Of a stretch of 64,000 nucleotides of DNA, positions 1 to 64,000 are shown in pieces. The translations under genes were made by a program, and so were the position numbers. A model generated the notes under the pieces. That model was not told where the DNA came from and did no database searches. It saw only the letters and a list, made by a program, of their open reading frames with translations. Position 1 is the stretch's first letter. Every line of letters begins with the position of its first letter. This stretch comes from Salinirubrum litoreum (GTDB lineage: Archaea > Halobacteriota > Halobacteria > Halobacteriales > Haloferacaceae), in assembly GCF_020567425.1 (NCBI RefSeq), contig NZ_JAJCVJ010000001.1:930001-994000 (forward strand), written 5' to 3'.

Positions 1-430
1 CGAACGTCGCGTTCATGTCGACACCGGTCGACATGATCCCGAGGCTGTTCGGCCCGACGAGGTTCAGGTCGTACTGTTCGGCTACCTCGCGCAGTTCGCG
101 TTCGCGTGCGGCCCCCTCACTGCCGGTCTCGCCGAAGCCGGCCGTGATGACGACCACGTTCCGGACGCCCGACTCGCCGGCCTGTCGTACGGCTTCCACC
201 GCGATCTTGGGTGGGACGACGACGACCGCGAGGTCCGCGTCTGCCGCGCCGATGTCGGACACACACGGGATGCCCAACACCTCGTCGTAGTTCGGATTGA
301 CGGGGACCACCGTCCCGTCGAAGTCCGCGACGAGGTTATCCATGATGGCGCGGCCTACGGAGCCTTCGCGCTCGGTCGCGCCGACGACGGCCACTGTCTC
401 GGGCGCGAACAACTCGGATAACTCTCCCAT
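1..430 (-). CDS. Acetate/acyl-CoA ligase (ADP-forming), CoA-binding N-terminal part, truncated by window edge
   Basis: The first 143 residues are visible and the rest lies beyond the window. They form a CoA-binding Rossmann domain: a start MGELSELFAPETVAVVGAT, then a glycine-rich loop ending GSVGRAIMDNL, then VVPVNPNYDEVLGIPC and the NLVGPNSLGIM segment typical of succinyl-CoA-synthetase-like ADP-forming acyl-CoA synthetases. In haloarchaea this enzyme makes acetate (or another acid), CoA and ATP from acyl-CoA, ADP and phosphate. The ATG is at 430. A TATA box reading GGTTTTATG on this strand (456-464) lies about 26-34 nt upstream and suggests a leaderless transcript. The acid specificity cannot be read from this part. 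Confidence 0.88.
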   Translation of the reverse strand, partial: MGELSELFAPETVAVVGATEREGSVGRAIMDNLVADFDGTVVPVNPNYDEVLGIPCVSDIGAADADLAVVVVPPKIAVEAVRQAGESGVRNVVVITAGFGETGSEGAARERELREVAEQYDLNLVGPNSLGIMSTGVDMNATF

Positions 431-455
431 CGCGCAGGGGTACACGGACTGCGCG

Positions 456-464
456 CATAAAACC
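456..464 (-). promoter_or_regulatory. TATA box of the acyl-CoA ligase gene
   Basis: GGTTTTATG on the minus strand, 26-34 nt before the ATG at 430, is the usual haloarchaeal position for a leaderless promoter. Confidence 0.55.
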
Positions 465-647
465 GACTGTGTGTGGTTCCTCACGGGTCGTGGCACCGTC
501 TCACCCGATTCTCGACACGTGTCCACTCGACGGTTCGACCGCTGTCGGACTCCCCGACCGGCCCACCCGACAGCGTGTCCGACTCGGCAACTGGCTCTCG
601 ATCACGGGACACCAAGTTAGAAGGCGACGGACCACGGCGGTCGGAGT

Positions 648-1538
648 ATGTTGGACGAACTGCTCGGCCGGGCCGAACTCAAGGACCGGATCGAGGAGTT
701 AGAAGAGGAGAAGGAGCACCTCCGGCGGCGCGCCGAGGCCGAGGAGGAGCGGCGCTCGGAGGCCGCCGCGAAACGACAGGCGGCCGAGGAGCGCGTCAAC
801 CGCCTCGAAGACCGGATCACCGAACTGGAAGACCGCGTGGAACGCGCCGGCGGCGACGAGAGAGCCGTCGACTTCCGGGGCGTCGAACGCCTGTCGGGCC
901 GCCGGCTGGACGAGGTACTCGCCAGACTCGGCTCGGTCGAGACCGACGCGGAGGGCGCGCTGACCGCGATGGTCGACGACGACGCGGTGCCGGAGACGGT
1001 GGGCGAGGCGTTCGGCGACCACACCGCACTGGTCCGGCGGGCGAGTCCCTGTCTCGTCGTCGCGGACGACGCCGGTCTCGTCAGTGCCGCACTCGCACCG
1101 CCGGTCGAACCCGACCCCTTCACCGAGTGGAGCGACGGCTTCGAACTCAGAGACGAGTGGCTCCGGCCGACCGGCGCGTTCGGCTTCGCGGTCGTCCGGT
1201 CCGACCTGTTCGCCTACGGGAGCTACGAGGGCCGGGACCTGGTCGACAGCGAGGGGTTCACCTCCGAGGTGAAAGAACAGCACTCGAAGGGGGGCTTCTC
1301 CCAACAGCGGTTCGAGCGCCTGCGCGACGAACAGATCGACGAACACCTCGACGAGTGCGAGGCGCGACTGGACGCCCGCGACCCCGACCGCCTGTTCGTC
1401 GTCGGCGAGCGCACCGTCCTCGGCCGGTTTCGGGAGCGGGCCGACGTGACCGCGACGGTGGACGCGACCGGCGACCCCGACGACGCGCTGGCGTCCGCCT
1501 TCCGCGACTTCTGGACGGCGCAGTTGTACCGGATCTGA
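648..1538 (+). CDS. Vms1/Ankzf1-type peptidyl-tRNA hydrolase (VLRF1 domain)
   Basis: A 296-residue protein. Residues 1-65 are a highly charged coiled coil. The rest is an eRF1-like VLRF1 domain with the signature KGGFSQQRFERLRDE from about residue 214; its glutamines occupy the place of the eRF1 GGQ loop that promotes peptidyl-tRNA hydrolysis. Eukaryotic Vms1/ANKZF1 releases nascent chains from stalled 60S subunits, and archaeal homologues are thought to act in ribosome rescue. The zinc finger and ankyrin parts of the eukaryotic proteins are absent, as is normal in archaea. A possible TATA box (AGTTAGAAG) lies about 30 nt upstream of the ATG. It is a single gene with no obvious operon partner. 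The family call is good; activity is inferred. Confidence 0.85.
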   Translation: MLDELLGRAELKDRIEELEEEKEHLRRRAEAEEERRSEAAAKRQAAEERVNRLEDRITELEDRVERAGGDERAVDFRGVERLSGRRLDEVLARLGSVETDAEGALTAMVDDDAVPETVGEAFGDHTALVRRASPCLVVADDAGLVSAALAPPVEPDPFTEWSDGFELRDEWLRPTGAFGFAVVRSDLFAYGSYEGRDLVDSEGFTSEVKEQHSKGGFSQQRFERLRDEQIDEHLDECEARLDARDPDRLFVVGERTVLGRFRERADVTATVDATGDPDDALASAFRDFWTAQLYRI

Positions 1539-1626
1539 GAAGTAGCCGTCGGCGAGGCGACGGTCGCGGTTACCAGGATACTACACGCCGCAGGACGCTT
1601 TTGGTGTCGGCCGTGCTACAGGCGGT

Positions 1627-2292
1627 ATGACACTCGCGCCGGAGCACGCGTGGCGACTGGAGTTGGGCGGCGTCAACGCGTACCTCGTGGACGACGGGGA
1701 AGTGACCCTGATCGACGCGGGGATGCCGTGGCACACCGAGCAGGTGCGACAGTACCTCGCCGACGGCGGCTACGACGCCGGCGACGTGGACCGCGTTCTC
1801 CTGACGCACTTCGATCTGGACCACGTCGGCACCCTCGCCGAACTGGGGCTGGACTGCAAGGTGTACGCTCGCCAGCCGGACGCCGGGATGCTCGCCGGGA
1901 CGGTCTCCCCGCCGGCGACGAACCACAAGGGCCTGCTCCAGCGCGTGACCCTGCCACTGCTGACGCGCCCGGACCTCCCGATCACCGCGATCAAGGACGG
2001 CGAGGAGGTCGCCGGGTTCCGGGCGTACGCCACGCCGGGACACACGCCCGGTCACACCGCCTGGGTCCACCACGAGTTCGGTCTCGGATTCGTCGGCGAC
2101 ACGGTGCGGGAGTCCGGCGGCGACCTCGCACCCTCGCCGTGGGCCATCTGCTACGACGCCGCCGAGAACCGCGAGAGCATCCGCGACGTCGCCGACCGCG
2201 TCGCCGACTGCGAGGTGGTGGCGATGGGCCACGGCGACCCGATCCGGACCCACGGCGGCGCGCAGTTCGCGGCGCTGGCCGACGATCTGTGA
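1627..2292 (+). CDS. MBL-fold metallo-hydrolase
   Basis: A 221-residue protein with the complete metal-binding set of the metallo-beta-lactamase superfamily: HFDLDH at residues 61-66, TPGHTPGH near 138-145, the GD of FVGDTV and a C-terminal GHGDP. The layout (DxG after strand 2 as LIDAGMP, one-domain length) resembles glyoxalase II-like and quorum-lactonase-like hydrolases. It should be a cytoplasmic zinc or iron hydrolase, and the substrate cannot be told from sequence. The ATG at 1627 directly precedes the conserved N-terminus. Confidence 0.85.
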   Translation: MTLAPEHAWRLELGGVNAYLVDDGEVTLIDAGMPWHTEQVRQYLADGGYDAGDVDRVLLTHFDLDHVGTLAELGLDCKVYARQPDAGMLAGTVSPPATNHKGLLQRVTLPLLTRPDLPITAIKDGEEVAGFRAYATPGHTPGHTAWVHHEFGLGFVGDTVRESGGDLAPSPWAICYDAAENRESIRDVADRVADCEVVAMGHGDPIRTHGGAQFAALADDL

Positions 2293-2379
2293 GCGCCCTC
2301 GCGTCGTCTACTCCGCCTCCCGACCGTGCGACCTGACAGCACACACGGCTTTTTGACCGATCACGCCGTAGAACTCTCC

Positions 2380-3210
2380 ATGACTCCGACACGACGACGC
2401 CTCCTCGCCACCACAGGTGCCCTCGGTGCCGCCGCCCTCGCGGGCTGTACCGACGGACTGAGTGAGAGCCAGCAGGAGGTCACGACCGTCTCGGCCGGCG
2501 GCGCAGAGCGGTTCGAGGCCATCAACCGGAACGGCCGACTGGACGTCCAGGCGTGGAACCGGCCCCGCGTCGAACTCGACGTGACCAAGCGTCGGTTCCC
2601 CGGCAGTGCGCCCTTCGAGGCGGTGTCTGTCGAGACCAGCGTCTCGGACGGGACGCTCCGCATCGAGTCCCGCTACGACACGAACCCGACGAACGCCGGG
2701 ATCCTCGTCGACCTCGTCGTCAAGGTCCCCTCGACACTGCTCGCCGAACGTGTCGAGACGGCCAACGGCGAGGCCATCCTGCGCGGGAGCCCCGGCAACC
2801 CGGTCGTGCGGTCGGACAACGGCCGCGCGGTCGCGCGCAACGTCGGTGGCTACGTCACCCTGGAGACCAGCAACGGCGCGATCGAGTCCACCGGCTGTGA
2901 CGGTATCGACGGCGCGCGGACCTCGAACGGCTCTATCGACGTGGAGGTGTTGGCGCTCCGACAGGACGCCGACCTGCAGGTCAGCAACGGCCGCGTCACG
3001 ATCCGCGCGTCGGACGACCTGGACGCCGAGGTGTTGCTGGAGACGAACAACGGCACCATCGACACCAGCGGCGTAGACCTCCGGAACGTCTCGACCTCGC
3101 GGAACAGAGTCGAAGGCCGACTGGGGAACGGCGGGTTCCAACTCTACGCCCGGAGCACGAACGGCGCGGTCGAACTCAGGGGGATCGACGGGAGCCTCGG
3201 TCTGGAGTGA
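2380..3210 (+). CDS. Tat-exported lipoprotein with DUF4097-like beta-solenoid
   Basis: A 276-residue protein. It starts with a twin-arginine signal (TRRRLLATT), a short hydrophobic stretch and the lipobox LAGC near residue 21, so it should be folded before export and anchored to the outer face of the membrane. The mature part is a run of short beta-repeats with recurring SNG/TNG turns (TANGEAIL, SNGRVTI, TNNGTI, STNGAVEL), the pattern of the DUF4097 adhesin-like fold. The true start is the ATG at 2380, because reading further upstream only adds unlikely residues and the TATA-like GCTTTTTGAC lies about 30 nt before. The function of the family is unknown. Confidence 0.8.
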   Translation: MTPTRRRLLATTGALGAAALAGCTDGLSESQQEVTTVSAGGAERFEAINRNGRLDVQAWNRPRVELDVTKRRFPGSAPFEAVSVETSVSDGTLRIESRYDTNPTNAGILVDLVVKVPSTLLAERVETANGEAILRGSPGNPVVRSDNGRAVARNVGGYVTLETSNGAIESTGCDGIDGARTSNGSIDVEVLALRQDADLQVSNGRVTIRASDDLDAEVLLETNNGTIDTSGVDLRNVSTSRNRVEGRLGNGGFQLYARSTNGAVELRGIDGSLGLE

Positions 3211-3246
3211 GCGCTCGGTCGAGGCGGCCGACGGTGCGGCCGTCGG

Positions 3247-3759
3247 TCAGGGAACGTAGCGGACGCTGACGACGCCGTCGTCCGATCGAACCTCGACGCG
3301 GTTCACGCCGAGTCTCGCGGCCCGCGAGCGCAGACCGTCCTCGTCGTCCAGCACGTCCGCGACGGCCTGCTCCACGCCGTCCTCGGGGACCGTGATGACG
3401 TGGAGTTCGCCCGCGCCGGCGCGTTCCTGTCTCGTCAGTTCACCGACCGCCTGGCCGCTCGCGATCTCCCGTTCCTGCTGGGTCGGCGCGAGGTCGCTGT
3501 CCTCGACGCCGATCGCCCACTGCTCGTCGAGGTCGCCGACCTCCCACGAGACGCCCATCGGCGGGACCGGAGTGAGCGTCCCCGTGATCGCCTCGGCGGC
3601 CGCGAGTCCGGGGTTCTCGGCGAGCGTGTGAACCTGTCCGTCGTGGACGTCGGTCAGCACGGCCGACTCGTCGTCGGCGTGCGTGACGAGGAAGGTGCCC
3701 GTCTTCGCGTCCTGTGACGCCGTGTCGGGCGTCGCCCCACTGTCCTGGTCGTCGGTCAT
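3247..3759 (-). CDS. Haloarchaeal DUF5812-type protein
   Basis: A 170-residue, very acidic cytoplasmic protein without membrane segments. The N-terminus TGTFLVTHADDESAVLTDV followed by HDGQVHTL matches what I know of the DUF5812 family, found only in haloarchaea. No catalytic motif is visible. The C-terminal third (LGVNRVEVRSDDGVVSVRYVP) is a short alpha/beta segment. It stands alone, convergent with the lipoprotein gene. The family assignment is from memory, and the function is unknown. Confidence 0.75.
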   Translation of the reverse strand: MTDDQDSGATPDTASQDAKTGTFLVTHADDESAVLTDVHDGQVHTLAENPGLAAAEAITGTLTPVPPMGVSWEVGDLDEQWAIGVEDSDLAPTQQEREIASGQAVGELTRQERAGAGELHVITVPEDGVEQAVADVLDDEDGLRSRAARLGVNRVEVRSDDGVVSVRYVP

Positions 3760-3855
3760 GCACGGGGATAGAACGCTGTGGCTTTTCCGGGTTTCGTCAC
3801 GAGTCGAGCGAACGGTGTGGAGTGAGTGGTCTCCCCTGCGGGGTGCCCGCCGGGA

Positions 3856-4998
3856 TCAGTCCAGCAACTGCTGAGCGATGGTGTTCCGCAGCACCTCGCT
3901 GGTCCCCTCGTAGATCTCGTTCAGTTTCGCGTCGCGGTAGAACCGCTCGACCGGGAAGTCCTTCGTGTAGCCGTAGCCGCCGTGGACCTGGATCGCCTCG
4001 TTGGCGACCTCACGCGACACTTCCGAGGCGTGGAGCTTCGCCTGTGCGGCCTCCTTGATGAACGACTCGCCGCGAATCTTCTTGTCGGCCGCCTTGTGCA
4101 TCAGCAGTTTCGCACACTGGACTTTCGTGTCCATGTCGGCGAGTTTGTGCTGGATGGCCTGGAAGTCCGAGATGGGCTGGTCGAACTGCTCGCGGTCCTG
4201 TGCGTAGTCGAGGGCCTCCTCCAGTGCGGCGCGTGCGAGACCGACCCCGCGTGCCGCGATGGTGATGCGCCCGCCGTTGAGCGTCTTCAGCGCGTGGACG
4301 AAGCCGTCCCCCTCCTCGCCGAGCAGGCGGTCTTCTGGGATGCGCATCGCGTCGAACCGGAGTTCGGCGGTCGGACAGCCCTTGTCGCCGAGTTTGTCCT
4401 CCGTGCCCTCCACGACGAAGCCGTCGTCCTCCTCGGGGCGGACGACGAACGAGGAGATGCCTTTTCGGCCGGCGTCCGGGTCGGTCTTGGCGAAGACGGT
4501 GACGGTGTCGGCGACCGACCCGTTCGAGATCCAGAGTTTCCCGCCGTCGATCACGTACTCGTCGCCGTCTCGCTCGGCGGTGGTGGTCATCGCCGGCACG
4601 TCGCTGCCGGCTTGCGGTTCCGAGAGCGCGAACGCGCCGATGTCGTCGCCGCGGTTCAGGGGCGTGAGGTACGCCTGTTTCTGGCCTTCGTCACCGAACG
4701 CGTAGAGCATGTTGCCCGCGAGACTGGTGTGGGCCGCGACGACCGTGCCGAGACCGCCGGAGGCGCGCGAGATCTCCTCGAGGCCGATGGCGTAGGAGTG
4801 GTAGTCGAGGCCCGCGCCGCCGTACTCCTCGGGGAACGGCATCCCCATCAGGCCGAGTTCGCCCATCTCGGCCACGAGGTCGGCCGGGAACTCGTCGGTC
4901 TCGTCGATCTCGGCCGCGCGAGGCGCGATCTCCTCGTCGGCGAACTCCGCGACCATGTCGCGGATCTGCTTCTGCTCGGGAGAGAGACTGAAGTCCAT
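3856..4998 (-). CDS. Acyl-CoA dehydrogenase
   Basis: A 380-residue flavoenzyme of the usual length for the family. It catalyses alpha,beta-oxidation of an acyl-CoA thioester with electrons passed to an electron-transfer flavoprotein (beta-oxidation or branched-chain amino acid breakdown). Seen in order: the N-terminal helical domain starting MDFSLSPEQKQIRDMV, the FAD/acyl contacts ALSEPQAGSD and LWISNGSVADT, and the C-terminal helical domain with YEGTSEVLRNTIA, whose Glu after Tyr is the catalytic base in short/medium-chain members. The ATG at 4998 is chosen because the canonical N-terminus begins there; residues upstream in frame are not acyl-CoA dehydrogenase-like. The substrate is not predictable. 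Confidence 0.93.
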   Translation of the reverse strand: MDFSLSPEQKQIRDMVAEFADEEIAPRAAEIDETDEFPADLVAEMGELGLMGMPFPEEYGGAGLDYHSYAIGLEEISRASGGLGTVVAAHTSLAGNMLYAFGDEGQKQAYLTPLNRGDDIGAFALSEPQAGSDVPAMTTTAERDGDEYVIDGGKLWISNGSVADTVTVFAKTDPDAGRKGISSFVVRPEEDDGFVVEGTEDKLGDKGCPTAELRFDAMRIPEDRLLGEEGDGFVHALKTLNGGRITIAARGVGLARAALEEALDYAQDREQFDQPISDFQAIQHKLADMDTKVQCAKLLMHKAADKKIRGESFIKEAAQAKLHASEVSREVANEAIQVHGGYGYTKDFPVERFYRDAKLNEIYEGTSEVLRNTIAQQLLD

Positions 4999-5146
4999 AC
5001 CGGAATCTGTGACCGTCGATGCTTTAGGTTTTCCACATCGCCACCGACGGGACCGCCACCCCGGCCTCGATCCGTGATCGACAGTTGTCACGTTCGGGCG
5101 AGTCGGCCGTTATCGACCCCGACAAAAGCGTCCGTCGGGCACGACA

Positions 5147-5155
5147 CTTTTTATG
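5147..5155 (+). promoter_or_regulatory. TATA box of the squalene/phytoene synthase gene
   Basis: CTTTTTATG lies 28-36 nt before the ATG at 5183, consistent with a leaderless or near-leaderless transcript. Confidence 0.5.
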
Positions 5156-5182
5156 CCCCCCTTCATAGGACGGTACAGTTGA

Positions 5183-6259
5183 ATGTCTCGACACGCCGAC
5201 GACCCCCTTCCCGACCACCCGGATCTCGGGTGGTGCCACGAGGCAGTGCAGGGTGTCTCACGAACGTTCGCGCTCACCGTCGACGTGCTGGAGGAACCGA
5301 TGTCGTCGTACATCTGCGTCGGCTACCTCCTCTGTCGCGTCGCCGACACGGTGGAGGACGCCGACCACATCTCTCCCGACGAGCAGGCCCGCCTCCTCCG
5401 CAGTTACGACGCCGCACTGGACCCCGAAGACGACACCGACATCGACGCCTTCGCCGAGGCCGTCGAGCCACATCTCCCGCCGGAAGCGGAGCGAAACGAC
5501 GACTGGCGGGTCGTCGCCGAGGCGGACCGCGTCGTCGGCGTCTTCGAGGCACTCCCCGAGGACGTGCGCGAGGCGGTCACCCCGCCCGCGCGTGAACTCG
5601 TGCAGGGGATGGCGATGTTCGTCGAACGCTACGCCGACGACGGCGGCCTCCGCATCCAGAGCCGCGAGGAACTGGAGGAGTACTGCTACTACGCCGCCGG
5701 CACGGTCGGCAACCTCATCACGAACCTCGTCACGCGCGGCGACGTCGGCGGCGAACGCGCGCGCCGCCTCTACGACACCGCCGAGGAGTTCGGGCTGTTG
5801 CTTCAACTGGTCAACATCTCGAAGGACGTGTACGACGACTACACCGAGGAGAACAACGTCTACCTCCCCGCCGTCTGGCTCGAATCCGAGGGCGTCCCGC
5901 AGGAGGAGGTCGTCGACCCGCGCCACGAGCACGGTGCCTCGTCGGTCGTCCGGCGGACCGCAGAGCACGCCAAGTCGTTCGTCGACGACGCCCAGACCTA
6001 CCTCGAACTGGTGCCGACTCACGACGGGAACACGCTCGCGGCGTGGGCCATCCCGTACCTGCTGGCGGTCGGCACGCTCCGTGAACTGCTCTCCCGGCCA
6101 GAGGACGCCCTGCGCGAGGGCGACGTGAAGATCTCCCGCCAGGAGGTGTTCGCGGTCGTCTCGGCGATGTCGGACACCGACGACCGGTCGATGCTCGGGG
6201 AACTACGCGGGATCATCTCGCGGAAGCCGTACCATCGGGTCGCGACCAGCGCGGACTGA
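5183..6259 (+). CDS. Squalene/phytoene synthase family protein
   Basis: A 358-residue head-to-head prenyl transferase. It condenses two C15 or two C20 isoprenoid diphosphates into squalene or phytoene. Both Mg-binding aspartate motifs are intact: DTVED at residues 55-59 within YLLCRVADTVEDA, and NISKDVYDDY from residue 211, followed by VYLP. The YLLCRVADT and NISKD forms look closer to the squalene-synthase side than to bacterial CrtB, so squalene synthase is somewhat more likely, but the product cannot be decided without comparison. Haloarchaea usually carry more than one paralogue. It has its own promoter. Confidence 0.85.
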   Translation: MSRHADDPLPDHPDLGWCHEAVQGVSRTFALTVDVLEEPMSSYICVGYLLCRVADTVEDADHISPDEQARLLRSYDAALDPEDDTDIDAFAEAVEPHLPPEAERNDDWRVVAEADRVVGVFEALPEDVREAVTPPARELVQGMAMFVERYADDGGLRIQSREELEEYCYYAAGTVGNLITNLVTRGDVGGERARRLYDTAEEFGLLLQLVNISKDVYDDYTEENNVYLPAVWLESEGVPQEEVVDPRHEHGASSVVRRTAEHAKSFVDDAQTYLELVPTHDGNTLAAWAIPYLLAVGTLRELLSRPEDALREGDVKISRQEVFAVVSAMSDTDDRSMLGELRGIISRKPYHRVATSAD

Positions 6260-6346
6260 ACGGGCCGGGTCGAGACACGCCGCGTCGGGGACGTCCCGCA
6301 CGCCGACGACCGAAAGCTTGGGGTTTTCGCAGGCCAAGGAACTGTC

Positions 6347-6598
6347 GTGAGCGACATCGACGCCGACTACGAGGAGACGGACGGCGAGCGCCTGCTGACC
6401 TTCCGGCGTGACGGCCGGACCGCGACGGTCGCACAGAACAGCGAGGGGTACGCGATGCTGAAGGTGCGGGACGCAGGCGGCGACGAACTGGAACGCTACT
6501 ACGGCTTCGACATGGCACTGGACCACGCCGCCGAACTGCTGGGCGTGGCTGTTCACGATCTCCCGGTGCCCGAGGACGCCAGCGACATGGGGATGTAG
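6347..6598 (+). CDS. Small conserved haloarchaeal protein, unknown function
   Basis: An 83-residue acidic protein starting at a GTG (6347). It has a compact beta-rich N-terminus (LLTFRRDGRTATVAQ) and a helical C-terminal half (YYGFDMALDHAAELLGV). It has no signal, membrane segment or known motif. Amino-acid composition and codon use match the neighbours, so it looks like a real gene. I do not recognise a named family with certainty. Confidence 0.65.
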   Translation: MSDIDADYEETDGERLLTFRRDGRTATVAQNSEGYAMLKVRDAGGDELERYYGFDMALDHAAELLGVAVHDLPVPEDASDMGM

Positions 6599-6628
6599 GT
6601 CACCGGCGTCGGCTGTCGGGTTCGATGT

Positions 6629-7114
6629 TCAGTTCTCGGCTGACTCGCCCGATCCCGGTGTGGAGCCGACTCGCCCAGCAAGCCAGTTACCGACCCGCCC
6701 GGCTACCGATCCGACGAGCCAGAACACGACGAGCAGGCCGCTCGCGGTGAACAGCGAGACACCGACGCCGACCGCGACTGCCCCGACAGACTCGCCGACC
6801 GCGTCGGTCACGACCGGATGTGCCGACCAGTCGCCGTAGACGAACAGGCTCTGCCAGCCTGCGACCGGCACACCGCCGACGAGTCCCGTGATCGCGCCGG
6901 CGCGACTACTCGGTGCCGACCGAGACCGGAAGACAGAGCCGGCGACGAGGCAGGCGAACACGAGAGGCAACACTTCGCTCGTCTCGGGGAGCGTCCCCGA
7001 CGCGAGGAGCCAGTTCACGGCGACCGTCGCGGGGATCGACGCGAGACCGAGAAAGACTGCCGGTCGGTAGTCGTCGCCGGTCAGGTCGGCGACGAGGTGT
7101 CGGAGGAGGAGCAT
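6629..7114 (-). CDS. Haloarchaeal multi-pass membrane protein
   Basis: A 161-residue protein with about four hydrophobic segments (AVFLGLASIPATVAVNWLLA, VLPLVFACLVAGSVF, AGAITGLVGGVPVAG, TASGLLVVFWLVGSVAGRV). The glycine-rich small-residue pattern resembles short haloarchaeal DUF5518-like membrane proteins, but I am not certain of the family. The ATG at 7114 is preferred over an upstream TTG at 7144. It lies just downstream of another small membrane protein gene on the same strand and is probably co-transcribed with it. Confidence 0.6.
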   Translation of the reverse strand: MLLLRHLVADLTGDDYRPAVFLGLASIPATVAVNWLLASGTLPETSEVLPLVFACLVAGSVFRSRSAPSSRAGAITGLVGGVPVAGWQSLFVYGDWSAHPVVTDAVGESVGAVAVGVGVSLFTASGLLVVFWLVGSVAGRVGNWLAGRVGSTPGSGESAEN

Positions 7115-7148
7115 GTCGTCGCAACCGACGGGCGTCCGGGGCAAGAAA

Positions 7149-7349
7149 CTACTGTCCCACCGGTTCGTCCGCGTACCGACCGTTGTAGTAGAGCATCACG
7201 CCCGCGAGAGAGACGACGACGCCGAGTCCGGCAGAGCCCAGCAGGACCGCACCGAGTGGGTCCGGGATCACGAGACTGGCGAGGACACCGCCGAGAAAGA
7301 CGAGACCGCCGGCTGTGAGCAGGAGTCGCGCTCGGTCTGTTCGTGTCAC
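7149..7349 (-). CDS. Small two-helix membrane protein
   Basis: A 66-residue protein if started at the GTG at 7349 (VTRTDRARLLLTAGG); a longer start at 7406 would add 19 low-complexity residues. Two hydrophobic segments are seen (LLLTAGGLVFLGGVLASLVI and AVLLGSAGLGVVVSLAGVML), with a short polar tail. It is first of a probable two-gene unit with the membrane protein downstream. Function unknown. Confidence 0.55.
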   Translation of the reverse strand: MTRTDRARLLLTAGGLVFLGGVLASLVIPDPLGAVLLGSAGLGVVVSLAGVMLYYNGRYADEPVGQ

Positions 7350-7462
7350 ATCCGACCCACTCGCGGGCGACGGTTCAAGCTTCCTGCCGACTACCGACCC
7401 GAACAACCGTCCTGCCGAGTGCCGACCCGAACGCTTCTCGGTCCCGGCCCCGAAGGACGGCC

Positions 7463-7909
7463 ATGCCCCGACTGATCGACACCCACATCGAGAACCGGAT
7501 GCGCGTCCAACCGAACCACGCCAACAACTACGAGACGGCCCACGGGGGCATCGTGATGAAGTGGATGGACGAGGTGGGCGCGATGTCCGCGATGCGCTTC
7601 GCGGGCGAGACCTGCGTCACCGCCGGCGTGGACGACCTCTCGTTTCTGCGACCGATTCCGGTCGGCGACACCACGCTGATCGAGGCCTACGTCTTCGACG
7701 CCGGGCGAACCAGCGTCCGGGTGCGCCTCTCGGCGGCCCGCGAGAACCCCCGCACCGGCGAGACCGAGGCGACAACCGACTCCTGTTTCACGTTCGTCGC
7801 CATCGACCAAGACGGGAACCCGACCGCAGTCCCCGAGTTGACCGTCGAGAGCGAGGAGGAGGAGCGACTCCAGGCGCAGGCCCACGAGATCGAATCGTCA
7901 CCGGAATAG
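7463..7909 (+). CDS. Acyl-CoA thioesterase (hot-dog fold)
   Basis: A 148-residue single hot-dog domain of the BACH/YciA type. It hydrolyses acyl-CoA to free acid and CoA. Characteristic pieces are HANNYETAHGGIVMKWMDE, in which the N and HGG line the active site, followed by VDDLSFLRPIPVGD and a final beta-strand region TTDSCFTFVAID. The start at 7463 (MPRLIDTHIENRM) gives the normal family length; frames open further upstream are not conserved-looking. Followed closely by the DUF1684 gene. Confidence 0.85.
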   Translation: MPRLIDTHIENRMRVQPNHANNYETAHGGIVMKWMDEVGAMSAMRFAGETCVTAGVDDLSFLRPIPVGDTTLIEAYVFDAGRTSVRVRLSAARENPRTGETEATTDSCFTFVAIDQDGNPTAVPELTVESEEEERLQAQAHEIESSPE

Positions 7910-7932
7910 GTGTGGCCGAGCGAGAGAGGGAC

Positions 7933-8505
7933 ATGAGCGACACCGACGACCTCGATTCGACCGGGGGCGACGACTTCGACCCCGAGGCGTGGGCCGACGA
8001 ACTCGAACGCCAGCGCGACGCGAAAGACGAGCACCTCGCCGAGCATCCCCAGTCGCCGATTCCGCAGGCGGCCCGCGAGGAGTTCGACGGGCTGGACTAC
8101 TTCGACCCCGACCCGGACTACCGCGTCGAAGCGACGGTGACGGTCCACGACGACCCCGAGACCGTCGAACTGGAGACGACGCGCGGCCCGAACGTCGAGT
8201 ACCAGCGCGTTGCGACCTTCACCTTCGACGTCGACGGCGAGCGCGAACTGGCGGTCTACAGCCACGAGGACGGCCCGCTGTTCGTCCCCTTCCGCGACAA
8301 GACGACCGGCCAGCAGAGCTACGAGCAGGGTCGCTACATGGAGTTCGACCCCGAACGCGATCTGGCGACGGGCGACAGCTTCCCGCTGGACTTCAACCTC
8401 GCGTACACGCCCTTCTGTGCCTTCTCGGAGACGTTCGCCTGCCCGCTTCCCCCGGAAGAGAACTGGCTCGAAGTCGCGATCCCGGCCGGCGAGCGCGCTC
8501 CCTGA
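7933..8505 (+). CDS. DUF1684 domain protein
   Basis: A 190-residue protein. The C-terminal half carries the family signature PFRDKTTGQQSYEQGRYM, then LDFNLAYTPFCAFS and CPLPPEENWL, seen in DUF1684 proteins. The N-terminal 50 residues are acidic and helical (WADELERQRDAKDEHL). It begins 23 nt after the thioesterase stop, so the two may share a transcript. The biochemical role of DUF1684 is not known to me. Confidence 0.82.
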   Translation: MSDTDDLDSTGGDDFDPEAWADELERQRDAKDEHLAEHPQSPIPQAAREEFDGLDYFDPDPDYRVEATVTVHDDPETVELETTRGPNVEYQRVATFTFDVDGERELAVYSHEDGPLFVPFRDKTTGQQSYEQGRYMEFDPERDLATGDSFPLDFNLAYTPFCAFSETFACPLPPEENWLEVAIPAGERAP

Positions 8506-8566
8506 CGAGCGACTCGGTCGTCTCGGCACTCGGCGAGGTAGTTTCGACTCCTCCGACACTCGAATT

Positions 8567-8577
8567 CACATATTAAC
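8567..8577 (+). promoter_or_regulatory. TATA-like element of the exported lipase gene
   Basis: ACATATTAACA would place a transcription start near 8597, which is compatible with a leaderless GTG start at 8600 or a very short leader to the ATG at 8615. Confidence 0.4.
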
Positions 8578-8614
8578 ACACGATCTTTAGTGACACTGCG
8601 TGGGACGTGCCGAC

Positions 8615-9535
8615 ATGCTCCACGGACTGATCGAAGCGGGACGCGACGTACTGGGACTCGACGCCGGCGAGGACGGGAGTGGGACGACCGAAGCCGTCGA
8701 CAGCGCACCACGGCGACAGTTTCTCAGACGCACCGGCGAGGCGTCGGCGGTGGGGGTCGTCGGCGCGGCGACACTCTCCGGCGGGGCGACCGCCGCCGGG
8801 ACACTCTGTGACCGCGCTCGGACCGACGACTCCGCCCTCCCGTGGGATGCCGGCGGTGCCTACGGCGGGTGGGGCGGCGCGGACTACTTCGGCACCGGCG
8901 GAGGTATCTCCCGAGCACCGACCGTCTTCGTCCACGGGAACACCGGCGACGCCTGCAACTTCTCCGGACACGCCGACTACCTCCGGGCGCGGGGCTGGTC
9001 CGGCGACGAACTGTGGTCGATCACCTTCCGCGAGGCGACCAGCAGTCACGCCGACATGGCAGAGCAGTTGGACGACTTCGTGGCGAACGTCCGGGCCGAG
9101 ACCGGCGCGTCACGGGTCAACCTCGTCTCACACAGTCTCGGCGTGACCGGCACGCGCGTCTGGATGGAGGCCTACGACCGGTTCGACTGGGTCGACGAGT
9201 GGGTCGGCTTGGCGGGCGCGAACCACGGCGTCTGCAACTGTCCAGGCTGTGTCGACACGACCGTCTTCGGGTCGGACCTCGGCGAACCGTGTCAGTTCAT
9301 CGCGGTCCAGTGTTTCGGCGTCCCCGGCCACCCCCTGTACGACATCAACCTGCCGACCGAGACACCCGGCGGCGTGACGTACCGCACGGTGCGAGGGTAC
9401 TACGACGCACTCTACTACTGCAACGTCTACAGTCCGTACCTCTCCGGAGCCGACAACAACCTGGTGTTCGCCGACCACCTCGGCGTGTTGGAGTCCAGCG
9501 AGACGAAGGAGATGGTGGCGAACTGGGTCGCCTGA
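8615..9535 (+). CDS. Tat-exported alpha/beta-hydrolase (lipase/esterase), Cys-rich
   Basis: A 306-residue protein. After about 30 polar residues comes a twin-arginine signal (RRQFLRRTGEASAVG) with a small-residue hydrophobic core. The mature domain has the oxyanion segment FVHGNTGDACNF and the nucleophile elbow SHSLG, both typical of extracellular triacylglycerol lipases; a C-terminal HLGVLES could supply the catalytic His. It carries eight cysteines, several clustered as CNCPGC, which is unusual for haloarchaeal proteins and suggests disulphides. The start could be the ATG at 8615 or the GTG at 8600. It probably acts at the cell surface or in the medium. Confidence 0.8.
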   Translation: MLHGLIEAGRDVLGLDAGEDGSGTTEAVDSAPRRQFLRRTGEASAVGVVGAATLSGGATAAGTLCDRARTDDSALPWDAGGAYGGWGGADYFGTGGGISRAPTVFVHGNTGDACNFSGHADYLRARGWSGDELWSITFREATSSHADMAEQLDDFVANVRAETGASRVNLVSHSLGVTGTRVWMEAYDRFDWVDEWVGLAGANHGVCNCPGCVDTTVFGSDLGEPCQFIAVQCFGVPGHPLYDINLPTETPGGVTYRTVRGYYDALYYCNVYSPYLSGADNNLVFADHLGVLESSETKEMVANWVA

Positions 9536-9646
9536 GCACGGGGCACGGGCGGCGCGGATCCCGGCGGCGGACGCTGGGCCCGGAAGCGAGGCGACTGCCT
9601 CGCCGACGCACGCAGTTACTTGTCGGTCCCGACGCGACGACCACGT

Positions 9647-10330
9647 ATGCCGTTCGAACCAGCGGACGTGGAGACGGTCACCTTCGACTCCTACAGCACC
9701 ATCGTCGACGTGGACGCCGCAGAGCAAGCACTCGCGGATCGCGTTCCCGACCCGGAACCGGTCTCCCGTCACTGGCGCGCCCGTTCGCTGGAGTACACGT
9801 TCGTCGCGGACGACGTGGACGCCTACCGGCCGTTCTACGAACTGAACCGCACAGCCCTCCAGCACGCACTGGAGACGTTCGGCGTCGACCTCTCGTCCGA
9901 CGAACGCGACGAGATTCTCGCGGTCTACCACGAACTGGACGTGTTCGACGACGTGCGCGAGGGACTGACGGCGCTGACCGACGCGGGCTACGACTGCTAC
10001 GTCGTCTCGAACGGGAACCCCGAGATGCTCGATTCGATGGTGAGCCACGCCGACATCGACGATCTGTTGGTCGACACGATCAGCGCCGACGAGGTCGAGA
10101 CGTTCAAACCGAACGCCGAACTCTACCGCCACGCCGCCGCCCGAACCGGCACCGGAATCGACCGGATCGCCCACGTCTCTGCGGCGTGGTTCGACGTACT
10201 CGGGGCACAGCACGCCGGGATGCAGACCGTCTGGGTGGATCGCGGGAAGGCCCCGTGGGACGGCTTCGCCGGCGATCCGGACCTGACGGTCGCGTCGTTC
10301 CACGAGTTGGTCGACGTCCTGACCGGGTGA
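9647..10330 (+). CDS. Haloacid dehalogenase type II (HAD superfamily)
   Basis: A 227-residue HAD hydrolase. Motif I is VTFDSYSTIVD with the nucleophile Asp, motif II SNGNP, and motif III the Lys of FKPN. The start at 9647 (MPFEPADVETVTFD) places motif I in the usual position. The closest functional class is L-2-haloacid dehalogenase, which swaps the halogen of short 2-haloalkanoates for hydroxyl. The S in place of the more usual G of FDxYGT is a small deviation. It is a single gene. Confidence 0.82.
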   Translation: MPFEPADVETVTFDSYSTIVDVDAAEQALADRVPDPEPVSRHWRARSLEYTFVADDVDAYRPFYELNRTALQHALETFGVDLSSDERDEILAVYHELDVFDDVREGLTALTDAGYDCYVVSNGNPEMLDSMVSHADIDDLLVDTISADEVETFKPNAELYRHAAARTGTGIDRIAHVSAAWFDVLGAQHAGMQTVWVDRGKAPWDGFAGDPDLTVASFHELVDVLTG

Positions 10331-10444
10331 CAGATTGGAGTCACCTCCTGAGAGTTTCACGAACGTTCGCGTGAGTCGGTGTTTCAGACGCTCTCGCTCG
10401 GAAGCTACCGAGACGTTTACGCGACTGTCGCCCGTAGCGCGCGT

Positions 10445-11599
10445 ATGGTCGAACGCCCCCCGCGTCCCTCGCTCGGATCGCTCCGCGGATTCGGATCGCC
10501 TCGCTGGTTCGCTCTCGCCCTCGGGTTCGTCGTCTTCCTCGCCGTCCCCCAGTTCGTCGGGCGGGCGACTGCTCACGTCCGGTACGTCACCCCCGGCGCG
10601 GACCCACAGGACGCGGTCGCGTTCCTGCTGTCGGCACTCACCGACCCGGTGAACGTCGCACTGCTCGGAGCGGGCGGTGTCGGACTCCTCGGTGGGTTGC
10701 TGGCGTACCTCCGGGTGCGGCCGTTCCGGCGAGACGTGACACTCCTCCGTCGGTCGCTCGCCGAGTACCGCGACCTGCTCCCGTGGCTGCTGCGACTCGC
10801 GGTCGGGTTGCCGCTGGTCGGGGCCGGCTTCGCGGGCTACTTCTTCAGCCCGCTGTTTCAGCCGGCGTTCCCGACCGTCGCCCGTCTGTTCGGCATCGCG
10901 GTGGGCTTCCTGCTCCTGTTCGGACTGGCGACGCGACTGACCGCCGCAGTCGGACTGACGGGCTACCTGCTCGGACTCGTCGCCAACCCGGACCTCCTGC
11001 TGGCGGTCGAGTACGTGCCGGGCTTCCTGGCGATCATCCTCGTCGGTGGCGGCCGACCCTCGGCGGACGGCGTGATCGCGAGACTGGCCGACGACGACCG
11101 GACGTTCTACTCCCGGATCGACCCCTTCTACCGGGCGGTCGCGGTCCCCTTCGCGGAGCGCGTGGCCGACTACGAGCGACTGGTGCCGGTCGTTCTGCGG
11201 GTCGGGCTGGGCGTCTCCTTCGCGTACCTCGGCGTGGTCCAGAAGCTGGCGAATCCCGGTGACTCGCTGGCGGTCGTGGCGAAGTACGACCTGACGAGCG
11301 TCGTCCCGGTCGCGCCGGAACTGTGGGTCGTCGGTGCCGGCGTGACCGAACTCGCGGTCGGCGTGGCGCTGTTCGTCGGCCTGTTCACGCGGTTCTTCTC
11401 GGGAGTCGCGTTCTTCCTCCTGACGACGACGCTGTTCGGCCTGCCGGACGATCCGGTGCTGGCGCACATCTCGGTGTTCGGACTCGTCTCGGCACTGCTG
11501 GTGACGGGTGCCGGGCGCTACTCGGTGGACCGCTGGATCGCCAACGAGGTCGGGAGCGACTGGGACCGCGAGTCCGGGGAAGTGGTCGTCGCGGACTGA
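10445..11599 (+). CDS. DoxX-family membrane protein with internal duplication
   Basis: A 384-residue integral membrane protein. After an N-terminal hydrophobic region there are two DoxX-like units, one starting LLPWLLRLAVGLPLVGAGF (about residues 116-200) and one starting LVPVVLRVGLGVSFAYLGVV (about 245-355); each is a helix bundle with the typical RL/RV-G start and GLATR or GLFTR turn. DoxX proteins belong to membrane redox or quinone-linked complexes in other organisms, but the role here is unknown. The ATG at 10445 follows a TATA-like CGTTTACGC by about 25 nt. Confidence 0.78.
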   Translation: MVERPPRPSLGSLRGFGSPRWFALALGFVVFLAVPQFVGRATAHVRYVTPGADPQDAVAFLLSALTDPVNVALLGAGGVGLLGGLLAYLRVRPFRRDVTLLRRSLAEYRDLLPWLLRLAVGLPLVGAGFAGYFFSPLFQPAFPTVARLFGIAVGFLLLFGLATRLTAAVGLTGYLLGLVANPDLLLAVEYVPGFLAIILVGGGRPSADGVIARLADDDRTFYSRIDPFYRAVAVPFAERVADYERLVPVVLRVGLGVSFAYLGVVQKLANPGDSLAVVAKYDLTSVVPVAPELWVVGAGVTELAVGVALFVGLFTRFFSGVAFFLLTTTLFGLPDDPVLAHISVFGLVSALLVTGAGRYSVDRWIANEVGSDWDRESGEVVVAD

Positions 11600-11643
11600 T
11601 AGCCCCCACGAGACTTATTCCGGGCGACGAGGTAGCGTCGCGT

Positions 11644-12663
11644 ATGGATCGCCGCTCGTTTCTCGCTACCGGCGTCTCCCTCGCCGGTGTGCTCTCCGCC
11701 GGCTGTGCCGGCTGTGCCGGCCGGTCCCGCACCAGCCTCTCGATGGTCCCCGTCTCCGACGCGGACATCGCCGACCGCGTCACCCCGCGTCTCGTCCCCC
11801 GCGAGGGCGCGGCGGCCGACCAACCCGACGAGGAGGTTCGGCTGGTCGAGTCGGCGCTGGCGGGCGACCGTCCGACTGCGCAGGGGACCTCGCCGCCGGT
11901 GCCGGAGACCGAGGCGTTCGTCGCCGACGGCCGGGTCTACAGCCTCGCACACGAAGTGATCGAGTCGGTGCCGGCGACGACGTTCCCGTTCACGCTGAAC
12001 CCGGTCGACGGCTCGGGTGCCGACAGCGAGTCGATCCCGATCGGCGAGTTGCCGGAGGTCGACCGCGAGCAGTTGGCCGAGTTCGGCCTGCTGGACGAGT
12101 CCGATCCCTTCCTCGGGTTCGGCTCGACGATGCTGTATCTCGACAGTGAGCTTCCGGCGTCGATGCTCGTGCCGGAGCCAGCGTTTCCGGTGCTCGTCTG
12201 GCCCGAGGCGGCGGGCCGGATCGAGGTCGACGAAGGGTACGACAGCGAACTGAAGACGTACCGGTACACGACCTCGGTGGTCGCCGAGTCCGCGGGCGAG
12301 TACGGGCGTCGCATTCGAGCGGATCACGAGTTCCGACTGTCCGGACTCTCGGCCGAGGAGCGCGACATCGTTCTGGAGGCGATGCGCCGGCCGAGAGAGC
12401 GATACCGGGATCGGGACACGGGTGGGAACGACAGTACGACCGAGGGTGGCGGACTGGACGACGAGGGCTACGTCGTCGGCGAGGACGAGACCGCACCGCC
12501 GGCACTGCGGTCGCTGTTCCGGCGGTTCGAGTCCGAGCGTGGGTTACACGACGACCCGGGCGAGCAGGAGAGACAGGGGACGTATCTCGTCCGATTCGAG
12601 GGGCAGGTGTACTGGACCGAGGTCCGGATCGGTGCGGGATACACGCCGACCGGGTCAGAGTGA
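11644..12663 (+). CDS. Tat-dependent lipoprotein, unknown function
   Basis: A 339-residue protein with a twin-arginine signal (MDRRSFLATGVSLAGVL) and the lipobox SAGC near residue 20, followed by a second cysteine pair CAGC. The mature chain is acidic, has no recognised domain, and carries a low-complexity linker (about 260-280) before a C-terminal beta-rich part ending TYLVRFEGQVYWTEVRIG. It should be bound to the outer membrane face. TATA-like ACTTATTCC lies about 25 nt before the ATG. I do not recognise a family. Confidence 0.72.
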   Translation: MDRRSFLATGVSLAGVLSAGCAGCAGRSRTSLSMVPVSDADIADRVTPRLVPREGAAADQPDEEVRLVESALAGDRPTAQGTSPPVPETEAFVADGRVYSLAHEVIESVPATTFPFTLNPVDGSGADSESIPIGELPEVDREQLAEFGLLDESDPFLGFGSTMLYLDSELPASMLVPEPAFPVLVWPEAAGRIEVDEGYDSELKTYRYTTSVVAESAGEYGRRIRADHEFRLSGLSAEERDIVLEAMRRPRERYRDRDTGGNDSTTEGGGLDDEGYVVGEDETAPPALRSLFRRFESERGLHDDPGEQERQGTYLVRFEGQVYWTEVRIGAGYTPTGSE

Positions 12664-12940
12664 CAGGGAGTACGAGCGAAACGCGGTCCGAATGCCGGGC
12701 GTGGTCGGGTCCACGGCCGGCGGTGTGACCGGGCAGACCCAGTGTATGCTGGTGCACGCCCGGCGAAGGAATGCAAGGACTGTTCCGTCAAAAAACTGAC
12801 TCCGAAATATCGGGGGTGTTCGGCTGTGAGCCGCTACGGCCGAAGACGGATTTCTCTATCGCTTGCTACCAGTCTACTGTCGTCGCACGAACGGGAGAAC
12901 GGCGTCACGGCTCTTCAGTGAGACGATACAGAGTGTGACA
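12664..12940. other. Intergenic stretch between lipoprotein gene and tRNA, no gene seen
   Basis: Non-coding by eye. It holds a perfect 10-bp inverted repeat (GCCGGGCGTG at 12694-12703, its complement at 12755-12764) with a 51-nt loop, and a run of six A at about 12790-12795 that would be a T-run for minus-strand transcripts. No further structure could be supported. Confidence 0.5.
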
Positions 12941-13089
12941 TGCCCGGGGTGGGCTCCGAACCCACGATCTCCGCATGTCCCAGGTCAGAGGCTCGGCAGG
13001 CCCCGTTGGGGCGGAGGCTTCCAAGGCGTACCGCACCGAATCTCAGAACCCTATGAGTGCGGCGCTATGTCCAGCTAAGCCACCCGGGC
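12941..13089 (-). tRNA. Elongator tRNA-Met (CAU) with a 75-nt intron
   Basis: Read on the minus strand: acceptor GCCCGGG pairs with CCCGGGC, discriminator A; T arm GTGGG-TTCGGAG-CCCAC; anticodon stem CCGCA/TGCGG; loop CTCATAA with anticodon CAT. The 5' exon is 13089-13052, the intron 13051-12977 (75 nt) and the 3' exon 12976-12941; the mature tRNA is 74 nt and CCA is not encoded. The intron sits between positions 37 and 38. As far as I know, the elongator tRNA-Met of Haloferax has an intron of the same length in the same place, which argues for Met rather than initiator Met or Ile2. Splicing would need the archaeal bulge-helix-bulge endonuclease. Confidence 0.95.
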
Positions 13090-13115
13090 TCACTTCCACG
13101 TAGCGTCAAGACCGA

Positions 13116-13124
13116 CTTAAACCT
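13116..13124 (-). promoter_or_regulatory. TATA box of the tRNA-Met gene
   Basis: AGGTTTAAG on the minus strand lies 27-35 nt before the tRNA 5' end, the expected archaeal spacing. Confidence 0.55.
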
Positions 13125-13220
13125 TCTCAACTGTCCCCGCCACGTCACCCGGTTGCAAACGCGGGCGGGCCACCTCCCCCCGCAGACCGACCGGACTTCC
13201 ATCCACGCCGGACCCACCGG

Positions 13221-13229
13221 GTTTATACC
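13221..13229 (+). promoter_or_regulatory. TATA box of the DUF7115-type gene
   Basis: GTTTATACC ends 23 nt before the ATG at 13252, pointing to a leaderless mRNA. Confidence 0.6.
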
Positions 13230-13251
13230 GGCTCACACAGTGGGTCTCGGC

Positions 13252-14337
13252 ATGGACCTGCCGGAAATCGTACAGACCGCGCTGGACGGCGAGGGCGTCG
13301 CGGCGCGGGTCGATCTGGGCGGCGAGGACGACCTGCTCGTCACCCCGACGCGGACGCTGATCTACCGGGCCGAAGGCCTGCTGTCCGACGAGTCGGTCGA
13401 GGAGTACCCCCACGACGCCGAACGCATCGAGGTCTCCGAAGGCCGCCGGAAGTCGAAGATCACACTCGACTACGGCCTCGACGGCGAGGAGACGTTCGCG
13501 GTCCCCTCCAAACGACTGCAGGACGCGCTCCACCCCGTCATCGCGGGCGTGATGAACGCCGCCGGAATCACCGACCCCGGCGAGACCGTCAAGCAGACCT
13601 TCCGCTTCTCCGAGTTGACGCTGGTCGTCACCAGCGCCCGCGTCGTCAAGCACATCGGCACGGCCGTCTGGGACGAGGACTACGAGGAGTACCACTACGA
13701 CGACGTGACCGACCTCACCTTCGAGGACGGGTCCGTGGCGACCTCCATCGTCCTCGAGGTCGGCGGCCGACAGGAGCGCATCAAGGCCCCGAACGACGCC
13801 GCACGCGAGGTGCGCGAGGGACTCGAATCCGCCCTGCTCGCCTACTACGACGTGGGGAGCTTGGAGGAGTTCCGCGTCGCGGTCGCCCCCGAGGAGGACG
13901 ACGAGGAGACCGACGACGAGAACGTCTCCTTCGGCGACGGACCGACACCCCTCGACGCCGACCCCGCAGACCTCTCGGAGGAACCGCAGAACGCCACCCG
14001 ATCCGCCGACGCGGACGCGGACGCCGAGAGCGCCGGAGAGACAGACGCGCTGGCGGGTGGCTCCACGGACACCGGGGCGAACGCACAGGCCGTCACGCAG
14101 ACGGCGACCGACGCGGAGTCGGCCGACGACGACACCTTCGCCTCGGCGGGCTTCGAGCCAGCGACCGACGACGCGGGCGACGACACCGCCGACACGACCG
14201 CCTCGGCGGCGGAACTCCAGCGACTCTCCGCGCAGGTGTCTGAACTGACCGAGACCGTCGAACACCAGTCGGAACTGATCGAGCGCCAACAGCAGACCAT
14301 CGAGACGCTCATCGCGGAACTGCGGCAGGGCCGGTAA
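13252..14337 (+). CDS. Haloarchaeal protein with two PH-like repeats (DUF7115-like)
   Basis: A 361-residue protein in three parts. Residues 1-205 hold two similar beta-rich units, one with DDLLVTPTRTLIYRAEG and one with LTLVVTSARVVKHIG, each followed by an acidic loop and a long strand (KITLDYGLDG; SIVLEVGG) like bacterial PH-type domains. Residues 210-310 are an acidic, Ala/Asp/Ser-rich linker. The last 45 residues are a coiled coil (LSAQVSELTETVEHQ). It is cytoplasmic, probably oligomeric through the coiled coil. I believe this is the family named DUF7115; the function is unknown. Confidence 0.75.
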   Translation: MDLPEIVQTALDGEGVAARVDLGGEDDLLVTPTRTLIYRAEGLLSDESVEEYPHDAERIEVSEGRRKSKITLDYGLDGEETFAVPSKRLQDALHPVIAGVMNAAGITDPGETVKQTFRFSELTLVVTSARVVKHIGTAVWDEDYEEYHYDDVTDLTFEDGSVATSIVLEVGGRQERIKAPNDAAREVREGLESALLAYYDVGSLEEFRVAVAPEEDDEETDDENVSFGDGPTPLDADPADLSEEPQNATRSADADADAESAGETDALAGGSTDTGANAQAVTQTATDAESADDDTFASAGFEPATDDAGDDTADTTASAAELQRLSAQVSELTETVEHQSELIERQQQTIETLIAELRQGR

Positions 14338-14393
14338 CGTCGGTCCCGTCGCTGTCCTCGGGGGCCCGTCGCTCGCTGTTCTCTCCGCTCACC

Positions 14394-14861
14394 TCACTCT
14401 CGGCCGGTCACCTTCCGAACGCACGACGACCCGAACGGCCCCAACTCGCCCGACTCGAACCGCACGAAGTGACCCGTAGAGATCGACGCCCCACAGCGCC
14501 GGCAGTCGAACTCGCCCTCGCGGGTCACTACCTGACTCTCGAACCGGACGAAGGTTCCCCCGGTCCGCGTCCGCACTCGCGCCCCGTCGCGGTCGATCAG
14601 GCCGCGCATCTCCGCGGTGTCCAGAATCTCCCGCGTGAGTGCCGGATCGCTCGTCACCGTCTCGATCCGATCCACGACCGCCGACAGCGCCAACTCCTCG
14701 TGTTCGAGGTGTGCGATCAGATCGAGTGCGACCTCGATGCGTTCTTCGCGGGTCTCGGGTGTGTCGGGCGTGTCGGCCACGTCCGGCACCTCGGCGTCAC
14801 CGGACACGTCCGACTCGGGGGCAGACTCGGAGTCGGGAGGCGGTGCGTCCTCGTCGGCCAT
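14394..14861 (-). CDS. DUF5830-type zinc-ribbon protein
   Basis: A 155-residue protein. A low-complexity acidic N-terminus is followed by a winged-helix-like segment (IEVALDLIAHLEHEELALSA then REILDTAEMRGLI). The C-terminus has CRRC and a later cysteine in FGSSCVRK, a likely zinc-binding site. The run TREGEFDCRRCGASISTGHF is what I know from DUF5830, a haloarchaeal family. A nucleic-acid-binding role is plausible but not shown. The ATG at 14861 is preferred because residues further upstream are not family-like. Confidence 0.75.
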   Translation of the reverse strand: MADEDAPPPDSESAPESDVSGDAEVPDVADTPDTPETREERIEVALDLIAHLEHEELALSAVVDRIETVTSDPALTREILDTAEMRGLIDRDGARVRTRTGGTFVRFESQVVTREGEFDCRRCGASISTGHFVRFESGELGPFGSSCVRKVTGRE

Positions 14862-14942
14862 CGTCTGCGTCTCGCACGCCGGGGTAGAAAACGTGTCGCA
14901 GTGGGTCGGTTCGGCGCGACCGCCCACCGACGAGAACCCCGA

Positions 14943-16103
14943 TCAGAAGGAGTTCTTGATCTTCTCGAAGAAGCCTTCCTTCACCTCGACCTCCTCGCCG
15001 CCGGCCTCGGCGAACTCCTTCAGCGCCTCCTTCTGCTCGCCGTTGAGTTCCGAGGGCGTCACGATCTGCACCTGCACGTAGAGGTCGCCGTGGCCCCGAC
15101 CGCGCAGGCGCGGCATCCCCTTGTTCTTCAGGCGGAAGCGCTCGCCCGACTGGGTCCCCTCGGGCACGTCCATCTCGACGGTGCCGCCGAACGTCTCGAT
15201 CTCGACGGTGTCGCCGAAGACGGCCTGCGGGAACGAGATCGGATACTGGTAGAACAGGTCGTCGCCGTCGCGCTCGAAGTCGTCGTGCGAGTCGACCGAC
15301 ACCTCGATCAGGAGATCACCCTTCGGGCCGCCGTTCTCGCCCGGCGCACCCTCACGTTCCATCCGGAGGGTCTGCCCGTCGCGGATACCGGCCGGCACCT
15401 CGACGGTCAGCGTGACCTCCTCGCGGGTGATGCCCGCGCCGTCACAGGTCGCACACGTCTCGTCTGCCAACTGGCCGTCGCCGCCACAGCGCCGACAGGT
15501 CGAGGTCTGTTGCATCCGGCCGAAGGGGGTCTGCTGGACGCGTGTCACCTGTCCCTGTCCGTCACACTCGGGGCAGGTCTCCACGTCGGCGTCCGGCGGG
15601 TGCCCCTCGCCGTCGCAGTCGGCGCACCTCTCCGGTCGTCGGATCGTCACCTGTTTCTCGATGCCCTCGTAGGCGTCCTCGAGGTCGATACTCAGGCGCG
15701 TCCGGAGGTCCTGTCCCTGCCGGGGTCGGTTGCTCTGCCGGCCGCGACCGCCGCGACCGCCGCCGCCGAAGACTTCGTTGAACAGGTCCTCGAAGCCGCC
15801 GAAGCCGGCCCCGTTCCCGCCCATCCCGCCGAACGGGTTGCCCTGGCCGGCACCGCCGCCGACGCCGCCGCGTTTCTGGGCTTGCTTGAACTGTTCGTGA
15901 CCCATCTGGTCGTACTGGCGGCGCTTCTCCTCGTCGGTGAGGACCTCCTTGGCCGTCTTTATCTGCTTGAACTTCTCCTCGGCGTCCGGGTCGTCGCTCA
16001 CGTCGGGGTGATACTCGGTCGCCTTGGTGCGGTACGCCTGTTTGATCTCCTCTTCGTCGGCGTCCCGCGAGACTCCGAGCACGTCGTAGAAGTCCTCGCT
16101 CAT
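14943..16103 (-). CDS. dnaJ: Chaperone DnaJ (Hsp40)
   Basis: A 386-residue class A J-protein. In order: the J domain (residues 1-70, FYDVLGVSRDADEEEIKQAY with HPD), a Gly/Phe-rich linker (GGVGGGAGQGNPFGGMGG), the zinc domain with four CxxCxGxG-like repeats (CADCDGEG, CPECDGQG, CRRCGGDG, CATCDGAG), and the C-terminal substrate-binding domains. It stimulates DnaK ATPase and delivers unfolded proteins. It lies on the same strand as dnaK and grpE but is separated from dnaK by a flippase-like gene. It has its own possible TATA region about 25-35 nt upstream. Confidence 0.97.
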   Translation of the reverse strand: MSEDFYDVLGVSRDADEEEIKQAYRTKATEYHPDVSDDPDAEEKFKQIKTAKEVLTDEEKRRQYDQMGHEQFKQAQKRGGVGGGAGQGNPFGGMGGNGAGFGGFEDLFNEVFGGGGRGGRGRQSNRPRQGQDLRTRLSIDLEDAYEGIEKQVTIRRPERCADCDGEGHPPDADVETCPECDGQGQVTRVQQTPFGRMQQTSTCRRCGGDGQLADETCATCDGAGITREEVTLTVEVPAGIRDGQTLRMEREGAPGENGGPKGDLLIEVSVDSHDDFERDGDDLFYQYPISFPQAVFGDTVEIETFGGTVEMDVPEGTQSGERFRLKNKGMPRLRGRGHGDLYVQVQIVTPSELNGEQKEALKEFAEAGGEEVEVKEGFFEKIKNSF

Positions 16104-16218
16104 CAGTTGTCCGTCGGTAGACGGTGCGGATACTTCAACGGAACGGGTCGGCTACGACGGTGGACCTTCCGGCCGTCGTCGTCGCGGGGTCTCGCGGCTA
16201 CACCCCGACGAAGTCACC

Positions 16219-17241
16219 TCACTCTGCCCCGCGAACCACCACTCCGACCGCCGCGAGGCCGCCGACACCCAGCGGGAACCAGAACGCGACGAGTCGGTAG
16301 AGGAGGACGCCACCGGCCGCCGTCGCCGCCGCAGTGTCGGTCGTGACCACCAGCAACCAGACGAGCATCGACTCGACCCCGCCGGTCCCACCCGGTGTCG
16401 GGAGAACCGCGGCGACACGTGCGATCGGGAGGATCACGACCGCGAGCGACAGCGGAACCGGCGCACCGACGGCCGACAGCGCGATCCACAGCGCCCCGGC
16501 GACCGCGACCTCGCCGAGACAGCCGAGAAGCGCGACCAGGGCGAGGTGCCGCGGTGCGTCCGCGAGTCGCTCCAGCGAGGCGACGAAGGAGTCGACGCGC
16601 GCCCGAACCGACTCGCGGTCGGGTACCGGGACGCGCGGGACGACTCGGCCGACTGCCCGCGCGACCGGCGTGAGCGCCGAGGCGAGCAACCCGACGAGGA
16701 CGACACGCCGCCACCACGCGAGGAGCGCGACCCCGAGGACGACCGTGATGCCGAGTACGACCGCCCCGGCGGTCGGTAGAATCGCAGCACCGGCACCGTC
16801 CCGCAGGAGGAGGACGCCGACCCCGACGAGGCCGACTGCGACACTGACGAGGCGGATCACGGCGTTCGTCGCGCCGATGGCCGCCAGTCCGACTTCGTAC
16901 TCGACCCGCGTCGCTCGGGCGATCAGCCCGGCGGTCAGTGGGTCGCCGCCGACCTGTCCGAAGGGGGTCACCGCGTTCAGCGCGGTGCCGGCCAGCGACA
17001 GCGCGATCGACGGGCCGACGCCGACCGGTCTCTCTATCGCGTCGAACACGACCCACAGACCGAGTCCCCACAGGAGGAGGCCGCACGCGACGAGAGCGAC
17101 CGTCACGACGACCGCCGAGAGCGGGACGCTCGTCGCCGTGGCGACCGCCTGCCGGCCGACGACCGCGATCAGTCCGGCGACGAGGCCGACGCCCGCGAGG
17201 AACCCGAGCAGTGCCCTGCGCACGCCGAGACGTGTTCGCAT
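16219..17241 (-). CDS. Flippase-like (lysylphosphatidylglycerol synthase TM / UPF0104) membrane protein
   Basis: A 340-residue protein with about eight hydrophobic segments. The family marker is LPTPGGTGGVESMLV near residue 285 (LPxPGGxGxxE), together with NAVTPFGQVGGDPLTAGLI in the middle. Such proteins include the membrane part of MprF and archaeal AglD-like proteins and are thought to move lipid-linked molecules across the membrane. It sits between dnaJ and dnaK on the same strand, probably by chance. The substrate is unknown. Confidence 0.82.
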   Translation of the reverse strand: MRTRLGVRRALLGFLAGVGLVAGLIAVVGRQAVATATSVPLSAVVVTVALVACGLLLWGLGLWVVFDAIERPVGVGPSIALSLAGTALNAVTPFGQVGGDPLTAGLIARATRVEYEVGLAAIGATNAVIRLVSVAVGLVGVGVLLLRDGAGAAILPTAGAVVLGITVVLGVALLAWWRRVVLVGLLASALTPVARAVGRVVPRVPVPDRESVRARVDSFVASLERLADAPRHLALVALLGCLGEVAVAGALWIALSAVGAPVPLSLAVVILPIARVAAVLPTPGGTGGVESMLVWLLVVTTDTAAATAAGGVLLYRLVAFWFPLGVGGLAAVGVVVRGAE

Positions 17242-17328
17242 CGTCGGTCCGGTTCACGAAGAGCCGACGAGTATCTGTCGGCGGCGTCGGTGACAGCAGA
17301 AACGGAGAAACCGCGGGAGTACAGGCGG

Positions 17329-19236
17329 TTACTTCTCGTCGTCGTCGACGTCCTCGAAGTCGGCGTCGACGTACTCCTCGTCGTCGCCTGCGGGACCACC
17401 AGCGCCACCGGGGCCGGCACCGCCCGGTCCTGCGCCGCCCGCGCCGCCGGGTCCTGCAGCGCCAGCACCGCCGGCACCGCCTGCGGCGGCCTGCTGCTGG
17501 TACATCTGCTTGCCGATCTCCTGCAGTTCCTCGGTCAGCGCCTCGGTCGTCGACTCGATCTCGTCGGTGTCGGCGTCCTCGTCGTCGAGGACGTCCTCCA
17601 CGTCGTCCATCTTCGCGCGGATGTCGGACTCGAGGTCGTCGTCGACGTTCTCCTCGTTCTCCTCTAAGAGTTTCTCGGCGCGCTGGACCGTCGCCTCGGC
17701 CTCGTTGCGGGCCTCGATGCGGCGACGACGCTCCTCGTCCTCCTCGGCGTGCTGTTCGGCCTCGTCCTGCATCTGCTCGATCTGCTCGTCGGACAGCCCC
17801 GCACCGCCCTCGATGGTGATCGACTCGGCGTTGCCGGAGCCTTTGTCCTCGGCCTCGACGTTGACGATGCCGTTCTCGTCGATGTTGAACGTCACTTCGA
17901 TCTGCGGGGTGCCGGCCGGTGCCGGCGGGATGCCCGAGAGGTGGAACTCGCCGAGCAGTTCGTTCTCGTCGGCGATCTCACGCTCGCCCTGGAAGACGCG
18001 GACCTGCACCGAGGTCTGGCTGTCGGCGGCCGTGGTGAAGATCTTCGACTCCTCGGTCGGGATGGTGGTGTTCTTCTCGATCAGGCGCTCGAACAGACCG
18101 CCCTTGACCTCGATCCCCAGCGAGAGGGGCGTCACGTCCAGCAGGACGATGTCGTCGACCTCGCCGCCGAGCACGCCACCCTGGATCGCCGCGCCGAGCG
18201 CGACGGCCTCGTCGGGGTTGACGTTCTTCTTCGGCGGCTTGCCGATCAGTTCCTCGACCTTCTCCTGGACCTGCGGCATCCGGGTCGAGCCACCGACCAG
18301 CAACACCTCGTCGATGTCGTCTTTCGTGTAGCCGGCGTCGTCGAGCGCCTGCTGGGTCGGACCGACGGTCCGCTCGATCAGGTCCTCGGTGAGACTCTCG
18401 AACTTCGCGCGAGTGATCGAGTTCTCCAGGTGGACCGGGCCGGAGTCGGTCGCCGTGACGAACGGGAGGTTGATGTCGGCCTCCTTCCGGCTGGAGAGTT
18501 CGATCTTCGCCTCCTCGGCGGCGTCTTTCAGTCGCTGGAGCGCCTGCCGGTCCTCGCGGAGGTCGATCCCGTGGTCGTTCTGGAACTCCTCGGCGAGGTA
18601 GTCGATGATCGCCTGGTCCCAGTCGTCGCCGCCGAGGTCGTTGTCCCCGTTCGTGGCGACGACCTCGTAGACGCCGCCGCCGAGATCGAGGACGGACACG
18701 TCGAAGGTGCCGCCACCGAGGTCGTACACGAGGATCGTCTGGTCGGAGTCGTCTTCGAGCCCGTAGGCCATCGAGGCGGCCGTCGGCTCGTTGATGATGC
18801 GTTCGACCTCGAAGCCGGCGATCTCGCCGGCGTCCTTCGTGGCCTGTCGCTGGCTGTCGGAGAAGTACGCCGGGACCGTGATGACGGCCTTCTCGACCTC
18901 GTCACCGAGGTACTCCTCGGCGTCCCGCTTGATCTTCTGGAGGATCATCGCCGAGATCTGTTCGGGCGTGTACTCCTCGCCGTCGATCTCGACGGTGTAC
19001 CCCTCTTCGCCCATGTGGCGCTTGATCGACTGGATCGTACGCTCGGGGTTCTGGATCGCCTGGTTCTTCGCGGGCTTGCCGACGAGACGCTCGTCGTCGT
19101 CGGTGAACGCGACCGCAGACGGTGTCGTTCGATCACCTTCCGCGTTCACGATGATCTCCGGGTCGCCCCCTTCCATCACCGCGAACGCACTGTTCGTGGT
19201 GCCGAGGTCGATTCCCAGAATCTTGTTGCTCGCCAT
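17329..19236 (-). CDS. dnaK: Molecular chaperone DnaK (Hsp70)
   Basis: A 635-residue Hsp70. The ATPase domain starts [18 protein letters not shown] and contains [17 protein letters not shown] and the [14 protein letters not shown] phosphate loop. The substrate domain has [10 protein letters not shown]. The C-terminal lid ends in a Gly/Ala/Pro-rich stretch followed by an acidic tail [18 protein letters not shown]. The start at 19236 gives the canonical N-terminus; 54 in-frame upstream residues are rejected. A TATA box CCTTTAACC lies 27-35 nt upstream. It works with the DnaJ and GrpE encoded nearby in protein folding under salt and heat stress. Confidence 0.98.
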
Positions 19237-19262
19237 CTTGGGAGGTTGTACCCGTTTCGTTC

Positions 19263-19271
19263 GGTTAAAGG
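19263..19271 (-). promoter_or_regulatory. TATA box of dnaK
   Basis: CCTTTAACC on the minus strand, 27-35 nt before the dnaK ATG. Confidence 0.55.
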
Positions 19272-19422
19272 TTACTAGACGTTCGCGTCGGGCGTGCACG
19301 GCAACCCCGTCGCTTGCTGTCGGTTTTCGATTTGGCGGCAGACGCCGGACGAGCGATTTATGTCGAACCGCAGACTGCCCGTAGCTCCCTCGGGTCACCC
19401 CGTCTCGGTCGAGTGCCCTCCG

Positions 19423-19507
19423 TCGGCGTCACCGACCCACCTCCGGCCGGCGTCACCGACCCACCTCCAGTCGGCGTCATCGACCCACCTCCGGCCGGCG
19501 TCACCGA
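19423..19507. repeat. 24-nt tandem repeat, three and a half copies
   Basis: Units at 19423-19446, 19447-19470 and 19471-19494 with a partial fourth to 19507. The core of each is GGCGTCACCGACCCACCTCC, with one or two changes per unit. The last partial copy overlaps the stop codon of the alpha/beta hydrolase gene, so earlier versions of that protein may have ended further on in Gly/Thr/Pro repeats. Confidence 0.85.
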
Positions 19508-20259
19508 AGTGCGTCGGGCCCGTCTTCCAGTGCGACCAGCAGGTCGTCGAACACGTCCTCGCGCCCGGACGACGCGAAGAACTCGTGGCCGCCGTCGTAC
19601 GGGCGGATGTTCTCGGCCGGGGCGTGCCGCCCGATCGCCCGGACGCCGACCACCTCGTCGGTCAGCGTGCAGAAGACGACGTCGTCGGTGTCGAACGCGG
19701 GGAGTCGGGACTGCGCGTCGAGAATCGTCCGGAGGAAGGCGGGCGAGACACCGGTCGGTCCCTCGTCGTACTCGTCGGGGTCTTTGAGGTCGCCGATGGC
19801 CGACACGTCGCGCTCGACGGTGAAGAATGGGTTCGCAGTCGGTAGGCGGAGGAAGAGTGGCATCACCAGTGCCTCGACGCCGGGGCTGGGTGTCGTCCCC
19901 CACCAGGGACTACAGTAGACGATCCGGGCGTCGAGGTCGAGGTGTGCCGCGATCAGGCCGCCGGTGCTGTGCGCGACGACGCCAGCGAAGTCGCGGTCCT
20001 CGGCGTAGTCGGCCACCGGCGCGAGATACTGCCGGTCGAAGTCCCAGACGTTCGTCGGCAGAGTGACGGCGTGGACGTGGTACTCCGACTCGATCAGTCG
20101 GTCGAGTAGCCACGCCACCGGGTCGTGCTGTGGTTCGTTCCCCCAGCCGAGCACGAGGAGGAGGTCGTCGTCGGTCGGGTCGCCGTGGCGGGTGAACCGC
20201 ATTCGCGGTGTCTCGCGGACGCTCTCGCGGAGTCGCCGGACGAGACCGAGGGTGGGCAT
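19501..20259 (-). CDS. Alpha/beta-hydrolase fold protein
   Basis: A 252-residue cytoplasmic protein. The N-terminal part has LLLVLGWGNEPQHDPVAW in the place of the oxyanion loop, the nucleophile elbow is VAHSTGG (near residue 117) and the C-terminus has YDGGHEFF with the likely catalytic His. This order fits the alpha/beta-hydrolase superfamily; no closer subfamily can be named. It is located between grpE and dnaK on their strand. Its stop codon lies inside a 24-nt tandem repeat, suggesting that the C-terminus has been shortened or is variable. Confidence 0.75.
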   Translation of the reverse strand: MPTLGLVRRLRESVRETPRMRFTRHGDPTDDDLLLVLGWGNEPQHDPVAWLLDRLIESEYHVHAVTLPTNVWDFDRQYLAPVADYAEDRDFAGVVAHSTGGLIAAHLDLDARIVYCSPWWGTTPSPGVEALVMPLFLRLPTANPFFTVERDVSAIGDLKDPDEYDEGPTGVSPAFLRTILDAQSRLPAFDTDDVVFCTLTDEVVGVRAIGRHAPAENIRPYDGGHEFFASSGREDVFDDLLVALEDGPDALR

Positions 20260-20295
20260 AGCGGAGGATGTGGCGGCGAGAGGAAAAGTGTCGGG

Positions 20296-20337
20296 GCGGT
20301 CGGCGGTCGGTGGTCGGCGGTCGGCGGTCGGTGGTCA
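20296..20337. repeat. 7-nt GC-rich tandem repeat between grpE and hydrolase gene
   Basis: Six near-copies of GGTCGGC/GGTCGGT in a row. It is a simple-sequence tract in the gap downstream of grpE, with no coding sense seen. Confidence 0.75.
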
Positions 20338-20362
20338 GTGCGGCGGTTCCCGGCGGATCAGT

Positions 20363-21058
20363 TCACTCGGCGTCCGCGTCGGTGGTCTCCTCGGCCGGGC
20401 CGTCGTCACCGGTCTCGCCCTCGGCCGGGCCGTCGCTGACGGTGATCTTCGCGGCGCGGATCACACTGCCGCCCATCTCGTAGCCGGCCTCGAAGGTCGA
20501 GGCGACCGTGTCTTCCGGTTGGTCGGACCCGGTCCGCATCATCACCTCGTGGCGCTGGGGGTCGACGTCTTCGCCGGGTTGGGGGTCGATCACCTCGACG
20601 CCCTCCTCCTCGAGGACGCGGTCGAACTCCGCCAGTGTGGACTCCACACCGCCCCGGATGTCGGCACCCTCTGGCTGATCTAACGCCCGGACGAGGTTGT
20701 CACGGACCGGCACCACGCGCTCTACGAAGTCCTCGGTCGCGGTGTCGCGGATCTGGTCCTGTCGCTTCTTCGCGCGCTTCTTGTAGTTCTGGAAGTCGGC
20801 CTGCTTGCGCTTCAGGCGGCCTTCGAGGTCCTCGATCTCCTCGTCGCGGTCGGCCAGTTCGGACTCCAACTCGGCGACACGGTCGACCAGTTCGCGCACG
20901 TCGTCCGCGAGGGCGGGGTCGGCGTCCTCGGCGCGGGCGATCACGTCGTCCGGATCGACCGCGAGTTCCGTCGCACCGCCGTCGCTGGCGGGGTCGGCGT
21001 CCGTCTCGGTGTCGGCCGTCTCCGCTGTGCCGGCGGTCTCGTCGGCGTCCTCGGTCAT
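20363..21058 (-). CDS. grpE: Nucleotide exchange factor GrpE
   Basis: A 231-residue protein. The first 65 residues are acidic low complexity (DETAGTAETADTETDADP). A long coiled coil follows (VDRVAELESELADRDEEIED), then the GrpE core with DFQNYKKRAKKRQ, VVPVRDNLVRAL and the C-terminal beta-domain (HEVMMRTGSDQPEDTVASTF then EAGYEMGGSVIRAAKITVS). It releases ADP from DnaK. It has its own TATA box at 21081-21089. The acidic extensions at both ends are typical of haloarchaea. Confidence 0.96.
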   Translation of the reverse strand: MTEDADETAGTAETADTETDADPASDGGATELAVDPDDVIARAEDADPALADDVRELVDRVAELESELADRDEEIEDLEGRLKRKQADFQNYKKRAKKRQDQIRDTATEDFVERVVPVRDNLVRALDQPEGADIRGGVESTLAEFDRVLEEEGVEVIDPQPGEDVDPQRHEVMMRTGSDQPEDTVASTFEAGYEMGGSVIRAAKITVSDGPAEGETGDDGPAEETTDADAE

Positions 21059-21080
21059 GCTCGAGAGGAACAGCCCTGCG

Positions 21081-21089
21081 GGTATAAGC
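21081..21089 (-). promoter_or_regulatory. TATA box of grpE
   Basis: GCTTATACC on the minus strand ends 23 nt before the ATG at 21058. Confidence 0.6.
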
Positions 21090-21154
21090 GTTGTAGAATC
21101 GGCGCGTCGGATGGAGGGTAGTCTACCGGTCTCCGGCCCGACGCTCGGGGTTGA

Positions 21155-21580
21155 TCACTCGATCCGTTCGGCCGTCTCGGTCGGCGACTCCAGGTCCTCC
21201 GTCGTCGTCTCCGCGCCGGTCGCCGCCTCGGTCTCGGACTCGTCGGTGTCGCCACTCGCGTCCATCCCGGCCAGTTTCACGGCGGTCCCGTAGGCCAGAA
21301 TCTCGGCGGCACCCTGCGTCACCTCGGCGGTGACGAACCGCACCGAGACCACGGCGTCCGCGCCGAGGTCCTCGGCCTGGGCCTCCATCCGGACGATGGC
21401 CTCCTCGCGGGCGTCGGAGAGGAGTCCGGTGTACGACTTCAGTTCGCCGCCGACCACGTTCCGGAGACCCTGCGTGATGTCCCGGCCGATGTTCCGGGCG
21501 CGGACCGTGTTCCCGCGAACGACACCGAGAGTCTCGCTGATCTCGTACCCTGCGACGGTGTCTGTGGTGCTGATGAGCAT
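21155..21580 (-). CDS. YbjQ family (UPF0145) protein
   Basis: A 141-residue protein. Residues 1-108 match the small YbjQ domain: start MLISTTDTVAGYEISETLGV, then VRGNTVRARNIGRDI, LLSDAREEAIVRMEAQAEDL and GADAVVSVRF, ending in a strand AYGTAVKL. YbjQ proteins form homopentamers and are of unclear function. The last 30 residues are an acidic Glu/Thr-rich tail, a common haloarchaeal addition. A TATA-like AGATATGCC lies about 25-30 nt upstream. Confidence 0.85.
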   Translation of the reverse strand: MLISTTDTVAGYEISETLGVVRGNTVRARNIGRDITQGLRNVVGGELKSYTGLLSDAREEAIVRMEAQAEDLGADAVVSVRFVTAEVTQGAAEILAYGTAVKLAGMDASGDTDESETEAATGAETTTEDLESPTETAERIE

Positions 21581-21706
21581 GAGTAGAGAGACGCTGGCTC
21601 GGCATATCTTCGTAGCGAGAGCCGAGATAGCACGTGTTCAGTGTCGAATTCACTCGGGTCACGTGCCGGCGACGGAGTTTTGCCGCCCCCGACAGAAGCG
21701 CGGCAC

Positions 21707-22090
21707 ATGGAGTTTCACCACGCCGGTATCGCCACCGACGACGCGGCGCACCTGCGAGAGTTGTTCGGCGGTCTGTTCGACGCGCCGGTCGCCCACGAGG
21801 AGCGGTTCGACGGGATGGACGTGCTGTTTCTCGAACTCGACGACGGCTACTTCGAACTGCTCGAACCGCACGAAGACGGCGCTATCGGTCGGTATCTCGA
21901 CAGTCACGGCCCCGGCATCCACCACCTCGCGCTGGCCACGGACGACATCGAATCTGCACTGGCGACCGCCGACGAGATGGGTGTCGCGGCTATCGACAAG
22001 GAACCGCGCCCCGGCGCGTGGGGCCACGAGGTCGCCTTCCTCCACCCCAAATCTACGGGGGGTGTGCTGATCGAGTTCGTCCAGCACTGA
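21707..22090 (+). CDS. mce: Methylmalonyl-CoA epimerase (VOC family)
   Basis: A 127-residue VOC-fold enzyme with two beta-alpha-beta-beta-beta units. Metal and substrate residues expected for the epimerase are seen: FHHAGIATDD at the start, FLELDDGYFELLEP, then GIHHLALATDD and HPKSTGGVLIEFVQH at the end. It interconverts the 2R and 2S forms of methylmalonyl-CoA, linking propionyl-CoA breakdown to succinyl-CoA; methylmalonyl-CoA mutase genes are not in this window. The ATG at 21707 gives the usual start; the 22 residues upstream in frame are not family-like. Confidence 0.92.
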   Translation: MEFHHAGIATDDAAHLRELFGGLFDAPVAHEERFDGMDVLFLELDDGYFELLEPHEDGAIGRYLDSHGPGIHHLALATDDIESALATADEMGVAAIDKEPRPGAWGHEVAFLHPKSTGGVLIEFVQH

Positions 22091-22269
22091 GGATACTGTG
22101 GCCGATTCGAGGACAGCAAAGGGTGATCACGCGAGAACTGCGACGCACCGACGATCACTCCGGACGTGGTAGTTTGACGACGTATCCGGTAGTTGAGATA
22201 GCCGCGAGGAGAGCAAATTACCGGCACGTCGACCGATAGACTTTCGCCGGAACAGCCGACGACGTGTGT

Positions 22270-24429
22270 ATGCGGAGACGCACCCTACTGAAGTCCGTCG
22301 CCGGCGTCCCCCTCGCGGGTGGACTCGCCGCCAGCGCGACACGACGCATCGTCTCGGCCGCAGAGCGCATCCCGGCGCTCGCGTTCGACTCCACCGCCTC
22401 GTTGCTCGCCGCGGATCTGACGCCACTCACCGACGATTCGGTGGCCGTCGTCTGGGCCGAACCGACCGCCTTCGTCGTGGACGAGGACGGCGACGGTGAC
22501 GCCGTCCCGTACCCCGACGGGACCGACATCCCGCTGGTCGCACAGGACGGGAACGTCGTCGGCTTCGGCGCACCCATCGTCCAGAACGACACCGACTTCG
22601 AGCGCGGCAACGAGGAGTTCGTCCTGAACGTCCTCGACGCGACCGCCGGCTCCGGCACCGTGCTGTGGGACGAGAGCCACTTCCAGTTCTACGACCTCGA
22701 CGCCCACACCGCCTTCGAGGGCTACGCCGAGGCGAACGGGTACGACGTGCGACCGACCGACGACATCGTCGCCGATCTGTCGAGCGCCGACACGCTGGTC
22801 GTCACCTCGCCGTCTGCCGCCTTCTCGTCGGCCGAACTCGACGCCGTCGCGTCGTTCGTCGCGGACGGCGGAACTTTGCTCCTGTTCGACCAGTCCGACT
22901 TCCGGAACTTCGACGCGACCGACAACCTGAACGCCATCGCCGACCGCCTCGATCTGGCCTTCCGGTTCAACGACGACCAGGTGTTAGACGAGTCGAACAA
23001 CGCCGGTATCGGCTTCGTCCCGACGACCGAGAACCTCAACACCCGGTTCGACTACTTCCACGACCGCGAGGGACTCGGCTTCGAGATCGATCCCGCGCAG
23101 ACCTACACGGTCGACGTCGTGGACGTGACCGACGGCGACACCGTGGACGTGCGCTTCGCGGGCGGCAACGAGGAGACGATCCGACTGCTCGGCATCGACA
23201 CGCCCGAAGTCGCCGCCGCCTCACAGTTCGAGCGGCCCGAGGAGTGGGAGGGCATCGAGTCCCTCGACTACCTCGGCACACAGGGTGACGTCGCCAGCGA
23301 GTTCGCGCGGGGTGAACTCGCAGACGAGACGCTGGACGTCGAGTTCGACAGCAACGAACCGGTACGGGATCCCTTCGGTCGCCTGCTGGCGTACGTCTCC
23401 TACGACGCCGACGGGACCGGGAGTCGAGACACACTCTACAACGAGGAGGTGATCCGCGCCGGTCGCGCGCGACTGTACGACTCCTCGTTCGCCCGGCACG
23501 ACCAGTTCTTCGACGTGGAGATCGACGCCCGCGAATCGGGCCGAGGGCTGTGGGCCGAGAGCGCCCCCGAGAACACGCGCGAGATTCGCAACGGACCGGT
23601 CGAGTCGGTCTTCGCACCGACGCCCGCACCGGTCGTCTCCGCGGCCGGGACGCTCGACGCTCGGCGCGTCCCGCTCTCGGCAGAGCCGTCGGCGAGCGTC
23701 GAGGGCGGTTCGGCCGGATCCCGCGACTCGGACGGCGACCTGCCGTTCGTCGGCGTCGACGGACAGGTCCGGACTGCAGTGGTCGGCTCCCTGCTGATCG
23801 ACGAGAGTTACGAGCAGGCCGAGGACTACCCGGTCGACACCTCGGAGTTCGGCAACTTCGCGTTCCTGACGAACCTGATCGACAAGCTCTCCGACCGTAC
23901 CGGCGACGTGCTGATCGACGGCGGCCACGGTCAGTTCGGCGTGGACTACGGCCTGTCGGCCGAAGACGCGGCCTACTACCTCCGGTATCTGGAGGGTGTC
24001 GGGATCGGCTTCGAGGGCGTCAACACGATCACCCGCGAGCGACTCGACCGGGGTCGCGCACTGCTCGTCACCGCGCCGGTCTCGGCGTACACCGAGGCCG
24101 AACTCGACGCGCTCCGGCAGTTCCGCGACGACGGCGGCGCTGTCGTCCTGCTGGCCGGTGACGCGCCGAGCGCGGCACGCGAGAACCTGAACGCGGTCGC
24201 CGACGCGCTGTGTTCGGACCTCCGAGTCGGTGCCGGTGCGGTCGTGGACACCGAGAACAACGTGAACGACGACCCGGCGGTGCCGACGACTGCGAACGTC
24301 GACGACTGGTTCCGCCTGTTCGACGCCTACACCGGCGAGACGACTTACAAGCGGACACGCGGCGGGCCGGGGCGACCGGGCTGTGTTGGTCGGCGGACTG
24401 CGGCCGGAAACGGGGAGTCGGGCGAGTAA
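22270..24429 (+). CDS. Exported thermonuclease (SNase) flanked by two GATase-like domains
   Basis: A 719-residue protein with a twin-arginine signal MRRRTLLKSVAGVPLAGG and no lipobox. Residues about 130-260 form a DUF4350/GATase1-like alpha/beta domain (DTLVVTSPSAAFSSAELDAV, then DGGTLLLFDQSDF). Residues about 275-430 are a staphylococcal-nuclease domain with DVTDGDTVDV, IRLLGIDTPEV and RDPFGRLLAYV, which carry the Asp, Arg and Arg needed for Ca-dependent phosphodiester cleavage. Residues about 500-690 repeat the first domain type (ALLVTAPVSAYTEAELDALR, then DGGAVVLLAGD). It should degrade extracellular DNA or RNA. The flanking domains lack an evident catalytic Cys and may bind a ligand or surface. 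Confidence 0.82.
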   Translation: MRRRTLLKSVAGVPLAGGLAASATRRIVSAAERIPALAFDSTASLLAADLTPLTDDSVAVVWAEPTAFVVDEDGDGDAVPYPDGTDIPLVAQDGNVVGFGAPIVQNDTDFERGNEEFVLNVLDATAGSGTVLWDESHFQFYDLDAHTAFEGYAEANGYDVRPTDDIVADLSSADTLVVTSPSAAFSSAELDAVASFVADGGTLLLFDQSDFRNFDATDNLNAIADRLDLAFRFNDDQVLDESNNAGIGFVPTTENLNTRFDYFHDREGLGFEIDPAQTYTVDVVDVTDGDTVDVRFAGGNEETIRLLGIDTPEVAAASQFERPEEWEGIESLDYLGTQGDVASEFARGELADETLDVEFDSNEPVRDPFGRLLAYVSYDADGTGSRDTLYNEEVIRAGRARLYDSSFARHDQFFDVEIDARESGRGLWAESAPENTREIRNGPVESVFAPTPAPVVSAAGTLDARRVPLSAEPSASVEGGSAGSRDSDGDLPFVGVDGQVRTAVVGSLLIDESYEQAEDYPVDTSEFGNFAFLTNLIDKLSDRTGDVLIDGGHGQFGVDYGLSAEDAAYYLRYLEGVGIGFEGVNTITRERLDRGRALLVTAPVSAYTEAELDALRQFRDDGGAVVLLAGDAPSAARENLNAVADALCSDLRVGAGAVVDTENNVNDDPAVPTTANVDDWFRLFDAYTGETTYKRTRGGPGRPGCVGRRTAAGNGESGE

Positions 24430-24533
24430 GCGGCGAGCACCTCGTCCAGCAACCCGAGGCTCGTGTCCGGTCGTGGTCGTTCACTTCCGGCGAGACGGAA
24501 AGACTGTAACCCCTGCTGGCGCAAGTCGGGACG

Positions 24534-26468
24534 ATGAACGACTGGCTCTTCCACCGGGCGCGGGCGACGCCCGACGCGACCGCGCTCGTGTCGGCCGACT
24601 CGGGGACGGCGTGGTCCTACGAGGGACTCGACGAGGAGGTCGAGCGCCTCGCGGGCCAACTGGCCTCGCTCGGACTGACGACCGGGGACCACCTCGGCGT
24701 CCTCATGGAGACCTCCGTCGAGTTCGTCCGACTGGTCCACGCCGCCGGCCGACTCGGTCTGGTCCTCGTCCCCCTGAACGCCCGCCTCACCGCCGACGAA
24801 CTCGCGGTCCAGGCCGAACGCGCCGACCTGACGGCGCTGGTCTGTACCGCCGACACCGAACCGCAGGCGGTGGAGGCCGCCGACTGGGTCCCCGTCGCGT
24901 CCGTCGACGACCCGCAGTGGGAGGGCGTCACGCACCTCCAGCAGACCGCCGTGGCAGACTTCGAGCGCGGGGAGTGGGACGAAGACGACACGCAACTCCT
25001 GCTCTTCACCTCCGGCACGACCGGGCAACCGAAGGCGGTGCGACTGACCGCCGGCAACCTGCAGGCGAGTGCGGTCGCCTCGGCGTTCCGACTCGGCGTC
25101 GTCCCCGACGACCGGTGGCTGGTGACGCTCCCGATGTACCACATGGGCGGGTTGGCACCCGTTCTGCGGTGTGCGCTGTACGGGACCACCGTCGTCGTCC
25201 GCGAGGGGTTCGATCCCGGCCCGACCGCCGACGACATCGGCGAGTTCGACGTGACCGGGGTCTCGCTCGTCCCGACGATGCTCACCCGGATGCTCGACGC
25301 GCGCGGGACGCTCTCGGACTCCCTGCGGTTCGTCCTCTTGGGTGGTGCGCCAGCGCCCGCCACGCTGATCGACCGGTGTCGGGACTACTCGGTGCCGGTC
25401 CACCCGACCTACGGGATGACCGAGACCGCCTCGCAGATCGCGACGGCGGCACCGACGGACGCCTTCGACTTCGCGGGGACGGTCGGCCGCCCGCTCATGT
25501 GGACCGAGGTGACGGTCGTGGACGACGACGGCACGCCCCTGCCGCCGGGTGAGACCGGCGAGTTGATCGTCTCCGGGCCGACGGTGACGCCGGGGTACTA
25601 CGACGACCGGGAGACGACCGAGGCGGCGTTCTGTGAGCACGGTCTCCGAACCGGCGACGTCGGGACGCGCGACGAGTCCGGGCGGCTCTGGGTCCTGAAC
25701 CGGAAGGACGACACGATCATCACCGGCGGGGAGAACGTCCAACCGGGCGAGGTGGCGGGCGTGCTCCGGGACCACCGGGACGTGCGGGAGGTCGCGGTCG
25801 TCGGCGTCCCGGACGAGGAGTGGGGCGAGCGCGTCGGTGCGCTGATCGTCCCGCGCTCGGAGGACGTGACGGTCGAAGACATCGAGGCGCACTGCGAGGA
25901 GTCGCTGGCGGGGTTCAAACGACCCCGACTGATCGTCTTCGCGGAGGAACTCCCACGGACGCCCTCCGGGACGGTGAAGCGTGACGCGGTACGGGAACTG
26001 CTTCTCGACAGCGAACGCGTGGACGTGGCGGACGCCGAGGCGGCCGCAGACGCCTCGCGCGAGGACGTGGCAGACTCGCCGGAGCACCCGGAGTCGGACG
26101 AATCGAGTGGAGATACGGACTCGACCGGCACCGACGAGGTGGGCGACACGGCCGATGCCGACGAAGCAGACGACACTGCTGACAGGGCCGATACCGCCGA
26201 CAGAGCCGAGGAGTCGGTCGAGACAGACGAGACGAGCGACGAGCAGCGAGACGTCGACAGCGACGAGGAGGGGTTCGAGTTCGGGGCCGAGCCGGCAGCA
26301 GGCGACGGAGAAGCCGATTCCGAGACGGATGAGGACGCCGATCACGAGAACGTGGACGAGGTGATTCCAGACGCCGACGAGGAGAGTGAGGAGCCTGATG
26401 ACAGGCGGGTCGACACCGAGGGTGGCGACGAATCAGCAGACGCACCCGGCGACGACTCCGAGACCTGA
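24534..26468 (+). CDS. menE: AMP-forming acyl-CoA ligase, probable o-succinylbenzoate-CoA ligase, with long acidic tail
   Basis: A 644-residue protein. Residues 1-495 are an ANL-superfamily adenylating enzyme: the P-loop LLLFTSGTTGQPKAVRL, PTYGMTETAS, the hinge RTGDVGTRDESGRLWVLNRK and the catalytic Lys in RTPSGTVKRD. The compact N-terminus and LPMYHMGGLAPVLR fit MenE of menaquinone synthesis (o-succinylbenzoate plus CoA and ATP), which haloarchaea need for respiration, but another short acid is possible. From about residue 500 the chain becomes a 145-residue tail made almost only of Asp, Glu, Ala, Ser and Thr, far beyond the usual family length. No other men gene is nearby. Confidence 0.78.
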   Translation: MNDWLFHRARATPDATALVSADSGTAWSYEGLDEEVERLAGQLASLGLTTGDHLGVLMETSVEFVRLVHAAGRLGLVLVPLNARLTADELAVQAERADLTALVCTADTEPQAVEAADWVPVASVDDPQWEGVTHLQQTAVADFERGEWDEDDTQLLLFTSGTTGQPKAVRLTAGNLQASAVASAFRLGVVPDDRWLVTLPMYHMGGLAPVLRCALYGTTVVVREGFDPGPTADDIGEFDVTGVSLVPTMLTRMLDARGTLSDSLRFVLLGGAPAPATLIDRCRDYSVPVHPTYGMTETASQIATAAPTDAFDFAGTVGRPLMWTEVTVVDDDGTPLPPGETGELIVSGPTVTPGYYDDRETTEAAFCEHGLRTGDVGTRDESGRLWVLNRKDDTIITGGENVQPGEVAGVLRDHRDVREVAVVGVPDEEWGERVGALIVPRSEDVTVEDIEAHCEESLAGFKRPRLIVFAEELPRTPSGTVKRDAVRELLLDSERVDVADAEAAADASREDVADSPEHPESDESSGDTDSTGTDEVGDTADADEADDTADRADTADRAEESVETDETSDEQRDVDSDEEGFEFGAEPAAGDGEADSETDEDADHENVDEVIPDADEESEEPDDRRVDTEGGDESADAPGDDSET

Positions 26469-26573
26469 GCAGAACGAGGCGAGTCGAGTGTCCCTGCCAG
26501 TGGTGACGTTCACACGCGATTCTGCGACGTGATTCGACACTCGGTTCGCCGACCAAGACCGGACCCCCGACTG

Positions 26574-26661
26574 GACGTGATCTGCTGGCGACCCGACCCG
26601 AATCGTGTCCGAGCGACGGCGAGGACCGATTCGCCGTCCGCGTCGCCAGCAGTCGGGGAGG
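26574..26661 (+). repeat. Dispersed repeat, copy A (88 nt)
   Basis: By eye this 88-nt stretch aligns without gaps to 44288-44375 on the opposite strand with about 12 mismatches (shared blocks GATCTGCTGGCGACC and CAGCAGTCGGGGAGG). A shorter match (TCAGCAGTCGGGGAGG) lies at 30375-30390. It fills the convergent gap between the MenE-like and photolyase genes. It is not protein-like in any frame. Confidence 0.75.
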
Positions 26662-26703
26662 CCAGGGGCGGGTACTGCACGAGACCGGGGTCCCGGCCGG
26701 GGC

Positions 26704-28221
26704 TCAGAACTCTCCGAGACTCGTCTGGTCCGACCGACTCTGCTCGTCGTCACTACTCGCCTCTCGACGTCGACGCCGCGAGAGCGACGCCCGGGCCAAG
26801 AGTTCTGCGTCCGAGTACAGCGCCTCCTGTGCGCGGTCGTGGTGCCGAGCCATCAGCTCCCGCGCCTCGCTCGCCCGACGTTCGTAGTCCACGACCGGGT
26901 AGGGGTAGTCCTCGCCGATCTCGACGCCGGACTCCTGCTGGACCGCGAGTGGCGTCTTCTCCGGGCGCGGCAGGTGATCGTCCGGGAGGGGCGCGAGTTC
27001 CGGGACGTAGCGCCGGACGAACTCCCCTTCGGCGTCGTACTCCCGCGCCTGTTTGGCCGGGTTGTACACCCGGATGGGGTGGACGCCGACCAATCCCGCT
27101 TGTGCCTGCCACTGCTCGTAGTTGATCCCCGGATCGGCGTCGATCAGATGCGAGTAGAGGAAGTCCGCGCCCGGTTTCCACCACTCCCGGAGGACGTACG
27201 AGTAGAACGTCGCCACCAGCGAGCGCATCCGGAAGTTGATGAACCCGGTCTCGACCAGCGCGCGCATCGCGGCGTCGACCATCGGGAAGCCGGTTCGGCC
27301 CTCCCGCCACGCGGCGACGAGGTCCGGGTCGTGGTCCTGCCGGTGGAGCGACCGGAAGACGGGGTTGATCGACCGCTCCGTGGCCTCGGGCCAGTCGGCG
27401 AGTTTCTGCCGGTAGTGGCGGTTCCAGAACAGCCGCGAGGTGAACATCTCCCGCCCCCGGCCGTCGACCGCCTCGGACTGGACGCGCTGGTACACCTCCC
27501 GGATGGACAGCGCGCCGAACTTCAGGTACGCCGAGAGGCGCGAGCAGTGCTGTTCGGCCTTCGCCGGCCGGGAGACCGCCGAGGGGTACTCGTGGATCGT
27601 GTCCACGAACCGGTCCAGGCGGCGCAGACCGGGCGTCCGGCCGCCCCGTGGGACGCGCTCCTTGGCGGACTCGATGTCGTACTCCGCCCGGAGGTCGTCG
27701 AGCGTGCAGTCGCTCGGGATCGGGTTCGTCGGGAGGGAGTCGGGCGTGGGGTGCCGGTCGGCCTCGAAGTACGCCTCGCACTGGTCGCTCCAGCCGTCTC
27801 GACTCCGGCCCTCGCGGACGATGCCGTCCTCGCCGAACGCCTCTGTCCCGCGCCAGCCGAGTACCGTCTCGTCGCGGGCGAGTCCGTCGGCGGTCGGGAC
27901 ACCGCGGTTGACGTACAGGCGAGTGTGGTCGGTGGCCGAACCGCGCGCACCGGGTGTGAGGAGTTCGCGGAGTCGCTCGACGCTGTGCCCGTGGAGGATC
28001 GCGAGGTCCGACCCGAGGTCGCGGTACTGCTCGCGGAGGTCCGCGAGACACTCGAAGAGGAACTCGATCCGGGCGTCACACGCCAGGCCGCGCTCGTCGT
28101 AGAACGCGGGGTCGGCGACGAACACCGGGCAGGGCGTCCCGTCGCGACTCGCGGCGGCGAGGGCGGCGTTGTCGGCGGTCCGGAGGTCGTCCCGGTGCCA
28201 GACGACGATCCGCTCTGTCAT
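26704..28221 (-). CDS. phr: Cryptochrome/photolyase family protein
   Basis: A 505-residue flavoprotein. The N-terminal Rossmann domain begins RIVVWHRDDLRTADNAAL; the FAD-binding helical domain carries HCSRLSAYLKFGALSIREVY, WREGRTGFPMVDAAMRAL, then GFINFRMRSLVATFYSYV, and DADPGINYEQWQAQAG. The photolyase reaction is light-driven reversal of UV pyrimidine dimers using FADH. The PGINYEQWQ form differs from the class I CPD enzymes I know best (NNGGWQW), so a cryptochrome-like or another repair subclass is possible. The C-terminus has an unstructured basic-then-acidic tail. It is convergent with the preceding gene. Confidence 0.88.
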   Translation of the reverse strand: MTERIVVWHRDDLRTADNAALAAASRDGTPCPVFVADPAFYDERGLACDARIEFLFECLADLREQYRDLGSDLAILHGHSVERLRELLTPGARGSATDHTRLYVNRGVPTADGLARDETVLGWRGTEAFGEDGIVREGRSRDGWSDQCEAYFEADRHPTPDSLPTNPIPSDCTLDDLRAEYDIESAKERVPRGGRTPGLRRLDRFVDTIHEYPSAVSRPAKAEQHCSRLSAYLKFGALSIREVYQRVQSEAVDGRGREMFTSRLFWNRHYRQKLADWPEATERSINPVFRSLHRQDHDPDLVAAWREGRTGFPMVDAAMRALVETGFINFRMRSLVATFYSYVLREWWKPGADFLYSHLIDADPGINYEQWQAQAGLVGVHPIRVYNPAKQAREYDAEGEFVRRYVPELAPLPDDHLPRPEKTPLAVQQESGVEIGEDYPYPVVDYERRASEARELMARHHDRAQEALYSDAELLARASLSRRRRREASSDDEQSRSDQTSLGEF

Positions 28222-28355
28222 CGTCGGTCACGGTGGGCAGTCTGCGTCACCGAAGCGGGGTGAGTCACGACCGAAATGAGGGACGGCGGTCGCATAAAAC
28301 CACCCGCGCCGTATGGGTCGCTGGACTTTTCCGGCGACAGGTCGGCGTCGCCGGC

Positions 28356-28661
28356 ATGGACGCACAGGAGACCGTCGCCGACTTCCTCGACACCCACGAC
28401 CTGCACACCGACCCGGCCTACCGACTGCTCGATCTGACCGCCGAAGTCGGTGAACTCGCGGCGGACGCGACCGCGTCGACCGACTACGGTGCCAGTCCGG
28501 CGGAGATCGATCTCTCGCGGGACGAACTCGGTGACGCGCTGTTCGCGCTGTTGGCGCTCGCCGAGGAGACGGACACGGACGCGGACGCGGCACTCGCCGA
28601 GTCACTGGCGAAGTACGACGCACGGATCGACAGCGAGGGCTCACCCGGCTCTGGCGACTGA
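28356..28661 (+). CDS. MazG-like nucleotide pyrophosphohydrolase
   Basis: A 101-residue all-helical protein. RLLDLTAEVGELAADAT provides the EVGEL motif and RDELGDALFALLALAEE the second acidic motif (E..D) of the MazG/dUTPase-2 metal site. Proteins of this kind cleave (d)NTPs to monophosphates and pyrophosphate, often as house-cleaning enzymes. The ATG at 28356 gives the normal length. It is short compared with full MazG, so it is a single-domain family member; the substrate is unknown. Confidence 0.78.
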   Translation: MDAQETVADFLDTHDLHTDPAYRLLDLTAEVGELAADATASTDYGASPAEIDLSRDELGDALFALLALAEETDTDADAALAESLAKYDARIDSEGSPGSGD

Positions 28662-28725
28662 CACCCAGTAGAGGTGGTCGGGGACCGGCGAATGACTCTT
28701 GTCGGAGGCTGTCGAATCCGGTGGC

Positions 28726-29202
28726 GTGCATCCACGCGCCGAGGAGTTCGCGGCACAGGCCCGCGACCGATACGAGTTCGATCCGGCGATCCGGGAGTTC
28801 CCGGAAGGGACGAAGACGGCCGCAGACGCCGCCGAGGCGATCGGCTGTGCGGTCGGGCAGATCGCCAGCAGTCTCGTCTTCGCGGTCGACGACAGGTTCG
28901 TGGTGGTCGTCACCAGCGGCGCGAACCGCGTCTCCGAGGCGCGTGTCGCGGCGGAGACGGGCGTCGCTGCCGACGATGTTCGGATGGCGGACGCGGACCG
29001 CATCCGTGAGGTGGTCGGCTGGAGTATCGGCGGCGTCCCGCCGTTCTGCCACGCGAGCGACCTGGCGATGCTGTTGGATCGTGACCTGACCGACTACGAG
29101 ACCGTCTGGGCCGCCGGCGGGACGCCGACTGCGGTCTTCCCGGTCACGCCCGACGAACTGGTCTCGCTGACCGGTGCGACCGTGACGGAGGTGGCCGAGT
29201 GA
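28726..29202 (+). CDS. YbaK/EbsC-type aminoacyl-tRNA deacylase
   Basis: A 158-residue protein from the GTG at 28726 (VHPRAEEFAAQARDRY); a TTG at 28699 would add nine residues. The editing-domain pattern is clear: TKTAADAAEAIGCAVGQIAS, VVVVTSGANRVSE, and VGWSIGGVPPFCHAS, in which the GGVPP loop lines the active site. The family hydrolyses mischarged tRNAs such as Cys-tRNA-Pro. Its stop overlaps the next GTG start (GTGA), so the two genes are probably translated in concert. Confidence 0.86.
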   Translation: MHPRAEEFAAQARDRYEFDPAIREFPEGTKTAADAAEAIGCAVGQIASSLVFAVDDRFVVVVTSGANRVSEARVAAETGVAADDVRMADADRIREVVGWSIGGVPPFCHASDLAMLLDRDLTDYETVWAAGGTPTAVFPVTPDELVSLTGATVTEVAE

Positions 29203-29528
29203 GCGACGAGTCGTCGGGGTCGGGTGAGTCCGGAGGGGCGGACCCGACCGGCGAGTCGGCCGAGTCGGTACGCGTCTGGCTGGTGGAGCGGACGTACTCC
29301 GACGACGAGCAGAACATCGTGATCCTCGTCTACGCGACGCCGGACGGGGGTCGGTACTTCCGGAAGGAGCGTGCGCTGACGAGTTTCACCGACGTCCGGG
29401 ATACCACGGCCGCAGTCGACGCGCGGCCGGAGAACCTCGGAACGGTCGACGACCCCGACGAGCGCGAGCGCTACGCCACCGAGGCTGCCCGGATGCGCGA
29501 GGCTCACGACCCGGAGGATCTAGTCTGA
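29199..29528 (+). CDS. Conserved-looking small acidic protein, unknown function
   Basis: A 109-residue protein that starts at a GTG overlapping the YbaK stop. The first 22 residues are a Ser/Gly/Glu-rich lead. The core has a strand-rich part VRVWLVERTYSDDEQNIVIL then VYATPDGGRYFRKERAL and a helical end RYATEAARMREAHDPEDLV. No named domain is recognised. Overlap and composition support a real gene. Confidence 0.65.
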   Translation: MSDESSGSGESGGADPTGESAESVRVWLVERTYSDDEQNIVILVYATPDGGRYFRKERALTSFTDVRDTTAAVDARPENLGTVDDPDERERYATEAARMREAHDPEDLV

Positions 29529-29554
29529 GGTGCCGGCGGTCTCGAACGTGCGTC

Positions 29555-29959
29555 TCAGACAGCGTCGGCGTCGACCCAGATCATGAAGTCGTTCTCGGCG
29601 ACCCGGACTAACCCCCGGATGCCGCGCCCCTCGCCTTCGAAGGACTCGTCGACGTCGGCCAACTCGACCCGGTGGACGTCTCGCACGTCGTCGACGAGCC
29701 AGCCGCGTGGGTCGTCGATCGTGTCGAGCATGACGACCCGGTCGCCGGAGTCGGGACCGGGGTCGCCCACGTCGAAGACGGCGCGTGGATCGAGGACGCG
29801 TGCGGTCTGGCCCCGGAGGTCGGTCACACCCGCGACTCTGTCCGGGGTGTTCGGCAGGGGTGTGACCTCGGCGTCGACGATCTCGGTCACGGCGTCGATG
29901 CCGAGACAGTACCTGTCGCCGCCGAGACTGAACTCGACGACGCCTACTTGATCCGCCAT
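29555..29959 (-). CDS. cheW: CheW chemotaxis coupling protein
   Basis: A 134-residue single CheW domain, the scaffold that links transducers to the CheA kinase. Diagnostic parts are VVEFSLGGDRYCLGIDAVTE, then TPLPNTPDRVAGVTDLRGQ and GLVRVAENDFMIWVDADAV at the end. It is the first of two cheW genes here, 12 kb from the main che locus. The start at 29959 follows a clear TATA box by 24-32 nt; long in-frame sequence upstream is repeat-derived and not part of the protein. Confidence 0.92.
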   Translation of the reverse strand: MADQVGVVEFSLGGDRYCLGIDAVTEIVDAEVTPLPNTPDRVAGVTDLRGQTARVLDPRAVFDVGDPGPDSGDRVVMLDTIDDPRGWLVDDVRDVHRVELADVDESFEGEGRGIRGLVRVAENDFMIWVDADAV

Positions 29960-29982
29960 CGTTCCCGGCGACGGGACCATCC

Positions 29983-29991
29983 GGTATAAAC
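29983..29991 (-). promoter_or_regulatory. TATA box of the first cheW
   Basis: GTTTATACC on the minus strand, ending 24 nt before the ATG at 29959. Confidence 0.6.
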
Positions 29992-30058
29992 CCTCGCGGA
30001 ACTGGAACGTTAGGTGAGTGGTCGGGTTGGTGTCTGGTCCGACCGAGACCGTGTTTTC

Positions 30059-30135
30059 GACCGCGACAACATCACAGACCGCGACAACGTCGCAGGCCGC
30101 GACAACATCACAGACCGCGACAACATCGCAGGCCG
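30059..30135. repeat. 18-nt tandem repeat upstream of cheW, just over four copies
   Basis: Units at 30059-30076, 30077-30094, 30095-30112 and 30113-30130, then a decayed fifth. Each is a variant of GACCGCGACAACATCACA, alternating A/G at the first base pair and CACA/CGCA at the end. They merge with repeat copy B and lie about 100 nt upstream of the cheW start. Confidence 0.85.
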
Positions 30136-30147
30136 CGACAGCACCGC

Positions 30148-30480
30148 TACTCGATCCGGGACAACCGGAATATTCGACCGCACCCGCGACAGCACCCGCC
30201 ACAGCACAGCAACAGCATCCGCGACTGCACAGCGCCGCACCTCGTCCTCCCCAGCCTCGGCCACCTCTCCGCACCGCCCGCGACCCTCCCTCGCGCGCGT
30301 GAGTCGCGCGCGCCAGCGCGCCACGCTCCGACACCCGACCACGCTTCGACAGTCGAGAACCCGAGCGGACGCGCTCAGCAGTCGGGGAGGAGTGGGGAGG
30401 ACCGCGACTGCCGGGTTCCAAACCGACAGACGACTCGCCTGAGGGAAGCGCGTGGTTCGAGAGACGCCGGGGGCTTTCAC
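30148..30480 (+). repeat. Dispersed repeat, copy B, non-coding
   Basis: This stretch shares several blocks, in the same order, with the complement of 44000-44676: 30148-30180 with 44643-44676, 30235-30260 with 44549-44574, the GC block CAGCAGTCGGGGAGG at 30376-30390, GAGGGAAGCGCG at 30441-30452 with 44039-44050, and GACGCCGGGGGCTTTCAC at 30463-30480 with 44001-44018. No frame looks like a protein. Together with the 18-nt repeats it fills most of the 609-nt gap between the aldo/keto reductase gene and cheW. Confidence 0.75.
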
Positions 30481-30568
30481 ACCTCGTCGGCTGGGACCGA
30501 TTCGACTGAGCTCCATCCAACCCATTCGACCGAGTTCACCGATCCAGTCGAATCCTCGAACTCCCGAG

Positions 30569-31537
30569 CTACTTCGCGTCGCTGATGCGCTCGAACTGCT
30601 CGGCGGTCAGCGAGACCTCGGCCGCAGAGATGTTCTCCTCCAACTGCTCGACGGTCCGGGCACCGATGATCGGCGCAGTCACCTGCTCGTGGTGCAGGAG
30701 CCACGCGAGCGACACTTGGCCCGGGGAGGCGTCCACCTCGTCGGCGACCGCCTCGACGACCTCCAGCGCGTCGAAGTTCTCGGGCGTGAGGTACGAGTCC
30801 ACGAACTGCTGGTCGGTCGCGGCCCGCGAGTCCGCCGGCGGTTCCTCGTTCCGACTGTACTTGCCCGTCAGGAACCCCCCTGCGAGTGGCGACCACGGGA
30901 CGACGCCGATGTCGTAGTCTGCACACATGTCGAGGTAGTTGCCCTCGATCTCGCGGTTGACGGCGTTGTAGCGCGGTTGCGCGATCGAGAACGGTTCGTA
31001 GCCGCGTCTGTCGGCGAGTTCGTTCGCCTTCACGACCTTCCAGGCGTTCGGTTCGAAGGTCGAGGTGCCGAGGTAGTTCACCTTCCCGGCCCGGACGAAC
31101 TCGTCCAAGGTGCGCATGAACTCCTCGACCGGCGTGTCGTCGTCCCAGCGGTGGATGTAGAGCAGGTCCACGTAGTCCGTGCCGAGACGCTCCAGGATCA
31201 GGTCGATCTGTCGTCGGAGGTGTTTGCGGCTGAGTCCCGATCCGTTCGGGTCGTCGCGGGTCGGCCAGTAGATCTTCGAGGCGACGACGTAGTCCTCCCG
31301 GTCGCGGGTCGCGAGCCAATCGCCGATGTACTCCTCCGACCGGCCGTCGCCGTACATGTCGGCCGTGTCGATGAACCGACCGCCGTGGTCGGCGTAGGCG
31401 TCGAGCAGGTCGTGTGCCCGATCGCGGCCGACCTCGATGTCGCCCTCGTCGTTCTCCCTGCCGAAGCGCCACGTCCCGAAGGCGATCTCGGAGACCTTCG
31501 TGCCAGTCCGCCCGAGTGAAACCGTGTCCAGCGTCAT
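30569..31537 (-). CDS. Aldo/keto reductase
   Basis: A 322-residue NAD(P)H-dependent oxidoreductase with the (beta/alpha)8 signs of the family: start LDTVSLGRTGTKVSEIAFGT, the catalytic Asp and Tyr in FIDTADMYGDGRSEEYIG, the Lys in YVVASKIYW, the His in LLYIHRWDDD and the C-terminal cofactor loop TAPIIGARTVEQLEEN. It reduces carbonyl compounds; the natural substrate is unknown. Its ATG is at 31537, divergent from the asparaginase gene. Confidence 0.93.
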   Translation of the reverse strand: MTLDTVSLGRTGTKVSEIAFGTWRFGRENDEGDIEVGRDRAHDLLDAYADHGGRFIDTADMYGDGRSEEYIGDWLATRDREDYVVASKIYWPTRDDPNGSGLSRKHLRRQIDLILERLGTDYVDLLYIHRWDDDTPVEEFMRTLDEFVRAGKVNYLGTSTFEPNAWKVVKANELADRRGYEPFSIAQPRYNAVNREIEGNYLDMCADYDIGVVPWSPLAGGFLTGKYSRNEEPPADSRAATDQQFVDSYLTPENFDALEVVEAVADEVDASPGQVSLAWLLHHEQVTAPIIGARTVEQLEENISAAEVSLTAEQFERISDAK

Positions 31538-31680
31538 ACTCGAGGCTCACGTGGCGGCGGCTAAAACGCGCCGGTTCCGGTCGCCGGGAGTGTCGATCGG
31601 TGACCCCCGTCCGCTCGGCGACGGCCGACTGCTCCGGCGCGCGTCGAAACACACAACCACCGCCGTCGTGCAGTCGAACT

Positions 31681-32724
31681 ATGACCGACACAGACACCGA
31701 GACGCCGGCCGACGCGGCCGAGCAGTCACCGACCGTCCGCGTCCTGAGTTGCGGCGGCACCATCGCCAGCGAACCGAGCGACACCGGCGCGGCCCCCGCG
31801 AAATCCGGAAGCGACCTCGTCGCTGCGGTCCCCGAACTGGCCGAGTACGCCGACGTGTCCGCCGTCGAAGTCGCCTCCCATCCGGGGTTCGACATGCAGT
31901 TCTCGGCGGTCGCGGGGGTCGTCGAGGCGATCCGCGAGGGCATCGAGGCCGGCGTCGACGGCTTCGTGGTGACCCACGGAACCGACACGCTGGCGGACAC
32001 CGCCTACGCGCTGTGGTTGACGCTCGATCCCGACCGTCTCGGCGACAGACCGGTCGTCGTCACGGGGGCACAGCGTCGGTTCGACGAACCGAGTTCCGAC
32101 GCCCCTGCGAACCTCACGACCGCTGTGAGAGCCGCGACCGGTGAGGCGGTCGCGTCGGGTGTCTTCGTCGCGTTCGACGACGAACTTCACGCCGCGCGGG
32201 ACGTGGTGAAGACGCACACGAACAAACTGGACACCTTCCAGTCGCCCGGGACCGGCCCGGTCGCGTCGTTCACCCGTGCCGACGTCCGGGTCCACCGCCG
32301 GCCTCCCTCGACGGCGACCGGTTCCTCTGTCGAGGCCGGGTCCCTGCCCGCGTCGGCACTGTCGGCCGACGCCGAGGTGGCGGTCGTCCACTCCGGTCTC
32401 GGCGTCGGCGCTGGTGGGATGGACCGCGCGCTCGAAGCCGGCGTGGACGGCATCGTCGTCGAGGGGACCGGACTCGGGAACGTCACCGGTGCGCTGGGTG
32501 ACGCGATCCGCGACGCGGTGGAGTCCGTGCCGGTCGTCGTCGTCTCCCGGTGTCACGCCGGGCCGACCGAACCGGTGTACGGGACGCCCGGCGGAGCGGT
32601 GACGCTCCGAGACCACGGCGTCCTGTTCGGCGGCGACCTGCCGACCGCGAAAGCACGGGTGAAGCTGTGTCTCGCGCTGTCGGCGGGTGCCGACGAGGAG
32701 ACGCTCGCCGACCTCTTCGAGTGA
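31681..32724 (+). CDS. L-asparaginase family protein
   Basis: A 347-residue protein. Both catalytic threonine motifs of the asparaginase/glutaminase family are present: LSCGGTIAS near the start and FVVTHGTDTLADTAYAL in the middle (with the following Lys region replaced by VVVTGAQRR). The last third holds GIVVEGTGLGNVT and SRCHAGPTEPVYG. It hydrolyses asparagine to aspartate and ammonia. It has no signal peptide, so it should act in the cytoplasm. The archaeal GatD amidotransferase subunit is related, but the N-terminal GatD domain is absent here. Confidence 0.88.
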   Translation: MTDTDTETPADAAEQSPTVRVLSCGGTIASEPSDTGAAPAKSGSDLVAAVPELAEYADVSAVEVASHPGFDMQFSAVAGVVEAIREGIEAGVDGFVVTHGTDTLADTAYALWLTLDPDRLGDRPVVVTGAQRRFDEPSSDAPANLTTAVRAATGEAVASGVFVAFDDELHAARDVVKTHTNKLDTFQSPGTGPVASFTRADVRVHRRPPSTATGSSVEAGSLPASALSADAEVAVVHSGLGVGAGGMDRALEAGVDGIVVEGTGLGNVTGALGDAIRDAVESVPVVVVSRCHAGPTEPVYGTPGGAVTLRDHGVLFGGDLPTAKARVKLCLALSAGADEETLADLFE

Positions 32725-33072
32725 GTCGGTCGGAGGACGATCGATCAGTGGGTCGTCGAAAGAATCGGATGCGTCGGCCGGTGCCGGGCAAACACTGTGG
32801 CCGACGCGGGTGTGTCAGTGGCATCGTTCGATGCCGTCGGTCTGGGGGCGATGCAGTCGCGCACTCACCGGGGACCGGCGGGAGAGAGTCGGAGCCGGGG
32901 CGGTCCGCCGGGAGTGCGCTATCCACACCGACCACGCGATGGGACGTAACTATGTGGCGAGTACCGTGCGTAAGGCACTCCATACCGACCCTGCTGGCAG
33001 GGAGTTCGAGAGTCACTCGGCCGCGAGTCGTGGGGTATTTATCCCGTCCCTCATGGATTATCAGCCAGAACG
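32725..33072. other. Intergenic stretch before the cytidylate-kinase-like gene
   Basis: 348 nt without a supportable gene. The last 40 nt hold a TATA-like GTATTTATC (33035-33043) about 30 nt before the ATG at 33073. One frame translates to a FESHS-type peptide seen in spurious ORFs over tRNAs, but no cloverleaf can be folded. Confidence 0.5.
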
Positions 33073-33726
33073 ATGTCGGACACGGGCACGGCCGAAGACG
33101 GGTTCGGGACGGACCGAGGGGAGACGACACCGACCGACCGGACGGTCGACAGCAACCTCTTCATCACCGTCTCGGGGCCGCCGGGCTGTGGCGCGACGAC
33201 GGTGTGTAACCGCCTGTCGGCCGTCCTCGACTGTGGCTACGTCAGCGGGGGCGACATCTTCCGGGAGTTGGCCGAGGAGCGTGAGATGAGTCTCTCGCAG
33301 TTCATCGCCGAGGCGGAGGCCTCCGAGGAGATCGACCGCGCACTCGACCGCCGACTCCAGACCATCGCCGAGAAGTGGGGTACCGCGAACAACGCGTTCA
33401 TCCTCGAATCCCGTCTCGCGGGGTGGCTCGCCGGCAACCGCGCCGACCTCCGGATCTGGCTCGACGCGCCGGCCGAGGTGCGCGTCGACCGGACCCGTGC
33501 CCGCGAGGAGATGGAAGCAGAGATGCGCGTCCGCGAGGTGTCGGAGGCCGGCCGGTACGAGAGCTACTACGGCATCGACATCACCGACCAGTCCTTCTAC
33601 GACCTCTCGATCAACACCGCCCGCTGGGACGAGGACACCGTCCTCGACATCCTCCTGTCGGCCGTCGACGGCTACGACGCCCAGGCCGACGAGGGTGCCT
33701 TCGCGACCAAAGACGTGGACGTGTAG
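33073..33726 (+). CDS. Cytidylate-kinase-like P-loop protein without the Walker A lysine
   Basis: A 217-residue protein. After a 27-residue polar extension comes a CMP-kinase-like NMP kinase fold: GPPGCGATTVCNRL, GYVSGGDIFRELAEE, LESRLAGWLAGN, IWLDAPAEVRVDRT and a lid/C-terminal YYGIDITDQSFYDL. The archaeal CMP kinase I know has GxxGSGKS in the P-loop; here the invariant Lys is Ala (GCGATT), so ordinary ATP phosphoryl transfer is doubtful. The rest of the fold is well kept, so it is likely functional in another way. TATA-like GTATTTATC lies about 30 nt upstream. Confidence 0.75.
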   Translation: MSDTGTAEDGFGTDRGETTPTDRTVDSNLFITVSGPPGCGATTVCNRLSAVLDCGYVSGGDIFRELAEEREMSLSQFIAEAEASEEIDRALDRRLQTIAEKWGTANNAFILESRLAGWLAGNRADLRIWLDAPAEVRVDRTRAREEMEAEMRVREVSEAGRYESYYGIDITDQSFYDLSINTARWDEDTVLDILLSAVDGYDAQADEGAFATKDVDV

Positions 33727-33768
33727 GCGGTCGCAAACGGTATGCCGCCGACGGGCGTCGTCTCCGAC

Positions 33769-34047
33769 ATGGACCTCAACCGGATCGCGAAGCGTATCCA
33801 CAACGTCTCTCCTCGTCCGATTCGACTCACGTTCGCCGACGGCGAGACCGGCGTCTTCCACTTTTCGAGCACCGAGTTCTTCCAGACCGACTTTCAGGGC
33901 GAGGCGACCCGCGAGGGCGACGACGCCGACTACCGGGTGACGACGACCGAAGAGGGCGCGGGCGTCGTCGTCGGGCGAAAGGGACCCGACGACGAGGGCT
34001 GGTCGCTGGTCGGCGAGGTCGTCGACGCCGAGGCGGTCGAATCGTGA
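33769..34047 (+). CDS. Small conserved-looking haloarchaeal protein
   Basis: A 92-residue protein starting MDLNRIAKRIHNVSPRPIRL; an in-frame ATG at 33742 would add nine residues. The core is beta-rich (LTFADGETGVFHFSSTEFFQ, then DADYRVTTTEEGAGVVVGRK), resembling a small barrel, and it ends in an acidic tail. It lies 42 nt after the kinase-like gene on the same strand, perhaps in the same transcript. No named domain can be given with confidence. Confidence 0.65.
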   Translation: MDLNRIAKRIHNVSPRPIRLTFADGETGVFHFSSTEFFQTDFQGEATREGDDADYRVTTTEEGAGVVVGRKGPDDEGWSLVGEVVDAEAVES

Positions 34048-34098
34048 CCTCGGAGATCTGGCACAACGAATAAGCCGTGAGCCGTCGTACACGTCGGT

Positions 34099-34407
34099 AT
34101 GGGAGACAGATCACTCACACTCTTCGAGGTACACCTGCACGACGGACTCAGCTTCAGCGCGACCAACACCTCCCCCGCGATCGGTGTCGGCGACGACGAG
34201 AGCGAGGGAACCGAGATCGACGTCGAGGACGACGAGACGGCGTTCGAGACCGCCGGCGACGACGAGTCGGCGGGCGTGGGCAACGGCGTGAAGGTCCTGA
34301 TCGGTCTCGTCCTCGTGGCCGGACTCGCTGTCGCCGCGCGGAAACTGATGGGCACGGACGACCTCGAGGAACTGGAAGAACTCGACGACCTCGCCGCCGA
34401 AGCCTGA
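34099..34407 (+). CDS. Single-span membrane protein, haloarchaeal
   Basis: A 102-residue protein. The N-terminal half is an acidic domain beginning MGDRSLTLFEVHLHDGLSFS. One transmembrane helix (VLIGLVLVAGLAVAARKLMG, about residues 64-85) is followed by a short acidic helix. It has no signal peptidase or lipobox site. It is third in a run of plus-strand genes after the kinase-like gene. Function unknown. Confidence 0.65.
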   Translation: MGDRSLTLFEVHLHDGLSFSATNTSPAIGVGDDESEGTEIDVEDDETAFETAGDDESAGVGNGVKVLIGLVLVAGLAVAARKLMGTDDLEELEELDDLAAEA

Positions 34408-34681
34408 GCCGAAAACGAAGTCGAGGACGACTCGGCGCTGTCCGGCCGCCGCCGCGACGGTGGTGCTGGACGACCCGCGGTCGGCGAACTGTTCTCACCG
34501 GATCTTCACGTTCGATACTGTTCGGACAGTTGACGTGTGTCGGGCAGGCGACGACGCGGCCAGCGTCGTCTCCCGACCGACAGGATCGGCGGCGCTGAGG
34601 CCCTGCGCGGTGGGCTGAGCGGGAGAAATATCACGTCGGAGACGAGTGGGATTTACGTACCCTCGGACCTGTGACAGTGGT
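34408..34681. other. Intergenic stretch with the transducer promoter
   Basis: No gene seen. A TATA-like GATTTACGT at 34650-34658 lies 24-32 nt before the transducer start at 34682 and is the likely promoter. Confidence 0.5.
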
Positions 34682-36319
34682 ATGGCAATGACAGTTCGGG
34701 AGTACCTCCCGATGCGGATTCGTCGGAGTTACTCCGCGAAGTTCGCCGCGATCCTCTTGAGTATCGGCGTCGGGATCGCGATCCTCGGCGGCAGTGCGAC
34801 CGTCTACATCGCACTCGGGATCCAGCAGGGGTACATCACGGTGCTGAACACCTACCTCGCGGGGTTCGGTGCGACCATCGGTGCCATGCTCGTCGCAGGG
34901 GTGATGGGGATGGTGCTCGGTCGGCGGACGGCGGCGTCCATCGACCACCTGTCGGCGCAGGCCGACCGGATCCAGTCGGGCGACTTCGACGTGGACCTGG
35001 AGACGGACCGCGTCGACAACATCGGGCAGTTGTACGACTCGTTCGGCGAGATGCGTGACGCACTCGACACGCAGATTCAGGAGGCCGACGCGGCCCGTCA
35101 ACGGGCCGAGACGGCCCAGCAGGAGGCCGAAGCCCTCGCCGAGCAGTTGGAGACGCAGGCCGACGAGTACAGCGACGTGATGCAGGCCTGTGCCGAGGGA
35201 GATCTCACCCGGCGGATGGACCCAGGCGAGCACGAGGCGATGGCCGAGATCGCCCACGAGTTCAACACGATGATGGACGAGTTGGCGGCGACGGTCCGCG
35301 AACTAGAGGAGTTCGCCGAGGAGGTCGCCACCTCCAGCACGCAGGCGTCGGCCAGTATCGAGGAGGTGAAGGGCGCGAGCCAGCAGGTGACGACCTCGGT
35401 CCAAGAGATCTCCGACGGCGCGAGTTCACAGAACGACAACCTCCGAACCGTCTCCGAGGAGATGAGCACGCTGTCGGCGACGATCCAGCAGATCGCCGCC
35501 TCCACGGGCGAGGTGGCCGACCTCTCCGAGGACACCGCCGAGGCGGGCGAGGAGGCCCTCGACGACGCCGAAGAAGCCATCGAGGGCATCCGGGCCGTCG
35601 AGAGCGAGTCCGAGGAGACCGCCGCACAGATCGACCGCCTCCAGCAGGAGATCGGCGAGATCGACGAGATCGTCGACTTCATCACCGAGATCGCAGAGCA
35701 GACGAACATCCTCGCGGTCAACGCCTCCATCGAGGCGGCCCGCGCGGGCGAGGCCGGCGAGGGGTTCGCGGTCGTCGCCGAGGAGGTCAAGTCGCTCGCC
35801 GAGGAGACGAAGGAGGCCGCCGGCGACATCGACGAACTGGTCGCCCGCATCCGCGAGCAGACCGGGAAGGCCGCCCGCGAGGTGGACCAGACCGCCGAAC
35901 TCGTCTCGGAGAACGCCGACAGCGTGGAGAACGCGGCCGACTCGGTCGACGACATCGTGACGAACGTCCACGACACGAACCAGTCGATCCAGGAGATCAG
36001 CGAGGCGACCGACCAGCAGGCGACCTCCACCGACGAGGTCGTCTCGACGATCGACCAGGTCGCCGCCACGTCCGAGCAGACGACCGCCGAGGCACAGACC
36101 GTCGCCGCCGCCGCCGAGGAACAGACCTCCGCCCTCTCGGAGGTGACCGACAGCGTCTCCAGTCTCGCCGACCGCGCGACGCATCTCTCGGAACTACTCG
36201 ACGAGTTGGAGACCGACGACGACGCGTTCGACTACCCGCTGGAGGAGGACGCCCCGGAGCCGCCGAACACCCCGGACGGGGAACCCGCACCCGCCACCGA
36301 CGGCGGCGAGACGCACTGA
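34682..36319 (+). CDS. Methyl-accepting chemotaxis transducer without extracellular sensor domain
   Basis: A 545-residue transducer. Two transmembrane helices (about residues 20-40 and 52-76) are joined by only a dozen external residues, so there is no periplasmic sensing domain. HAMP follows ([20 protein letters not shown]), a second HAMP-like helix pair (about 160-215), then the signalling coiled coil whose tip is [20 protein letters not shown] then [20 protein letters not shown]. The C-terminal tail is acidic and Pro-rich. Such a layout implies sensing through the membrane helices, HAMP or a partner membrane protein, as HtrI does with sensory rhodopsin I. It lies beside the che operon, with which it should signal via CheW/CheA. 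Confidence 0.92.
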
Positions 36320-36380
36320 CTCCCCACCAGCGGCTTCACGCCTCACTGACCGTTCCCTGCGTTCCTCGCCACCTCTCGTC

Positions 36381-36860
36381 TCACAACGTCTGTTCGTCGC
36401 CGTCGGCCGTCTCGATCCGGAGCGTGCCGGTTCGTGGATCGAGCGTGACCGTCCGGCCGTAGTCGCCGCCGGTGTCGGTGCCGTCTATCGGGATCCCAGC
36501 CTCGGTGAGCGCCCGCCGAACGGCCTCGGCGTTGCGTTCGCCGATGCGTTCGCCGACGCCGGAGAACTCGAACAGGTCGCTCCCGCCGGCGAACTTCGCT
36601 CTGAGTCTGCGCCGACTGCCGCCCGCCGCGACGACCTCGCGTCCGAGGTGTGGGATCGCCGTGTCGGCGAACTTGGCGGGGGGTTCGCCCGACCGGCGGT
36701 CCGAGTCGGGGAGCATGACGTGTGCGAGTCCGCCGACGCCGGCCTCCGGATCGACGAGCGCGACCGCGACACAGGAGCCGAGACCGTTGCTCCGCATGGC
36801 CCCGGTGCCGACGGCGTACTCGGCCATCCGGACGCGGGTCACGTCCGGCCTGCCGCGCAT
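36381..36860 (-). CDS. cheD: Chemoreceptor glutamine deamidase CheD
   Basis: A 159-residue protein with the CheD catalytic elements: Cys in SNGLGSCVAVALVDPEAG, His in GGLAHVMLPDSD, and the following KFADTAIPHLG. It deamidates specific receptor Gln residues to Glu and binds CheC. The start at 36860 lies 5 nt after the cheC stop, so it is the last gene of the cheY-B-A-C-D unit. An internal ATG at 36827 (MAEYAVGTG) is an alternative. Confidence 0.92.
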   Translation of the reverse strand: MRGRPDVTRVRMAEYAVGTGAMRSNGLGSCVAVALVDPEAGVGGLAHVMLPDSDRRSGEPPAKFADTAIPHLGREVVAAGGSRRRLRAKFAGGSDLFEFSGVGERIGERNAEAVRRALTEAGIPIDGTDTGGDYGRTVTLDPRTGTLRIETADGDEQTL

Positions 36861-36865
36861 CGCCG

Positions 36866-37870
36866 TCACGTGTCCGGTGCGAGGGGTGCCAGCCCCTCGC
36901 CCTCCGAAATCGCACACACCCGGCAGTCGAACCGACCGCCGGCCGCCTCCACCTGTGCGTCGAACGTCGCGGCGAACGACTGTCGCCGGCCGAGTCGCAC
37001 GAGTACCGGATCGACCACCGCCTCGCCGATGTCGTGGACGACCTGCGGCGGCGAGATGTCGATCGCCGTCCCGAGGTCGTCCGCCCAACTGTCCACGACG
37101 CCGCCCGCGACGACGTTGCCCAGTTCCGCGATCGCGTCCCGGCCCTCGCTGTCGAGGGCGGTCGTCCCGGCGAGTTGCCTCGCGACCGCCCGCGCACTGG
37201 CTTCGTCCAGGAGGAGCAGGAAGTAGCCGTCCGGGGGGCCGTCGAACCGCGCGGCGACCGCGACCATCGGTTCGTCGTCCACGTCGCCGACGAGTCCCTC
37301 CACCGGGAGGTAGGTCAGTTCCCGGACCGTGACGCTCGTCTCGACGCCGGTCAGTCCGCCGATCCGGTCGGCCGCCGAGGCCGCGCTGTCGGCCGCGAGT
37401 CGGTCGGACGACCGGAGGCCGGCCGGGCCGTCGTCGACGAACTCCAACAGCAGCGTGATCCGGCCGGCGTCGGTCTCGATCACGGTTCTGGCGGACGGCA
37501 CGCGCTCCTCGGCGAAGTCGGGTCGGGCGGGCGGAGCCATGTCGATCGCCGTCTCGCGGGCGTCGGCCCAGCCGTCCACGAGTCCGCTGACCATCACGTT
37601 GCCCAGTTCCGGGAGGGCGTCGGGATCACCCGCCGCGTGGCGCACCGCGTCCGGATCCTCGAAGACGACCAGCACGCGGTCGGTGGTGTCGCCTCGGAGT
37701 TCGACGCCGACGACTGCGGCGTCGGCCGGCGTGTCCGGCGTCAACAACCCGAGTGTGGTCCGGGTGCCGTGGACTCCGACGTCGGTCATCGCACCGAGGC
37801 GGTCGGCGGCCCGCACGCCGCCCTCGTCGGCCAACCGGTAGGCCGCCTCGACATCCGTATCCTCGTCCAT
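36866..37870 (-). CDS. cheC: CheC-type CheY-P phosphatase, two-domain form
   Basis: A 334-residue protein made of two CheC units. Both have the phosphatase motif: LPELGNVMVSGLVDGWAD then a conserved Pro near residue 115, and IAELGNVVAGGVVDSWADDL then Pro near residue 275. CheC proteins of this family dephosphorylate CheY-P and control CheD. The length is above the roughly 200 residues of classic CheC, so the duplication is complete. The start at 37870 is followed by MDEDTDVEAAYRLADEGG. It is separated from cheA by about 108 nt, which may hold its own weak promoter. Confidence 0.9.
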   Translation of the reverse strand: MDEDTDVEAAYRLADEGGVRAADRLGAMTDVGVHGTRTTLGLLTPDTPADAAVVGVELRGDTTDRVLVVFEDPDAVRHAAGDPDALPELGNVMVSGLVDGWADARETAIDMAPPARPDFAEERVPSARTVIETDAGRITLLLEFVDDGPAGLRSSDRLAADSAASAADRIGGLTGVETSVTVRELTYLPVEGLVGDVDDEPMVAVAARFDGPPDGYFLLLLDEASARAVARQLAGTTALDSEGRDAIAELGNVVAGGVVDSWADDLGTAIDISPPQVVHDIGEAVVDPVLVRLGRRQSFAATFDAQVEAAGGRFDCRVCAISEGEGLAPLAPDT

Positions 37871-37978
37871 TGTCGACGTGTTCACGCACCGGCCCCTCAT
37901 AGCTTTCGGCTACACGGACGCCGTATTCTATGCTGTCAACGATCGAAAAAGAACGGTGGACGGGAGCGACCGGCCGAC

Positions 37979-40441
37979 CTACAGCGTCTCTACGTCCAGT
38001 ACGGGCACGACTCTACCCTCGCCGAGGACGGTCGCACCCGAGAGTCCAGGGATACCTTCCAACACGCCGTCGAACGGTTTGATGACGACCTCCTCCTGTC
38101 CGGCCACGGCGTCCACGCCGAGGGCGACCTGCCGGACGGACGACCGGGCACGGACCAGCATCTCCCCCTCGACGCGCCCGGCCACGTCGAGTGCGTCGCC
38201 GAGGCGGACGAGCGGGTACAGTTCCCCGTCGATGGGGACGACCTCGCGTCCCTCAACGGTCCGGGTCTCGGTCAGGCGACCGATCTCCTCGACCGCAGAC
38301 ACCGGGACGCCGAACTCCTCGTCGCCGACCTCGACGAACAGCGTCCGGGCGATGGCGACGGAGACGGGCAGGCGAAGTCGAACCGTCGTCCCCTCGTCCG
38401 GTTCCGACTCGATCTCGACGCGCCCGTCCAGCTCACGGAGCGTGCTGGCGACCACGTCCATCCCCACCCCTCGACCCGACACTTCCGTCACCTCGCCGGC
38501 GGTCGAGAACCCCGGTTCGAAGACGAGTTCGCGGGCGGCGGTGTCGCTCATCGCGGCCGCCTCCTCGGGGTCGAGTGTGCCGCGTTCGACCGCCGTCTCC
38601 CGGAGTGCGTCCGGATCGAGACCGGATCCGTCGTCGCTGACCTCGACGGTCACCCGATCACGCGAGCGCCACGCGCTGAGTTCGACGGTGCCCTCGCGGG
38701 GTTTCCCCTTCGACTCGCGGATCTCCGGCGGTTCGATGCCGTGGTCGACCGCGTTCCGGACGATGTGGATCAGCGGGTCGCCGATGGCTTCCAGCACGTC
38801 TCTGTCCATCTCCACGTCCTCGCCGTCGGTCTCCAGGGAGACCTCCTTCCCGCACTCGCGGGCGGTGTCCCGGACGACGCGCGGGAGGGTGCTGGCGACC
38901 GTCGAGAGCGGGACGAGTCGCGCGTCCATCACGGTGTCCTGCAGGTCGCCGGTCGCGGTCTCCAAGGCGTCGAGTTCCTGCTGGGCGTTGTCGAGGTCGC
39001 CGGACTCGACCGCCCCGCGAAGCCGGATTCGGCTGGTCACGAGTTCCTCGACGAGGCCGTAGAGCGTGTCCAGCGTGTCGACGTCGACCCGGACGGACTG
39101 GACACGCGCGCCGTCGTCGCCCGTCGCGTCACCGTCCGCCTCGCCGGTCGCCTCGGCGCGTGCCTCGCGGTACTGCTGGACCGCCTCGGCGTCGGCGGCA
39201 ACGTCGCCGGCGAGGACCGCGACTGCGGTCTCGATCCGGGGAATCCCCTCGAGCGTCTCGGCCAGGTCGTCGGGGTCGGCGTCGCTCTCGACCAGCAGAT
39301 CGACGGGGCTCTCGAAGTCGCCCTCGCGGATCGCGGTCGAGTCGGGGTCGGCCCCGAGGACGTCGACTTCGCCGGCCACGCCGTCCATCGCCAGCGACCC
39401 GTCGATCTCCGGGAAGTCGCCGCCCAGCACCGAGAGTCTGACGTGCCGGGCGGGACCGTCCGGGTCGCCGGCGGTCTCCCGGAGTGCCTCGGTCTCGGCC
39501 TCGGTCGGCGTGGGGAAAGGCGACTCGCTGTCGTCGGTCGTCGTCGATGGCTCGTCACCGGTCGCGGTCTGTGTCGATGGCTCGTCACCGGTCGCGGTCG
39601 GCGGCGACTCCGACTCCCCTGTCGCTCCCGCCGAGTCGTCTGTCGGTTCCGACGTGTCGTCGTCGGCCATCTGGTCGTTCGCCGGGTCGAAGAACTCGTC
39701 GCCGGGGTCGGTGGTCGCGGTCGCTGGCGGCGCGTCGTCGCCTGCTGTGTCGGACGCGTCGGCGTCGTCGGTATCGGTCGTCTCGCCGACGCCGGAGTCG
39801 GACGCCTCGGCAGTGTCTGCCACTGTCGCGGCGGGCGACCGCTCGTCTGCTCCAGCCTCCTCGACGAAGGCGTCCAGTGGGTCCTCGGACTCGCCCCCGG
39901 CCGTGTCGTCTGCTGTGACTGCCGGGTCCTCGTCGTCGGTCGACTCACCGGTCGATTCCACGTCGTCGGCTGGTCTGTCCTCGACGTCGGTCGACTCCGC
40001 GTCCTCGGTGTCACCGTCGCTCTCGGAGTCTGCCGTCGCCGCCTCGTCGCTCGCGTCCACGGGATCGGTCTCGCGGACGACGCGTTCGATCTCGGCGACC
40101 GCCTCGGTCGGATCGCGGGCGATCTCCCCGGTCTCGGCCACCTCGTCGATCATCGCCTCGAACTCGTCCACGCCGGCGAAGGCGGCGTCCATCGTCTCGC
40201 CGGTGACGGGCACGTCGCCCTGTCGCATCCCGTCGAGCAGGTTCTCGAGGGCGTGAGCGAGGTTCGCGGCCGTCGAGAACCCCATCGCGCCGGCGTTGCC
40301 CTTCAGCGTGTGGGCGGTGCGGAACACCGAGTCCATCGCCTCCTCGTCGTCCGGATCGCCCTCCAGTTCGAGCAGTCCGGCGTTCAACGCGCTGATCGCC
40401 TCCTCGCTCTCCGCGACGAATGCGTCTGTGAGATCGTCCAT
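37979..40441 (-). CDS. cheA: Chemotaxis histidine kinase CheA
   Basis: An 820-residue kinase. HPt domain with phospho-His44 in HTLKGNAGAMGF; a 200-residue acidic linker (about 115-330) that includes two copies of ATGDEPST; a P2-like region; a dimerisation helix pair (about 470-530); the ATPase core with the N box NAVDHGIEPPE, DDGSGLD and GFSTAGEVTEVSGRGVGMDV; and a CheW-like C-terminal domain (IARTLFVEVGDEEFGVPVSA). It phosphorylates CheY and CheB in response to transducer state. The start at 40441 is 1 nt from the cheB stop. Confidence 0.96.
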   Translation of the reverse strand: MDDLTDAFVAESEEAISALNAGLLELEGDPDDEEAMDSVFRTAHTLKGNAGAMGFSTAANLAHALENLLDGMRQGDVPVTGETMDAAFAGVDEFEAMIDEVAETGEIARDPTEAVAEIERVVRETDPVDASDEAATADSESDGDTEDAESTDVEDRPADDVESTGESTDDEDPAVTADDTAGGESEDPLDAFVEEAGADERSPAATVADTAEASDSGVGETTDTDDADASDTAGDDAPPATATTDPGDEFFDPANDQMADDDTSEPTDDSAGATGESESPPTATGDEPSTQTATGDEPSTTTDDSESPFPTPTEAETEALRETAGDPDGPARHVRLSVLGGDFPEIDGSLAMDGVAGEVDVLGADPDSTAIREGDFESPVDLLVESDADPDDLAETLEGIPRIETAVAVLAGDVAADAEAVQQYREARAEATGEADGDATGDDGARVQSVRVDVDTLDTLYGLVEELVTSRIRLRGAVESGDLDNAQQELDALETATGDLQDTVMDARLVPLSTVASTLPRVVRDTARECGKEVSLETDGEDVEMDRDVLEAIGDPLIHIVRNAVDHGIEPPEIRESKGKPREGTVELSAWRSRDRVTVEVSDDGSGLDPDALRETAVERGTLDPEEAAAMSDTAARELVFEPGFSTAGEVTEVSGRGVGMDVVASTLRELDGRVEIESEPDEGTTVRLRLPVSVAIARTLFVEVGDEEFGVPVSAVEEIGRLTETRTVEGREVVPIDGELYPLVRLGDALDVAGRVEGEMLVRARSSVRQVALGVDAVAGQEEVVIKPFDGVLEGIPGLSGATVLGEGRVVPVLDVETL
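39544..39600. repeat. 30-nt direct repeat inside the cheA linker
   Basis: Two adjacent copies (39544-39573 and 39574-39600) identical over about 27 nt, core GATGGCTCGTCACCGGTCGC. They encode the repeated ATGDEPST segment of CheA. Confidence 0.85.
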
Positions 40442-40442
40442 G

Positions 40443-41537
40443 TTACTCCTCGAGGGCTCGCACCACCGCGTCCGCGATCTCGGTCGCGCCGACGACCGAG
40501 TCAACCGCGCCGGTCTCGACTGCGGAGCGCGGAATCCCCCAGACCGGCGAACTCGCCTCGTCCTGTGCGATCGTCGTCCCGCCGACCTGCTTGATCGCCT
40601 TGATCCCGCGTGCCCCGTCCTGTCCCATCCCGGTCAGCGCCACGCCGACCAGCGGATCGTCGATCGTCGTCGCCGCCGAGTGCATCGTCACGTCGATCGC
40701 CGGCCGGACGCCGTGGACCTTCTCCTCGTCGGTCGTCTTGAGTCGGATGCGCCCCCCGCCGTAGGAGTCGACGCGCATGTGTTTCCCGCCGCGTGCGAGA
40801 ACGGCCTCGCCGGCCCCGACGCGAATCCCGTCGTCCGCCTCGCGCACGTCGTACGAGGAGACCGAGTCGAGACGCTCCGCGAGTCGGGCGGTGAAGTTCT
40901 CCGGCATGTGCTGGACGATCAACACGCGGGCGTCGATGTCGCGGGGGAGGTCGTACAGCACTCGCTGGAGGACCTTCGGTCCCCCCGTGGACGCGCCGAG
41001 GACGATGGTCGGGTTCTCGACGTACTCCGTCGCCACCTCGCCGATACTCGACTCGATGTCGTCGGCCGTCGCGTCGCCGGTCGTGTCCGGGTCCGCGAGG
41101 TCCGCCGCACCGTCGCCGGTGCTGTCTGCGGCGGTCGTGACGGCCGACACGTCCGCGCTCCGGACGGTCTCGACCTTCTCTACGAGGTCGATGGCCAGAT
41201 CGCCGGTGTCCGTCGAGACCTCGCCGTCGGGTTTCGGCAGGAAGTCGACCGCCCCCTTCGAGAGGGCGTCGAAGGTCGCCTCGGCACCGCGTTCGGTGTG
41301 AGCCGACAGCATCAGGATGGGGGTCGGTTGCGTAGACATGATCGCCTCGGTGGCGTCGATACCGTTCATCGTCGGCATCTCGACGTCCATCGTGATCACG
41401 TCAGGGTCGTGTGCGCGGGTGGCCTGCACGGCCTTCTCGCCGTCGCTGGCCTCGACGACCTCGTAGTCGGCGTCTTCGAGCGCCTTCCGGACGACCGTCC
41501 GCATGAACTGCGAGTCGTCGACGACCAGCGCCTTCAC
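40443..41537 (-). CDS. cheB: Chemotaxis methylesterase/response regulator CheB
   Basis: A 364-residue protein. The receiver domain (MKALVVDDSQFMRTVV, phospho-Asp51 in ITMDVEMP, Lys in FLPKP) is linked by about 50 variable acidic residues to the methylesterase with its Ser (VLGASTGGPKVL), His (VQHMPENFTARL) and Asp (LTGMGQDGARG). It removes methyl groups from transducer glutamates. It begins with a GTG at 41537 that overlaps the cheY stop (GTGA). Confidence 0.95.
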   Translation of the reverse strand: MKALVVDDSQFMRTVVRKALEDADYEVVEASDGEKAVQATRAHDPDVITMDVEMPTMNGIDATEAIMSTQPTPILMLSAHTERGAEATFDALSKGAVDFLPKPDGEVSTDTGDLAIDLVEKVETVRSADVSAVTTAADSTGDGAADLADPDTTGDATADDIESSIGEVATEYVENPTIVLGASTGGPKVLQRVLYDLPRDIDARVLIVQHMPENFTARLAERLDSVSSYDVREADDGIRVGAGEAVLARGGKHMRVDSYGGGRIRLKTTDEEKVHGVRPAIDVTMHSAATTIDDPLVGVALTGMGQDGARGIKAIKQVGGTTIAQDEASSPVWGIPRSAVETGAVDSVVGATEIADAVVRALEE

Positions 41538-41890
41538 GCCACGTCACCCACGGCGGACAACACGTCGGGTTCGTCGAAGGGTTTCGTGATGTAACTGTCC
41601 GCGCCGGCGTCGACGGCCTGTTGCATCTTCTCGCGTTGGCTCACGCTCGTACACATCACGATCCGTGCCTCCGGGTCGGACTGCTTGATCCGCGCGGTCG
41701 CCTCGATCCCGTCCACGTCGGGCATCACGATGTCCATCGTCACCACGTCCGGGTCGTGTTCGTGGTACGCCTCCACCGCTTCCGCACCCGTCTCCGCCTC
41801 CCCGACGACCTCGAAGTCCTCCTCCAAGATGCCGCGGAGGAGTCGCCGCATGAACCCCGAGTCGTCGACGATCAGTACGCGCGTCGGCAT
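41534..41890 (-). CDS. cheY: Response regulator CheY
   Basis: A 118-residue single receiver domain: acidic pair VLIVDDSGFMRR, phospho-acceptor Asp53 in VVTMDIVMPDVDG, Thr in CTSVSQ and Lys in SYITKPFD. In haloarchaea CheY-P acts on the archaellum through CheF adaptors, which are not in this window. The start at 41890 has a strong TATA box 24-32 nt upstream, so the cheY-B-A unit probably has its own promoter apart from the upstream cheW. Confidence 0.95.
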   Translation of the reverse strand: MPTRVLIVDDSGFMRRLLRGILEEDFEVVGEAETGAEAVEAYHEHDPDVVTMDIVMPDVDGIEATARIKQSDPEARIVMCTSVSQREKMQQAVDAGADSYITKPFDEPDVLSAVGDVA

Positions 41891-41913
41891 TTGCCGATAG
41901 TTCGCAAATATGG

Positions 41914-41922
41914 CATATAAAC
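41914..41922 (-). promoter_or_regulatory. TATA box of the cheY operon
   Basis: GTTTATATG on the minus strand lies 24-32 nt before the cheY ATG at 41890. Confidence 0.65.
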
Positions 41923-41989
41923 CCTGCCACACGTTTTCTCGTTGTGAAAACTGTCTGTCATTATTCCGGACTCTCGGTCGCTGGACAGA

Positions 41990-42454
41990 TCACGCTGCGG
42001 AGAGTTCGACCAGCGTCTCCACGTCGAGCCACGCCACCGGTTCGAGGTCGCCGGCGGTCTCCAGTTTGATCACCTTCTTCACCAGACCGTGGGAGACACC
42101 GGCCCCGGCGAGTTCGTCCATGGCCGCCTCGGTCTCGACTCGCTCGGGTGGCACGTCCAGCACGTCCAGCACCTCGTCGACACGGAGACCTACGCCGTCT
42201 TCGCGGTCCAGAACGAGCACCTGCGAGCCAGTGAGGTCCCCGCCGTCGGGTGTCACCTGTGCGAGGTCGCTGTCCAGCGAGACGGTCGGGTCTACGACCG
42301 CCGTGATCTCTCCCCGGAGGTCGATGACGCCGACGACCCCCTCGGGTGCGCGCGGCACGCGCGTCGGTTCGCGATCCTCGACGATAGAGCGAACCGCGTC
42401 GACATCGACCGCGTAGGTCTCGGTACCGAGCCGAAACACGACGACCTGTTCCAT
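41990..42454 (-). CDS. cheW: CheW chemotaxis coupling protein
   Basis: A 154-residue CheW domain protein, MEQVVVFRLGTETYAVDVDA at the start and EGVVGVIDLRGEITAVVDPT in the middle, ending in VAWLDVETLVEL. It is the first gene of the main che locus, about 100 nt upstream of cheY. A TATA box reading GGATTTATG on this strand (42478-42486) lies about 25 nt before the ATG. Two CheW copies in the window may link different transducers to one CheA. Confidence 0.93.
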   Translation of the reverse strand: MEQVVVFRLGTETYAVDVDAVRSIVEDREPTRVPRAPEGVVGVIDLRGEITAVVDPTVSLDSDLAQVTPDGGDLTGSQVLVLDREDGVGLRVDEVLDVLDVPPERVETEAAMDELAGAGVSHGLVKKVIKLETAGDLEPVAWLDVETLVELSAA

Positions 42455-42607
42455 AGCCGACTGTCCGACCGATCCGACATAAATCCTCGCGGCAGACGTC
42501 TGCGACGTGTGAGAAGTACGAGTCGACGGTGGTGACCCGCCGCGGAACTCGGATGCACCCGACACGCCCGAGAGAATTATGCTACCGGGTCCCGTACCCG
42601 GACGGGA

Positions 42608-43405
42608 ATGGAACTGCGCCGCCTCGTCCGAGGCCGACTCCCGTGGTCCCGGCTCGAAGCGGTCGTGGCACACCTCGCAGAGCGGTACGACTGCGAACGC
42701 GTCCACGTCCGCTTTCTCGACGCCGACAACTGGCTCTCCACGCCGATGGTGCTGGACGACGAACTGTTCGTCAAAGTGATCTCCCGGCAGAACTCGCTGG
42801 TCCACGCGGTGTTGACGACCGGTCGGAACCTCGGTGCCTTCTCCAGCGGGACCGAGGGCTTCTTCGAGCACTTCGGCACGCCCTACCAGATGGCCCAGCA
42901 CGAACTGGAGGCGACCGGGAAGATGCGCGAACTGGGGATCAACGCGCCGGAACCCATCGAGGCGCTGGAGTTCGACGGACTCGGTGTCGTCGTGATGGAG
43001 TACCTCCCCGAGTTCGAGTCGCTGGAGGCGCTGGATCGCAGTCGTGAGAAGGAACTCGCACCCCAGTTGTTCGAGAGCCTGCGCACCCTGCACGACAACG
43101 GACTGGCCCACGGCGACCTCCGGGCCGAGAACGTCCTGATCCTCGACGACGACCTCTACTTCATCGACGCGACCGGCGTGAACCCCGACGCGACCGAGGA
43201 CGCCCGCGCCTACGATCTGGCCTGCGCACTCGGCGCGTTAGAACCCCTGATCGGCGCGCGTGCGGCGGTGGAGTCGGCACTGTCCGCGTACAGTATCGAG
43301 GAGTTGCTCGCTGCGACCGAGTTTCTGGACTTCGTCAACATCCGCCCGGACCACGACTTCTCGGCCGCGTCGGTGAAAGGCGAGATCGAGAAACGGGCGA
43401 CCTGA
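42608..43405 (+). CDS. RIO-type serine/threonine protein kinase
   Basis: A 265-residue small kinase. The N-lobe contains FVKVISRQNS, where Lys would bind ATP; the hinge is VVVMEYLPEF; the catalytic loop is GLAHGDLRAENVLI and the metal motif YFIDATGVNP. A HGDL loop with DATG instead of DFG fits the RIO and related atypical kinases, which act in ribosome maturation in archaea. The winged helix of RIO2 is lacking, so RIO1/RIO3-like is more likely. A possible TATA (GAATTATGC) lies about 30 nt upstream. Confidence 0.82.
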   Translation: MELRRLVRGRLPWSRLEAVVAHLAERYDCERVHVRFLDADNWLSTPMVLDDELFVKVISRQNSLVHAVLTTGRNLGAFSSGTEGFFEHFGTPYQMAQHELEATGKMRELGINAPEPIEALEFDGLGVVVMEYLPEFESLEALDRSREKELAPQLFESLRTLHDNGLAHGDLRAENVLILDDDLYFIDATGVNPDATEDARAYDLACALGALEPLIGARAAVESALSAYSIEELLAATEFLDFVNIRPDHDFSAASVKGEIEKRAT

Positions 43406-43445
43406 GTCCTCGTGCGATCCGACTCACACGACCACCCGACCCGAC

Positions 43446-43862
43446 TCACTCGATTTCGATCTCCACAGCCTCGACAGATTCGCGCTCCCGGCGGTCGGCT
43501 TCCTCCCACAGTTTCTCGACGAGGAGCGTCAGGTTGCGCTCGTTCGACTTGAAGATCGCGGCGAAGATCGGGCCGACCACCGGGACCGCGCTCCCGACGA
43601 TGTTGATCCCGACGTTCGCCAGCATCCGGACGATGGTGAGATACGACACTCCGAGGTTGGCGGCTTCGAGGACGACGTACAGCGAGACGCCGGTGCTGAC
43701 GACCTCGCCGCCGGGGATCAGCGCGAGGACGGGGTCGATCCCGAACCGGCGTTTCGTCCCGGGGACGCGGAACGCGCTGTCCATCAGGCGCGCGACGGCC
43801 CGGAGGCGGTCGAGCGCCGGTTCGTCGAGACTCTCGGGCGCGTCGGCGAGGTGTGACTCCAT
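43446..43862 (-). CDS. DUF4112 membrane protein
   Basis: A 138-residue protein. The signature RLMDSAFRVPGTKRRFGIDP then VLALIPGGEVVS at residues 25-57 is the DUF4112 pattern, followed by two hydrophobic helices (VSLYVVLEAANLGVSYLTIV and ANVGINIVGSAVPVVGPIFA) and a polar helical end. It is a small membrane protein of unknown function. Its upstream side faces the repeat-rich non-coding region. Confidence 0.85.
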   Translation of the reverse strand: MESHLADAPESLDEPALDRLRAVARLMDSAFRVPGTKRRFGIDPVLALIPGGEVVSTGVSLYVVLEAANLGVSYLTIVRMLANVGINIVGSAVPVVGPIFAAIFKSNERNLTLLVEKLWEEADRRERESVEAVEIEIE

Positions 43863-43996
43863 GTCGCTTCCTGGGTTCGCCGAGGATATGAGAGTTGTTG
43901 CGGAGATGCTGTGTACTCGAACGTGTCGGTCGGTGATGCGATAGCTGTCGAATCGGTCGTGGATACGATAGCTGTCGAGTTGGTCGGTGACAACAA

Positions 43997-44196
43997 GGGG
44001 TGAAAGCCCCCGGCGTCTCGATGGTCCGCGACTCGTTGCGCGCTTCCCTCACGAGAGCGCGTCGCTACGCTCCGCGCTCTCGTTCAGTTCAGTGTTGTCG
44101 GGCGACCCGAGAGTCGCCCGACTGCTGGCGAGAGCTTCGCTCTCGCTCTGCTTACGTCGTCGGGGACCAGTCGAGACGCCGGCCCCTTTCAGTCCC
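43997..44196. repeat. 200-bp inverted-repeat element with three hairpins
   Basis: The ends (43997-44021 and 44171-44196) are imperfect inverted repeats built on TGAAAG and CCGGCGTCTCGA. Inside are three stem-loops: a 10-bp stem at 44052-44061/44073-44082, an 8-bp stem at 44099-44106/44113-44120 and an 8-bp stem with a 3-nt loop at 44128-44135/44139-44146. The left end recurs at 30458-30480. It looks like a MITE or the structured end of a transposon. No target duplication is evident. Confidence 0.65.
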
Positions 44197-44287
44197 ACCC
44201 GAATGTGCGACCCATCACGTCGCTACTGGTCGTCACCCAGCGTGACGTTTGCAGGCTCGGAACCCGGTCGTCGCAGTCGTCCCCGAA

Positions 44288-44375
44288 CCTCCCCGACTGC
44301 TGACGACGCGAACTGCGAGTCGGTTCTCGCTGTCGCTCGAACACGACTCGGTTTCGGTCGCCAGCAGATCGCGTC
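44288..44375 (-). repeat. Dispersed repeat, 88-nt block matching copy A
   Basis: On the minus strand this aligns ungapped to 26574-26661 with about 12 differences by eye. It forms part of the long copy C. Confidence 0.75.
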
Positions 44376-44426
44376 CTCCGGGGTTCCAGAATCGCCCGGA
44401 TTGGGTGACGGGCCTGCCGTCTGCGA

Positions 44427-44462
44427 GGGGTATAAAACCGTTCGAAAGTGCTTATATACCCC
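44427..44462. promoter_or_regulatory. Near-palindromic divergent promoter pair (rRNA-promoter-like)
   Basis: A 36-nt stretch starts GGGGTATA and ends TATACCCC around a central TTCGAA. Read rightward it is TTCGAAAGTGCTTATATACC; read leftward it is TTCGAACGGTTTTATACCCC. Both resemble the TTCGA-n-TTTTATG-n-CCCC layout I know from haloarchaeal rRNA promoters. There is no protein gene directly downstream on either side, so short non-coding transcripts are possible. Confidence 0.6.
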
Positions 44463-44489
44463 GAGTTGCGTGTGATTCGGCCCCATTTC

Positions 44490-44676
44490 CGGCGCGCGCG
44501 AGGAACGTGCGCGAGGGAGGCGAGGGTGGGCGGTGCGGAGAACCCCCGCCGAGGTTGGGGAGGACGAGGTGCGGTGCTGTCGCGGTCGCTGTCGCGGGGC
44601 GATGCTGTGCCGTGCCGTGCTGTCTCGGTGCTGGTGCGGTTGCGGTCGAATATTCCGTTTGTACCGGATCGAGTAG
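44490..44676 (-). repeat. Dispersed repeat, copy C core, GC-rich and non-coding
   Basis: Matches copy B at 30148-30320 in inverted orientation: two differences in 34 nt for 44643-44676 and one in 26 nt for 44549-44574, with degenerate GC-rich sequence between. It extends to about 44720 as CGGTTGCTGTTGTGG-like simple repeats. It belongs to a 1008-nt gap without any supportable gene (43863-44870). Confidence 0.72.
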
Positions 44677-44870
44677 CGGTGCTGGTGCGGTCGCGGTTGC
44701 TGTTGTGGTCGTAGTCGGTGGCGCGGTTGCGGTTGCTGTTGTGGTGCCAGTCAGTGGAGCGGTTCCGGGCGCTCGCAACTGTAGCGGTATCGTCTCTCTC
44801 ACCGGTCGTACGCACGGCACGACCTGAGACGCCACCTATCGAGCAACCCGGTCTCGGCTCGACCCCTATC

Positions 44871-45200
44871 TCAGAACGGTAAGAGATCACGCATCTGATC
44901 CAGCAGGCCCCTCGAGGACGAAGCCCGGTGATCCTCGAAGATCGGATGCAGAAGCTCCAGTAACTCCGATTCGGACTCGAACTCCCGGCGTGGCAGTTGC
45001 GAGAGCGCCTCGTCCATCGAGAGGGTGTTGCCGAAGGCGTCGTAGGGAATCTCCGGGTCCCGAAGCCCTGCGACGATCTCCTCGTCCGTGGCCGGGAACT
45101 GCACGTCGCTCTCCGACAGTCGCGCGTCCAGCGCGGCGATCCCGAACTCGATGGCGTCCGGTTCGTCCGACGACCCGCCCTGCGGTGGCCTTACTCCCAT
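44871..45200 (-). CDS. Small haloarchaeal protein (DUF5789-like)
   Basis: A 109-residue cytoplasmic protein from the ATG at 45200 (MGVRPPQGGSSDEPDAIEFG). The body is a helical segment (FGIAALDARLSESDVQFPAT) and DEEIVAGLRDPEIPYDAFGN, ending with a helix ELLELLHPIFEDHRA. I think it belongs near the haloarchaeal DUF5789 group, but this is from memory. A T-rich box AGATTTTTG lies about 25-30 nt upstream. It is divergent from the ribbon-helix-helix gene. Confidence 0.65.
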   Translation of the reverse strand: MGVRPPQGGSSDEPDAIEFGIAALDARLSESDVQFPATDEEIVAGLRDPEIPYDAFGNTLSMDEALSQLPRREFESESELLELLHPIFEDHRASSSRGLLDQMRDLLPF

Positions 45201-45275
45201 CACACTCGCGTTGTGTCCGACGGGACAAAAATCTCCGGCTCTCGACCCGTCGGGGTCGCACCCCCGAGCCACGGC

Positions 45276-45283
45276 GTTTATCG
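45276..45283 (+). promoter_or_regulatory. TATA box of the ribbon-helix-helix gene
   Basis: GTTTATCG ends 23 nt before the ATG at 45307. Confidence 0.5.
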
Positions 45284-45306
45284 CCCTCCGGCGTCACCCG
45301 TCGAGT

Positions 45307-45516
45307 ATGACCGAGTACACGACGGTCTCGATCCCGAAGGAACTCGGCGACCGCGTCGAAGAGACCATCGAGGGGACCAGTTTCTCCAGTACCAGCGACC
45401 TCGTGCGCTTTCTCCTGCGCAGTATCGTCATCCAGCACCAGAAACAGGGCAAACTCACCGAAGCCGAGTTCGAGGAGATCACCGACCAACTGACCGACCT
45501 CGGCTACTTGGAGTAA
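45307..45516 (+). CDS. Ribbon-helix-helix DNA-binding protein
   Basis: A 69-residue protein. The N-terminal strand TTVSIPKELGDRVEETIE is followed by two helices (STSDLVRFLLRSIVIQHQK), the CopG/MetJ-type ribbon-helix-helix. The C-terminal helix LTEAEFEEITDQLTDLGYLE is an addition often seen in haloarchaeal members. It probably binds DNA as a dimer. Its target is unknown. It is followed closely by the Nudix gene. Confidence 0.82.
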   Translation: MTEYTTVSIPKELGDRVEETIEGTSFSSTSDLVRFLLRSIVIQHQKQGKLTEAEFEEITDQLTDLGYLE

Positions 45517-45586
45517 GCCGGCACGGCCCGATTCGGTGCGGGTCCGACAACAGCAGGCATATCCGCCTCGCGCCCCACCCACGACC

Positions 45587-46048
45587 GTGCAAGACGCCAC
45601 GCTCTGTCTGCCCGTCGTGGACGGGCGCGTGCTACTGATCCGCAAGAAACGGGGCGTGGGAGCCGGACTCTACAACGGGCCCGGCGGCAAGATCGAACCC
45701 GGCGAGACGCCGCGAGAGTGTATCCACCGCGAGGTGAACGAGGAACTCCGGATCGGTCTCTCCGAGGTCGAGAAGGTCGGGGAACTCGACTTCGTCTTCG
45801 GCGACGACCCGTTCATGTTCGTCCACGTCTACCGCGCGAGCGACATCTCCGGCGAACCGGAGGAGACCGACGAGGCCGACCCGAAGTGGTTCGACACCGA
45901 CGACGTGCCCTACGACGAGATGTGGCCCGACGACCGGCACTGGGTGCCGAAACTGCTCGACGGGGAGACGTTCACCGGGCGCTTCCGGTTCGACGACGAG
46001 GGCGACGACCTGCTCGGCTGGGCGATGCGGACCGACGTGGAGTTCTGA
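45587..46048 (+). CDS. Nudix hydrolase (MutT/8-oxo-dGTP diphosphatase-like)
   Basis: A 153-residue protein from the GTG at 45587 (VQDATLCLPVVDGRVLLIRK). The Nudix box is complete: GPGGKIEPGETPRECIHREV followed by NEELRI, which holds the metal-binding glutamates. The YNGPGGK form and WFDTDDVPYDEMWPDD C-terminal part are similar to MTH1-type enzymes that remove oxidised purine nucleotides. The substrate is inferred only. Confidence 0.87.
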   Translation: MQDATLCLPVVDGRVLLIRKKRGVGAGLYNGPGGKIEPGETPRECIHREVNEELRIGLSEVEKVGELDFVFGDDPFMFVHVYRASDISGEPEETDEADPKWFDTDDVPYDEMWPDDRHWVPKLLDGETFTGRFRFDDEGDDLLGWAMRTDVEF

Positions 46049-46077
46049 TCTGTTCCTTCCGCGAGCAGTCGCCGACC

Positions 46078-47187
46078 TCACACCATCGCACTGCTGTCTA
46101 TCTCGGGATTCTCCCGGACGAACTCGACCAGCGTCTCGACGTAGTCGCCGAAGGGGGGACACGAAATCCCACTCCCGGACAGATCACGCAGGGTGTGCCC
46201 CGAGGTGTACCGCGTCGGATGCGTGAAGTAGTTCACCGACTCGGGTTCGATCCGCATCAGTCGATACACGCCCGGCACCGACTCCAGCGATCGCTTCGCA
46301 ATCGTCCGCGTCGTCGGCACCGACACCAACCGCCGGTCGGCGGCGTCGGCCAGCAGTCGACTCATCTCGGCCACGGTCGGCGGGTTCGGATCGGCGAGTT
46401 GGTAGACGACACCCTCGGACTCGTCCAGTCCCGAGAGGTGCGCGATGGCATCGACCACGAAATCACGCGGGACGACGTTGATCTCGAACTCGTCGGCTCC
46501 CGGCGGGAGCGGCAGGACCGCGAGACGAGGCTGTCGCAGGAGCCACTGGAGCACGAAGTACGGCCCGTCGTACTTCTGGGTCTCGCCGGTCCTGCTGTCG
46601 CCGACCGCGATCGCCGGCCGATAGATGGTCGCCGGGAGTCCCTCGGCCATCCGCTTCTGCACTTCGACCTCCGCGAGGAACTTCGTCGCCTCGTACCAGT
46701 TGTTGAACGTCTGTCCCTCACGCAACATCTCCTCGGTGAAGACGCCGTCGTAGCGCCCGGAGACGTAGCAGGTGCTGACGTACTGAAAACGCTCGATGTC
46801 GGGGCAGGCTTCGGCGAAGTCCAGCACGTGGTCGGTCCCCCGGACGTTGACCGCTCGTCCCACGTCCTCTGAGACGCCGAGGTCGTACACCGCCGCGAGG
46901 TGGTACACCTCGGCAGTGTCGGACTGAAGACGGTCGGCCGTCTCGTCGTCGAGTCCGAGTCCCTGCGCGGTGATGTCGCCCTCGTGCAGTCGGATCGCGG
47001 GCTCCGTCTCGGCCGCCTCGGTCCCGGCCGGCGACAGTAGTTCGTCCACCCGCGACTCCGCCTCGTCACGGTACTTCGACTGGATCAGACAGGCGATCTC
47101 GTCGCCGGTCCCGTATCGGTCCAGCAGTCGCTCCACGAGCGCCGACCCGAGAAAGCCCGGAAAGCCCGTCAGAAAGACGGTCGTCAT
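46078..47187 (-). CDS. Extended SDR / fatty-acyl-reductase-like protein
   Basis: A 369-residue NAD(P)-dependent protein. The Rossmann start is VFLTGFPGFLGSALVERLL (GxxGxxG). The HLAAVYDLG segment, the Thr/Tyr catalytic area STCYVSGRY, and YEATKFLAE with the YxxxK pair are in the usual places. The order resembles the NAD_binding_4 (male-sterility, thioester-reductase) class, which reduces acyl thioesters to aldehydes or alcohols. Its ATG overlaps the stop of the aldehyde dehydrogenase gene by ATGA, so the two should be co-expressed and may act on the same aldehyde. Confidence 0.8.
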   Translation of the reverse strand: MTTVFLTGFPGFLGSALVERLLDRYGTGDEIACLIQSKYRDEAESRVDELLSPAGTEAAETEPAIRLHEGDITAQGLGLDDETADRLQSDTAEVYHLAAVYDLGVSEDVGRAVNVRGTDHVLDFAEACPDIERFQYVSTCYVSGRYDGVFTEEMLREGQTFNNWYEATKFLAEVEVQKRMAEGLPATIYRPAIAVGDSRTGETQKYDGPYFVLQWLLRQPRLAVLPLPPGADEFEINVVPRDFVVDAIAHLSGLDESEGVVYQLADPNPPTVAEMSRLLADAADRRLVSVPTTRTIAKRSLESVPGVYRLMRIEPESVNYFTHPTRYTSGHTLRDLSGSGISCPPFGDYVETLVEFVRENPEIDSSAMV

Positions 47188-48857
47188 CGTCGACCTCCGG
47201 GGAGTTTCTCGGCGACAGCGCGCACCCGCGACCGCAGGCCGGCCACGCGTTTCAGGCCGCGCAGGTTCCCGATCATGAACCGCTCCCAGACCCACCCCGG
47301 CACACGTCGCGGCGTGGCGAAGGGGACGACGCGCTGGGTCGAGACGGTCTGACTCTCCGTGAACTTCGTCAGGCCGTGCTCGCCGTGGCGTCGGCCGAGT
47401 CCGGAGTCGTCCATCCCGCCCATCGGCGCGTCCACCGAGGCCCACGTCGCCGCGAAGGCTTCGTTGACGTTGACGGTCCCGCAGTCGACGCGGCGGGCGA
47501 CCGACTCCCCGACTGCGGTGTCTTCGGTCCAGACGGCGGCGTTCAGGCCGTAGTCGGAGTCGTTCGCGCGCGCCACCGCCTCGTCGGTACTCGACACCGG
47601 ATAGACAGCGGCGACCGGGCCGAACGTCTCCTCGTCGGAGAGGGTCGCCGACTCGGGCACGTCGGTCAGCACCGTCGGCTCGAAGAAGTGCGGCCCGAGG
47701 TCGGGTCGCCGCCGTCCACCGGTCAGTACGGTCGCGCCCTCGGACAGGGCGTCCTCGACGTGTCGCTCGGTCTTATCGACCTGCTCTGCGGAGAGCATCG
47801 ACCCCACGTCGGGGCCGTAGTCGTAGGCGGCCCCGAGTTCCAGCCGGCGCGTGCGCTCCACGAACTCGTCGCAGAAGTCGTCGAACACCGACTCGTGGAC
47901 GTAGATGCGCTCGAAGGAGATACACAGTTGGCCGGCGGTCGTGAACGATCCTCTGACGGCACCCGCTGCCGCCTTCGACACGTCGGCGTCCGACAGCACG
48001 AGCATCGGGTTCTTCCCGCCCAGTTCAAGCGAACAGTCGATGAGGTGTTCGCCCGCCTGCGAGGCGACGATGCGGCCGACCTCGCTACTGCCGGTGAACT
48101 GCAGGAAGTCGACCGACGAGATCAGTGGCTCGCCCAGTTCCGGGCCGCGCCCGGTGACGACCTGAAAGAGGTCGTCCGGCAGACCCGCCTCCCGGAGCAG
48201 TTCGACCGCCCGGAGGGCGGTGAAGGGCGTGTGTTCGTCCGGCTTCAGCACGACCGCGTTGCCCGCCAGCAGTGCGGGGAGCGCGTCCGAGACCGCCAGC
48301 GTGAGGGGGTAGTTCCACGGCGAGACGACGCCGACGACACCGACCGGGTGCCGGTGTTCGACTGTCTTCGTCAACAGGGGAAACGCCCCGCGCCGGCGCT
48401 CGCTGGAGAGCATCCCCGGTCCCTCGCTCGCGTAGTACCGGGCGTTCGTCGCCACGTCGAGCAGTTCCTCGAACGCGTCCTGTCTGGCCTTCCCGCTCTC
48501 CAGTTGCATCAGGTCGAGCAGTTCCTGCCGGTGTGCCAGCACCCTGTCGTGGTAGCGCGACAGCACTGCAGCGCGTTCCGACACCGGGCGTTCGGCCCAC
48601 GACTGCTGTGCCTCACGGGCGCGGTCGACTGCAGTCGATACGTCTTCGGGCGTGCAGGCCGGCACCGAACCGACGACCGCGTCCGTCGCCGGATCGCGGA
48701 CCGTGATCCGGTCGCGGTTCTCGGCGGGAGCGCCAGAAGGGTCGGCCGTGCGGGTCGTGAGCGAGTCGAGTCGCTGGAGGTCGGCGACCGACTCGGGGGG
48801 CGACGAGCGTGTCACGTCTCTCGTGAGGGGCGTCGGCGAAATCAATGGTCCGGTCAC
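47184..48857 (-). CDS. Aldehyde dehydrogenase (succinate-semialdehyde-type family)
   Basis: A 557-residue protein from a GTG at 48857; a GTG at 48815 would shorten it by 14 residues. It has all aldehyde dehydrogenase marks: VGVVSPWNYPLTLAV, the catalytic Glu in LELGGKNPMLV, the catalytic Cys in TTAGQLCISFERI, and EETFGPVAAVYPV. It oxidises an aldehyde to the acid with NAD(P). The C-terminal 70 residues form an extension (WVWERFMIGNLRGLKRVAG) not found in typical members. It is translationally coupled to the acyl-reductase-like gene downstream. Confidence 0.9.
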   Translation of the reverse strand: MTGPLISPTPLTRDVTRSSPPESVADLQRLDSLTTRTADPSGAPAENRDRITVRDPATDAVVGSVPACTPEDVSTAVDRAREAQQSWAERPVSERAAVLSRYHDRVLAHRQELLDLMQLESGKARQDAFEELLDVATNARYYASEGPGMLSSERRRGAFPLLTKTVEHRHPVGVVGVVSPWNYPLTLAVSDALPALLAGNAVVLKPDEHTPFTALRAVELLREAGLPDDLFQVVTGRGPELGEPLISSVDFLQFTGSSEVGRIVASQAGEHLIDCSLELGGKNPMLVLSDADVSKAAAGAVRGSFTTAGQLCISFERIYVHESVFDDFCDEFVERTRRLELGAAYDYGPDVGSMLSAEQVDKTERHVEDALSEGATVLTGGRRRPDLGPHFFEPTVLTDVPESATLSDEETFGPVAAVYPVSSTDEAVARANDSDYGLNAAVWTEDTAVGESVARRVDCGTVNVNEAFAATWASVDAPMGGMDDSGLGRRHGEHGLTKFTESQTVSTQRVVPFATPRRVPGWVWERFMIGNLRGLKRVAGLRSRVRAVAEKLPGGRR

Positions 48858-49030
48858 ACCACACTCGCGTCGAGGCCAGCGAGGGGTTCCCGAGGCGTCC
48901 CACGGTCTCCGGTGGGACCCGACCCCCGCCCCGTGACGCCCGGGACGTGTCACCCGGGCCCCGGCGACGTGTCAACGAGAACCGTTTATACCGAGTTACT
49001 GTTCACAATATAATCACTTGTCTGCCAGGT

Positions 49031-49039
49031 ACTTATTAC
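49031..49039 (+). promoter_or_regulatory. TATA box of the AbrB-like gene
   Basis: ACTTATTAC ends 23 nt before the ATG at 49062. Confidence 0.5.
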
Positions 49040-49061
49040 GAAATCCGGCGTGTACTCTCGT

Positions 49062-49244
49062 ATGGTTCCGGGCAACGGTCCATTCGCAGACAGCAGAACC
49101 GTACAGGAGTCGAACGGCGGGTTCACCGTCTCGATCCCGAAGAAGATCGCACAGCGATACGGGATCGAACGCGGCGACGAGGTCTGGTGGGTCGACAATC
49201 CGGACGGGGAGACGCCGGAGTTCATCCCACCGGAACAGCTCTGA
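49062..49244 (+). CDS. AbrB/SpoVT-like swapped-hairpin protein
   Basis: A 60-residue protein. TVQESNGGFTVSIPKKIAQR then YGIERGDEVWWV gives the beta-alpha-beta swapped-hairpin of AbrB-type DNA-binding proteins (variable start, then SIPK and GIERGD). Many serve as antitoxins or transition regulators. No partner toxin gene is adjacent: the next gene on this strand is far away and the neighbour is convergent. It is a short single gene with a clear promoter. Confidence 0.78.
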   Translation: MVPGNGPFADSRTVQESNGGFTVSIPKKIAQRYGIERGDEVWWVDNPDGETPEFIPPEQL

Positions 49245-49291
49245 GCGTCGACTGCCGCACGGAACGCGTTTTTCGCCGGGGTGACCGACAC

Positions 49292-49870
49292 TCACAGCGA
49301 CTGCGCTCGCTCGTCGATCACCGTGTCGAACAGTTCGGCGACGGTCTCGACTGCGCGGGCATCACAGCCCTCGGGGTCGAGTGAGACGTGCAGTACGGCG
49401 TCGGTGAACGCGGTCGACTCCACGAGAATGTGGAGGAAGCGGAACGTCGTCTGGAGCGACGTGTCCGCGAGCACCTGCTCGAAACCGTCCACGAACACCA
49501 GCCGACTGTTCCGCACGTCGCCGCCCTCGCTCAAGGTCTCGCTCACTCTGATACCGATCTCGCCGAGGCTCCGTGGTCCCTCGGCGGAGACGGTCGTCGC
49601 CGACTCGCGGAGCGAATCGGGCAGCGCCGACAGGCCGGCGGAGACGTCGTCGTGGCCGGTGACGACGCCGAACCGGTCGATCCGCCCCGCGTACTCGGAG
49701 ACGTCGGTCGCCCACCCGGTCGCCGTCGGATCGAACAGCACACCGAACAGGTCGATTCCGCCGGTCTCGGCGCTGAACGGGCCCGGGTCGGTCACGCCGG
49801 AGACCGGTCGTGCCGAGTCGGAAACCGAGAGCACCGACTCGCCCGACGACGACTCGTCGTCCGTCGTCAT
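49292..49870 (-). CDS. RecA-like/DUF7504-type haloarchaeal protein
   Basis: A 192-residue cytoplasmic protein. After 30 polar residues it shows an alternating strand-helix pattern with IDLFGVLFDPTATGWATDVS, RIDRFGVVTGHDDV, SRLVFVDGFEQVLADTSLQT and VLHVSLDPEGC. The LVFVDGFEQ strand looks like a Walker B-like position and the layout resembles DUF835/RecA-like haloarchaeal proteins, but no Walker A is seen. The family name DUF7504 is from memory and uncertain. Confidence 0.6.
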   Translation of the reverse strand: MTTDDESSSGESVLSVSDSARPVSGVTDPGPFSAETGGIDLFGVLFDPTATGWATDVSEYAGRIDRFGVVTGHDDVSAGLSALPDSLRESATTVSAEGPRSLGEIGIRVSETLSEGGDVRNSRLVFVDGFEQVLADTSLQTTFRFLHILVESTAFTDAVLHVSLDPEGCDARAVETVAELFDTVIDERAQSL

Positions 49871-50108
49871 CCGGGCGCGTCCACCTCGTGTGGCGGTCGT
49901 GCCCGTCGCCGACACGGAGTGAGCGCTCGGGGGCGTGCGACGGGCGGGTGGGGTGGCCGGCAGCGTCCTGTCACAGCACGTTCGTCCTCGTGTGCTCGTT
50001 CGGGGCCGACCGCTTAGGCATTGTGGGAGAACACTGTCGAACCCGTCCTCGGCGGGAGAACGGACACTGGTATCTGACAAGCGGTCTCTCGTCGTGGAAC
50101 CGCGGGAG
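49871..50108. other. Intergenic stretch at the 3' end of the large minus-strand cluster
   Basis: No gene seen. It is the gap between the cluster's last gene (stop at 50109) and the start of the RecA-like gene, so it should contain the cluster's termination region and that gene's promoter; neither could be pinned to a clear motif. Confidence 0.4.
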
Positions 50109-50420
50109 TCAGCGAGTGTCGTCACCGTCTGCCCCGGTGGCGTCGGCAGACGCGGTCGTCTCGTGGGACTCGGTCGACTCGCCGGCCTCGGTCGTCTCGC
50201 CGGAGTCGCCGGGGTGGCCGGACGCCTCGGACCGACCGAACGCTCCGGACTCGTGGTCGATGAGCAACCGGACACCGGCCCTGATCGCCGCACTCCGGTT
50301 CGGATACCGGCCCTCCTCCACGAGTCGCTGTATCTCCTTCGAGGTACTTCGCGGGAGCCGAACCGTCTCGCGGTCCCGACAGCTCTCGTCGGGCGCGTCG
50401 GGGATGCCGGAGAGACTCAT
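50109..50420 (-). CDS. Ribbon-helix-helix regulator at the end of the large cluster
   Basis: A 103-residue protein. ETVRLPRSTSKEIQRLVEEG then RYPNRSAAIRAGVRLLIDHE is a ribbon-helix-helix domain (RLPRST strand, NRSAAIR helix turn) at residues 18-57. The remaining 45 residues are acidic, disordered. Its ATG overlaps the propeller stop (ATGA). It may regulate the cluster or act as an antitoxin-like partner, but this is inference. Confidence 0.8.
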   Translation of the reverse strand: MSLSGIPDAPDESCRDRETVRLPRSTSKEIQRLVEEGRYPNRSAAIRAGVRLLIDHESGAFGRSEASGHPGDSGETTEAGESTESHETTASADATGADGDDTR

Positions 50421-51373
50421 CGGTCACCGCCTCGTCGGGGCTGGTCCCGCCGGCCGGTCCCGGAGACGACTCGTTCGAGGACCGCGTCGCCAACCGCCAC
50501 GTCGACCGGGCCGAGCGCGACCGCCCGGAGGTCTTCGTCGGTCACGTCCGCCTCTTGGGTCCAGTCTGCAGTCGTGTCTCGCCACGCGACGGTGCCGCTG
50601 TCGCCGACGACCGCCAGTCTGCCCGACGCCCCGTGGCTGGTCCCCGAGGCGTCCCGCCAAGCGAGTCCGCGAAGCGTCTCCTCTCCGACCGCCACCGGGG
50701 TCCAGTTCTCCCTTCCGGGGTCGTACCGGTAACAGAGCCCGTCGTCGCCAGCGACCCACAGTCGGTCGTCGCCGACGGCCACGTCGAAGAAGTCAACCTC
50801 GGCGTTCCGGACACCGATCTGCCGCCACTCGTCGGCGACGAAGCGGAAGACGTGTCCGCTCGTGTCGCAGGCGACACCGCCGAGTGGCCCGAGCGCGACC
50901 GCTGGGATCGTCGAGCCAGTGCCCGGTTTCACCGGGTCGTCCCAGATCGGTGCGCCCGACTCGCCCACGGTCGCAGAGAGGAGTTCACCGGAGCCGTTTG
51001 CGAGCAGGAGTCGCTCGCCCCCCGCCTCGCCGGCGACGGCGACCGCCTCCCACGTACTCGTCTTCTCCATCGGCGCGGTGTAGTCGTGCTTTCTGCCGGA
51101 CGTGAGGTCGTAGCTCCCGATGGCTCCGCTCCCGCCGACGAACCAGACGCGTCGACCGCAGTCTGTCGCGGCGACGCCGGTCAGATCGTTGCCGGCGGCG
51201 GTCGGTCCGACACCGACCAGCGTCGTCCAACCCTCGCTTTCTCTGGCGACGACCGTGCCGTCTTCACCGACCGCGACCGCACCGGTCCGGGTCGCCGTCA
51301 CGGCCACGAGGTCGGCGTCGGTCGGGAGCGACACACGCTCCCAGTCTGCCGCGTCGCGGGCCACGCGAGTCAC
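50417..51373 (-). CDS. Cytoplasmic beta-propeller (BNR/YVTN-like), paralogue of the lipoprotein at 62402
   Basis: A 318-residue protein from a GTG at 51373 that overlaps the dehydrogenase stop (GTGA). It consists of seven or so repeats of about 40 residues, each with VAVGEDGTVVARE-like strand turns (VWFVGGSGAIGSYDL, LLLANGSGELLSAT, LWVAGDDGLCYRYD, LAVVGDSGTVAWRD). It lacks a signal. The segment GGSGAIGSYDL through KPGTGSTIPAV is closely similar to the exported propeller of the same cluster. A binding or scaffolding role is likely; no ligand is evident. Confidence 0.82.
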   Translation of the reverse strand: MTRVARDAADWERVSLPTDADLVAVTATRTGAVAVGEDGTVVARESEGWTTLVGVGPTAAGNDLTGVAATDCGRRVWFVGGSGAIGSYDLTSGRKHDYTAPMEKTSTWEAVAVAGEAGGERLLLANGSGELLSATVGESGAPIWDDPVKPGTGSTIPAVALGPLGGVACDTSGHVFRFVADEWRQIGVRNAEVDFFDVAVGDDRLWVAGDDGLCYRYDPGRENWTPVAVGEETLRGLAWRDASGTSHGASGRLAVVGDSGTVAWRDTTADWTQEADVTDEDLRAVALGPVDVAVGDAVLERVVSGTGRRDQPRRGGDR

Positions 51374-52626
51374 GGCCACCGCCCCCGCGCCTGGTGCGCC
51401 TCGGCGAGTCGGCGGAGCGCGACACCGGTCGCGGCCGTGCGCCACGAACAGTCGTACGTCTCGGCAGTCTCGACGACCGACTCCCACGCCTCGGTGACGT
51501 CGGCGTCGAGTCGGTCGAGCACGCGCCCACGATCCCACGCTCGCCGATTTCGACCCTGCAGCCACTCGTAGTACGAGACCGTGACGCCGCCCGCGTTGGC
51601 GAGGACGTCGGGGACGACCCGGAGTCCGCGCTCGCGGAGTCGCTCGTCGCCGGCCGGCGTCGTCGGCCCGTTCGCCCCCTCGACGAGCAGGTCGGCCCGC
51701 ACCGCCTCCGCGGTCTCGCTGTCGAGGACGCCGCCGACCGCCGCCGGGATCAGCACGTCCACGTCGAGTCCGAGCAGATCGGCGTTCGACAGGTGGGCCA
51801 CCTCATCGGCCTCCGCCGCCTCACAGTCGGTGACGGCGTCGGGTCGCTCGCGGTACGAGGGAATTTCGTCGGTGTCGAGACCGGTCGGATCGTGGATCGC
51901 GCCGCCGGCGTCGGAGACCGCGACGACCGTCGCGCCCCAGTCGGAGAGCAGTCGGGCCGCGTTCGCCCCGACGCTCCCGTACCCCTGCACCGCGACGGTC
52001 TGCGTGGTCAGCGGGCGGCCGAGGGAGCGACACGCGGCGCGCGTCACGAGGGCGACGCTCCGACCCGGTGCCGAGGCGCGCCCCTCGACACCGCCGAGTG
52101 CCGGCGGTTTCCCGGTGACGACGCCGGGACTGGCGCGGCCGACGAGTTCGCCGTAGGTGTCCGCGACCCACGCCATCTCGCGGGCATCGGTACCGAGGTC
52201 GGGCGCGGGCACGTCCCGGTCGGGACCGACGACCGACGCGACGGCGGCGGTGTACCGCCGGACCAGTCGTTCCCGCTCGCCGACCGAGAGGTCGCCCGGA
52301 TCGACCGCGACGCCGCCCTTCGCGCCGCCGAACGGCAGATCCAGCAGCGCACACTTCAGCGTCATCCAGCCCGCGAGCCCGGCACACTCGTCGGCCGAGA
52401 CCGCCGGGTGGAAGCGGAGACCGCCCTTGCCAGGCCCGAGGGCGTCGTCGTGGCGGACGCGGTAGCCCCAGAGGTGGTCGACGGTGCCGTCGTCGCGCGT
52501 CAGCGGGAGCGTCACCTGGACGATTCTGTCGGGGTCGTGGAGTCTGTCGCGGACGGTGGGGTCGATGTCGAGCGTCTCGACCGCCCGGTCGATCTGTGTG
52601 CGGACGGCGGCGAGTGGATCGCTCAC
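51370..52626 (-). CDS. Glu/Leu/Phe/Val dehydrogenase family protein
   Basis: A 418-residue NAD(P)-linked amino-acid dehydrogenase. Substrate site GPGKGGLRFHP, catalytic Lys in TLKCALLDLPFGGAKGGVAV, catalytic Asp in VPAPDLGTDAREMAW, and the Rossmann VQGYGSVGANAARLL are all present, so oxidative deamination of glutamate or a related amino acid is plausible. The usual VPAPDVGT is PDLGT here. It begins with GTG, overlapping the stop of the upstream gene by 4 nt, and is embedded in an operon not otherwise metabolic. A role in nitrogen or redox balance is possible. Confidence 0.9.
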   Translation of the reverse strand: MSDPLAAVRTQIDRAVETLDIDPTVRDRLHDPDRIVQVTLPLTRDDGTVDHLWGYRVRHDDALGPGKGGLRFHPAVSADECAGLAGWMTLKCALLDLPFGGAKGGVAVDPGDLSVGERERLVRRYTAAVASVVGPDRDVPAPDLGTDAREMAWVADTYGELVGRASPGVVTGKPPALGGVEGRASAPGRSVALVTRAACRSLGRPLTTQTVAVQGYGSVGANAARLLSDWGATVVAVSDAGGAIHDPTGLDTDEIPSYRERPDAVTDCEAAEADEVAHLSNADLLGLDVDVLIPAAVGGVLDSETAEAVRADLLVEGANGPTTPAGDERLRERGLRVVPDVLANAGGVTVSYYEWLQGRNRRAWDRGRVLDRLDADVTEAWESVVETAETYDCSWRTAATGVALRRLAEAHQARGRWP

Positions 52627-53390
52627 TGGGTCCCGCCCTCCGGGTTCGAATCGGTCGCTCCCCGTTCGGTCGGCCTCGCCTCGGTCGTCTCGACAGACGA
52701 CCAGTCGTCGACACCGACACTCGCCCGCCAGCGGGACCGACTCGTCGCGTGGGCGGCGACCCGCACCGCGTCGAAGACGCGCTCGTCGGGTTCGCCCAGT
52801 TCCGCGAGCAGTCGGCGGTAGAACCGGACGGCGTAGTCACTCCCGAGTGCGACGGCCGCGCCGAGACCGGCGTAACGTCGGTCGGTCGCGTTCGGGCCAC
52901 AGAGCGACACTCTGTCGTGTTCCCAGCGTCGCCGGAGTCCCGCCGGGTCGGTCGCCAGCAGTCGGTAGTGGCGCGGCAGGAAGCCGAGTGTCGACTCGAT
53001 GTCGCCGAGTACCGGCGTCTCCTCGACCGTGCCGACCGTGAACAGCGGTACGTCGCCGGGCATCGTCCCGGCGGCGAGAGCCGCCAGTTCGGCCACGTCG
53101 GCGACCGTGCCGGAGAGTTCCACGAGTTGTTCGTCGGTCGCGTCGTGGTCGCCCCGGAGGCGGTCGGCGTACGCCGACACGTCGCCGTCGGTCGCCATCG
53201 TCGCCGAGGCGGAGAGCAGTAGGGCGCGGCACTCGCCGAGGTCGGTGTCGGAGAAGGTGCTCGCGGTGTCACCGCGCAGTCGACCGAGCAGCGAGGGTGC
53301 GTGGGCGGCCGCGCGGACCTCCCGCGCGAGGTTCGGGTAGTCGCCGTCGCCGGGGAGGACGGCCGCGTCGAGTGGGTCGACGAGCGACAT
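52623..53390 (-). CDS. AhpD-fold-like (carboxymuconolactone decarboxylase-like) protein, no CxxC
   Basis: A 255-residue all-helical protein with two similar halves. The second half has LPRHYRLLATDPAGLRRRWE then DRRYAGLGAAVALGSDYAVR, and the first RALLLSASATMATDGDVSAY. The pattern follows AhpD-like proteins (helix, HP..L..W, then A..S), but the CxxC of the peroxidatic site is missing. It starts at 53390, where its ATG shares one base with the PadR-like stop (TGATG). The role is unknown. This fold call is by pattern only. Confidence 0.5.
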   Translation of the reverse strand: MSLVDPLDAAVLPGDGDYPNLAREVRAAAHAPSLLGRLRGDTASTFSDTDLGECRALLLSASATMATDGDVSAYADRLRGDHDATDEQLVELSGTVADVAELAALAAGTMPGDVPLFTVGTVEETPVLGDIESTLGFLPRHYRLLATDPAGLRRRWEHDRVSLCGPNATDRRYAGLGAAVALGSDYAVRFYRRLLAELGEPDERVFDAVRVAAHATSRSRWRASVGVDDWSSVETTEARPTERGATDSNPEGGTQ

Positions 53391-53752
53391 CAGGGGGCCT
53401 CCTCGCCGGCCAGCAGGCACTCGGTCTCCCAGTGGTGGTGTGCCTTCAGGCGGAGGCGACCGGTCGTGGTCAGGCGGTAGGCGTTCGTGCGACCGTCGAC
53501 CGGGCGTTTGTCGACGAAGCCGAGTTCGACCAACTCCGAGAGGTTCTGGTAGAGGCGACCGTGGTTGATGTCCTCGTCGTAGAACTCCTCCAGTTTGCGC
53601 TTCAGTTCGAGGCCGTGCGGTCGCTCGCCGGTCATCCGACAGATGGCGAGGAGCAAGTTGCGCTTGAAGCCGGTCAGACCGGTCAGCGGTTCTGGTTTGA
53701 CGGGCGGTTCGCCGGGAGAGGTTCGACTGCGGATGTGGTCTCGTGCGTTCAT
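53390..53752 (-). CDS. PadR-family transcriptional regulator (winged helix)
   Basis: A 120-residue DNA-binding protein. LTGFKRNLLLAICRMTGERP then HGLELKRKLEEFYDEDINHG, RLYQNLSELVELGFVDKRPV and DGRTNAYRLTTTGRLRL form a winged helix with a C-terminal helix, as in haloarchaeal PadR/RosR and phage PhiH1 repressor-like proteins. Such regulators respond to stress or ligand. It lies in the middle of the large cluster and is coupled to the next gene, so it may control part of it. The start codon lies inside a duplicated sequence also present at 54342. Confidence 0.85.
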   Translation of the reverse strand: MNARDHIRSRTSPGEPPVKPEPLTGLTGFKRNLLLAICRMTGERPHGLELKRKLEEFYDEDINHGRLYQNLSELVELGFVDKRPVDGRTNAYRLTTTGRLRLKAHHHWETECLLAGEEAP

Positions 53753-53769
53753 AGGGAGTGGCGGCGAAG

Positions 53770-53824
53770 CCGCCGAGACCGCGACCGGGACCTGCACCCG
53801 GTTGTCGGCGTGGACCGAACGCGG
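53770..53824. repeat. 55-nt direct repeat, first copy
   Basis: Matches 54361-54415 with about four differences (core TGTCGGCGTGGACCGAACGC). It lies between a small membrane gene and the following start codon, so the repeat is part of a larger tandem duplication (53750-54189 and 54342-54778). Confidence 0.9.
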
Positions 53825-53877
53825 CGGCGAGACGTGATCTGTCGCGGTGACCGACCGACGCGAGGCGGGTCGCCGGC

Positions 53878-54189
53878 TCAGGCGAACTCCATCTTGTGTT
53901 CGCGGTAGAGAACGAGTGTGAACAGCGCGAAGGGGAGCAGGCCGAGCACCGTCAGGCCGGTGGCGACCTGCAGGAGCGGCGGGATGCCGAGCGAGACGAC
54001 GAAGTAGACGAGGACGAGGATGCCGGTCAGGATGAAGAAGACGACGCTGGCGATGGCGAGACCGAAGGAGAGCTGTCGGTACTTCCACGGGAGGTTCTCC
54101 GACCGGCGGAGCATCTGGATCAGGACCGCGACCGGCGGGATAGCGAGCGCGACGAGTTGGAGAATCGAGGTGGCGACGCTCTCGCTCAC
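53878..54189 (-). CDS. Small three-helix membrane protein, paralogue 1
   Basis: A 103-residue protein starting at a GTG at 54189 that overlaps the upstream short ORF by GTGA. Three transmembrane segments (LQLVALAIPPVAVLIQML; LAIASVVFFILTGILVLVYF; LLQVATGLTVLGLLPFALFT) and a charged end YREHKMEFA. It shares the ALAIPPVAVL-QMLR-SE motif with the paralogue at 54473. No function is known. Confidence 0.78.
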   Translation of the reverse strand: MSESVATSILQLVALAIPPVAVLIQMLRRSENLPWKYRQLSFGLAIASVVFFILTGILVLVYFVVSLGIPPLLQVATGLTVLGLLPFALFTLVLYREHKMEFA

Positions 54190-54344
54190 GCCGAGTCACC
54201 CCGGCCCGGCGTCGGGTCGCCGAGTGGTCGCGTCGCCAGTCCGTCGTCGTCGGTGTAACAGGGTCCGGAGCCGAACACCGCCGTCCGAGGGCTGACGGGA
54301 GTCGAGGGCTGTGCAGTCGTCGCAGAGTGTTGTCGTCGGGTCAT
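54186..54344 (-). CDS. Short ORF between duplicated membrane genes
   Basis: A 52-residue ORF MTRRQHSATTAQPSTPVSPR starting at 54344. Its stop overlaps the next GTG start (GTGA) and its start codon is in the same place relative to the repeat as the PadR-like start in copy 1. The amino-acid pattern is low complexity, so it might be a leader or a decayed gene. Confidence 0.4.
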   Translation of the reverse strand: MTRRQHSATTAQPSTPVSPRTAVFGSGPCYTDDDGLATRPLGDPTPGRGDSA

Positions 54345-54360
54345 AGCAACCGGCGGGGGA

Positions 54361-54415
54361 CCGCCGAGACCGCGACCGGGGCTCGCACCCGGCTGTCGGC
54401 GTGGACCGAACGCGG
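54361..54415. repeat. 55-nt direct repeat, second copy
   Basis: Second copy of the repeat at 53770-53824, between the second small membrane gene and the short ORF. Confidence 0.9.
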
Positions 54416-54472
54416 GAGGGTGTGGTCGGTGCAGCACGGACCGGGTCGGAGGGACGGCGAGGGAGCGGACTC

Positions 54473-54778
54473 TCAGTCGGCGATGTCCTCGCGGAAGAGG
54501 ACGACGACGAAGACGGCGAAGGGGGCGAGACCCAGCAAGAGCAGTCCACTCGCCCCCCGGAGGAGGAGTGGCGCTCCGAGCGCGGTGGAGAGAAATCGCA
54601 GGACTGCGAGGCCGGACGCGAGGTAGAAACAGACGGACGAGAGCGCCAGGCCGAAACAGAAGACGCGCCACGGGTCGCCGAGGTGCTCCGAGTTCCGGAG
54701 CATCTGGAGCAGGACCGCGACCGGCGGAATCGCCAGCGCGATCAACTGGAGCAGTGTCGCGGCGACGGCGGTGTCCAC
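54473..54778 (-). CDS. Small three-helix membrane protein, paralogue 2
   Basis: A 101-residue protein from a GTG at 54778. Three membrane segments (LLQLIALAIPPVAVLLQML, CFGLALSSVCFYLASGLAVL, GASGLLLLGLAPFAVFVVVL), closely similar in order and motif to the protein at 53878. It begins 2 nt after the upstream stop, so translation is probably coupled. It is a duplicate of the downstream gene with its flank. Confidence 0.78.
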   Translation of the reverse strand: MDTAVAATLLQLIALAIPPVAVLLQMLRNSEHLGDPWRVFCFGLALSSVCFYLASGLAVLRFLSTALGAPLLLRGASGLLLLGLAPFAVFVVVLFREDIAD

Positions 54779-54780
54779 GA

Positions 54781-55224
54781 CTACGACCCCCTGATCGACT
54801 GTAACACGTCCTCGCCGAAGCTCCAGACCGTCGCCGAGAGGACGGTCCCGAGGAAGACGAGTCGCATCCGGGGCGGAATCGCCGAGAGGTCGAGAGCGCC
54901 GAGTCCCGCCGCGAGTACGACCGCGACGAGCGTCAGGTGGAGGAAGCCGGCGAGGAGGTCGTTCGTCAACCAGTGGCGCATCTGCGTCGAGGTGGTGTCG
55001 TCGTCCTCGCCCTCGATGTCGTCGCTGGCCGCGACCGAGTCGTCGGTGTCGGACGACGACGCCGACTTCGCGGGCGCGCCGTCGGCAGAGCCGTCACAGC
55101 AGACGACGACGGTCTGTGCGTCGGAGACGGGTCCGACAGACTGGGCGTCCCTCGCGGTCGCGGACTGCGACCCGACGTCGCCGGTCGACCGCGATCCGGT
55201 CCCGGTCGCAGCGTCGTCGCTCAC
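54781..55224 (-). CDS. Membrane protein with two C-terminal helices
   Basis: A 147-residue protein from the GTG at 55224 that overlaps the antiporter stop (GTGA). The first 75 residues are polar and acidic with QTVVVCCDGSADGAPA (a Cys pair); the last 65 contain two hydrophobic helices (LLAGFLHLTLVAVVLAAGLG; LVFLGTVLSATVWSFGEDVL). No family can be named. Overlap on both sides supports a real gene in the antiporter unit. Confidence 0.7.
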   Translation of the reverse strand: MSDDAATGTGSRSTGDVGSQSATARDAQSVGPVSDAQTVVVCCDGSADGAPAKSASSSDTDDSVAASDDIEGEDDDTTSTQMRHWLTNDLLAGFLHLTLVAVVLAAGLGALDLSAIPPRMRLVFLGTVLSATVWSFGEDVLQSIRGS

Positions 55225-56465
55225 GCGCGACCTCCGTCGACCTGTGGGGCGGAGTAGCCCGGGATCAGTCGCCCACCCAGCGCGAGCAGGTCCGCCTCGT
55301 GCCGGATCAGCAGGGTGCCGAGCACGCTCATCACCAGCACGTAGCCGACCGCGAACTCCGGTACCAGCGACCCGAGTCGGTCGCCGGCCGCCGACCCCGC
55401 CAGTGCCGCGAGGACCAGCGAGAACTCGCCCCGAGCGACGAGACCGACGCCGACCCGGAAGGATCGCCGGGAGTCCAGTCCGTACAGCTTCCCGCCGAGG
55501 GTGCCGGAGACGAGTTTCGTCACAGTCGTCACGACCAGCGCGACCGCGAGGAAGCCCGCGACGCTCGACAGCGCGAGGAGGCTGGTCGTCGCGCCGACAC
55601 CGAAGAAGAACAGCCCCGCGAACAGGTCTCGCGCCGGGTCGATGACGCGCTCGATGCGCTCGGCGTGGTCGGTCGGCCCGAGCGCGGCACCGACGAAGAA
55701 CGCCGTCACGCCCTCGCTGACACCGAGCGTCAGGCCGACGCCCGCGAGGAGTGCCATCACGCCGAACACTCGGAGCAGAAAGAGTTCGTCCGAGTCGCTG
55801 GCGAAGAAGCGATCGAGCAGGTCGGTGCCGCGCCAGCCGACGACTGCGACAGCACCGAGAAGCAGGAACCCGCGGCCGACGCCGAGTGCGGCGTCGACCA
55901 GTCCGTCGCCGCCGAGCACGACCGACGAGAGGAACGTCAGGTAGACCGCGATCAGCAGGTCTTCGGCGACCAGCGTCCCGAGGATGGGTTCGCTCTCGGG
56001 TTCGACGATCCAGCCGCGTTCGATCAGCGACTTCGTGATGATCGCGCTGGAGGACATGTAGACGATGCCGGCGACGAACAGGGCTTCGAGGGTCGAGAAG
56101 CCGAACAGGATCGCCAGTCCGAAGCCGGCGGCGTAGTTCAGCAGGAAGTCGAGGGCGGAGCTGCCCAGGATGGCGCGGCGGTTCGACAGTAGTTCGCCGA
56201 CGCTGACGTGGAGACCGAGAAAGAAGAGCAGGGCGACGACGCCGAGTTCGGCGAAGACGTCGATGTAGCCCGAGGGGTCCACGACCGCGAGTCGGATCGG
56301 ACCGAGGTGTCGCGGGACGCTCGGCCCGAGGACGATGCCGGCGAGGATGTACGCCGGGATCACCGACTGCCCGAATCGCTTGGCGACGGCACCGGCGAGT
56401 GCGATGGCGGTGACGACGACGCCGACCGTCAACAGCGGCGGAAGCGGGCCGCCAGCGGCGGTCAT
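55221..56465 (-). CDS. CPA2-family cation/proton antiporter
   Basis: A 414-residue membrane protein with about 12 helices. It has the CPA2 marks: an N-terminal YILAGIVLGPSVPRHLGPI, the Asp-containing core (TLVAEDLLIAVYLTFLSS), and the GLVARGEFSLVLAALAGSA helix. It exchanges K or Na for protons. Its partner is the RCK_C protein encoded just upstream (ATGA overlap), the arrangement of KhtU/KhtT and AmhT/AmhM K-efflux systems. Placed with regulators and propellers in the cluster, it could serve ion or pH homeostasis. Confidence 0.92.
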   Translation of the reverse strand: MTAAGGPLPPLLTVGVVVTAIALAGAVAKRFGQSVIPAYILAGIVLGPSVPRHLGPIRLAVVDPSGYIDVFAELGVVALLFFLGLHVSVGELLSNRRAILGSSALDFLLNYAAGFGLAILFGFSTLEALFVAGIVYMSSSAIITKSLIERGWIVEPESEPILGTLVAEDLLIAVYLTFLSSVVLGGDGLVDAALGVGRGFLLLGAVAVVGWRGTDLLDRFFASDSDELFLLRVFGVMALLAGVGLTLGVSEGVTAFFVGAALGPTDHAERIERVIDPARDLFAGLFFFGVGATTSLLALSSVAGFLAVALVVTTVTKLVSGTLGGKLYGLDSRRSFRVGVGLVARGEFSLVLAALAGSAAGDRLGSLVPEFAVGYVLVMSVLGTLLIRHEADLLALGGRLIPGYSAPQVDGGRA

Positions 56466-56935
56466 CTGCCTCCCAGCAGGCGATCCAGTGCGGCCAGTTC
56501 GTCGCGGGTGCCGAGGGCGACGACGGTGTCGCCCGACTCGACGACGAACTCGGGGTCGGGACTCGGGACGGTCTCCCGGCCGCGCTGGACCGCGATGACG
56601 GTCGCGCCGGTCTCACGCCAGATCGTCGCGTCGCCGAGTTCGGTGTCGGCGAGCCGTGACTCCTCGTCGATGCGAACCCACTCGATGATCGCCTCGCCGA
56701 GTGGGACTTCCAGATCGTCCAGTTGGACTGGCTGGTAGTAGGTGCCGGCCAGAACGGAGCCGAGTTGGCGTGCCTCGCGGTCGGACAGCGAGGCGAGTCG
56801 TTCGTGCCGGTCGTCGCCGTCGCGGAACAGTTCGCGTTTCCCGTCGTGGTGGACGAGGGCGACGAGCGTCTCGGTGCCACAGTCGATCTCGAACTTCCGG
56901 CCGACGCCGGGGATGGTGGTCTCGTAGAGTGTCAT
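56462..56935 (-). CDS. KhtT-like RCK_C regulatory subunit of the antiporter
   Basis: A 157-residue soluble protein. The N-terminal part (LYETTIPGVGRKFEIDCGTE then TLVALVHHDGKRELF) matches KhtT/AmhM N-domains; the last 70 residues (IWRETGATVIAVQRGRETVP then PDPEFVVESGDTVVALGTRD) are an RCK_C (TrkA_C) ligand-binding domain. In bacteria such proteins gate CPA2 antiporters in response to pH or nucleotides such as c-di-AMP. The start at 56935 has the family's normal N-terminus. Confidence 0.9.
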   Translation of the reverse strand: MTLYETTIPGVGRKFEIDCGTETLVALVHHDGKRELFRDGDDRHERLASLSDREARQLGSVLAGTYYQPVQLDDLEVPLGEAIIEWVRIDEESRLADTELGDATIWRETGATVIAVQRGRETVPSPDPEFVVESGDTVVALGTRDELAALDRLLGGR

Positions 56936-56982
56936 GTGTGTCGTTGGATAGTGTCTGTCGTTGCTGTCGGTGTGGTCGTGGT

Positions 56983-57093
56983 CTGTCGTCGGTGTCGTCG
57001 GTGGCGTCGGTGTCCTCGGTGTCGTCGATGTCGTCGGTGTCGTCGGTGGCGTCGATGTCGTCGGTGTCGTCGGTGGCGTCGGTGGCGTCGGTA
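56983..57093. repeat. 9-nt microsatellite (GTCGTCGGT-like), about twelve units
   Basis: Runs of GTCGTCGGT, GTGGCGTCG and GTCGTCGAT fill most of the gap upstream of the khtT-like start. The minus strand reads as an Asp/Thr repeat (DDTDDIDATDD) in one frame, but that frame is not the khtT-like frame. Such tracts may change length by slippage and affect spacing or expression. Confidence 0.85.
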
Positions 57094-57117
57094 CTCTGGC
57101 CTCGGCGGTGCTCTCGT

Positions 57118-57711
57118 TCAGAGTGGCACCAGCGCCGTGTGTGGCGCGAGGATCGGCAGTCGCGCGAGTGCTCGGACCGCTCCGGCGACGAGGAGCGTCG
57201 GGAGGTCGCCGAGTGCGGGAAGTGCGGGGAGCGCAGGCAGCGACTCCCCGACTGCCGACTGGAGGTCGGCGAGCGCGGTCGCCGGGTCACGGACCGACTC
57301 GGCCACTACCGGGACCCGCTCCCCGTGGTAGATCGCCCACCAGACGCCCCAGAGGTGGTCGAGCGGTGTCCACACCCCGAAGGCGTGAGAGACCGCGTCG
57401 TCGAGTGCGGCGAGACCGAGACCGACGACCGCGATCTGGAACCGCCGCCCGTAGCGCCAGGTGAGGAGTCCCCCGAGGATGGTGCCACAGACCCCAGCCA
57501 GCGCCATCGTCGCGCCGAAGACCGGGTAGTACTTCCAGACGTGTGCCCACGCGAACAGCGCGAGCAGAGCACTGGCCACGACGAGGACCGGTTCTTTCCG
57601 TGGGTGGAGGTCCCACTTGCGAGCCGCGAGAAACAGCATCGCGTACAGCGGGTAGAGGAAGTGGTGTGGGCCGAACAGTGCGCCGTCTGGGAGTGTCTCG
57701 GCGGGGAACAT
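57118..57711 (-). CDS. Membrane protein, unknown function
   Basis: A 197-residue protein with about five hydrophobic segments (HHFLYPLYAMLFLAARKWD; VLVVASALLALFAWAHVW; GATMALAGVCGTILGGLLTW; FQIAVVGLGLAALDDAVSHA; WGVWWAIYHGE). The His residues in and near the helices (PHHFLYPLY, WAHVWKYYPV, DAVSHAFGV) might bind haem or metal, but this is only a pattern. It lies between the oxidase subunit I gene and the khtT-like gene. I do not know a family. Confidence 0.68.
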   Translation of the reverse strand: MFPAETLPDGALFGPHHFLYPLYAMLFLAARKWDLHPRKEPVLVVASALLALFAWAHVWKYYPVFGATMALAGVCGTILGGLLTWRYGRRFQIAVVGLGLAALDDAVSHAFGVWTPLDHLWGVWWAIYHGERVPVVAESVRDPATALADLQSAVGESLPALPALPALGDLPTLLVAGAVRALARLPILAPHTALVPL

Positions 57712-57850
57712 GGTGAGTGAAGGGAGGGCTGTTCGCCCGGCGGCGGGCGGTCGGGGCTGATCGCGGGCCGGTGGTCGGTGTGGGTTGCAGGTCGGTGGTC
57801 GGTAGGGGTCACAGATCGATGGTCGAAGCGGGTCGGGAAGCGATGCCGGC

Positions 57851-59494
57851 TCAGTCGTCGTCTACTTCCCGTGGTTCGAGCGCGGTCCACTCGCGGGTGT
57901 AGAGGTCGTGTCGCCGCAGATCCCACGGGTCGTCGCTCCTCACAGGATCGCCCCGCACTGCCGAGTAGCAGACGTTGAGGAGCCAGATCAACTGGGCGAT
58001 GCCCAGCACCAGCGCACACACCGTGATCGTACCGTGGATCGGTGCGTACTCGGTCGGGTAGGTCGCGGTCCGGCGCGGGAGGCCGTCCGTGCCGAGCAGG
58101 AGCATCGTCCCGAAGGCGGCGGTCGTCGAGAGCGTCGAGAGCCAGAAGTGGAGTCGCGCCAGTCCGCGATGGTACCACCGGCCCGTGAACAGCGGGAACC
58201 AGTAGTAGCAGGCCGCGAAGGCCGCGAACACCGACATCCCGACGAGGACGAGGTGGAAGTGCCCGACGACGTAGTAGGTGCCGTGGAGGACGCGGTCCAC
58301 CGGGATCGACGCGAGGAAGATCCCAGTGACGCCGCCGAGGACGAACTCGAAGACCGCCGCGACACAGAACAGCATCGGCACCCGCAGGCGGATCTTGCCG
58401 TTCCACATCGTGGCGATCCAGTTGAACGTCTTGACCGCCGAGGGGACCGCGATGGCCAGCGTCACGGCCATGAAGGACGCCTGCAACCGGGGGTCGATCC
58501 CGGTGGCGAACATGTGGTGTGCCCAGACGCCGAAGGAGAGTGCGCCGATGCCGAGCGTCGAGTAGACGACGTACCGGAAGCCGAACAGCCGCCGCCCGGC
58601 GAATCGCGGCAGGACGTAGCTGATCACGCCCATCGGCGGGAGCACGAGGATGTACACCTCCGGGTGGCCGAAGAACCAGAACAGGTGTTGGAACAGGATC
58701 GGCCCGCCGCCGTCGACCGTGAAGAAGGTCGTCCCGAGGTTCCGGTCCGCCAGCAGCATCAGCACCGAACTGCCGAGGATCGGGAACGCGAACATCACCA
58801 GGCCGCCGGTCGTGAGAAAGGTCCACGTCAGGATGTCGAGGTTCGCCCACGACACGTCCCGTTCTGCGACGACGGTCACGACGAAGTTGATCCCGGCCCC
58901 TATCGTCGAGACGCCCGAGAGGTGCAGACCGAGCAGCAGGAGATCGACTTCGGCGTTCGGCATCCGGATCGACAGCGGCGGGTAGAGCGTCCACCCGACT
59001 GCGGCCGGGTGGACGTTCGCCAGGCCGAGCACCTCGCCGAGCAGGCCCGCGCGGATGAGCGCGCCCGAGCAGACGAGCAACCAGAAGGCCATCGCGTTGA
59101 GGCGAGGGAAGGCCATGTCGTCCGCCCCGACCAACAGGGGGAGCAGGTAGTTCCCGAGGCCGAACAGGACCGGCGTGGCGAACAGGAACAGCATCGTCAG
59201 GCCGTGCGTCGTGAACAGCGCGTTGTACGTCTCCCGACCCCAGATATCCGCACCGGGCGTCACCAGCGCGGTCCGGAGCATCATCGCGTCGAGCGCCCCC
59301 AGCAGGCCGGCCGCAGTGCCGAAAGCGAGGTACAGCAGGCCGATGTCTCTGTGGTCGAGCGTCGTCAGCCAGCGCGTCAGGCCGTCGGGTTTGTCCGCGC
59401 CCGCGTCCCCCGCCACGGTCGCCAGCACCTTCCGGATTCGGCGCTTCAGCAGGCCGACGAAGGTCCGGTGGAGGCGGTCGCGCTCGTCCGCCAC
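57851..59494 (-). CDS. Haem-copper terminal oxidase subunit I (aa3-type)
   Basis: A 547-residue protein with 12 or more helices. Ligands of the oxidase core are all seen: haem His in FTTHGLTMLFLF, CuB His and cross-linked Tyr in WFFGHPEVYILVLPPMG, the HH pair in WAHHMFATG, and the haem a3/a His pair in VVGHFHLVLVGMSVF. The Glu of GHPEV and an Asp in VGADDMAFPRLNAM fit A-type proton channels. It reduces oxygen and pumps protons. No subunit II, which carries CuA, or subunit III is in this window, and the flanks are transporter genes, so it is an orphan subunit. Confidence 0.94.
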   Translation of the reverse strand: MADERDRLHRTFVGLLKRRIRKVLATVAGDAGADKPDGLTRWLTTLDHRDIGLLYLAFGTAAGLLGALDAMMLRTALVTPGADIWGRETYNALFTTHGLTMLFLFATPVLFGLGNYLLPLLVGADDMAFPRLNAMAFWLLVCSGALIRAGLLGEVLGLANVHPAAVGWTLYPPLSIRMPNAEVDLLLLGLHLSGVSTIGAGINFVVTVVAERDVSWANLDILTWTFLTTGGLVMFAFPILGSSVLMLLADRNLGTTFFTVDGGGPILFQHLFWFFGHPEVYILVLPPMGVISYVLPRFAGRRLFGFRYVVYSTLGIGALSFGVWAHHMFATGIDPRLQASFMAVTLAIAVPSAVKTFNWIATMWNGKIRLRVPMLFCVAAVFEFVLGGVTGIFLASIPVDRVLHGTYYVVGHFHLVLVGMSVFAAFAACYYWFPLFTGRWYHRGLARLHFWLSTLSTTAAFGTMLLLGTDGLPRRTATYPTEYAPIHGTITVCALVLGIAQLIWLLNVCYSAVRGDPVRSDDPWDLRRHDLYTREWTALEPREVDDD

Positions 59495-59497
59495 GGA

Positions 59498-60937
59498 TCA
59501 CTCTGCCTCCCGCCCGAGTCGGACGAACTGGAGGAACTGGTACGCCCCGAACAGGCCGACGAGCGTGGCGGTTCCGAAGGCGACCTCGGGTGCGATGCCG
59601 TACAGCAGGCCGCCGACGACGCCGCCCGGCACGGCGGCGAGGTTCCGGGTGAGCCGACAGGACTCGACCACGCGGTCCGCGCCGTCGCCCTCCACGAGTT
59701 CGTCGAACAGCGCGGCACGCGCCGGCACGCCGGCGAACCGGACGCCGAACAGCGCGAACAGGATCGCCAGCACCGCCGGGTGTGAGGGCGCACCGATCAG
59801 CAGGAGCGGGAACAGCGCCGCCGAGAGGACCGCGCCCGCGATCACGGTTCGCGGGTCTGCCCACGCCGCGATACGCGTGCCGGCGACGACTGCTCCCAAC
59901 CCTGCCACGGTCTCGACTGCGACGAGGAGACCGAAGAACGCCACCGGCGGGAGTTCGGTGCCGGCGACCGTGACGCCGACCGCGTGGTACTCGGTCACGA
60001 CCACGATCAGGAAGACGTGGACCATCCCCTCGGCGAACGTGACGGCGGTGTTGCCGGCCAGCACCGTCCACAGTTCGTCGTTCAGCGCCGACAGCGACCC
60101 CCGGAGCGTGTCGAACGTGGGGAACTCTCGGCTGGCAGTCGGAAGGCCGGGGCGAGACACGCCGCGACCGAGGACCGCGAACGCCCCGACAGCGGTGAAG
60201 CCGACCGCGCCGGTCACCGCCGCGAGTACCTGAAACGCCGAGAGGTAGACCGCGACCGAGGCGAAGAGTAGGGTCGTCGGCGCGAGCAGGCCGAGGAAGC
60301 CGAGCAGTCGGAGCGTCGTCGTCCCGGTCAGCACGGCGGTCGTCGAGTCGGACGCGACGTCGGGCGGGTCGCTCGTCGTCACGTCGCCGAGTCCGACGTG
60401 GAGACCCGGTCCGTGGGTACCCCACAGCAGGACGAGTCCGGTGCCGACCGCGACCGCGACCCACGCCGGGACCGGAAACACGTCGCCGATCTGTGGGGCG
60501 ACCAGCCACAGCAGGGTGCCGGACGCCGAGAGCACGCCGACCGCGACCAGCAGGCGATGCGGAGTTACGGCGTCCGCGACTGCGACCCGGACACGCTCGC
60601 CGAGTCCGTCGTGGAGGTGGTCGAGTCTGTCGGCGAGTTCGTCGAGTCGGTTGAGTCTGCCGAATCCACCGGGGACCCTTCGCCGGTCGCCGCCAGCGAG
60701 GTACGGGTAGACGGTCCGGCACAGCAAGACGAAACTCGCGTACAGCCCGATCGTCTCGGCCGACGCGCCCAGTCGATTCAGGTACTCGGGCACGAACCGG
60801 GCGACGACCTGCACCGCGAGCGAGAAGGCGAGTGTCGCGCCCGCGAGGACGAACACGCCGGGGTCGATGCCGAGAAACGCTCGCGGCGAGGTCGGCCACG
60901 CTGTCTCGGCTTTGGTCCCGGTCTCTGGCTCGCCCAC
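59498..60937 (-). CDS. MFS-type transporter
   Basis: A 479-residue membrane protein with about 12 helices and a central loop near residues 90-130. The N-terminal part has VPEYLNRLGASAETIGLYAS, and the second half FAEGMVHVFLIVVVTEYH and RFAGVPARAALFDELVEGDG (loop typical of MFS). It ends 3 nt before the oxidase gene start, so co-expression is likely. Substrate unknown. It may export metal chelators, drugs or small acids. Confidence 0.82.
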   Translation of the reverse strand: MGEPETGTKAETAWPTSPRAFLGIDPGVFVLAGATLAFSLAVQVVARFVPEYLNRLGASAETIGLYASFVLLCRTVYPYLAGGDRRRVPGGFGRLNRLDELADRLDHLHDGLGERVRVAVADAVTPHRLLVAVGVLSASGTLLWLVAPQIGDVFPVPAWVAVAVGTGLVLLWGTHGPGLHVGLGDVTTSDPPDVASDSTTAVLTGTTTLRLLGFLGLLAPTTLLFASVAVYLSAFQVLAAVTGAVGFTAVGAFAVLGRGVSRPGLPTASREFPTFDTLRGSLSALNDELWTVLAGNTAVTFAEGMVHVFLIVVVTEYHAVGVTVAGTELPPVAFFGLLVAVETVAGLGAVVAGTRIAAWADPRTVIAGAVLSAALFPLLLIGAPSHPAVLAILFALFGVRFAGVPARAALFDELVEGDGADRVVESCRLTRNLAAVPGGVVGGLLYGIAPEVAFGTATLVGLFGAYQFLQFVRLGREAE

Positions 60938-60940
60938 TGC

Positions 60941-62392
60941 TCAGTCCTCCCCGCCCTCCGAGGACGTGGTGGTGTCTACGCTCCTCGGCGCGAAGTCGTC
61001 GGTCTCCTCCTCGTCGTTCACGGCTTCCTGTGCCGTGGCGACCGCCGACCCGACCGCACCGGCGACCGTCACGAGCGCCTCGATCACGGTCGCAAGCGCG
61101 GTGGCCAGCGTCTTCGATGCCGACGCGAGCACGCCGTACGTCCGTTCGAGTTTCCAGTAGACCGTCCCGAGGACACCGATCACCGTGAGCACTGCATCGC
61201 CGACGGTGTCGGTCCCGTAGGCAGTCGTCACCTGGAGCAGGAAGACCGGCGTGGCGAGGAGGTTCCCGACGAGGGTGTACCCTTCCGGGGCCGTCCCGCC
61301 GGCCTGTCCCTGCGCGGGTATCAACTGGAGGAAGTCGAAGACGTAGTGGACCGTGACGCCCGCGACGATAGCGGCGGCGGCCATCGAGAGGAACAGGACG
61401 GCGGCCATCCGCGACCCGTAGTAACGCCGGTAGGCGTTGACGATGGGCGGGATGATCAGGTCCGCGAAGATGAAGGTGAGCACCGATCCGAAGGCGATGC
61501 CGTTCGACCAGAGGATCAGCGCGAAGGGGACGTTCCCGACCGAGCAGATGAACGTCACGACGCCGATGACGACCGCGATGACCGCGCTCGTCAGGACGAA
61601 CAGGAAGCCGTCGCCGGTGCCGAACAGCGTCGCCCACCACGCGCGGGGGACGAACGCACCGATCAGGCCGGCGATCAGGAAGCCGAGGGCGATGTCCTCC
61701 CAGAGCATGTCCCACTCGCGGACGGCGTTCGCGGAGACGCGCTTCCAGCCCTCGGTCGAGAGCATCTCGGGGCCGTCGTCGGCGTCGAGGTCTGCGTCGT
61801 TCTTGTTCGCCCACGCCGATTGACAGCCGGCACAGCAGAAGTACACCGACTCGCCGTCGTGGGTCGTCTCGACGGTGTCGTCGTCTGCCGGTTCCGCCGT
61901 CATCCCACAGAGCGCGCAGGTCGATTCTTCGAGCGCGAGAACGTGTTCGTACGCCTCGTCCCACCACGCTTGGGGGACGCGCCGGAAGACGACGACGAGG
62001 ACGCCGACCGCGATCAGGCCGCCGAAGAAGTCGGCGGCGACGAACTGCCAGCCGAGGAGAATCCACATCACGAGCCCTAGTTCGACGACGAGGTCGGTCG
62101 CCGCGAACTGGAAGGCCGCGAGCGAGGAGACCGGCGAGGCGCCCTTCTTGTAGAGCGTCTTCGCGGTGGCGACCGCCGAGAAGGAACACGAGGAGGTCGC
62201 CGCGCCGAACGCGGTGCCGAGTCCGACTTCCCTCCAGCCGTCGTCGCCGAGGTATTTCGTCATCCCTTCCTCGGTCGTGAACTCCTCGACCGCGCCGGTG
62301 ATGGTGAAGCCGAGGACGAGTGCCCACCACGTCTCCCACGCCATGTCGAGGGCGAGACCGATGCCTGCCAGAATGGTTTCGACGAGAGCCAT
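60941..62392 (-). CDS. Permease with inserted TRASH/YHS-like metal-binding motif
   Basis: A 483-residue membrane protein. The flanking parts are YraQ-like permease domains: the early FGAATSSCSFSAVATAKTLY and the second-half TFICSVGNVPFALILWSNGI. Between them (about residues 138-185) sits CALCGMTAEPADDDTVETTH then GESVYFCCAGCQSAW, a Cys-rich CxxC...CCxxC module like TRASH/YHS metal-sensing domains. This suggests traffic or sensing of a soft metal such as copper or zinc. The ATG at 62392 is chosen; a GTG at 62401 would add three residues. The C-terminus is an amphipathic, acidic tail. Confidence 0.82.
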   Translation of the reverse strand: MALVETILAGIGLALDMAWETWWALVLGFTITGAVEEFTTEEGMTKYLGDDGWREVGLGTAFGAATSSCSFSAVATAKTLYKKGASPVSSLAAFQFAATDLVVELGLVMWILLGWQFVAADFFGGLIAVGVLVVVFRRVPQAWWDEAYEHVLALEESTCALCGMTAEPADDDTVETTHDGESVYFCCAGCQSAWANKNDADLDADDGPEMLSTEGWKRVSANAVREWDMLWEDIALGFLIAGLIGAFVPRAWWATLFGTGDGFLFVLTSAVIAVVIGVVTFICSVGNVPFALILWSNGIAFGSVLTFIFADLIIPPIVNAYRRYYGSRMAAVLFLSMAAAAIVAGVTVHYVFDFLQLIPAQGQAGGTAPEGYTLVGNLLATPVFLLQVTTAYGTDTVGDAVLTVIGVLGTVYWKLERTYGVLASASKTLATALATVIEALVTVAGAVGSAVATAQEAVNDEEETDDFAPRSVDTTTSSEGGED

Positions 62393-62401
62393 CCGAGTCA
62401 C

Positions 62402-63487
62402 CTACCGGAACCGCTCCACGATGCGGCCGCTGCTGCCGACCGCCACGTCCGGGGCGGAGGTGGTGCCGAAGGTGACGTCGTACAGGCCCTCGTCGACCGG
62501 CTTGGCGGTTCGGTGCCACTCACCCTCGTCGAACTCGAAGACCTCGCCCTCGCTCGTGGTGGCGAGACCCTGACTGTCGTCGCGGGTGAGTCCGTGGACC
62601 GAGGCCTGTCCGGCGTCGAGTTCGGTCCAGGTGAAGCCGTTGTACCGGAAGACCGCCCCGCCGGACGCGCCGACGTTGACGCTGTCGGCGTCCATCGCGG
62701 CCAGCGAGAGCAGGTCGTTGCCGGCGACCGGGATACCGACCTTGCGCCAATCCTTCCCGGCGTCGGTCGTCTGGAAGACGTTCGTGCTCCCGTCGAGGAG
62801 GAAGCCGGTGCCGGTGCCGACGAACTCGACCGCCGAGATCGAGGACCCGGTTCCGGGTTTCGTGACGCCTCTCCAGTCGATCTCGCTCCCGGTGTTCTTC
62901 CCGCGCAGGACCTCGCCGGAGCCGTTCGCGAGGTAGATCCACTCCTCGCCTGCGAGTCCGGCGACCGCCACGTCTTCCCACGTCGAGGTCTTCCCGAGTG
63001 GGGCCGAGAAGTCGGTGACGGTCGACCCGGCGAGGTCGTATCGGCCGACCGCGCCGGAGCCGCCGGCGAACCAGACGTGGCGTCCGTTCGCGGTGATGTC
63101 CGCCCCGAGCAGGCCGTTGCCGGTGACTTCCAGTCCGGAGTCGAGGACGGTCTCCCAGACCCCGTTGCACCGGCCGAGGAGGACGCCCTCCTCGCCGACG
63201 GCGAAGGGTCCCTCGCGGGTCGTCACGACCGCGTGGAGGGTCCCGTCGGTCGGGGATTTCACGGCCTGCCAGTCGCCCGGTCCCACGTCGCTGCCGTCGT
63301 TGCCGACCGACTGGTTGCCGGAGGGCGTGGTGGTGCCGGGACCGTCGCCGGTGGGCGAGGTGGTCGTCTGCTGTACTGTCGTCGAGTCGGTCGCGGTCTG
63401 GCTCGCGTCGCTCCCGCCGAGGCATCCGGCGAGTCCGGTCGCCCCGGCGGTGAGAGCCAGCAGTCCGCGTCGTGTGTAGCTTGTCAT
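62402..63487 (-). CDS. Tat-exported lipoprotein beta-propeller (BNR/YVTN-like)
   Basis: A 361-residue protein. A twin-arginine signal (YTRRGLLALTAGATG) ends in the lipobox LAGC near residue 22, then a 45-residue Thr/Ser linker. Repeats of about 40 residues follow with FAVGEEGVLLGR, VWFAGGSGAVGRYDL, IYLANGSGEVLRG, NVGASGGAVFRYN. The stretch from GGSGAVGRYDL to KPGTGSSISAV aligns with the cytoplasmic propeller at 50417. It should sit on the cell surface. Its stop lies next to the permease start. Confidence 0.85.
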   Translation of the reverse strand: MTSYTRRGLLALTAGATGLAGCLGGSDASQTATDSTTVQQTTTSPTGDGPGTTTPSGNQSVGNDGSDVGPGDWQAVKSPTDGTLHAVVTTREGPFAVGEEGVLLGRCNGVWETVLDSGLEVTGNGLLGADITANGRHVWFAGGSGAVGRYDLAGSTVTDFSAPLGKTSTWEDVAVAGLAGEEWIYLANGSGEVLRGKNTGSEIDWRGVTKPGTGSSISAVEFVGTGTGFLLDGSTNVFQTTDAGKDWRKVGIPVAGNDLLSLAAMDADSVNVGASGGAVFRYNGFTWTELDAGQASVHGLTRDDSQGLATTSEGEVFEFDEGEWHRTAKPVDEGLYDVTFGTTSAPDVAVGSSGRIVERFR

Positions 63488-63535
63488 GGTGAAGTCGTGG
63501 AGGACTGCGGAAGGTCGAGGGAGGAGCGCCGTCGG

Positions 63536-63655
63536 GTCAGCAGGGAGAGTTCGGTGGCGGGAGCGAACGGTGGAGGGTCGAATGCGTCAGCAGGGAGGTC
63601 GAGTGTCGGAGGGAGAGCGTCGAAGTCGGTGGAGGGAGTCGGCGGTCAGCAGGGA
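63536..63655. repeat. Three copies of an 11-nt motif upstream of the lipoprotein propeller
   Basis: GTCAGCAGGGA occurs at 63536-63546, 63586-63596 and 63645-63655, spaced 50 and 59 nt. They lie upstream of the lipoprotein propeller start at 63487, so they might be binding sites, or leftovers of a repeat. Confidence 0.6.
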
Positions 63656-63865
63656 TTACTCGTTCGTGACTCGAACGACCGGGCCGGCGGTCAACCCGCG
63701 AACCCGCGCCCGGCGTGGGTCGTCGTGTGTCCGACAGGTGTAGTGTGCCCCGCCGGCAGTCGTCGCGGGGTCGTCGGTCCCGAGTTCGGTCTGCTCGTGT
63801 TCGCCCGCAGTGTGGTCGTCGGTGTCGGTGCGTCCGGTGTCGATCTGGTGTTGGCTCTGGCTCAT
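63656..63865 (-). CDS. Short acidic ORF upstream of the large cluster
   Basis: A 69-residue ORF starting MSQSQHQIDTGRTDTDDHTA at 63865. It is acidic and His-rich, with one Cys (HYTCRTHDD), and ends GPVVRVTNE. The composition fits haloarchaeal proteins. No family is known and no signal or helix is seen. It might be the first gene of the cluster. Confidence 0.5.
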   Translation of the reverse strand: MSQSQHQIDTGRTDTDDHTAGEHEQTELGTDDPATTAGGAHYTCRTHDDPRRARVRGLTAGPVVRVTNE

Positions 63866-64000
63866 GGTTGGATGGATTCTGGTGTCTCCGAGTGTTTTCG
63901 ATAGCCGACGCTGTCGGCTGTTTGCAGTGCTGTGCGGTCGGCGCGTGCGAGAACGGCACGCGAGGTCTTCGTGAGCCTGCGAACAGAGCGGGACCAGAGG
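63866..64000. other. Right-hand end of the window, no gene seen
   Basis: 135 nt with no supportable coding sequence. It may contain the promoter of the minus-strand cluster, but no convincing TATA box was found. The gene to the right lies outside the window. Confidence 0.3.

Follow-up and report, generated by a model that had tools for sequence, protein, structure and literature searches.

A predicted exported haloarchaeal nuclease with an SNase domain between two homologous GIFT domains, and relatives with apparent GIFT-in-GIFT insertions

The locus and its protein

The window is the whole 64,000-nucleotide stretch of Salinirubrum litoreum DNA that was analysed, taken from a 4.06 Mb genome whose relatives are Halobacteria. 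At 22270..24429 it carries a coding sequence for 719 amino acids on the plus strand, on which all features described below also lie. The frame is open from 22264, where a GTG offers an in-frame alternative to the ATG at 22270, but this ATG agrees with the homologues, which begin at an equivalent MRRR. A 149-aa ORF, presumably glyoxalase/epimerase-like, precedes the gene on the same strand, and a 644-aa ORF that we take to be AMP-ligase-like follows downstream. The protein consists of a Tat-type leader, an N-terminal GIFT domain (residues 33–265), an SNase domain (276–434), a C-terminal GIFT domain (455–690) and a 29-residue Gly/Arg tail.

Conservation was assessed in two alignments. A1 has 27 rows, comprising the window protein and 26 of 30 homologous loci (L001 is the window gene itself; left out were the paralogue L002, L021, whose match contains stops, L030, whose frame breaks late, and L031). 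A2 has 50 rows, comprising the window protein and, after a score filter, 49 of the 53 proteins among loci L032–L103 in which an SNase domain lies between N and C GIFT copies (N-SNase-C).

The leader (22270..22362), identified from the alignment and the predicted model, begins MRRRTLLK, and the twin-arginine motif MRRRTLL expected of a Tat substrate is thus present at the level of sequence. An Arg pair occurs within the first six residues in 23 of the 27 A1 rows, and in the remaining four (L014, L026, L027 and L029) the reference begins at a later codon. Neither the window protein nor any other of the 27 rows has a Cys ahead of the first domain, so that a lipobox Cys is lacking, and residues 1–30 are disordered in the model (pLDDT < 50). 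These features agree with the proposal of an earlier note on this DNA that the protein is exported. At the other end is the short Gly/Arg-rich tail (24340..24426): the last 30 residues have a net charge of +3, against -38, -24 and -25 for the N GIFT, SNase and C GIFT domains, and relatives have an LTD, a PKD or a Lys/Gly- or Asn/Gly-rich tail in this position. The tail motif RGGPGRPGC, with its single Cys, is common to the window protein, L003 and L004 and replaces the LTD of other relatives.

The SNase domain (23095..23571) matches PF00565 with an E-value of 5.5e-12 and 46.5 bits against a cut-off of 21, and its predicted structure superposes on the OB-fold nuclease structure 2f0t with a Z-score of 19.4 (131 residues, rmsd 1.8). 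The earlier note had stated that the nuclease keeps its Asp and Arg residues, and this holds throughout the family: Asp290 in the DGDT motif (23131..23142), R305 together with D310 and E313 of the DTPE motif (23182..23208), and R371 (23380..23382) are invariant in both A1 (27/27) and A2 (50/50), with T311 present in 25 of 27 and 47 of 50 rows. We assume for these catalytic-type residues the roles of their counterparts in Staphylococcus aureus nuclease. Staphylococcal nuclease (thermonuclease) has the same fold and catalytic-type residues, but the window protein bears a GIFT domain on either side of its SNase and has a more extended acidic loop after DTPE (ERPEEWEGI; 23209..23262). In this loop E321, E325, E327 and G328 are invariant in A1 (27/27), and it is the site of GIFT insertion in 11 relatives. 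The best NCBIfam match of the SNase part is the calcium-activated nuclease EcnA (NF047969; E = 3.4e-27), yet at 95.3 bits it falls below the cut-off of 180.

The two GIFT flanks

The N-terminal flank (22366..23064) is recognized by the Pfam families DUF4350, ABC_transp_aux and IFT52_GIFT and scores 371 bits against an N-domain profile that was built from A1 and thus includes the window protein. It contains a DEDGDGD loop (22480..22500) in which D73 is conserved in 27, D71 in 26, D77 in 24 and D75 in 11 of the 27 A1 rows, and which may be a Ca2+ site. The C-terminal flank (23632..24339), which carries a DGGHGQF motif, was assigned from Pfam, profiles and comparison with the N copy. Matches of the flanks exceed the curated Pfam cut-offs for IFT52_GIFT (40.7 against 27.2), DUF4350 (61.6 against 30.4) and ABC_transp_aux (46.3 against 34.7).

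The motifs that the earlier note had seen in both flanks are indeed paired (SPSAAFSSAELDA with APVSAYTEAELDA, DGGTLLLF with DGGAVVLLA, and NLNAIAD with NLNAVAD), and the similarity reaches far past them. The two domains can be aligned over their whole length, with 78 of 242 positions identical in BLASTP (32%, E = 3e-20), a local alignment that scores 187, where 1000 shuffles average 40 (s.d. 6.8, maximum 75), and a profile–profile probability of 99.9 (E = 9e-35, 200 columns). They can thus be regarded as copies of one domain, as had been proposed. Structure prediction, set beforehand as a check on the flanks, gave an AlphaFold2 model (mean pLDDT 88.9, pTM 0.76, 50 sequences) in which the two flanks show one and the same succession of strands and helices, so that the predicted folds do not differ. 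Each copy has conserved polar residues of its own, D134 and H137 in N and Q555 in C (27/27 A1 rows). Foldseek matches the window model to the IMPa metallopeptidase (E = 1.6e-4) and weakly to the N-terminal domain of IFT52 (E = 2.5e-3, TM-score over the query 0.12). The list of PDB matches for the model is filled by SNase entries, so the absence of other folds from that list is uninformative.

The earlier description of the flanks as GATase-like stands at the level of fold but not as amidotransferase: the N copy lacks the Cys of class I glutamine amidotransferases, the single Cys present in the C copy recurs, among the A1 rows, only in L003 and L004, and the Pfam names are of GIFT type. The flanks are GIFT-type domains, of the IFT52/GldG/OST48 kind, without a conserved amidotransferase cysteine. 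They have Pfam matches and apparently the fold in common with IFT52, GldG, OST48/Wbp1 and DUF4350 proteins, none of which, to our knowledge, is fused to a nuclease. Cilia, protein glycosylation and gliding are connected through GIFT domains, for which we know of no firmly established ligand. A role in sugar binding has been proposed (PMC7226087), and work on PelA suggests sugar binding for a structurally similar domain (PMC12022489).

Layouts and GIFT insertions among relatives

Relatives are patchily distributed among genomes of the same family. Matches at E ≤ 1e-5 occur in 134 of 170 genomes, many to the SNase part only, and matches below 1e-50 in 42 of 170, with the genome of origin and forms lacking the N copy counted. 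A scan of genome contigs with the single protein detected no relative. Querying the contigs with the alignment returned 72 named loci (the best 80 of 85 matches), the titles of which are all haloarchaeal or of uncultured archaea of that kind. In this set the order N-SNase-C, with or without LTD, occurs at 53 loci, a few of them truncated or frame-broken (22 without LTD, 23 with one and 8 with two); the SNase domain is split by one GIFT domain at nine loci, by two at two and in broken frames at one; five loci lack the N copy, and two have other layouts. The proposed survey of domain order in homologues thus finds N-SNase-C to be widespread in Halobacteria. In A1, a C-terminal LTD is present in 13 of 27 rows. 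Seven of the 72 loci (again the best 80 of 85 matches) have a separate GIFT-only frame, which in the seventh, L103, is part of its broken frames; in the other six, all from Halorubrum (L062, L071, L072, L084, L091 and L097), it lies beside the GIFT-SNase-GIFT gene.

Across the phylum, a C-type profile at E = 1e-10 finds matches in 13 of 294 genomes. Of these, 12 belong to the same order and the outsider, G510, reaches only 43.7 bits, so that within the genomes sampled the strong form seems restricted to Halobacteria. Among the matches listed in viral contigs, those found lie around the SNase region (27–39% identity, and one short match at 58%) and none spans a GIFT domain; the C GIFT domain has no match in phage records. 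Public plasmid records label such proteins as thermonuclease family, PKD domain-containing or lamin tail domain-containing, and one Haladaptatus plasmid protein (L230) combines SNase and a C-type GIFT with four consecutive lamin tail domains.

The SNase domain holds one or two GIFT domains just past DTPE at 12 of the 72 loci (best 80 of 85 matches). In the 11 intact cases (L059, L060, L066, L067, L077, L079, L080, L082, L085, L086 and L100) SNase is interrupted right after RxLGxDT(P/A)E...EWEG(L/I) by one or two whole GIFT domains, after which the next SNase helix follows with its Arg. A predicted structure of the L080 protein is weak (pLDDT 71.8, pTM 0.37, nine rows). SNase structures align across the insert in this weak model (residues 256 to 657; Z about 8, rmsd 2.3–5), which is only suggestive of an SNase domain that folds around it. 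The inserted GIFT of the same low-confidence model superposes on residues 90–298 of IMPa with Z 13.1 and rmsd 3.2 across 182 residues, and on IFT52 with Z 8.1 across 131 residues.

A second insertion site lies within the GIFT domain itself. In family f4 the N profile matches in series, for example at 2–134, 4–135, 2–232, 135–232 and 136–233, followed by SNase and C GIFT domains, and at least 17 of 242 genomes of the class have such series. The ten analysed in detail break at N-profile positions of about 133–139, the loop before a helix at residues 166–172 of the window model, and can be read as GIFT domains nested three deep (L195–L200; L196 is frame-broken, and L197 and L198 have an extra insert in the inner copy) or two deep (L201–L204). 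A plasmid protein of Natronosalvus halobius (L208, WP_253438362.1) is also three deep. Its SNase and C GIFT domains are 85% and 79% identical to those of Halostagnicola larsenii L207, in which the N domain is uninterrupted. The outermost halves of the L208 series are 68% and 64% identical to the halves of that N domain, against 49% and 59% for the outer halves of L195, whereas its four inner halves are 65–71% identical to the inner halves of L195 and 38–51% to L207. Because the outer halves match L207 and the inner halves L195, with a small margin for the last half, a two-deep cassette appears to occupy in L208 a loop that is empty in L207. A further insert of more than 100 residues, Ig/PKD-like by eye, is present in or before the innermost GIFT of L197 (residues 345–520), L198 and L208 (residues 322–483).

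The same series could in principle be tandem half-domains rather than one GIFT inside another, a reading that we consider very improbable. The nesting is read from sequence, and when distances between first and second halves were compared in 8 of the 11 nested proteins (omitting L196 for its frame break and L197 and L198 for their extra insert), the nested pairing gave r = 0.847 and the next best 0.836, a narrow separation; the last half of L208 also prefers L207 over L195 only slightly. Against tandem halves, none of 2000 random pairings attains the nested value, and the first and last halves of L208 best match a single L207 N domain while its four inner halves best match L195 inner halves. 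The L207/L208 comparison is the better discriminator of the two. We tentatively propose, with slightly less than even confidence, that the N-type GIFT is a self-inserting module: one GIFT loop would repeatedly have taken up whole GIFT domains, pre-nested cassettes would have moved between proteins as units, and the SNase loop by DTPE would have been entered more than once. The window protein would then represent the ground plan of a family of released archaeal nucleases in which Russian-doll insertion extends or gates a recognition arm.

Recursive domain insertion is known from SI3 of cyanobacterial RNA polymerase, which reaches six levels (PMC13114784). The GIFT relatives have the same A1-B1-C-B2-A2 nesting by repeated insertion, but differ from SI3 in that members of a single GIFT family interrupt one another at one loop, up to three levels deep, and in that the proteins are predicted secreted nucleases. 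In listings of open-licence literature on DUF4350 with nuclease, on nested domains and on haloarchaeal nucleases, we did not find the layout described.

The origin of the two flanks was addressed with quick IQ-TREE phylogenies with SH-aLRT support. An unrooted tree was built from 84 GIFT domains of the window protein and 36 chosen loci. A branch with 100% support sets its 36 C copies apart from the 36 N copies, on whose side also lie nine inserted copies, two GIFT-only domains and one extra copy. Since this N/C split is fully supported across Halobacteria, the duplication or paired recruitment is old and not local to the window gene. In a second tree, of SNase plus C GIFT from 57 chosen rows, a 99% branch separates the GIFT-fused nucleases from five GIFT-less haloarchaeal SNases, four of which have a lipobox-like Cys and three an LTD. 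Forms lacking the N copy and forms with a split SNase both fall inside the fused group, with supported branches forcing at least three changes for each, and nested forms are found in two places. The position of SNase-C forms within the N-SNase-C tree favours repeated loss of the N copy.

Internal duplication is the favoured origin of the N/C pair on the sequence comparisons. GIFT/DUF4350 proteins without SNase, from ten genomes chosen for weak matches, score at most 50 bits against the N profile over about 65–115 positions, whereas the window's own C copy scores 78 bits over its whole length; by score, the C copy is thus nearer to the N profile than any of those proteins, which fits internal duplication. 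N-type GIFT-only proteins are closer still (226 bits for L205 and 175–237 bits for the Halorubrum frames), so the N copy could also come from a free-standing GIFT-only protein. The internal duplication suggested earlier is therefore upheld in that the flanks are homologous, but not as an event in this gene, and GIFT-only proteins of N type provide another possible source; the nuclease may have been inserted between two tandem copies, as was also suggested.

Possible function of the GIFT-flanked nuclease

Sequence and prediction establish the architecture, the intact active-site residues, a Tat-type leader without an anchor signal and an old, conserved layout. On sequence grounds the window protein is likely to be a released, Ca2+-dependent nuclease for extracellular DNA. 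As a fuller model, which we consider somewhat more likely than not, the SNase domain of an exported haloarchaeal nuclease cuts extracellular DNA or RNA while its two homologous GIFT domains hold the enzyme near its substrate, with copy number growing by insertion at two loops. The folded protein would leave the cell by Tat and be free or loosely bound, and SNase would cleave extracellular DNA or RNA with Ca2+, probably for phosphorus and nucleotides or for remodelling of extracellular DNA in biofilms. The GIFT domains would act as rigid recognition modules, for a glycan, the S-layer, the matrix or the polymer itself, that keep the nuclease near its substrate, and the C-terminal slot (LTD, PKD or Gly-rich tail) would contribute further affinity. 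Relatives appear to gain GIFT modules at two sites, a loop of the GIFT fold that precedes the 'xADLxxAD' helix and the SNase loop after DTPE; the added modules would extend the recognition arm and could gate the active site.

It is less likely, though a serious alternative, that the GIFT domains bind no ligand and are structural spacers or dimerization units that keep the nuclease stable at high salt. Both flanks have a strongly negative net charge (-38 and -25), as salt adaptation predicts, forms without the N copy exist (5 of the 72 loci among the best 80 of 85 matches), and the GIFT domain of IFT52 serves as an assembly part (PMC10191852). However, the conserved, domain-specific polar residues and the repeated rise in GIFT copy number both suggest more than padding. 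We think it improbable that the protein serves as a weapon or in defence, with its GIFT domains directing the released nuclease to the surface of rival archaea: although export, exchangeable outer modules and patchy distribution would suit such a role, no obvious immunity gene adjoins among the two neighbouring ORFs, and a folded nuclease would need an entry route into the target cell. Marginally less probable again is a bifunctional enzyme with catalytic, ThuA- or amidotransferase-like GIFT domains, in spite of the GATase-like fold and the fact that 7 of 27 members match ThuA (E as low as 4.1e-7), given that neither copy has a conserved Cys nucleophile and that GIFT domains are not known to be enzymatic.

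For the model of a released nuclease held near its substrate, we take HVO_1477 of Haloferax volcanii to be the nearest experimentally tested relative; the window protein is not HVO_1477 itself, which layout and lipobox rule out. The two are alike in being haloarchaeal and extracellular, or predicted to be so, and in having an SNase catalytic domain, and the C-terminal LTD of HVO_1477 recurs in the 13 LTD-bearing A1 rows. HVO_1477 is a 327-aa lipoprotein whose features as annotated in Table 5 of its report include no GIFT-type domain (PMC3929857), whereas the window protein lacks both lipobox and LTD. HVO_1477 itself is absent from our tree, where its type is represented by the GIFT-less outgroup. 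According to the same report, this SNase lipoprotein is required for growth of H. volcanii on DNA, and the medium contained no free nuclease (PMC3929857). Among the matches listed, one of 15 genomes of genus g9 has the full-length form, so the lack of free nuclease in H. volcanii is no argument against our model. The genome that carries the window also encodes an HVO_1477-like lipoprotein SNase with a lipobox (LLAGC) and an LTD (L002; on contig C4, at about 125 kb), which may be its main nuclease for extracellular DNA; given the presence of both proteins, a division of labour between surface and medium may exist.

Enzyme and domain families are known ones, and what looks new, as read from the sequences, is the domain architecture with its unusual recursive insertion; the self-nesting relatives are more surprising than the window protein. 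H. volcanii uses extracellular DNA as a phosphorus source, its tested nuclease, HVO_1477, is a putative surface lipoprotein, and free nuclease is reported to be lacking in haloarchaea (PMC3929857). A conserved nuclease that is predicted to be released, in many genera, renders this gap testable. As a secreted enzyme with one to several GIFT copies, it would offer a simple system for finding a GIFT ligand, and the nested relatives, whose insertion site is occupied in one of two related genera and vacant in the other, would form a natural series on the tolerance of a domain to being interrupted by another of its family.
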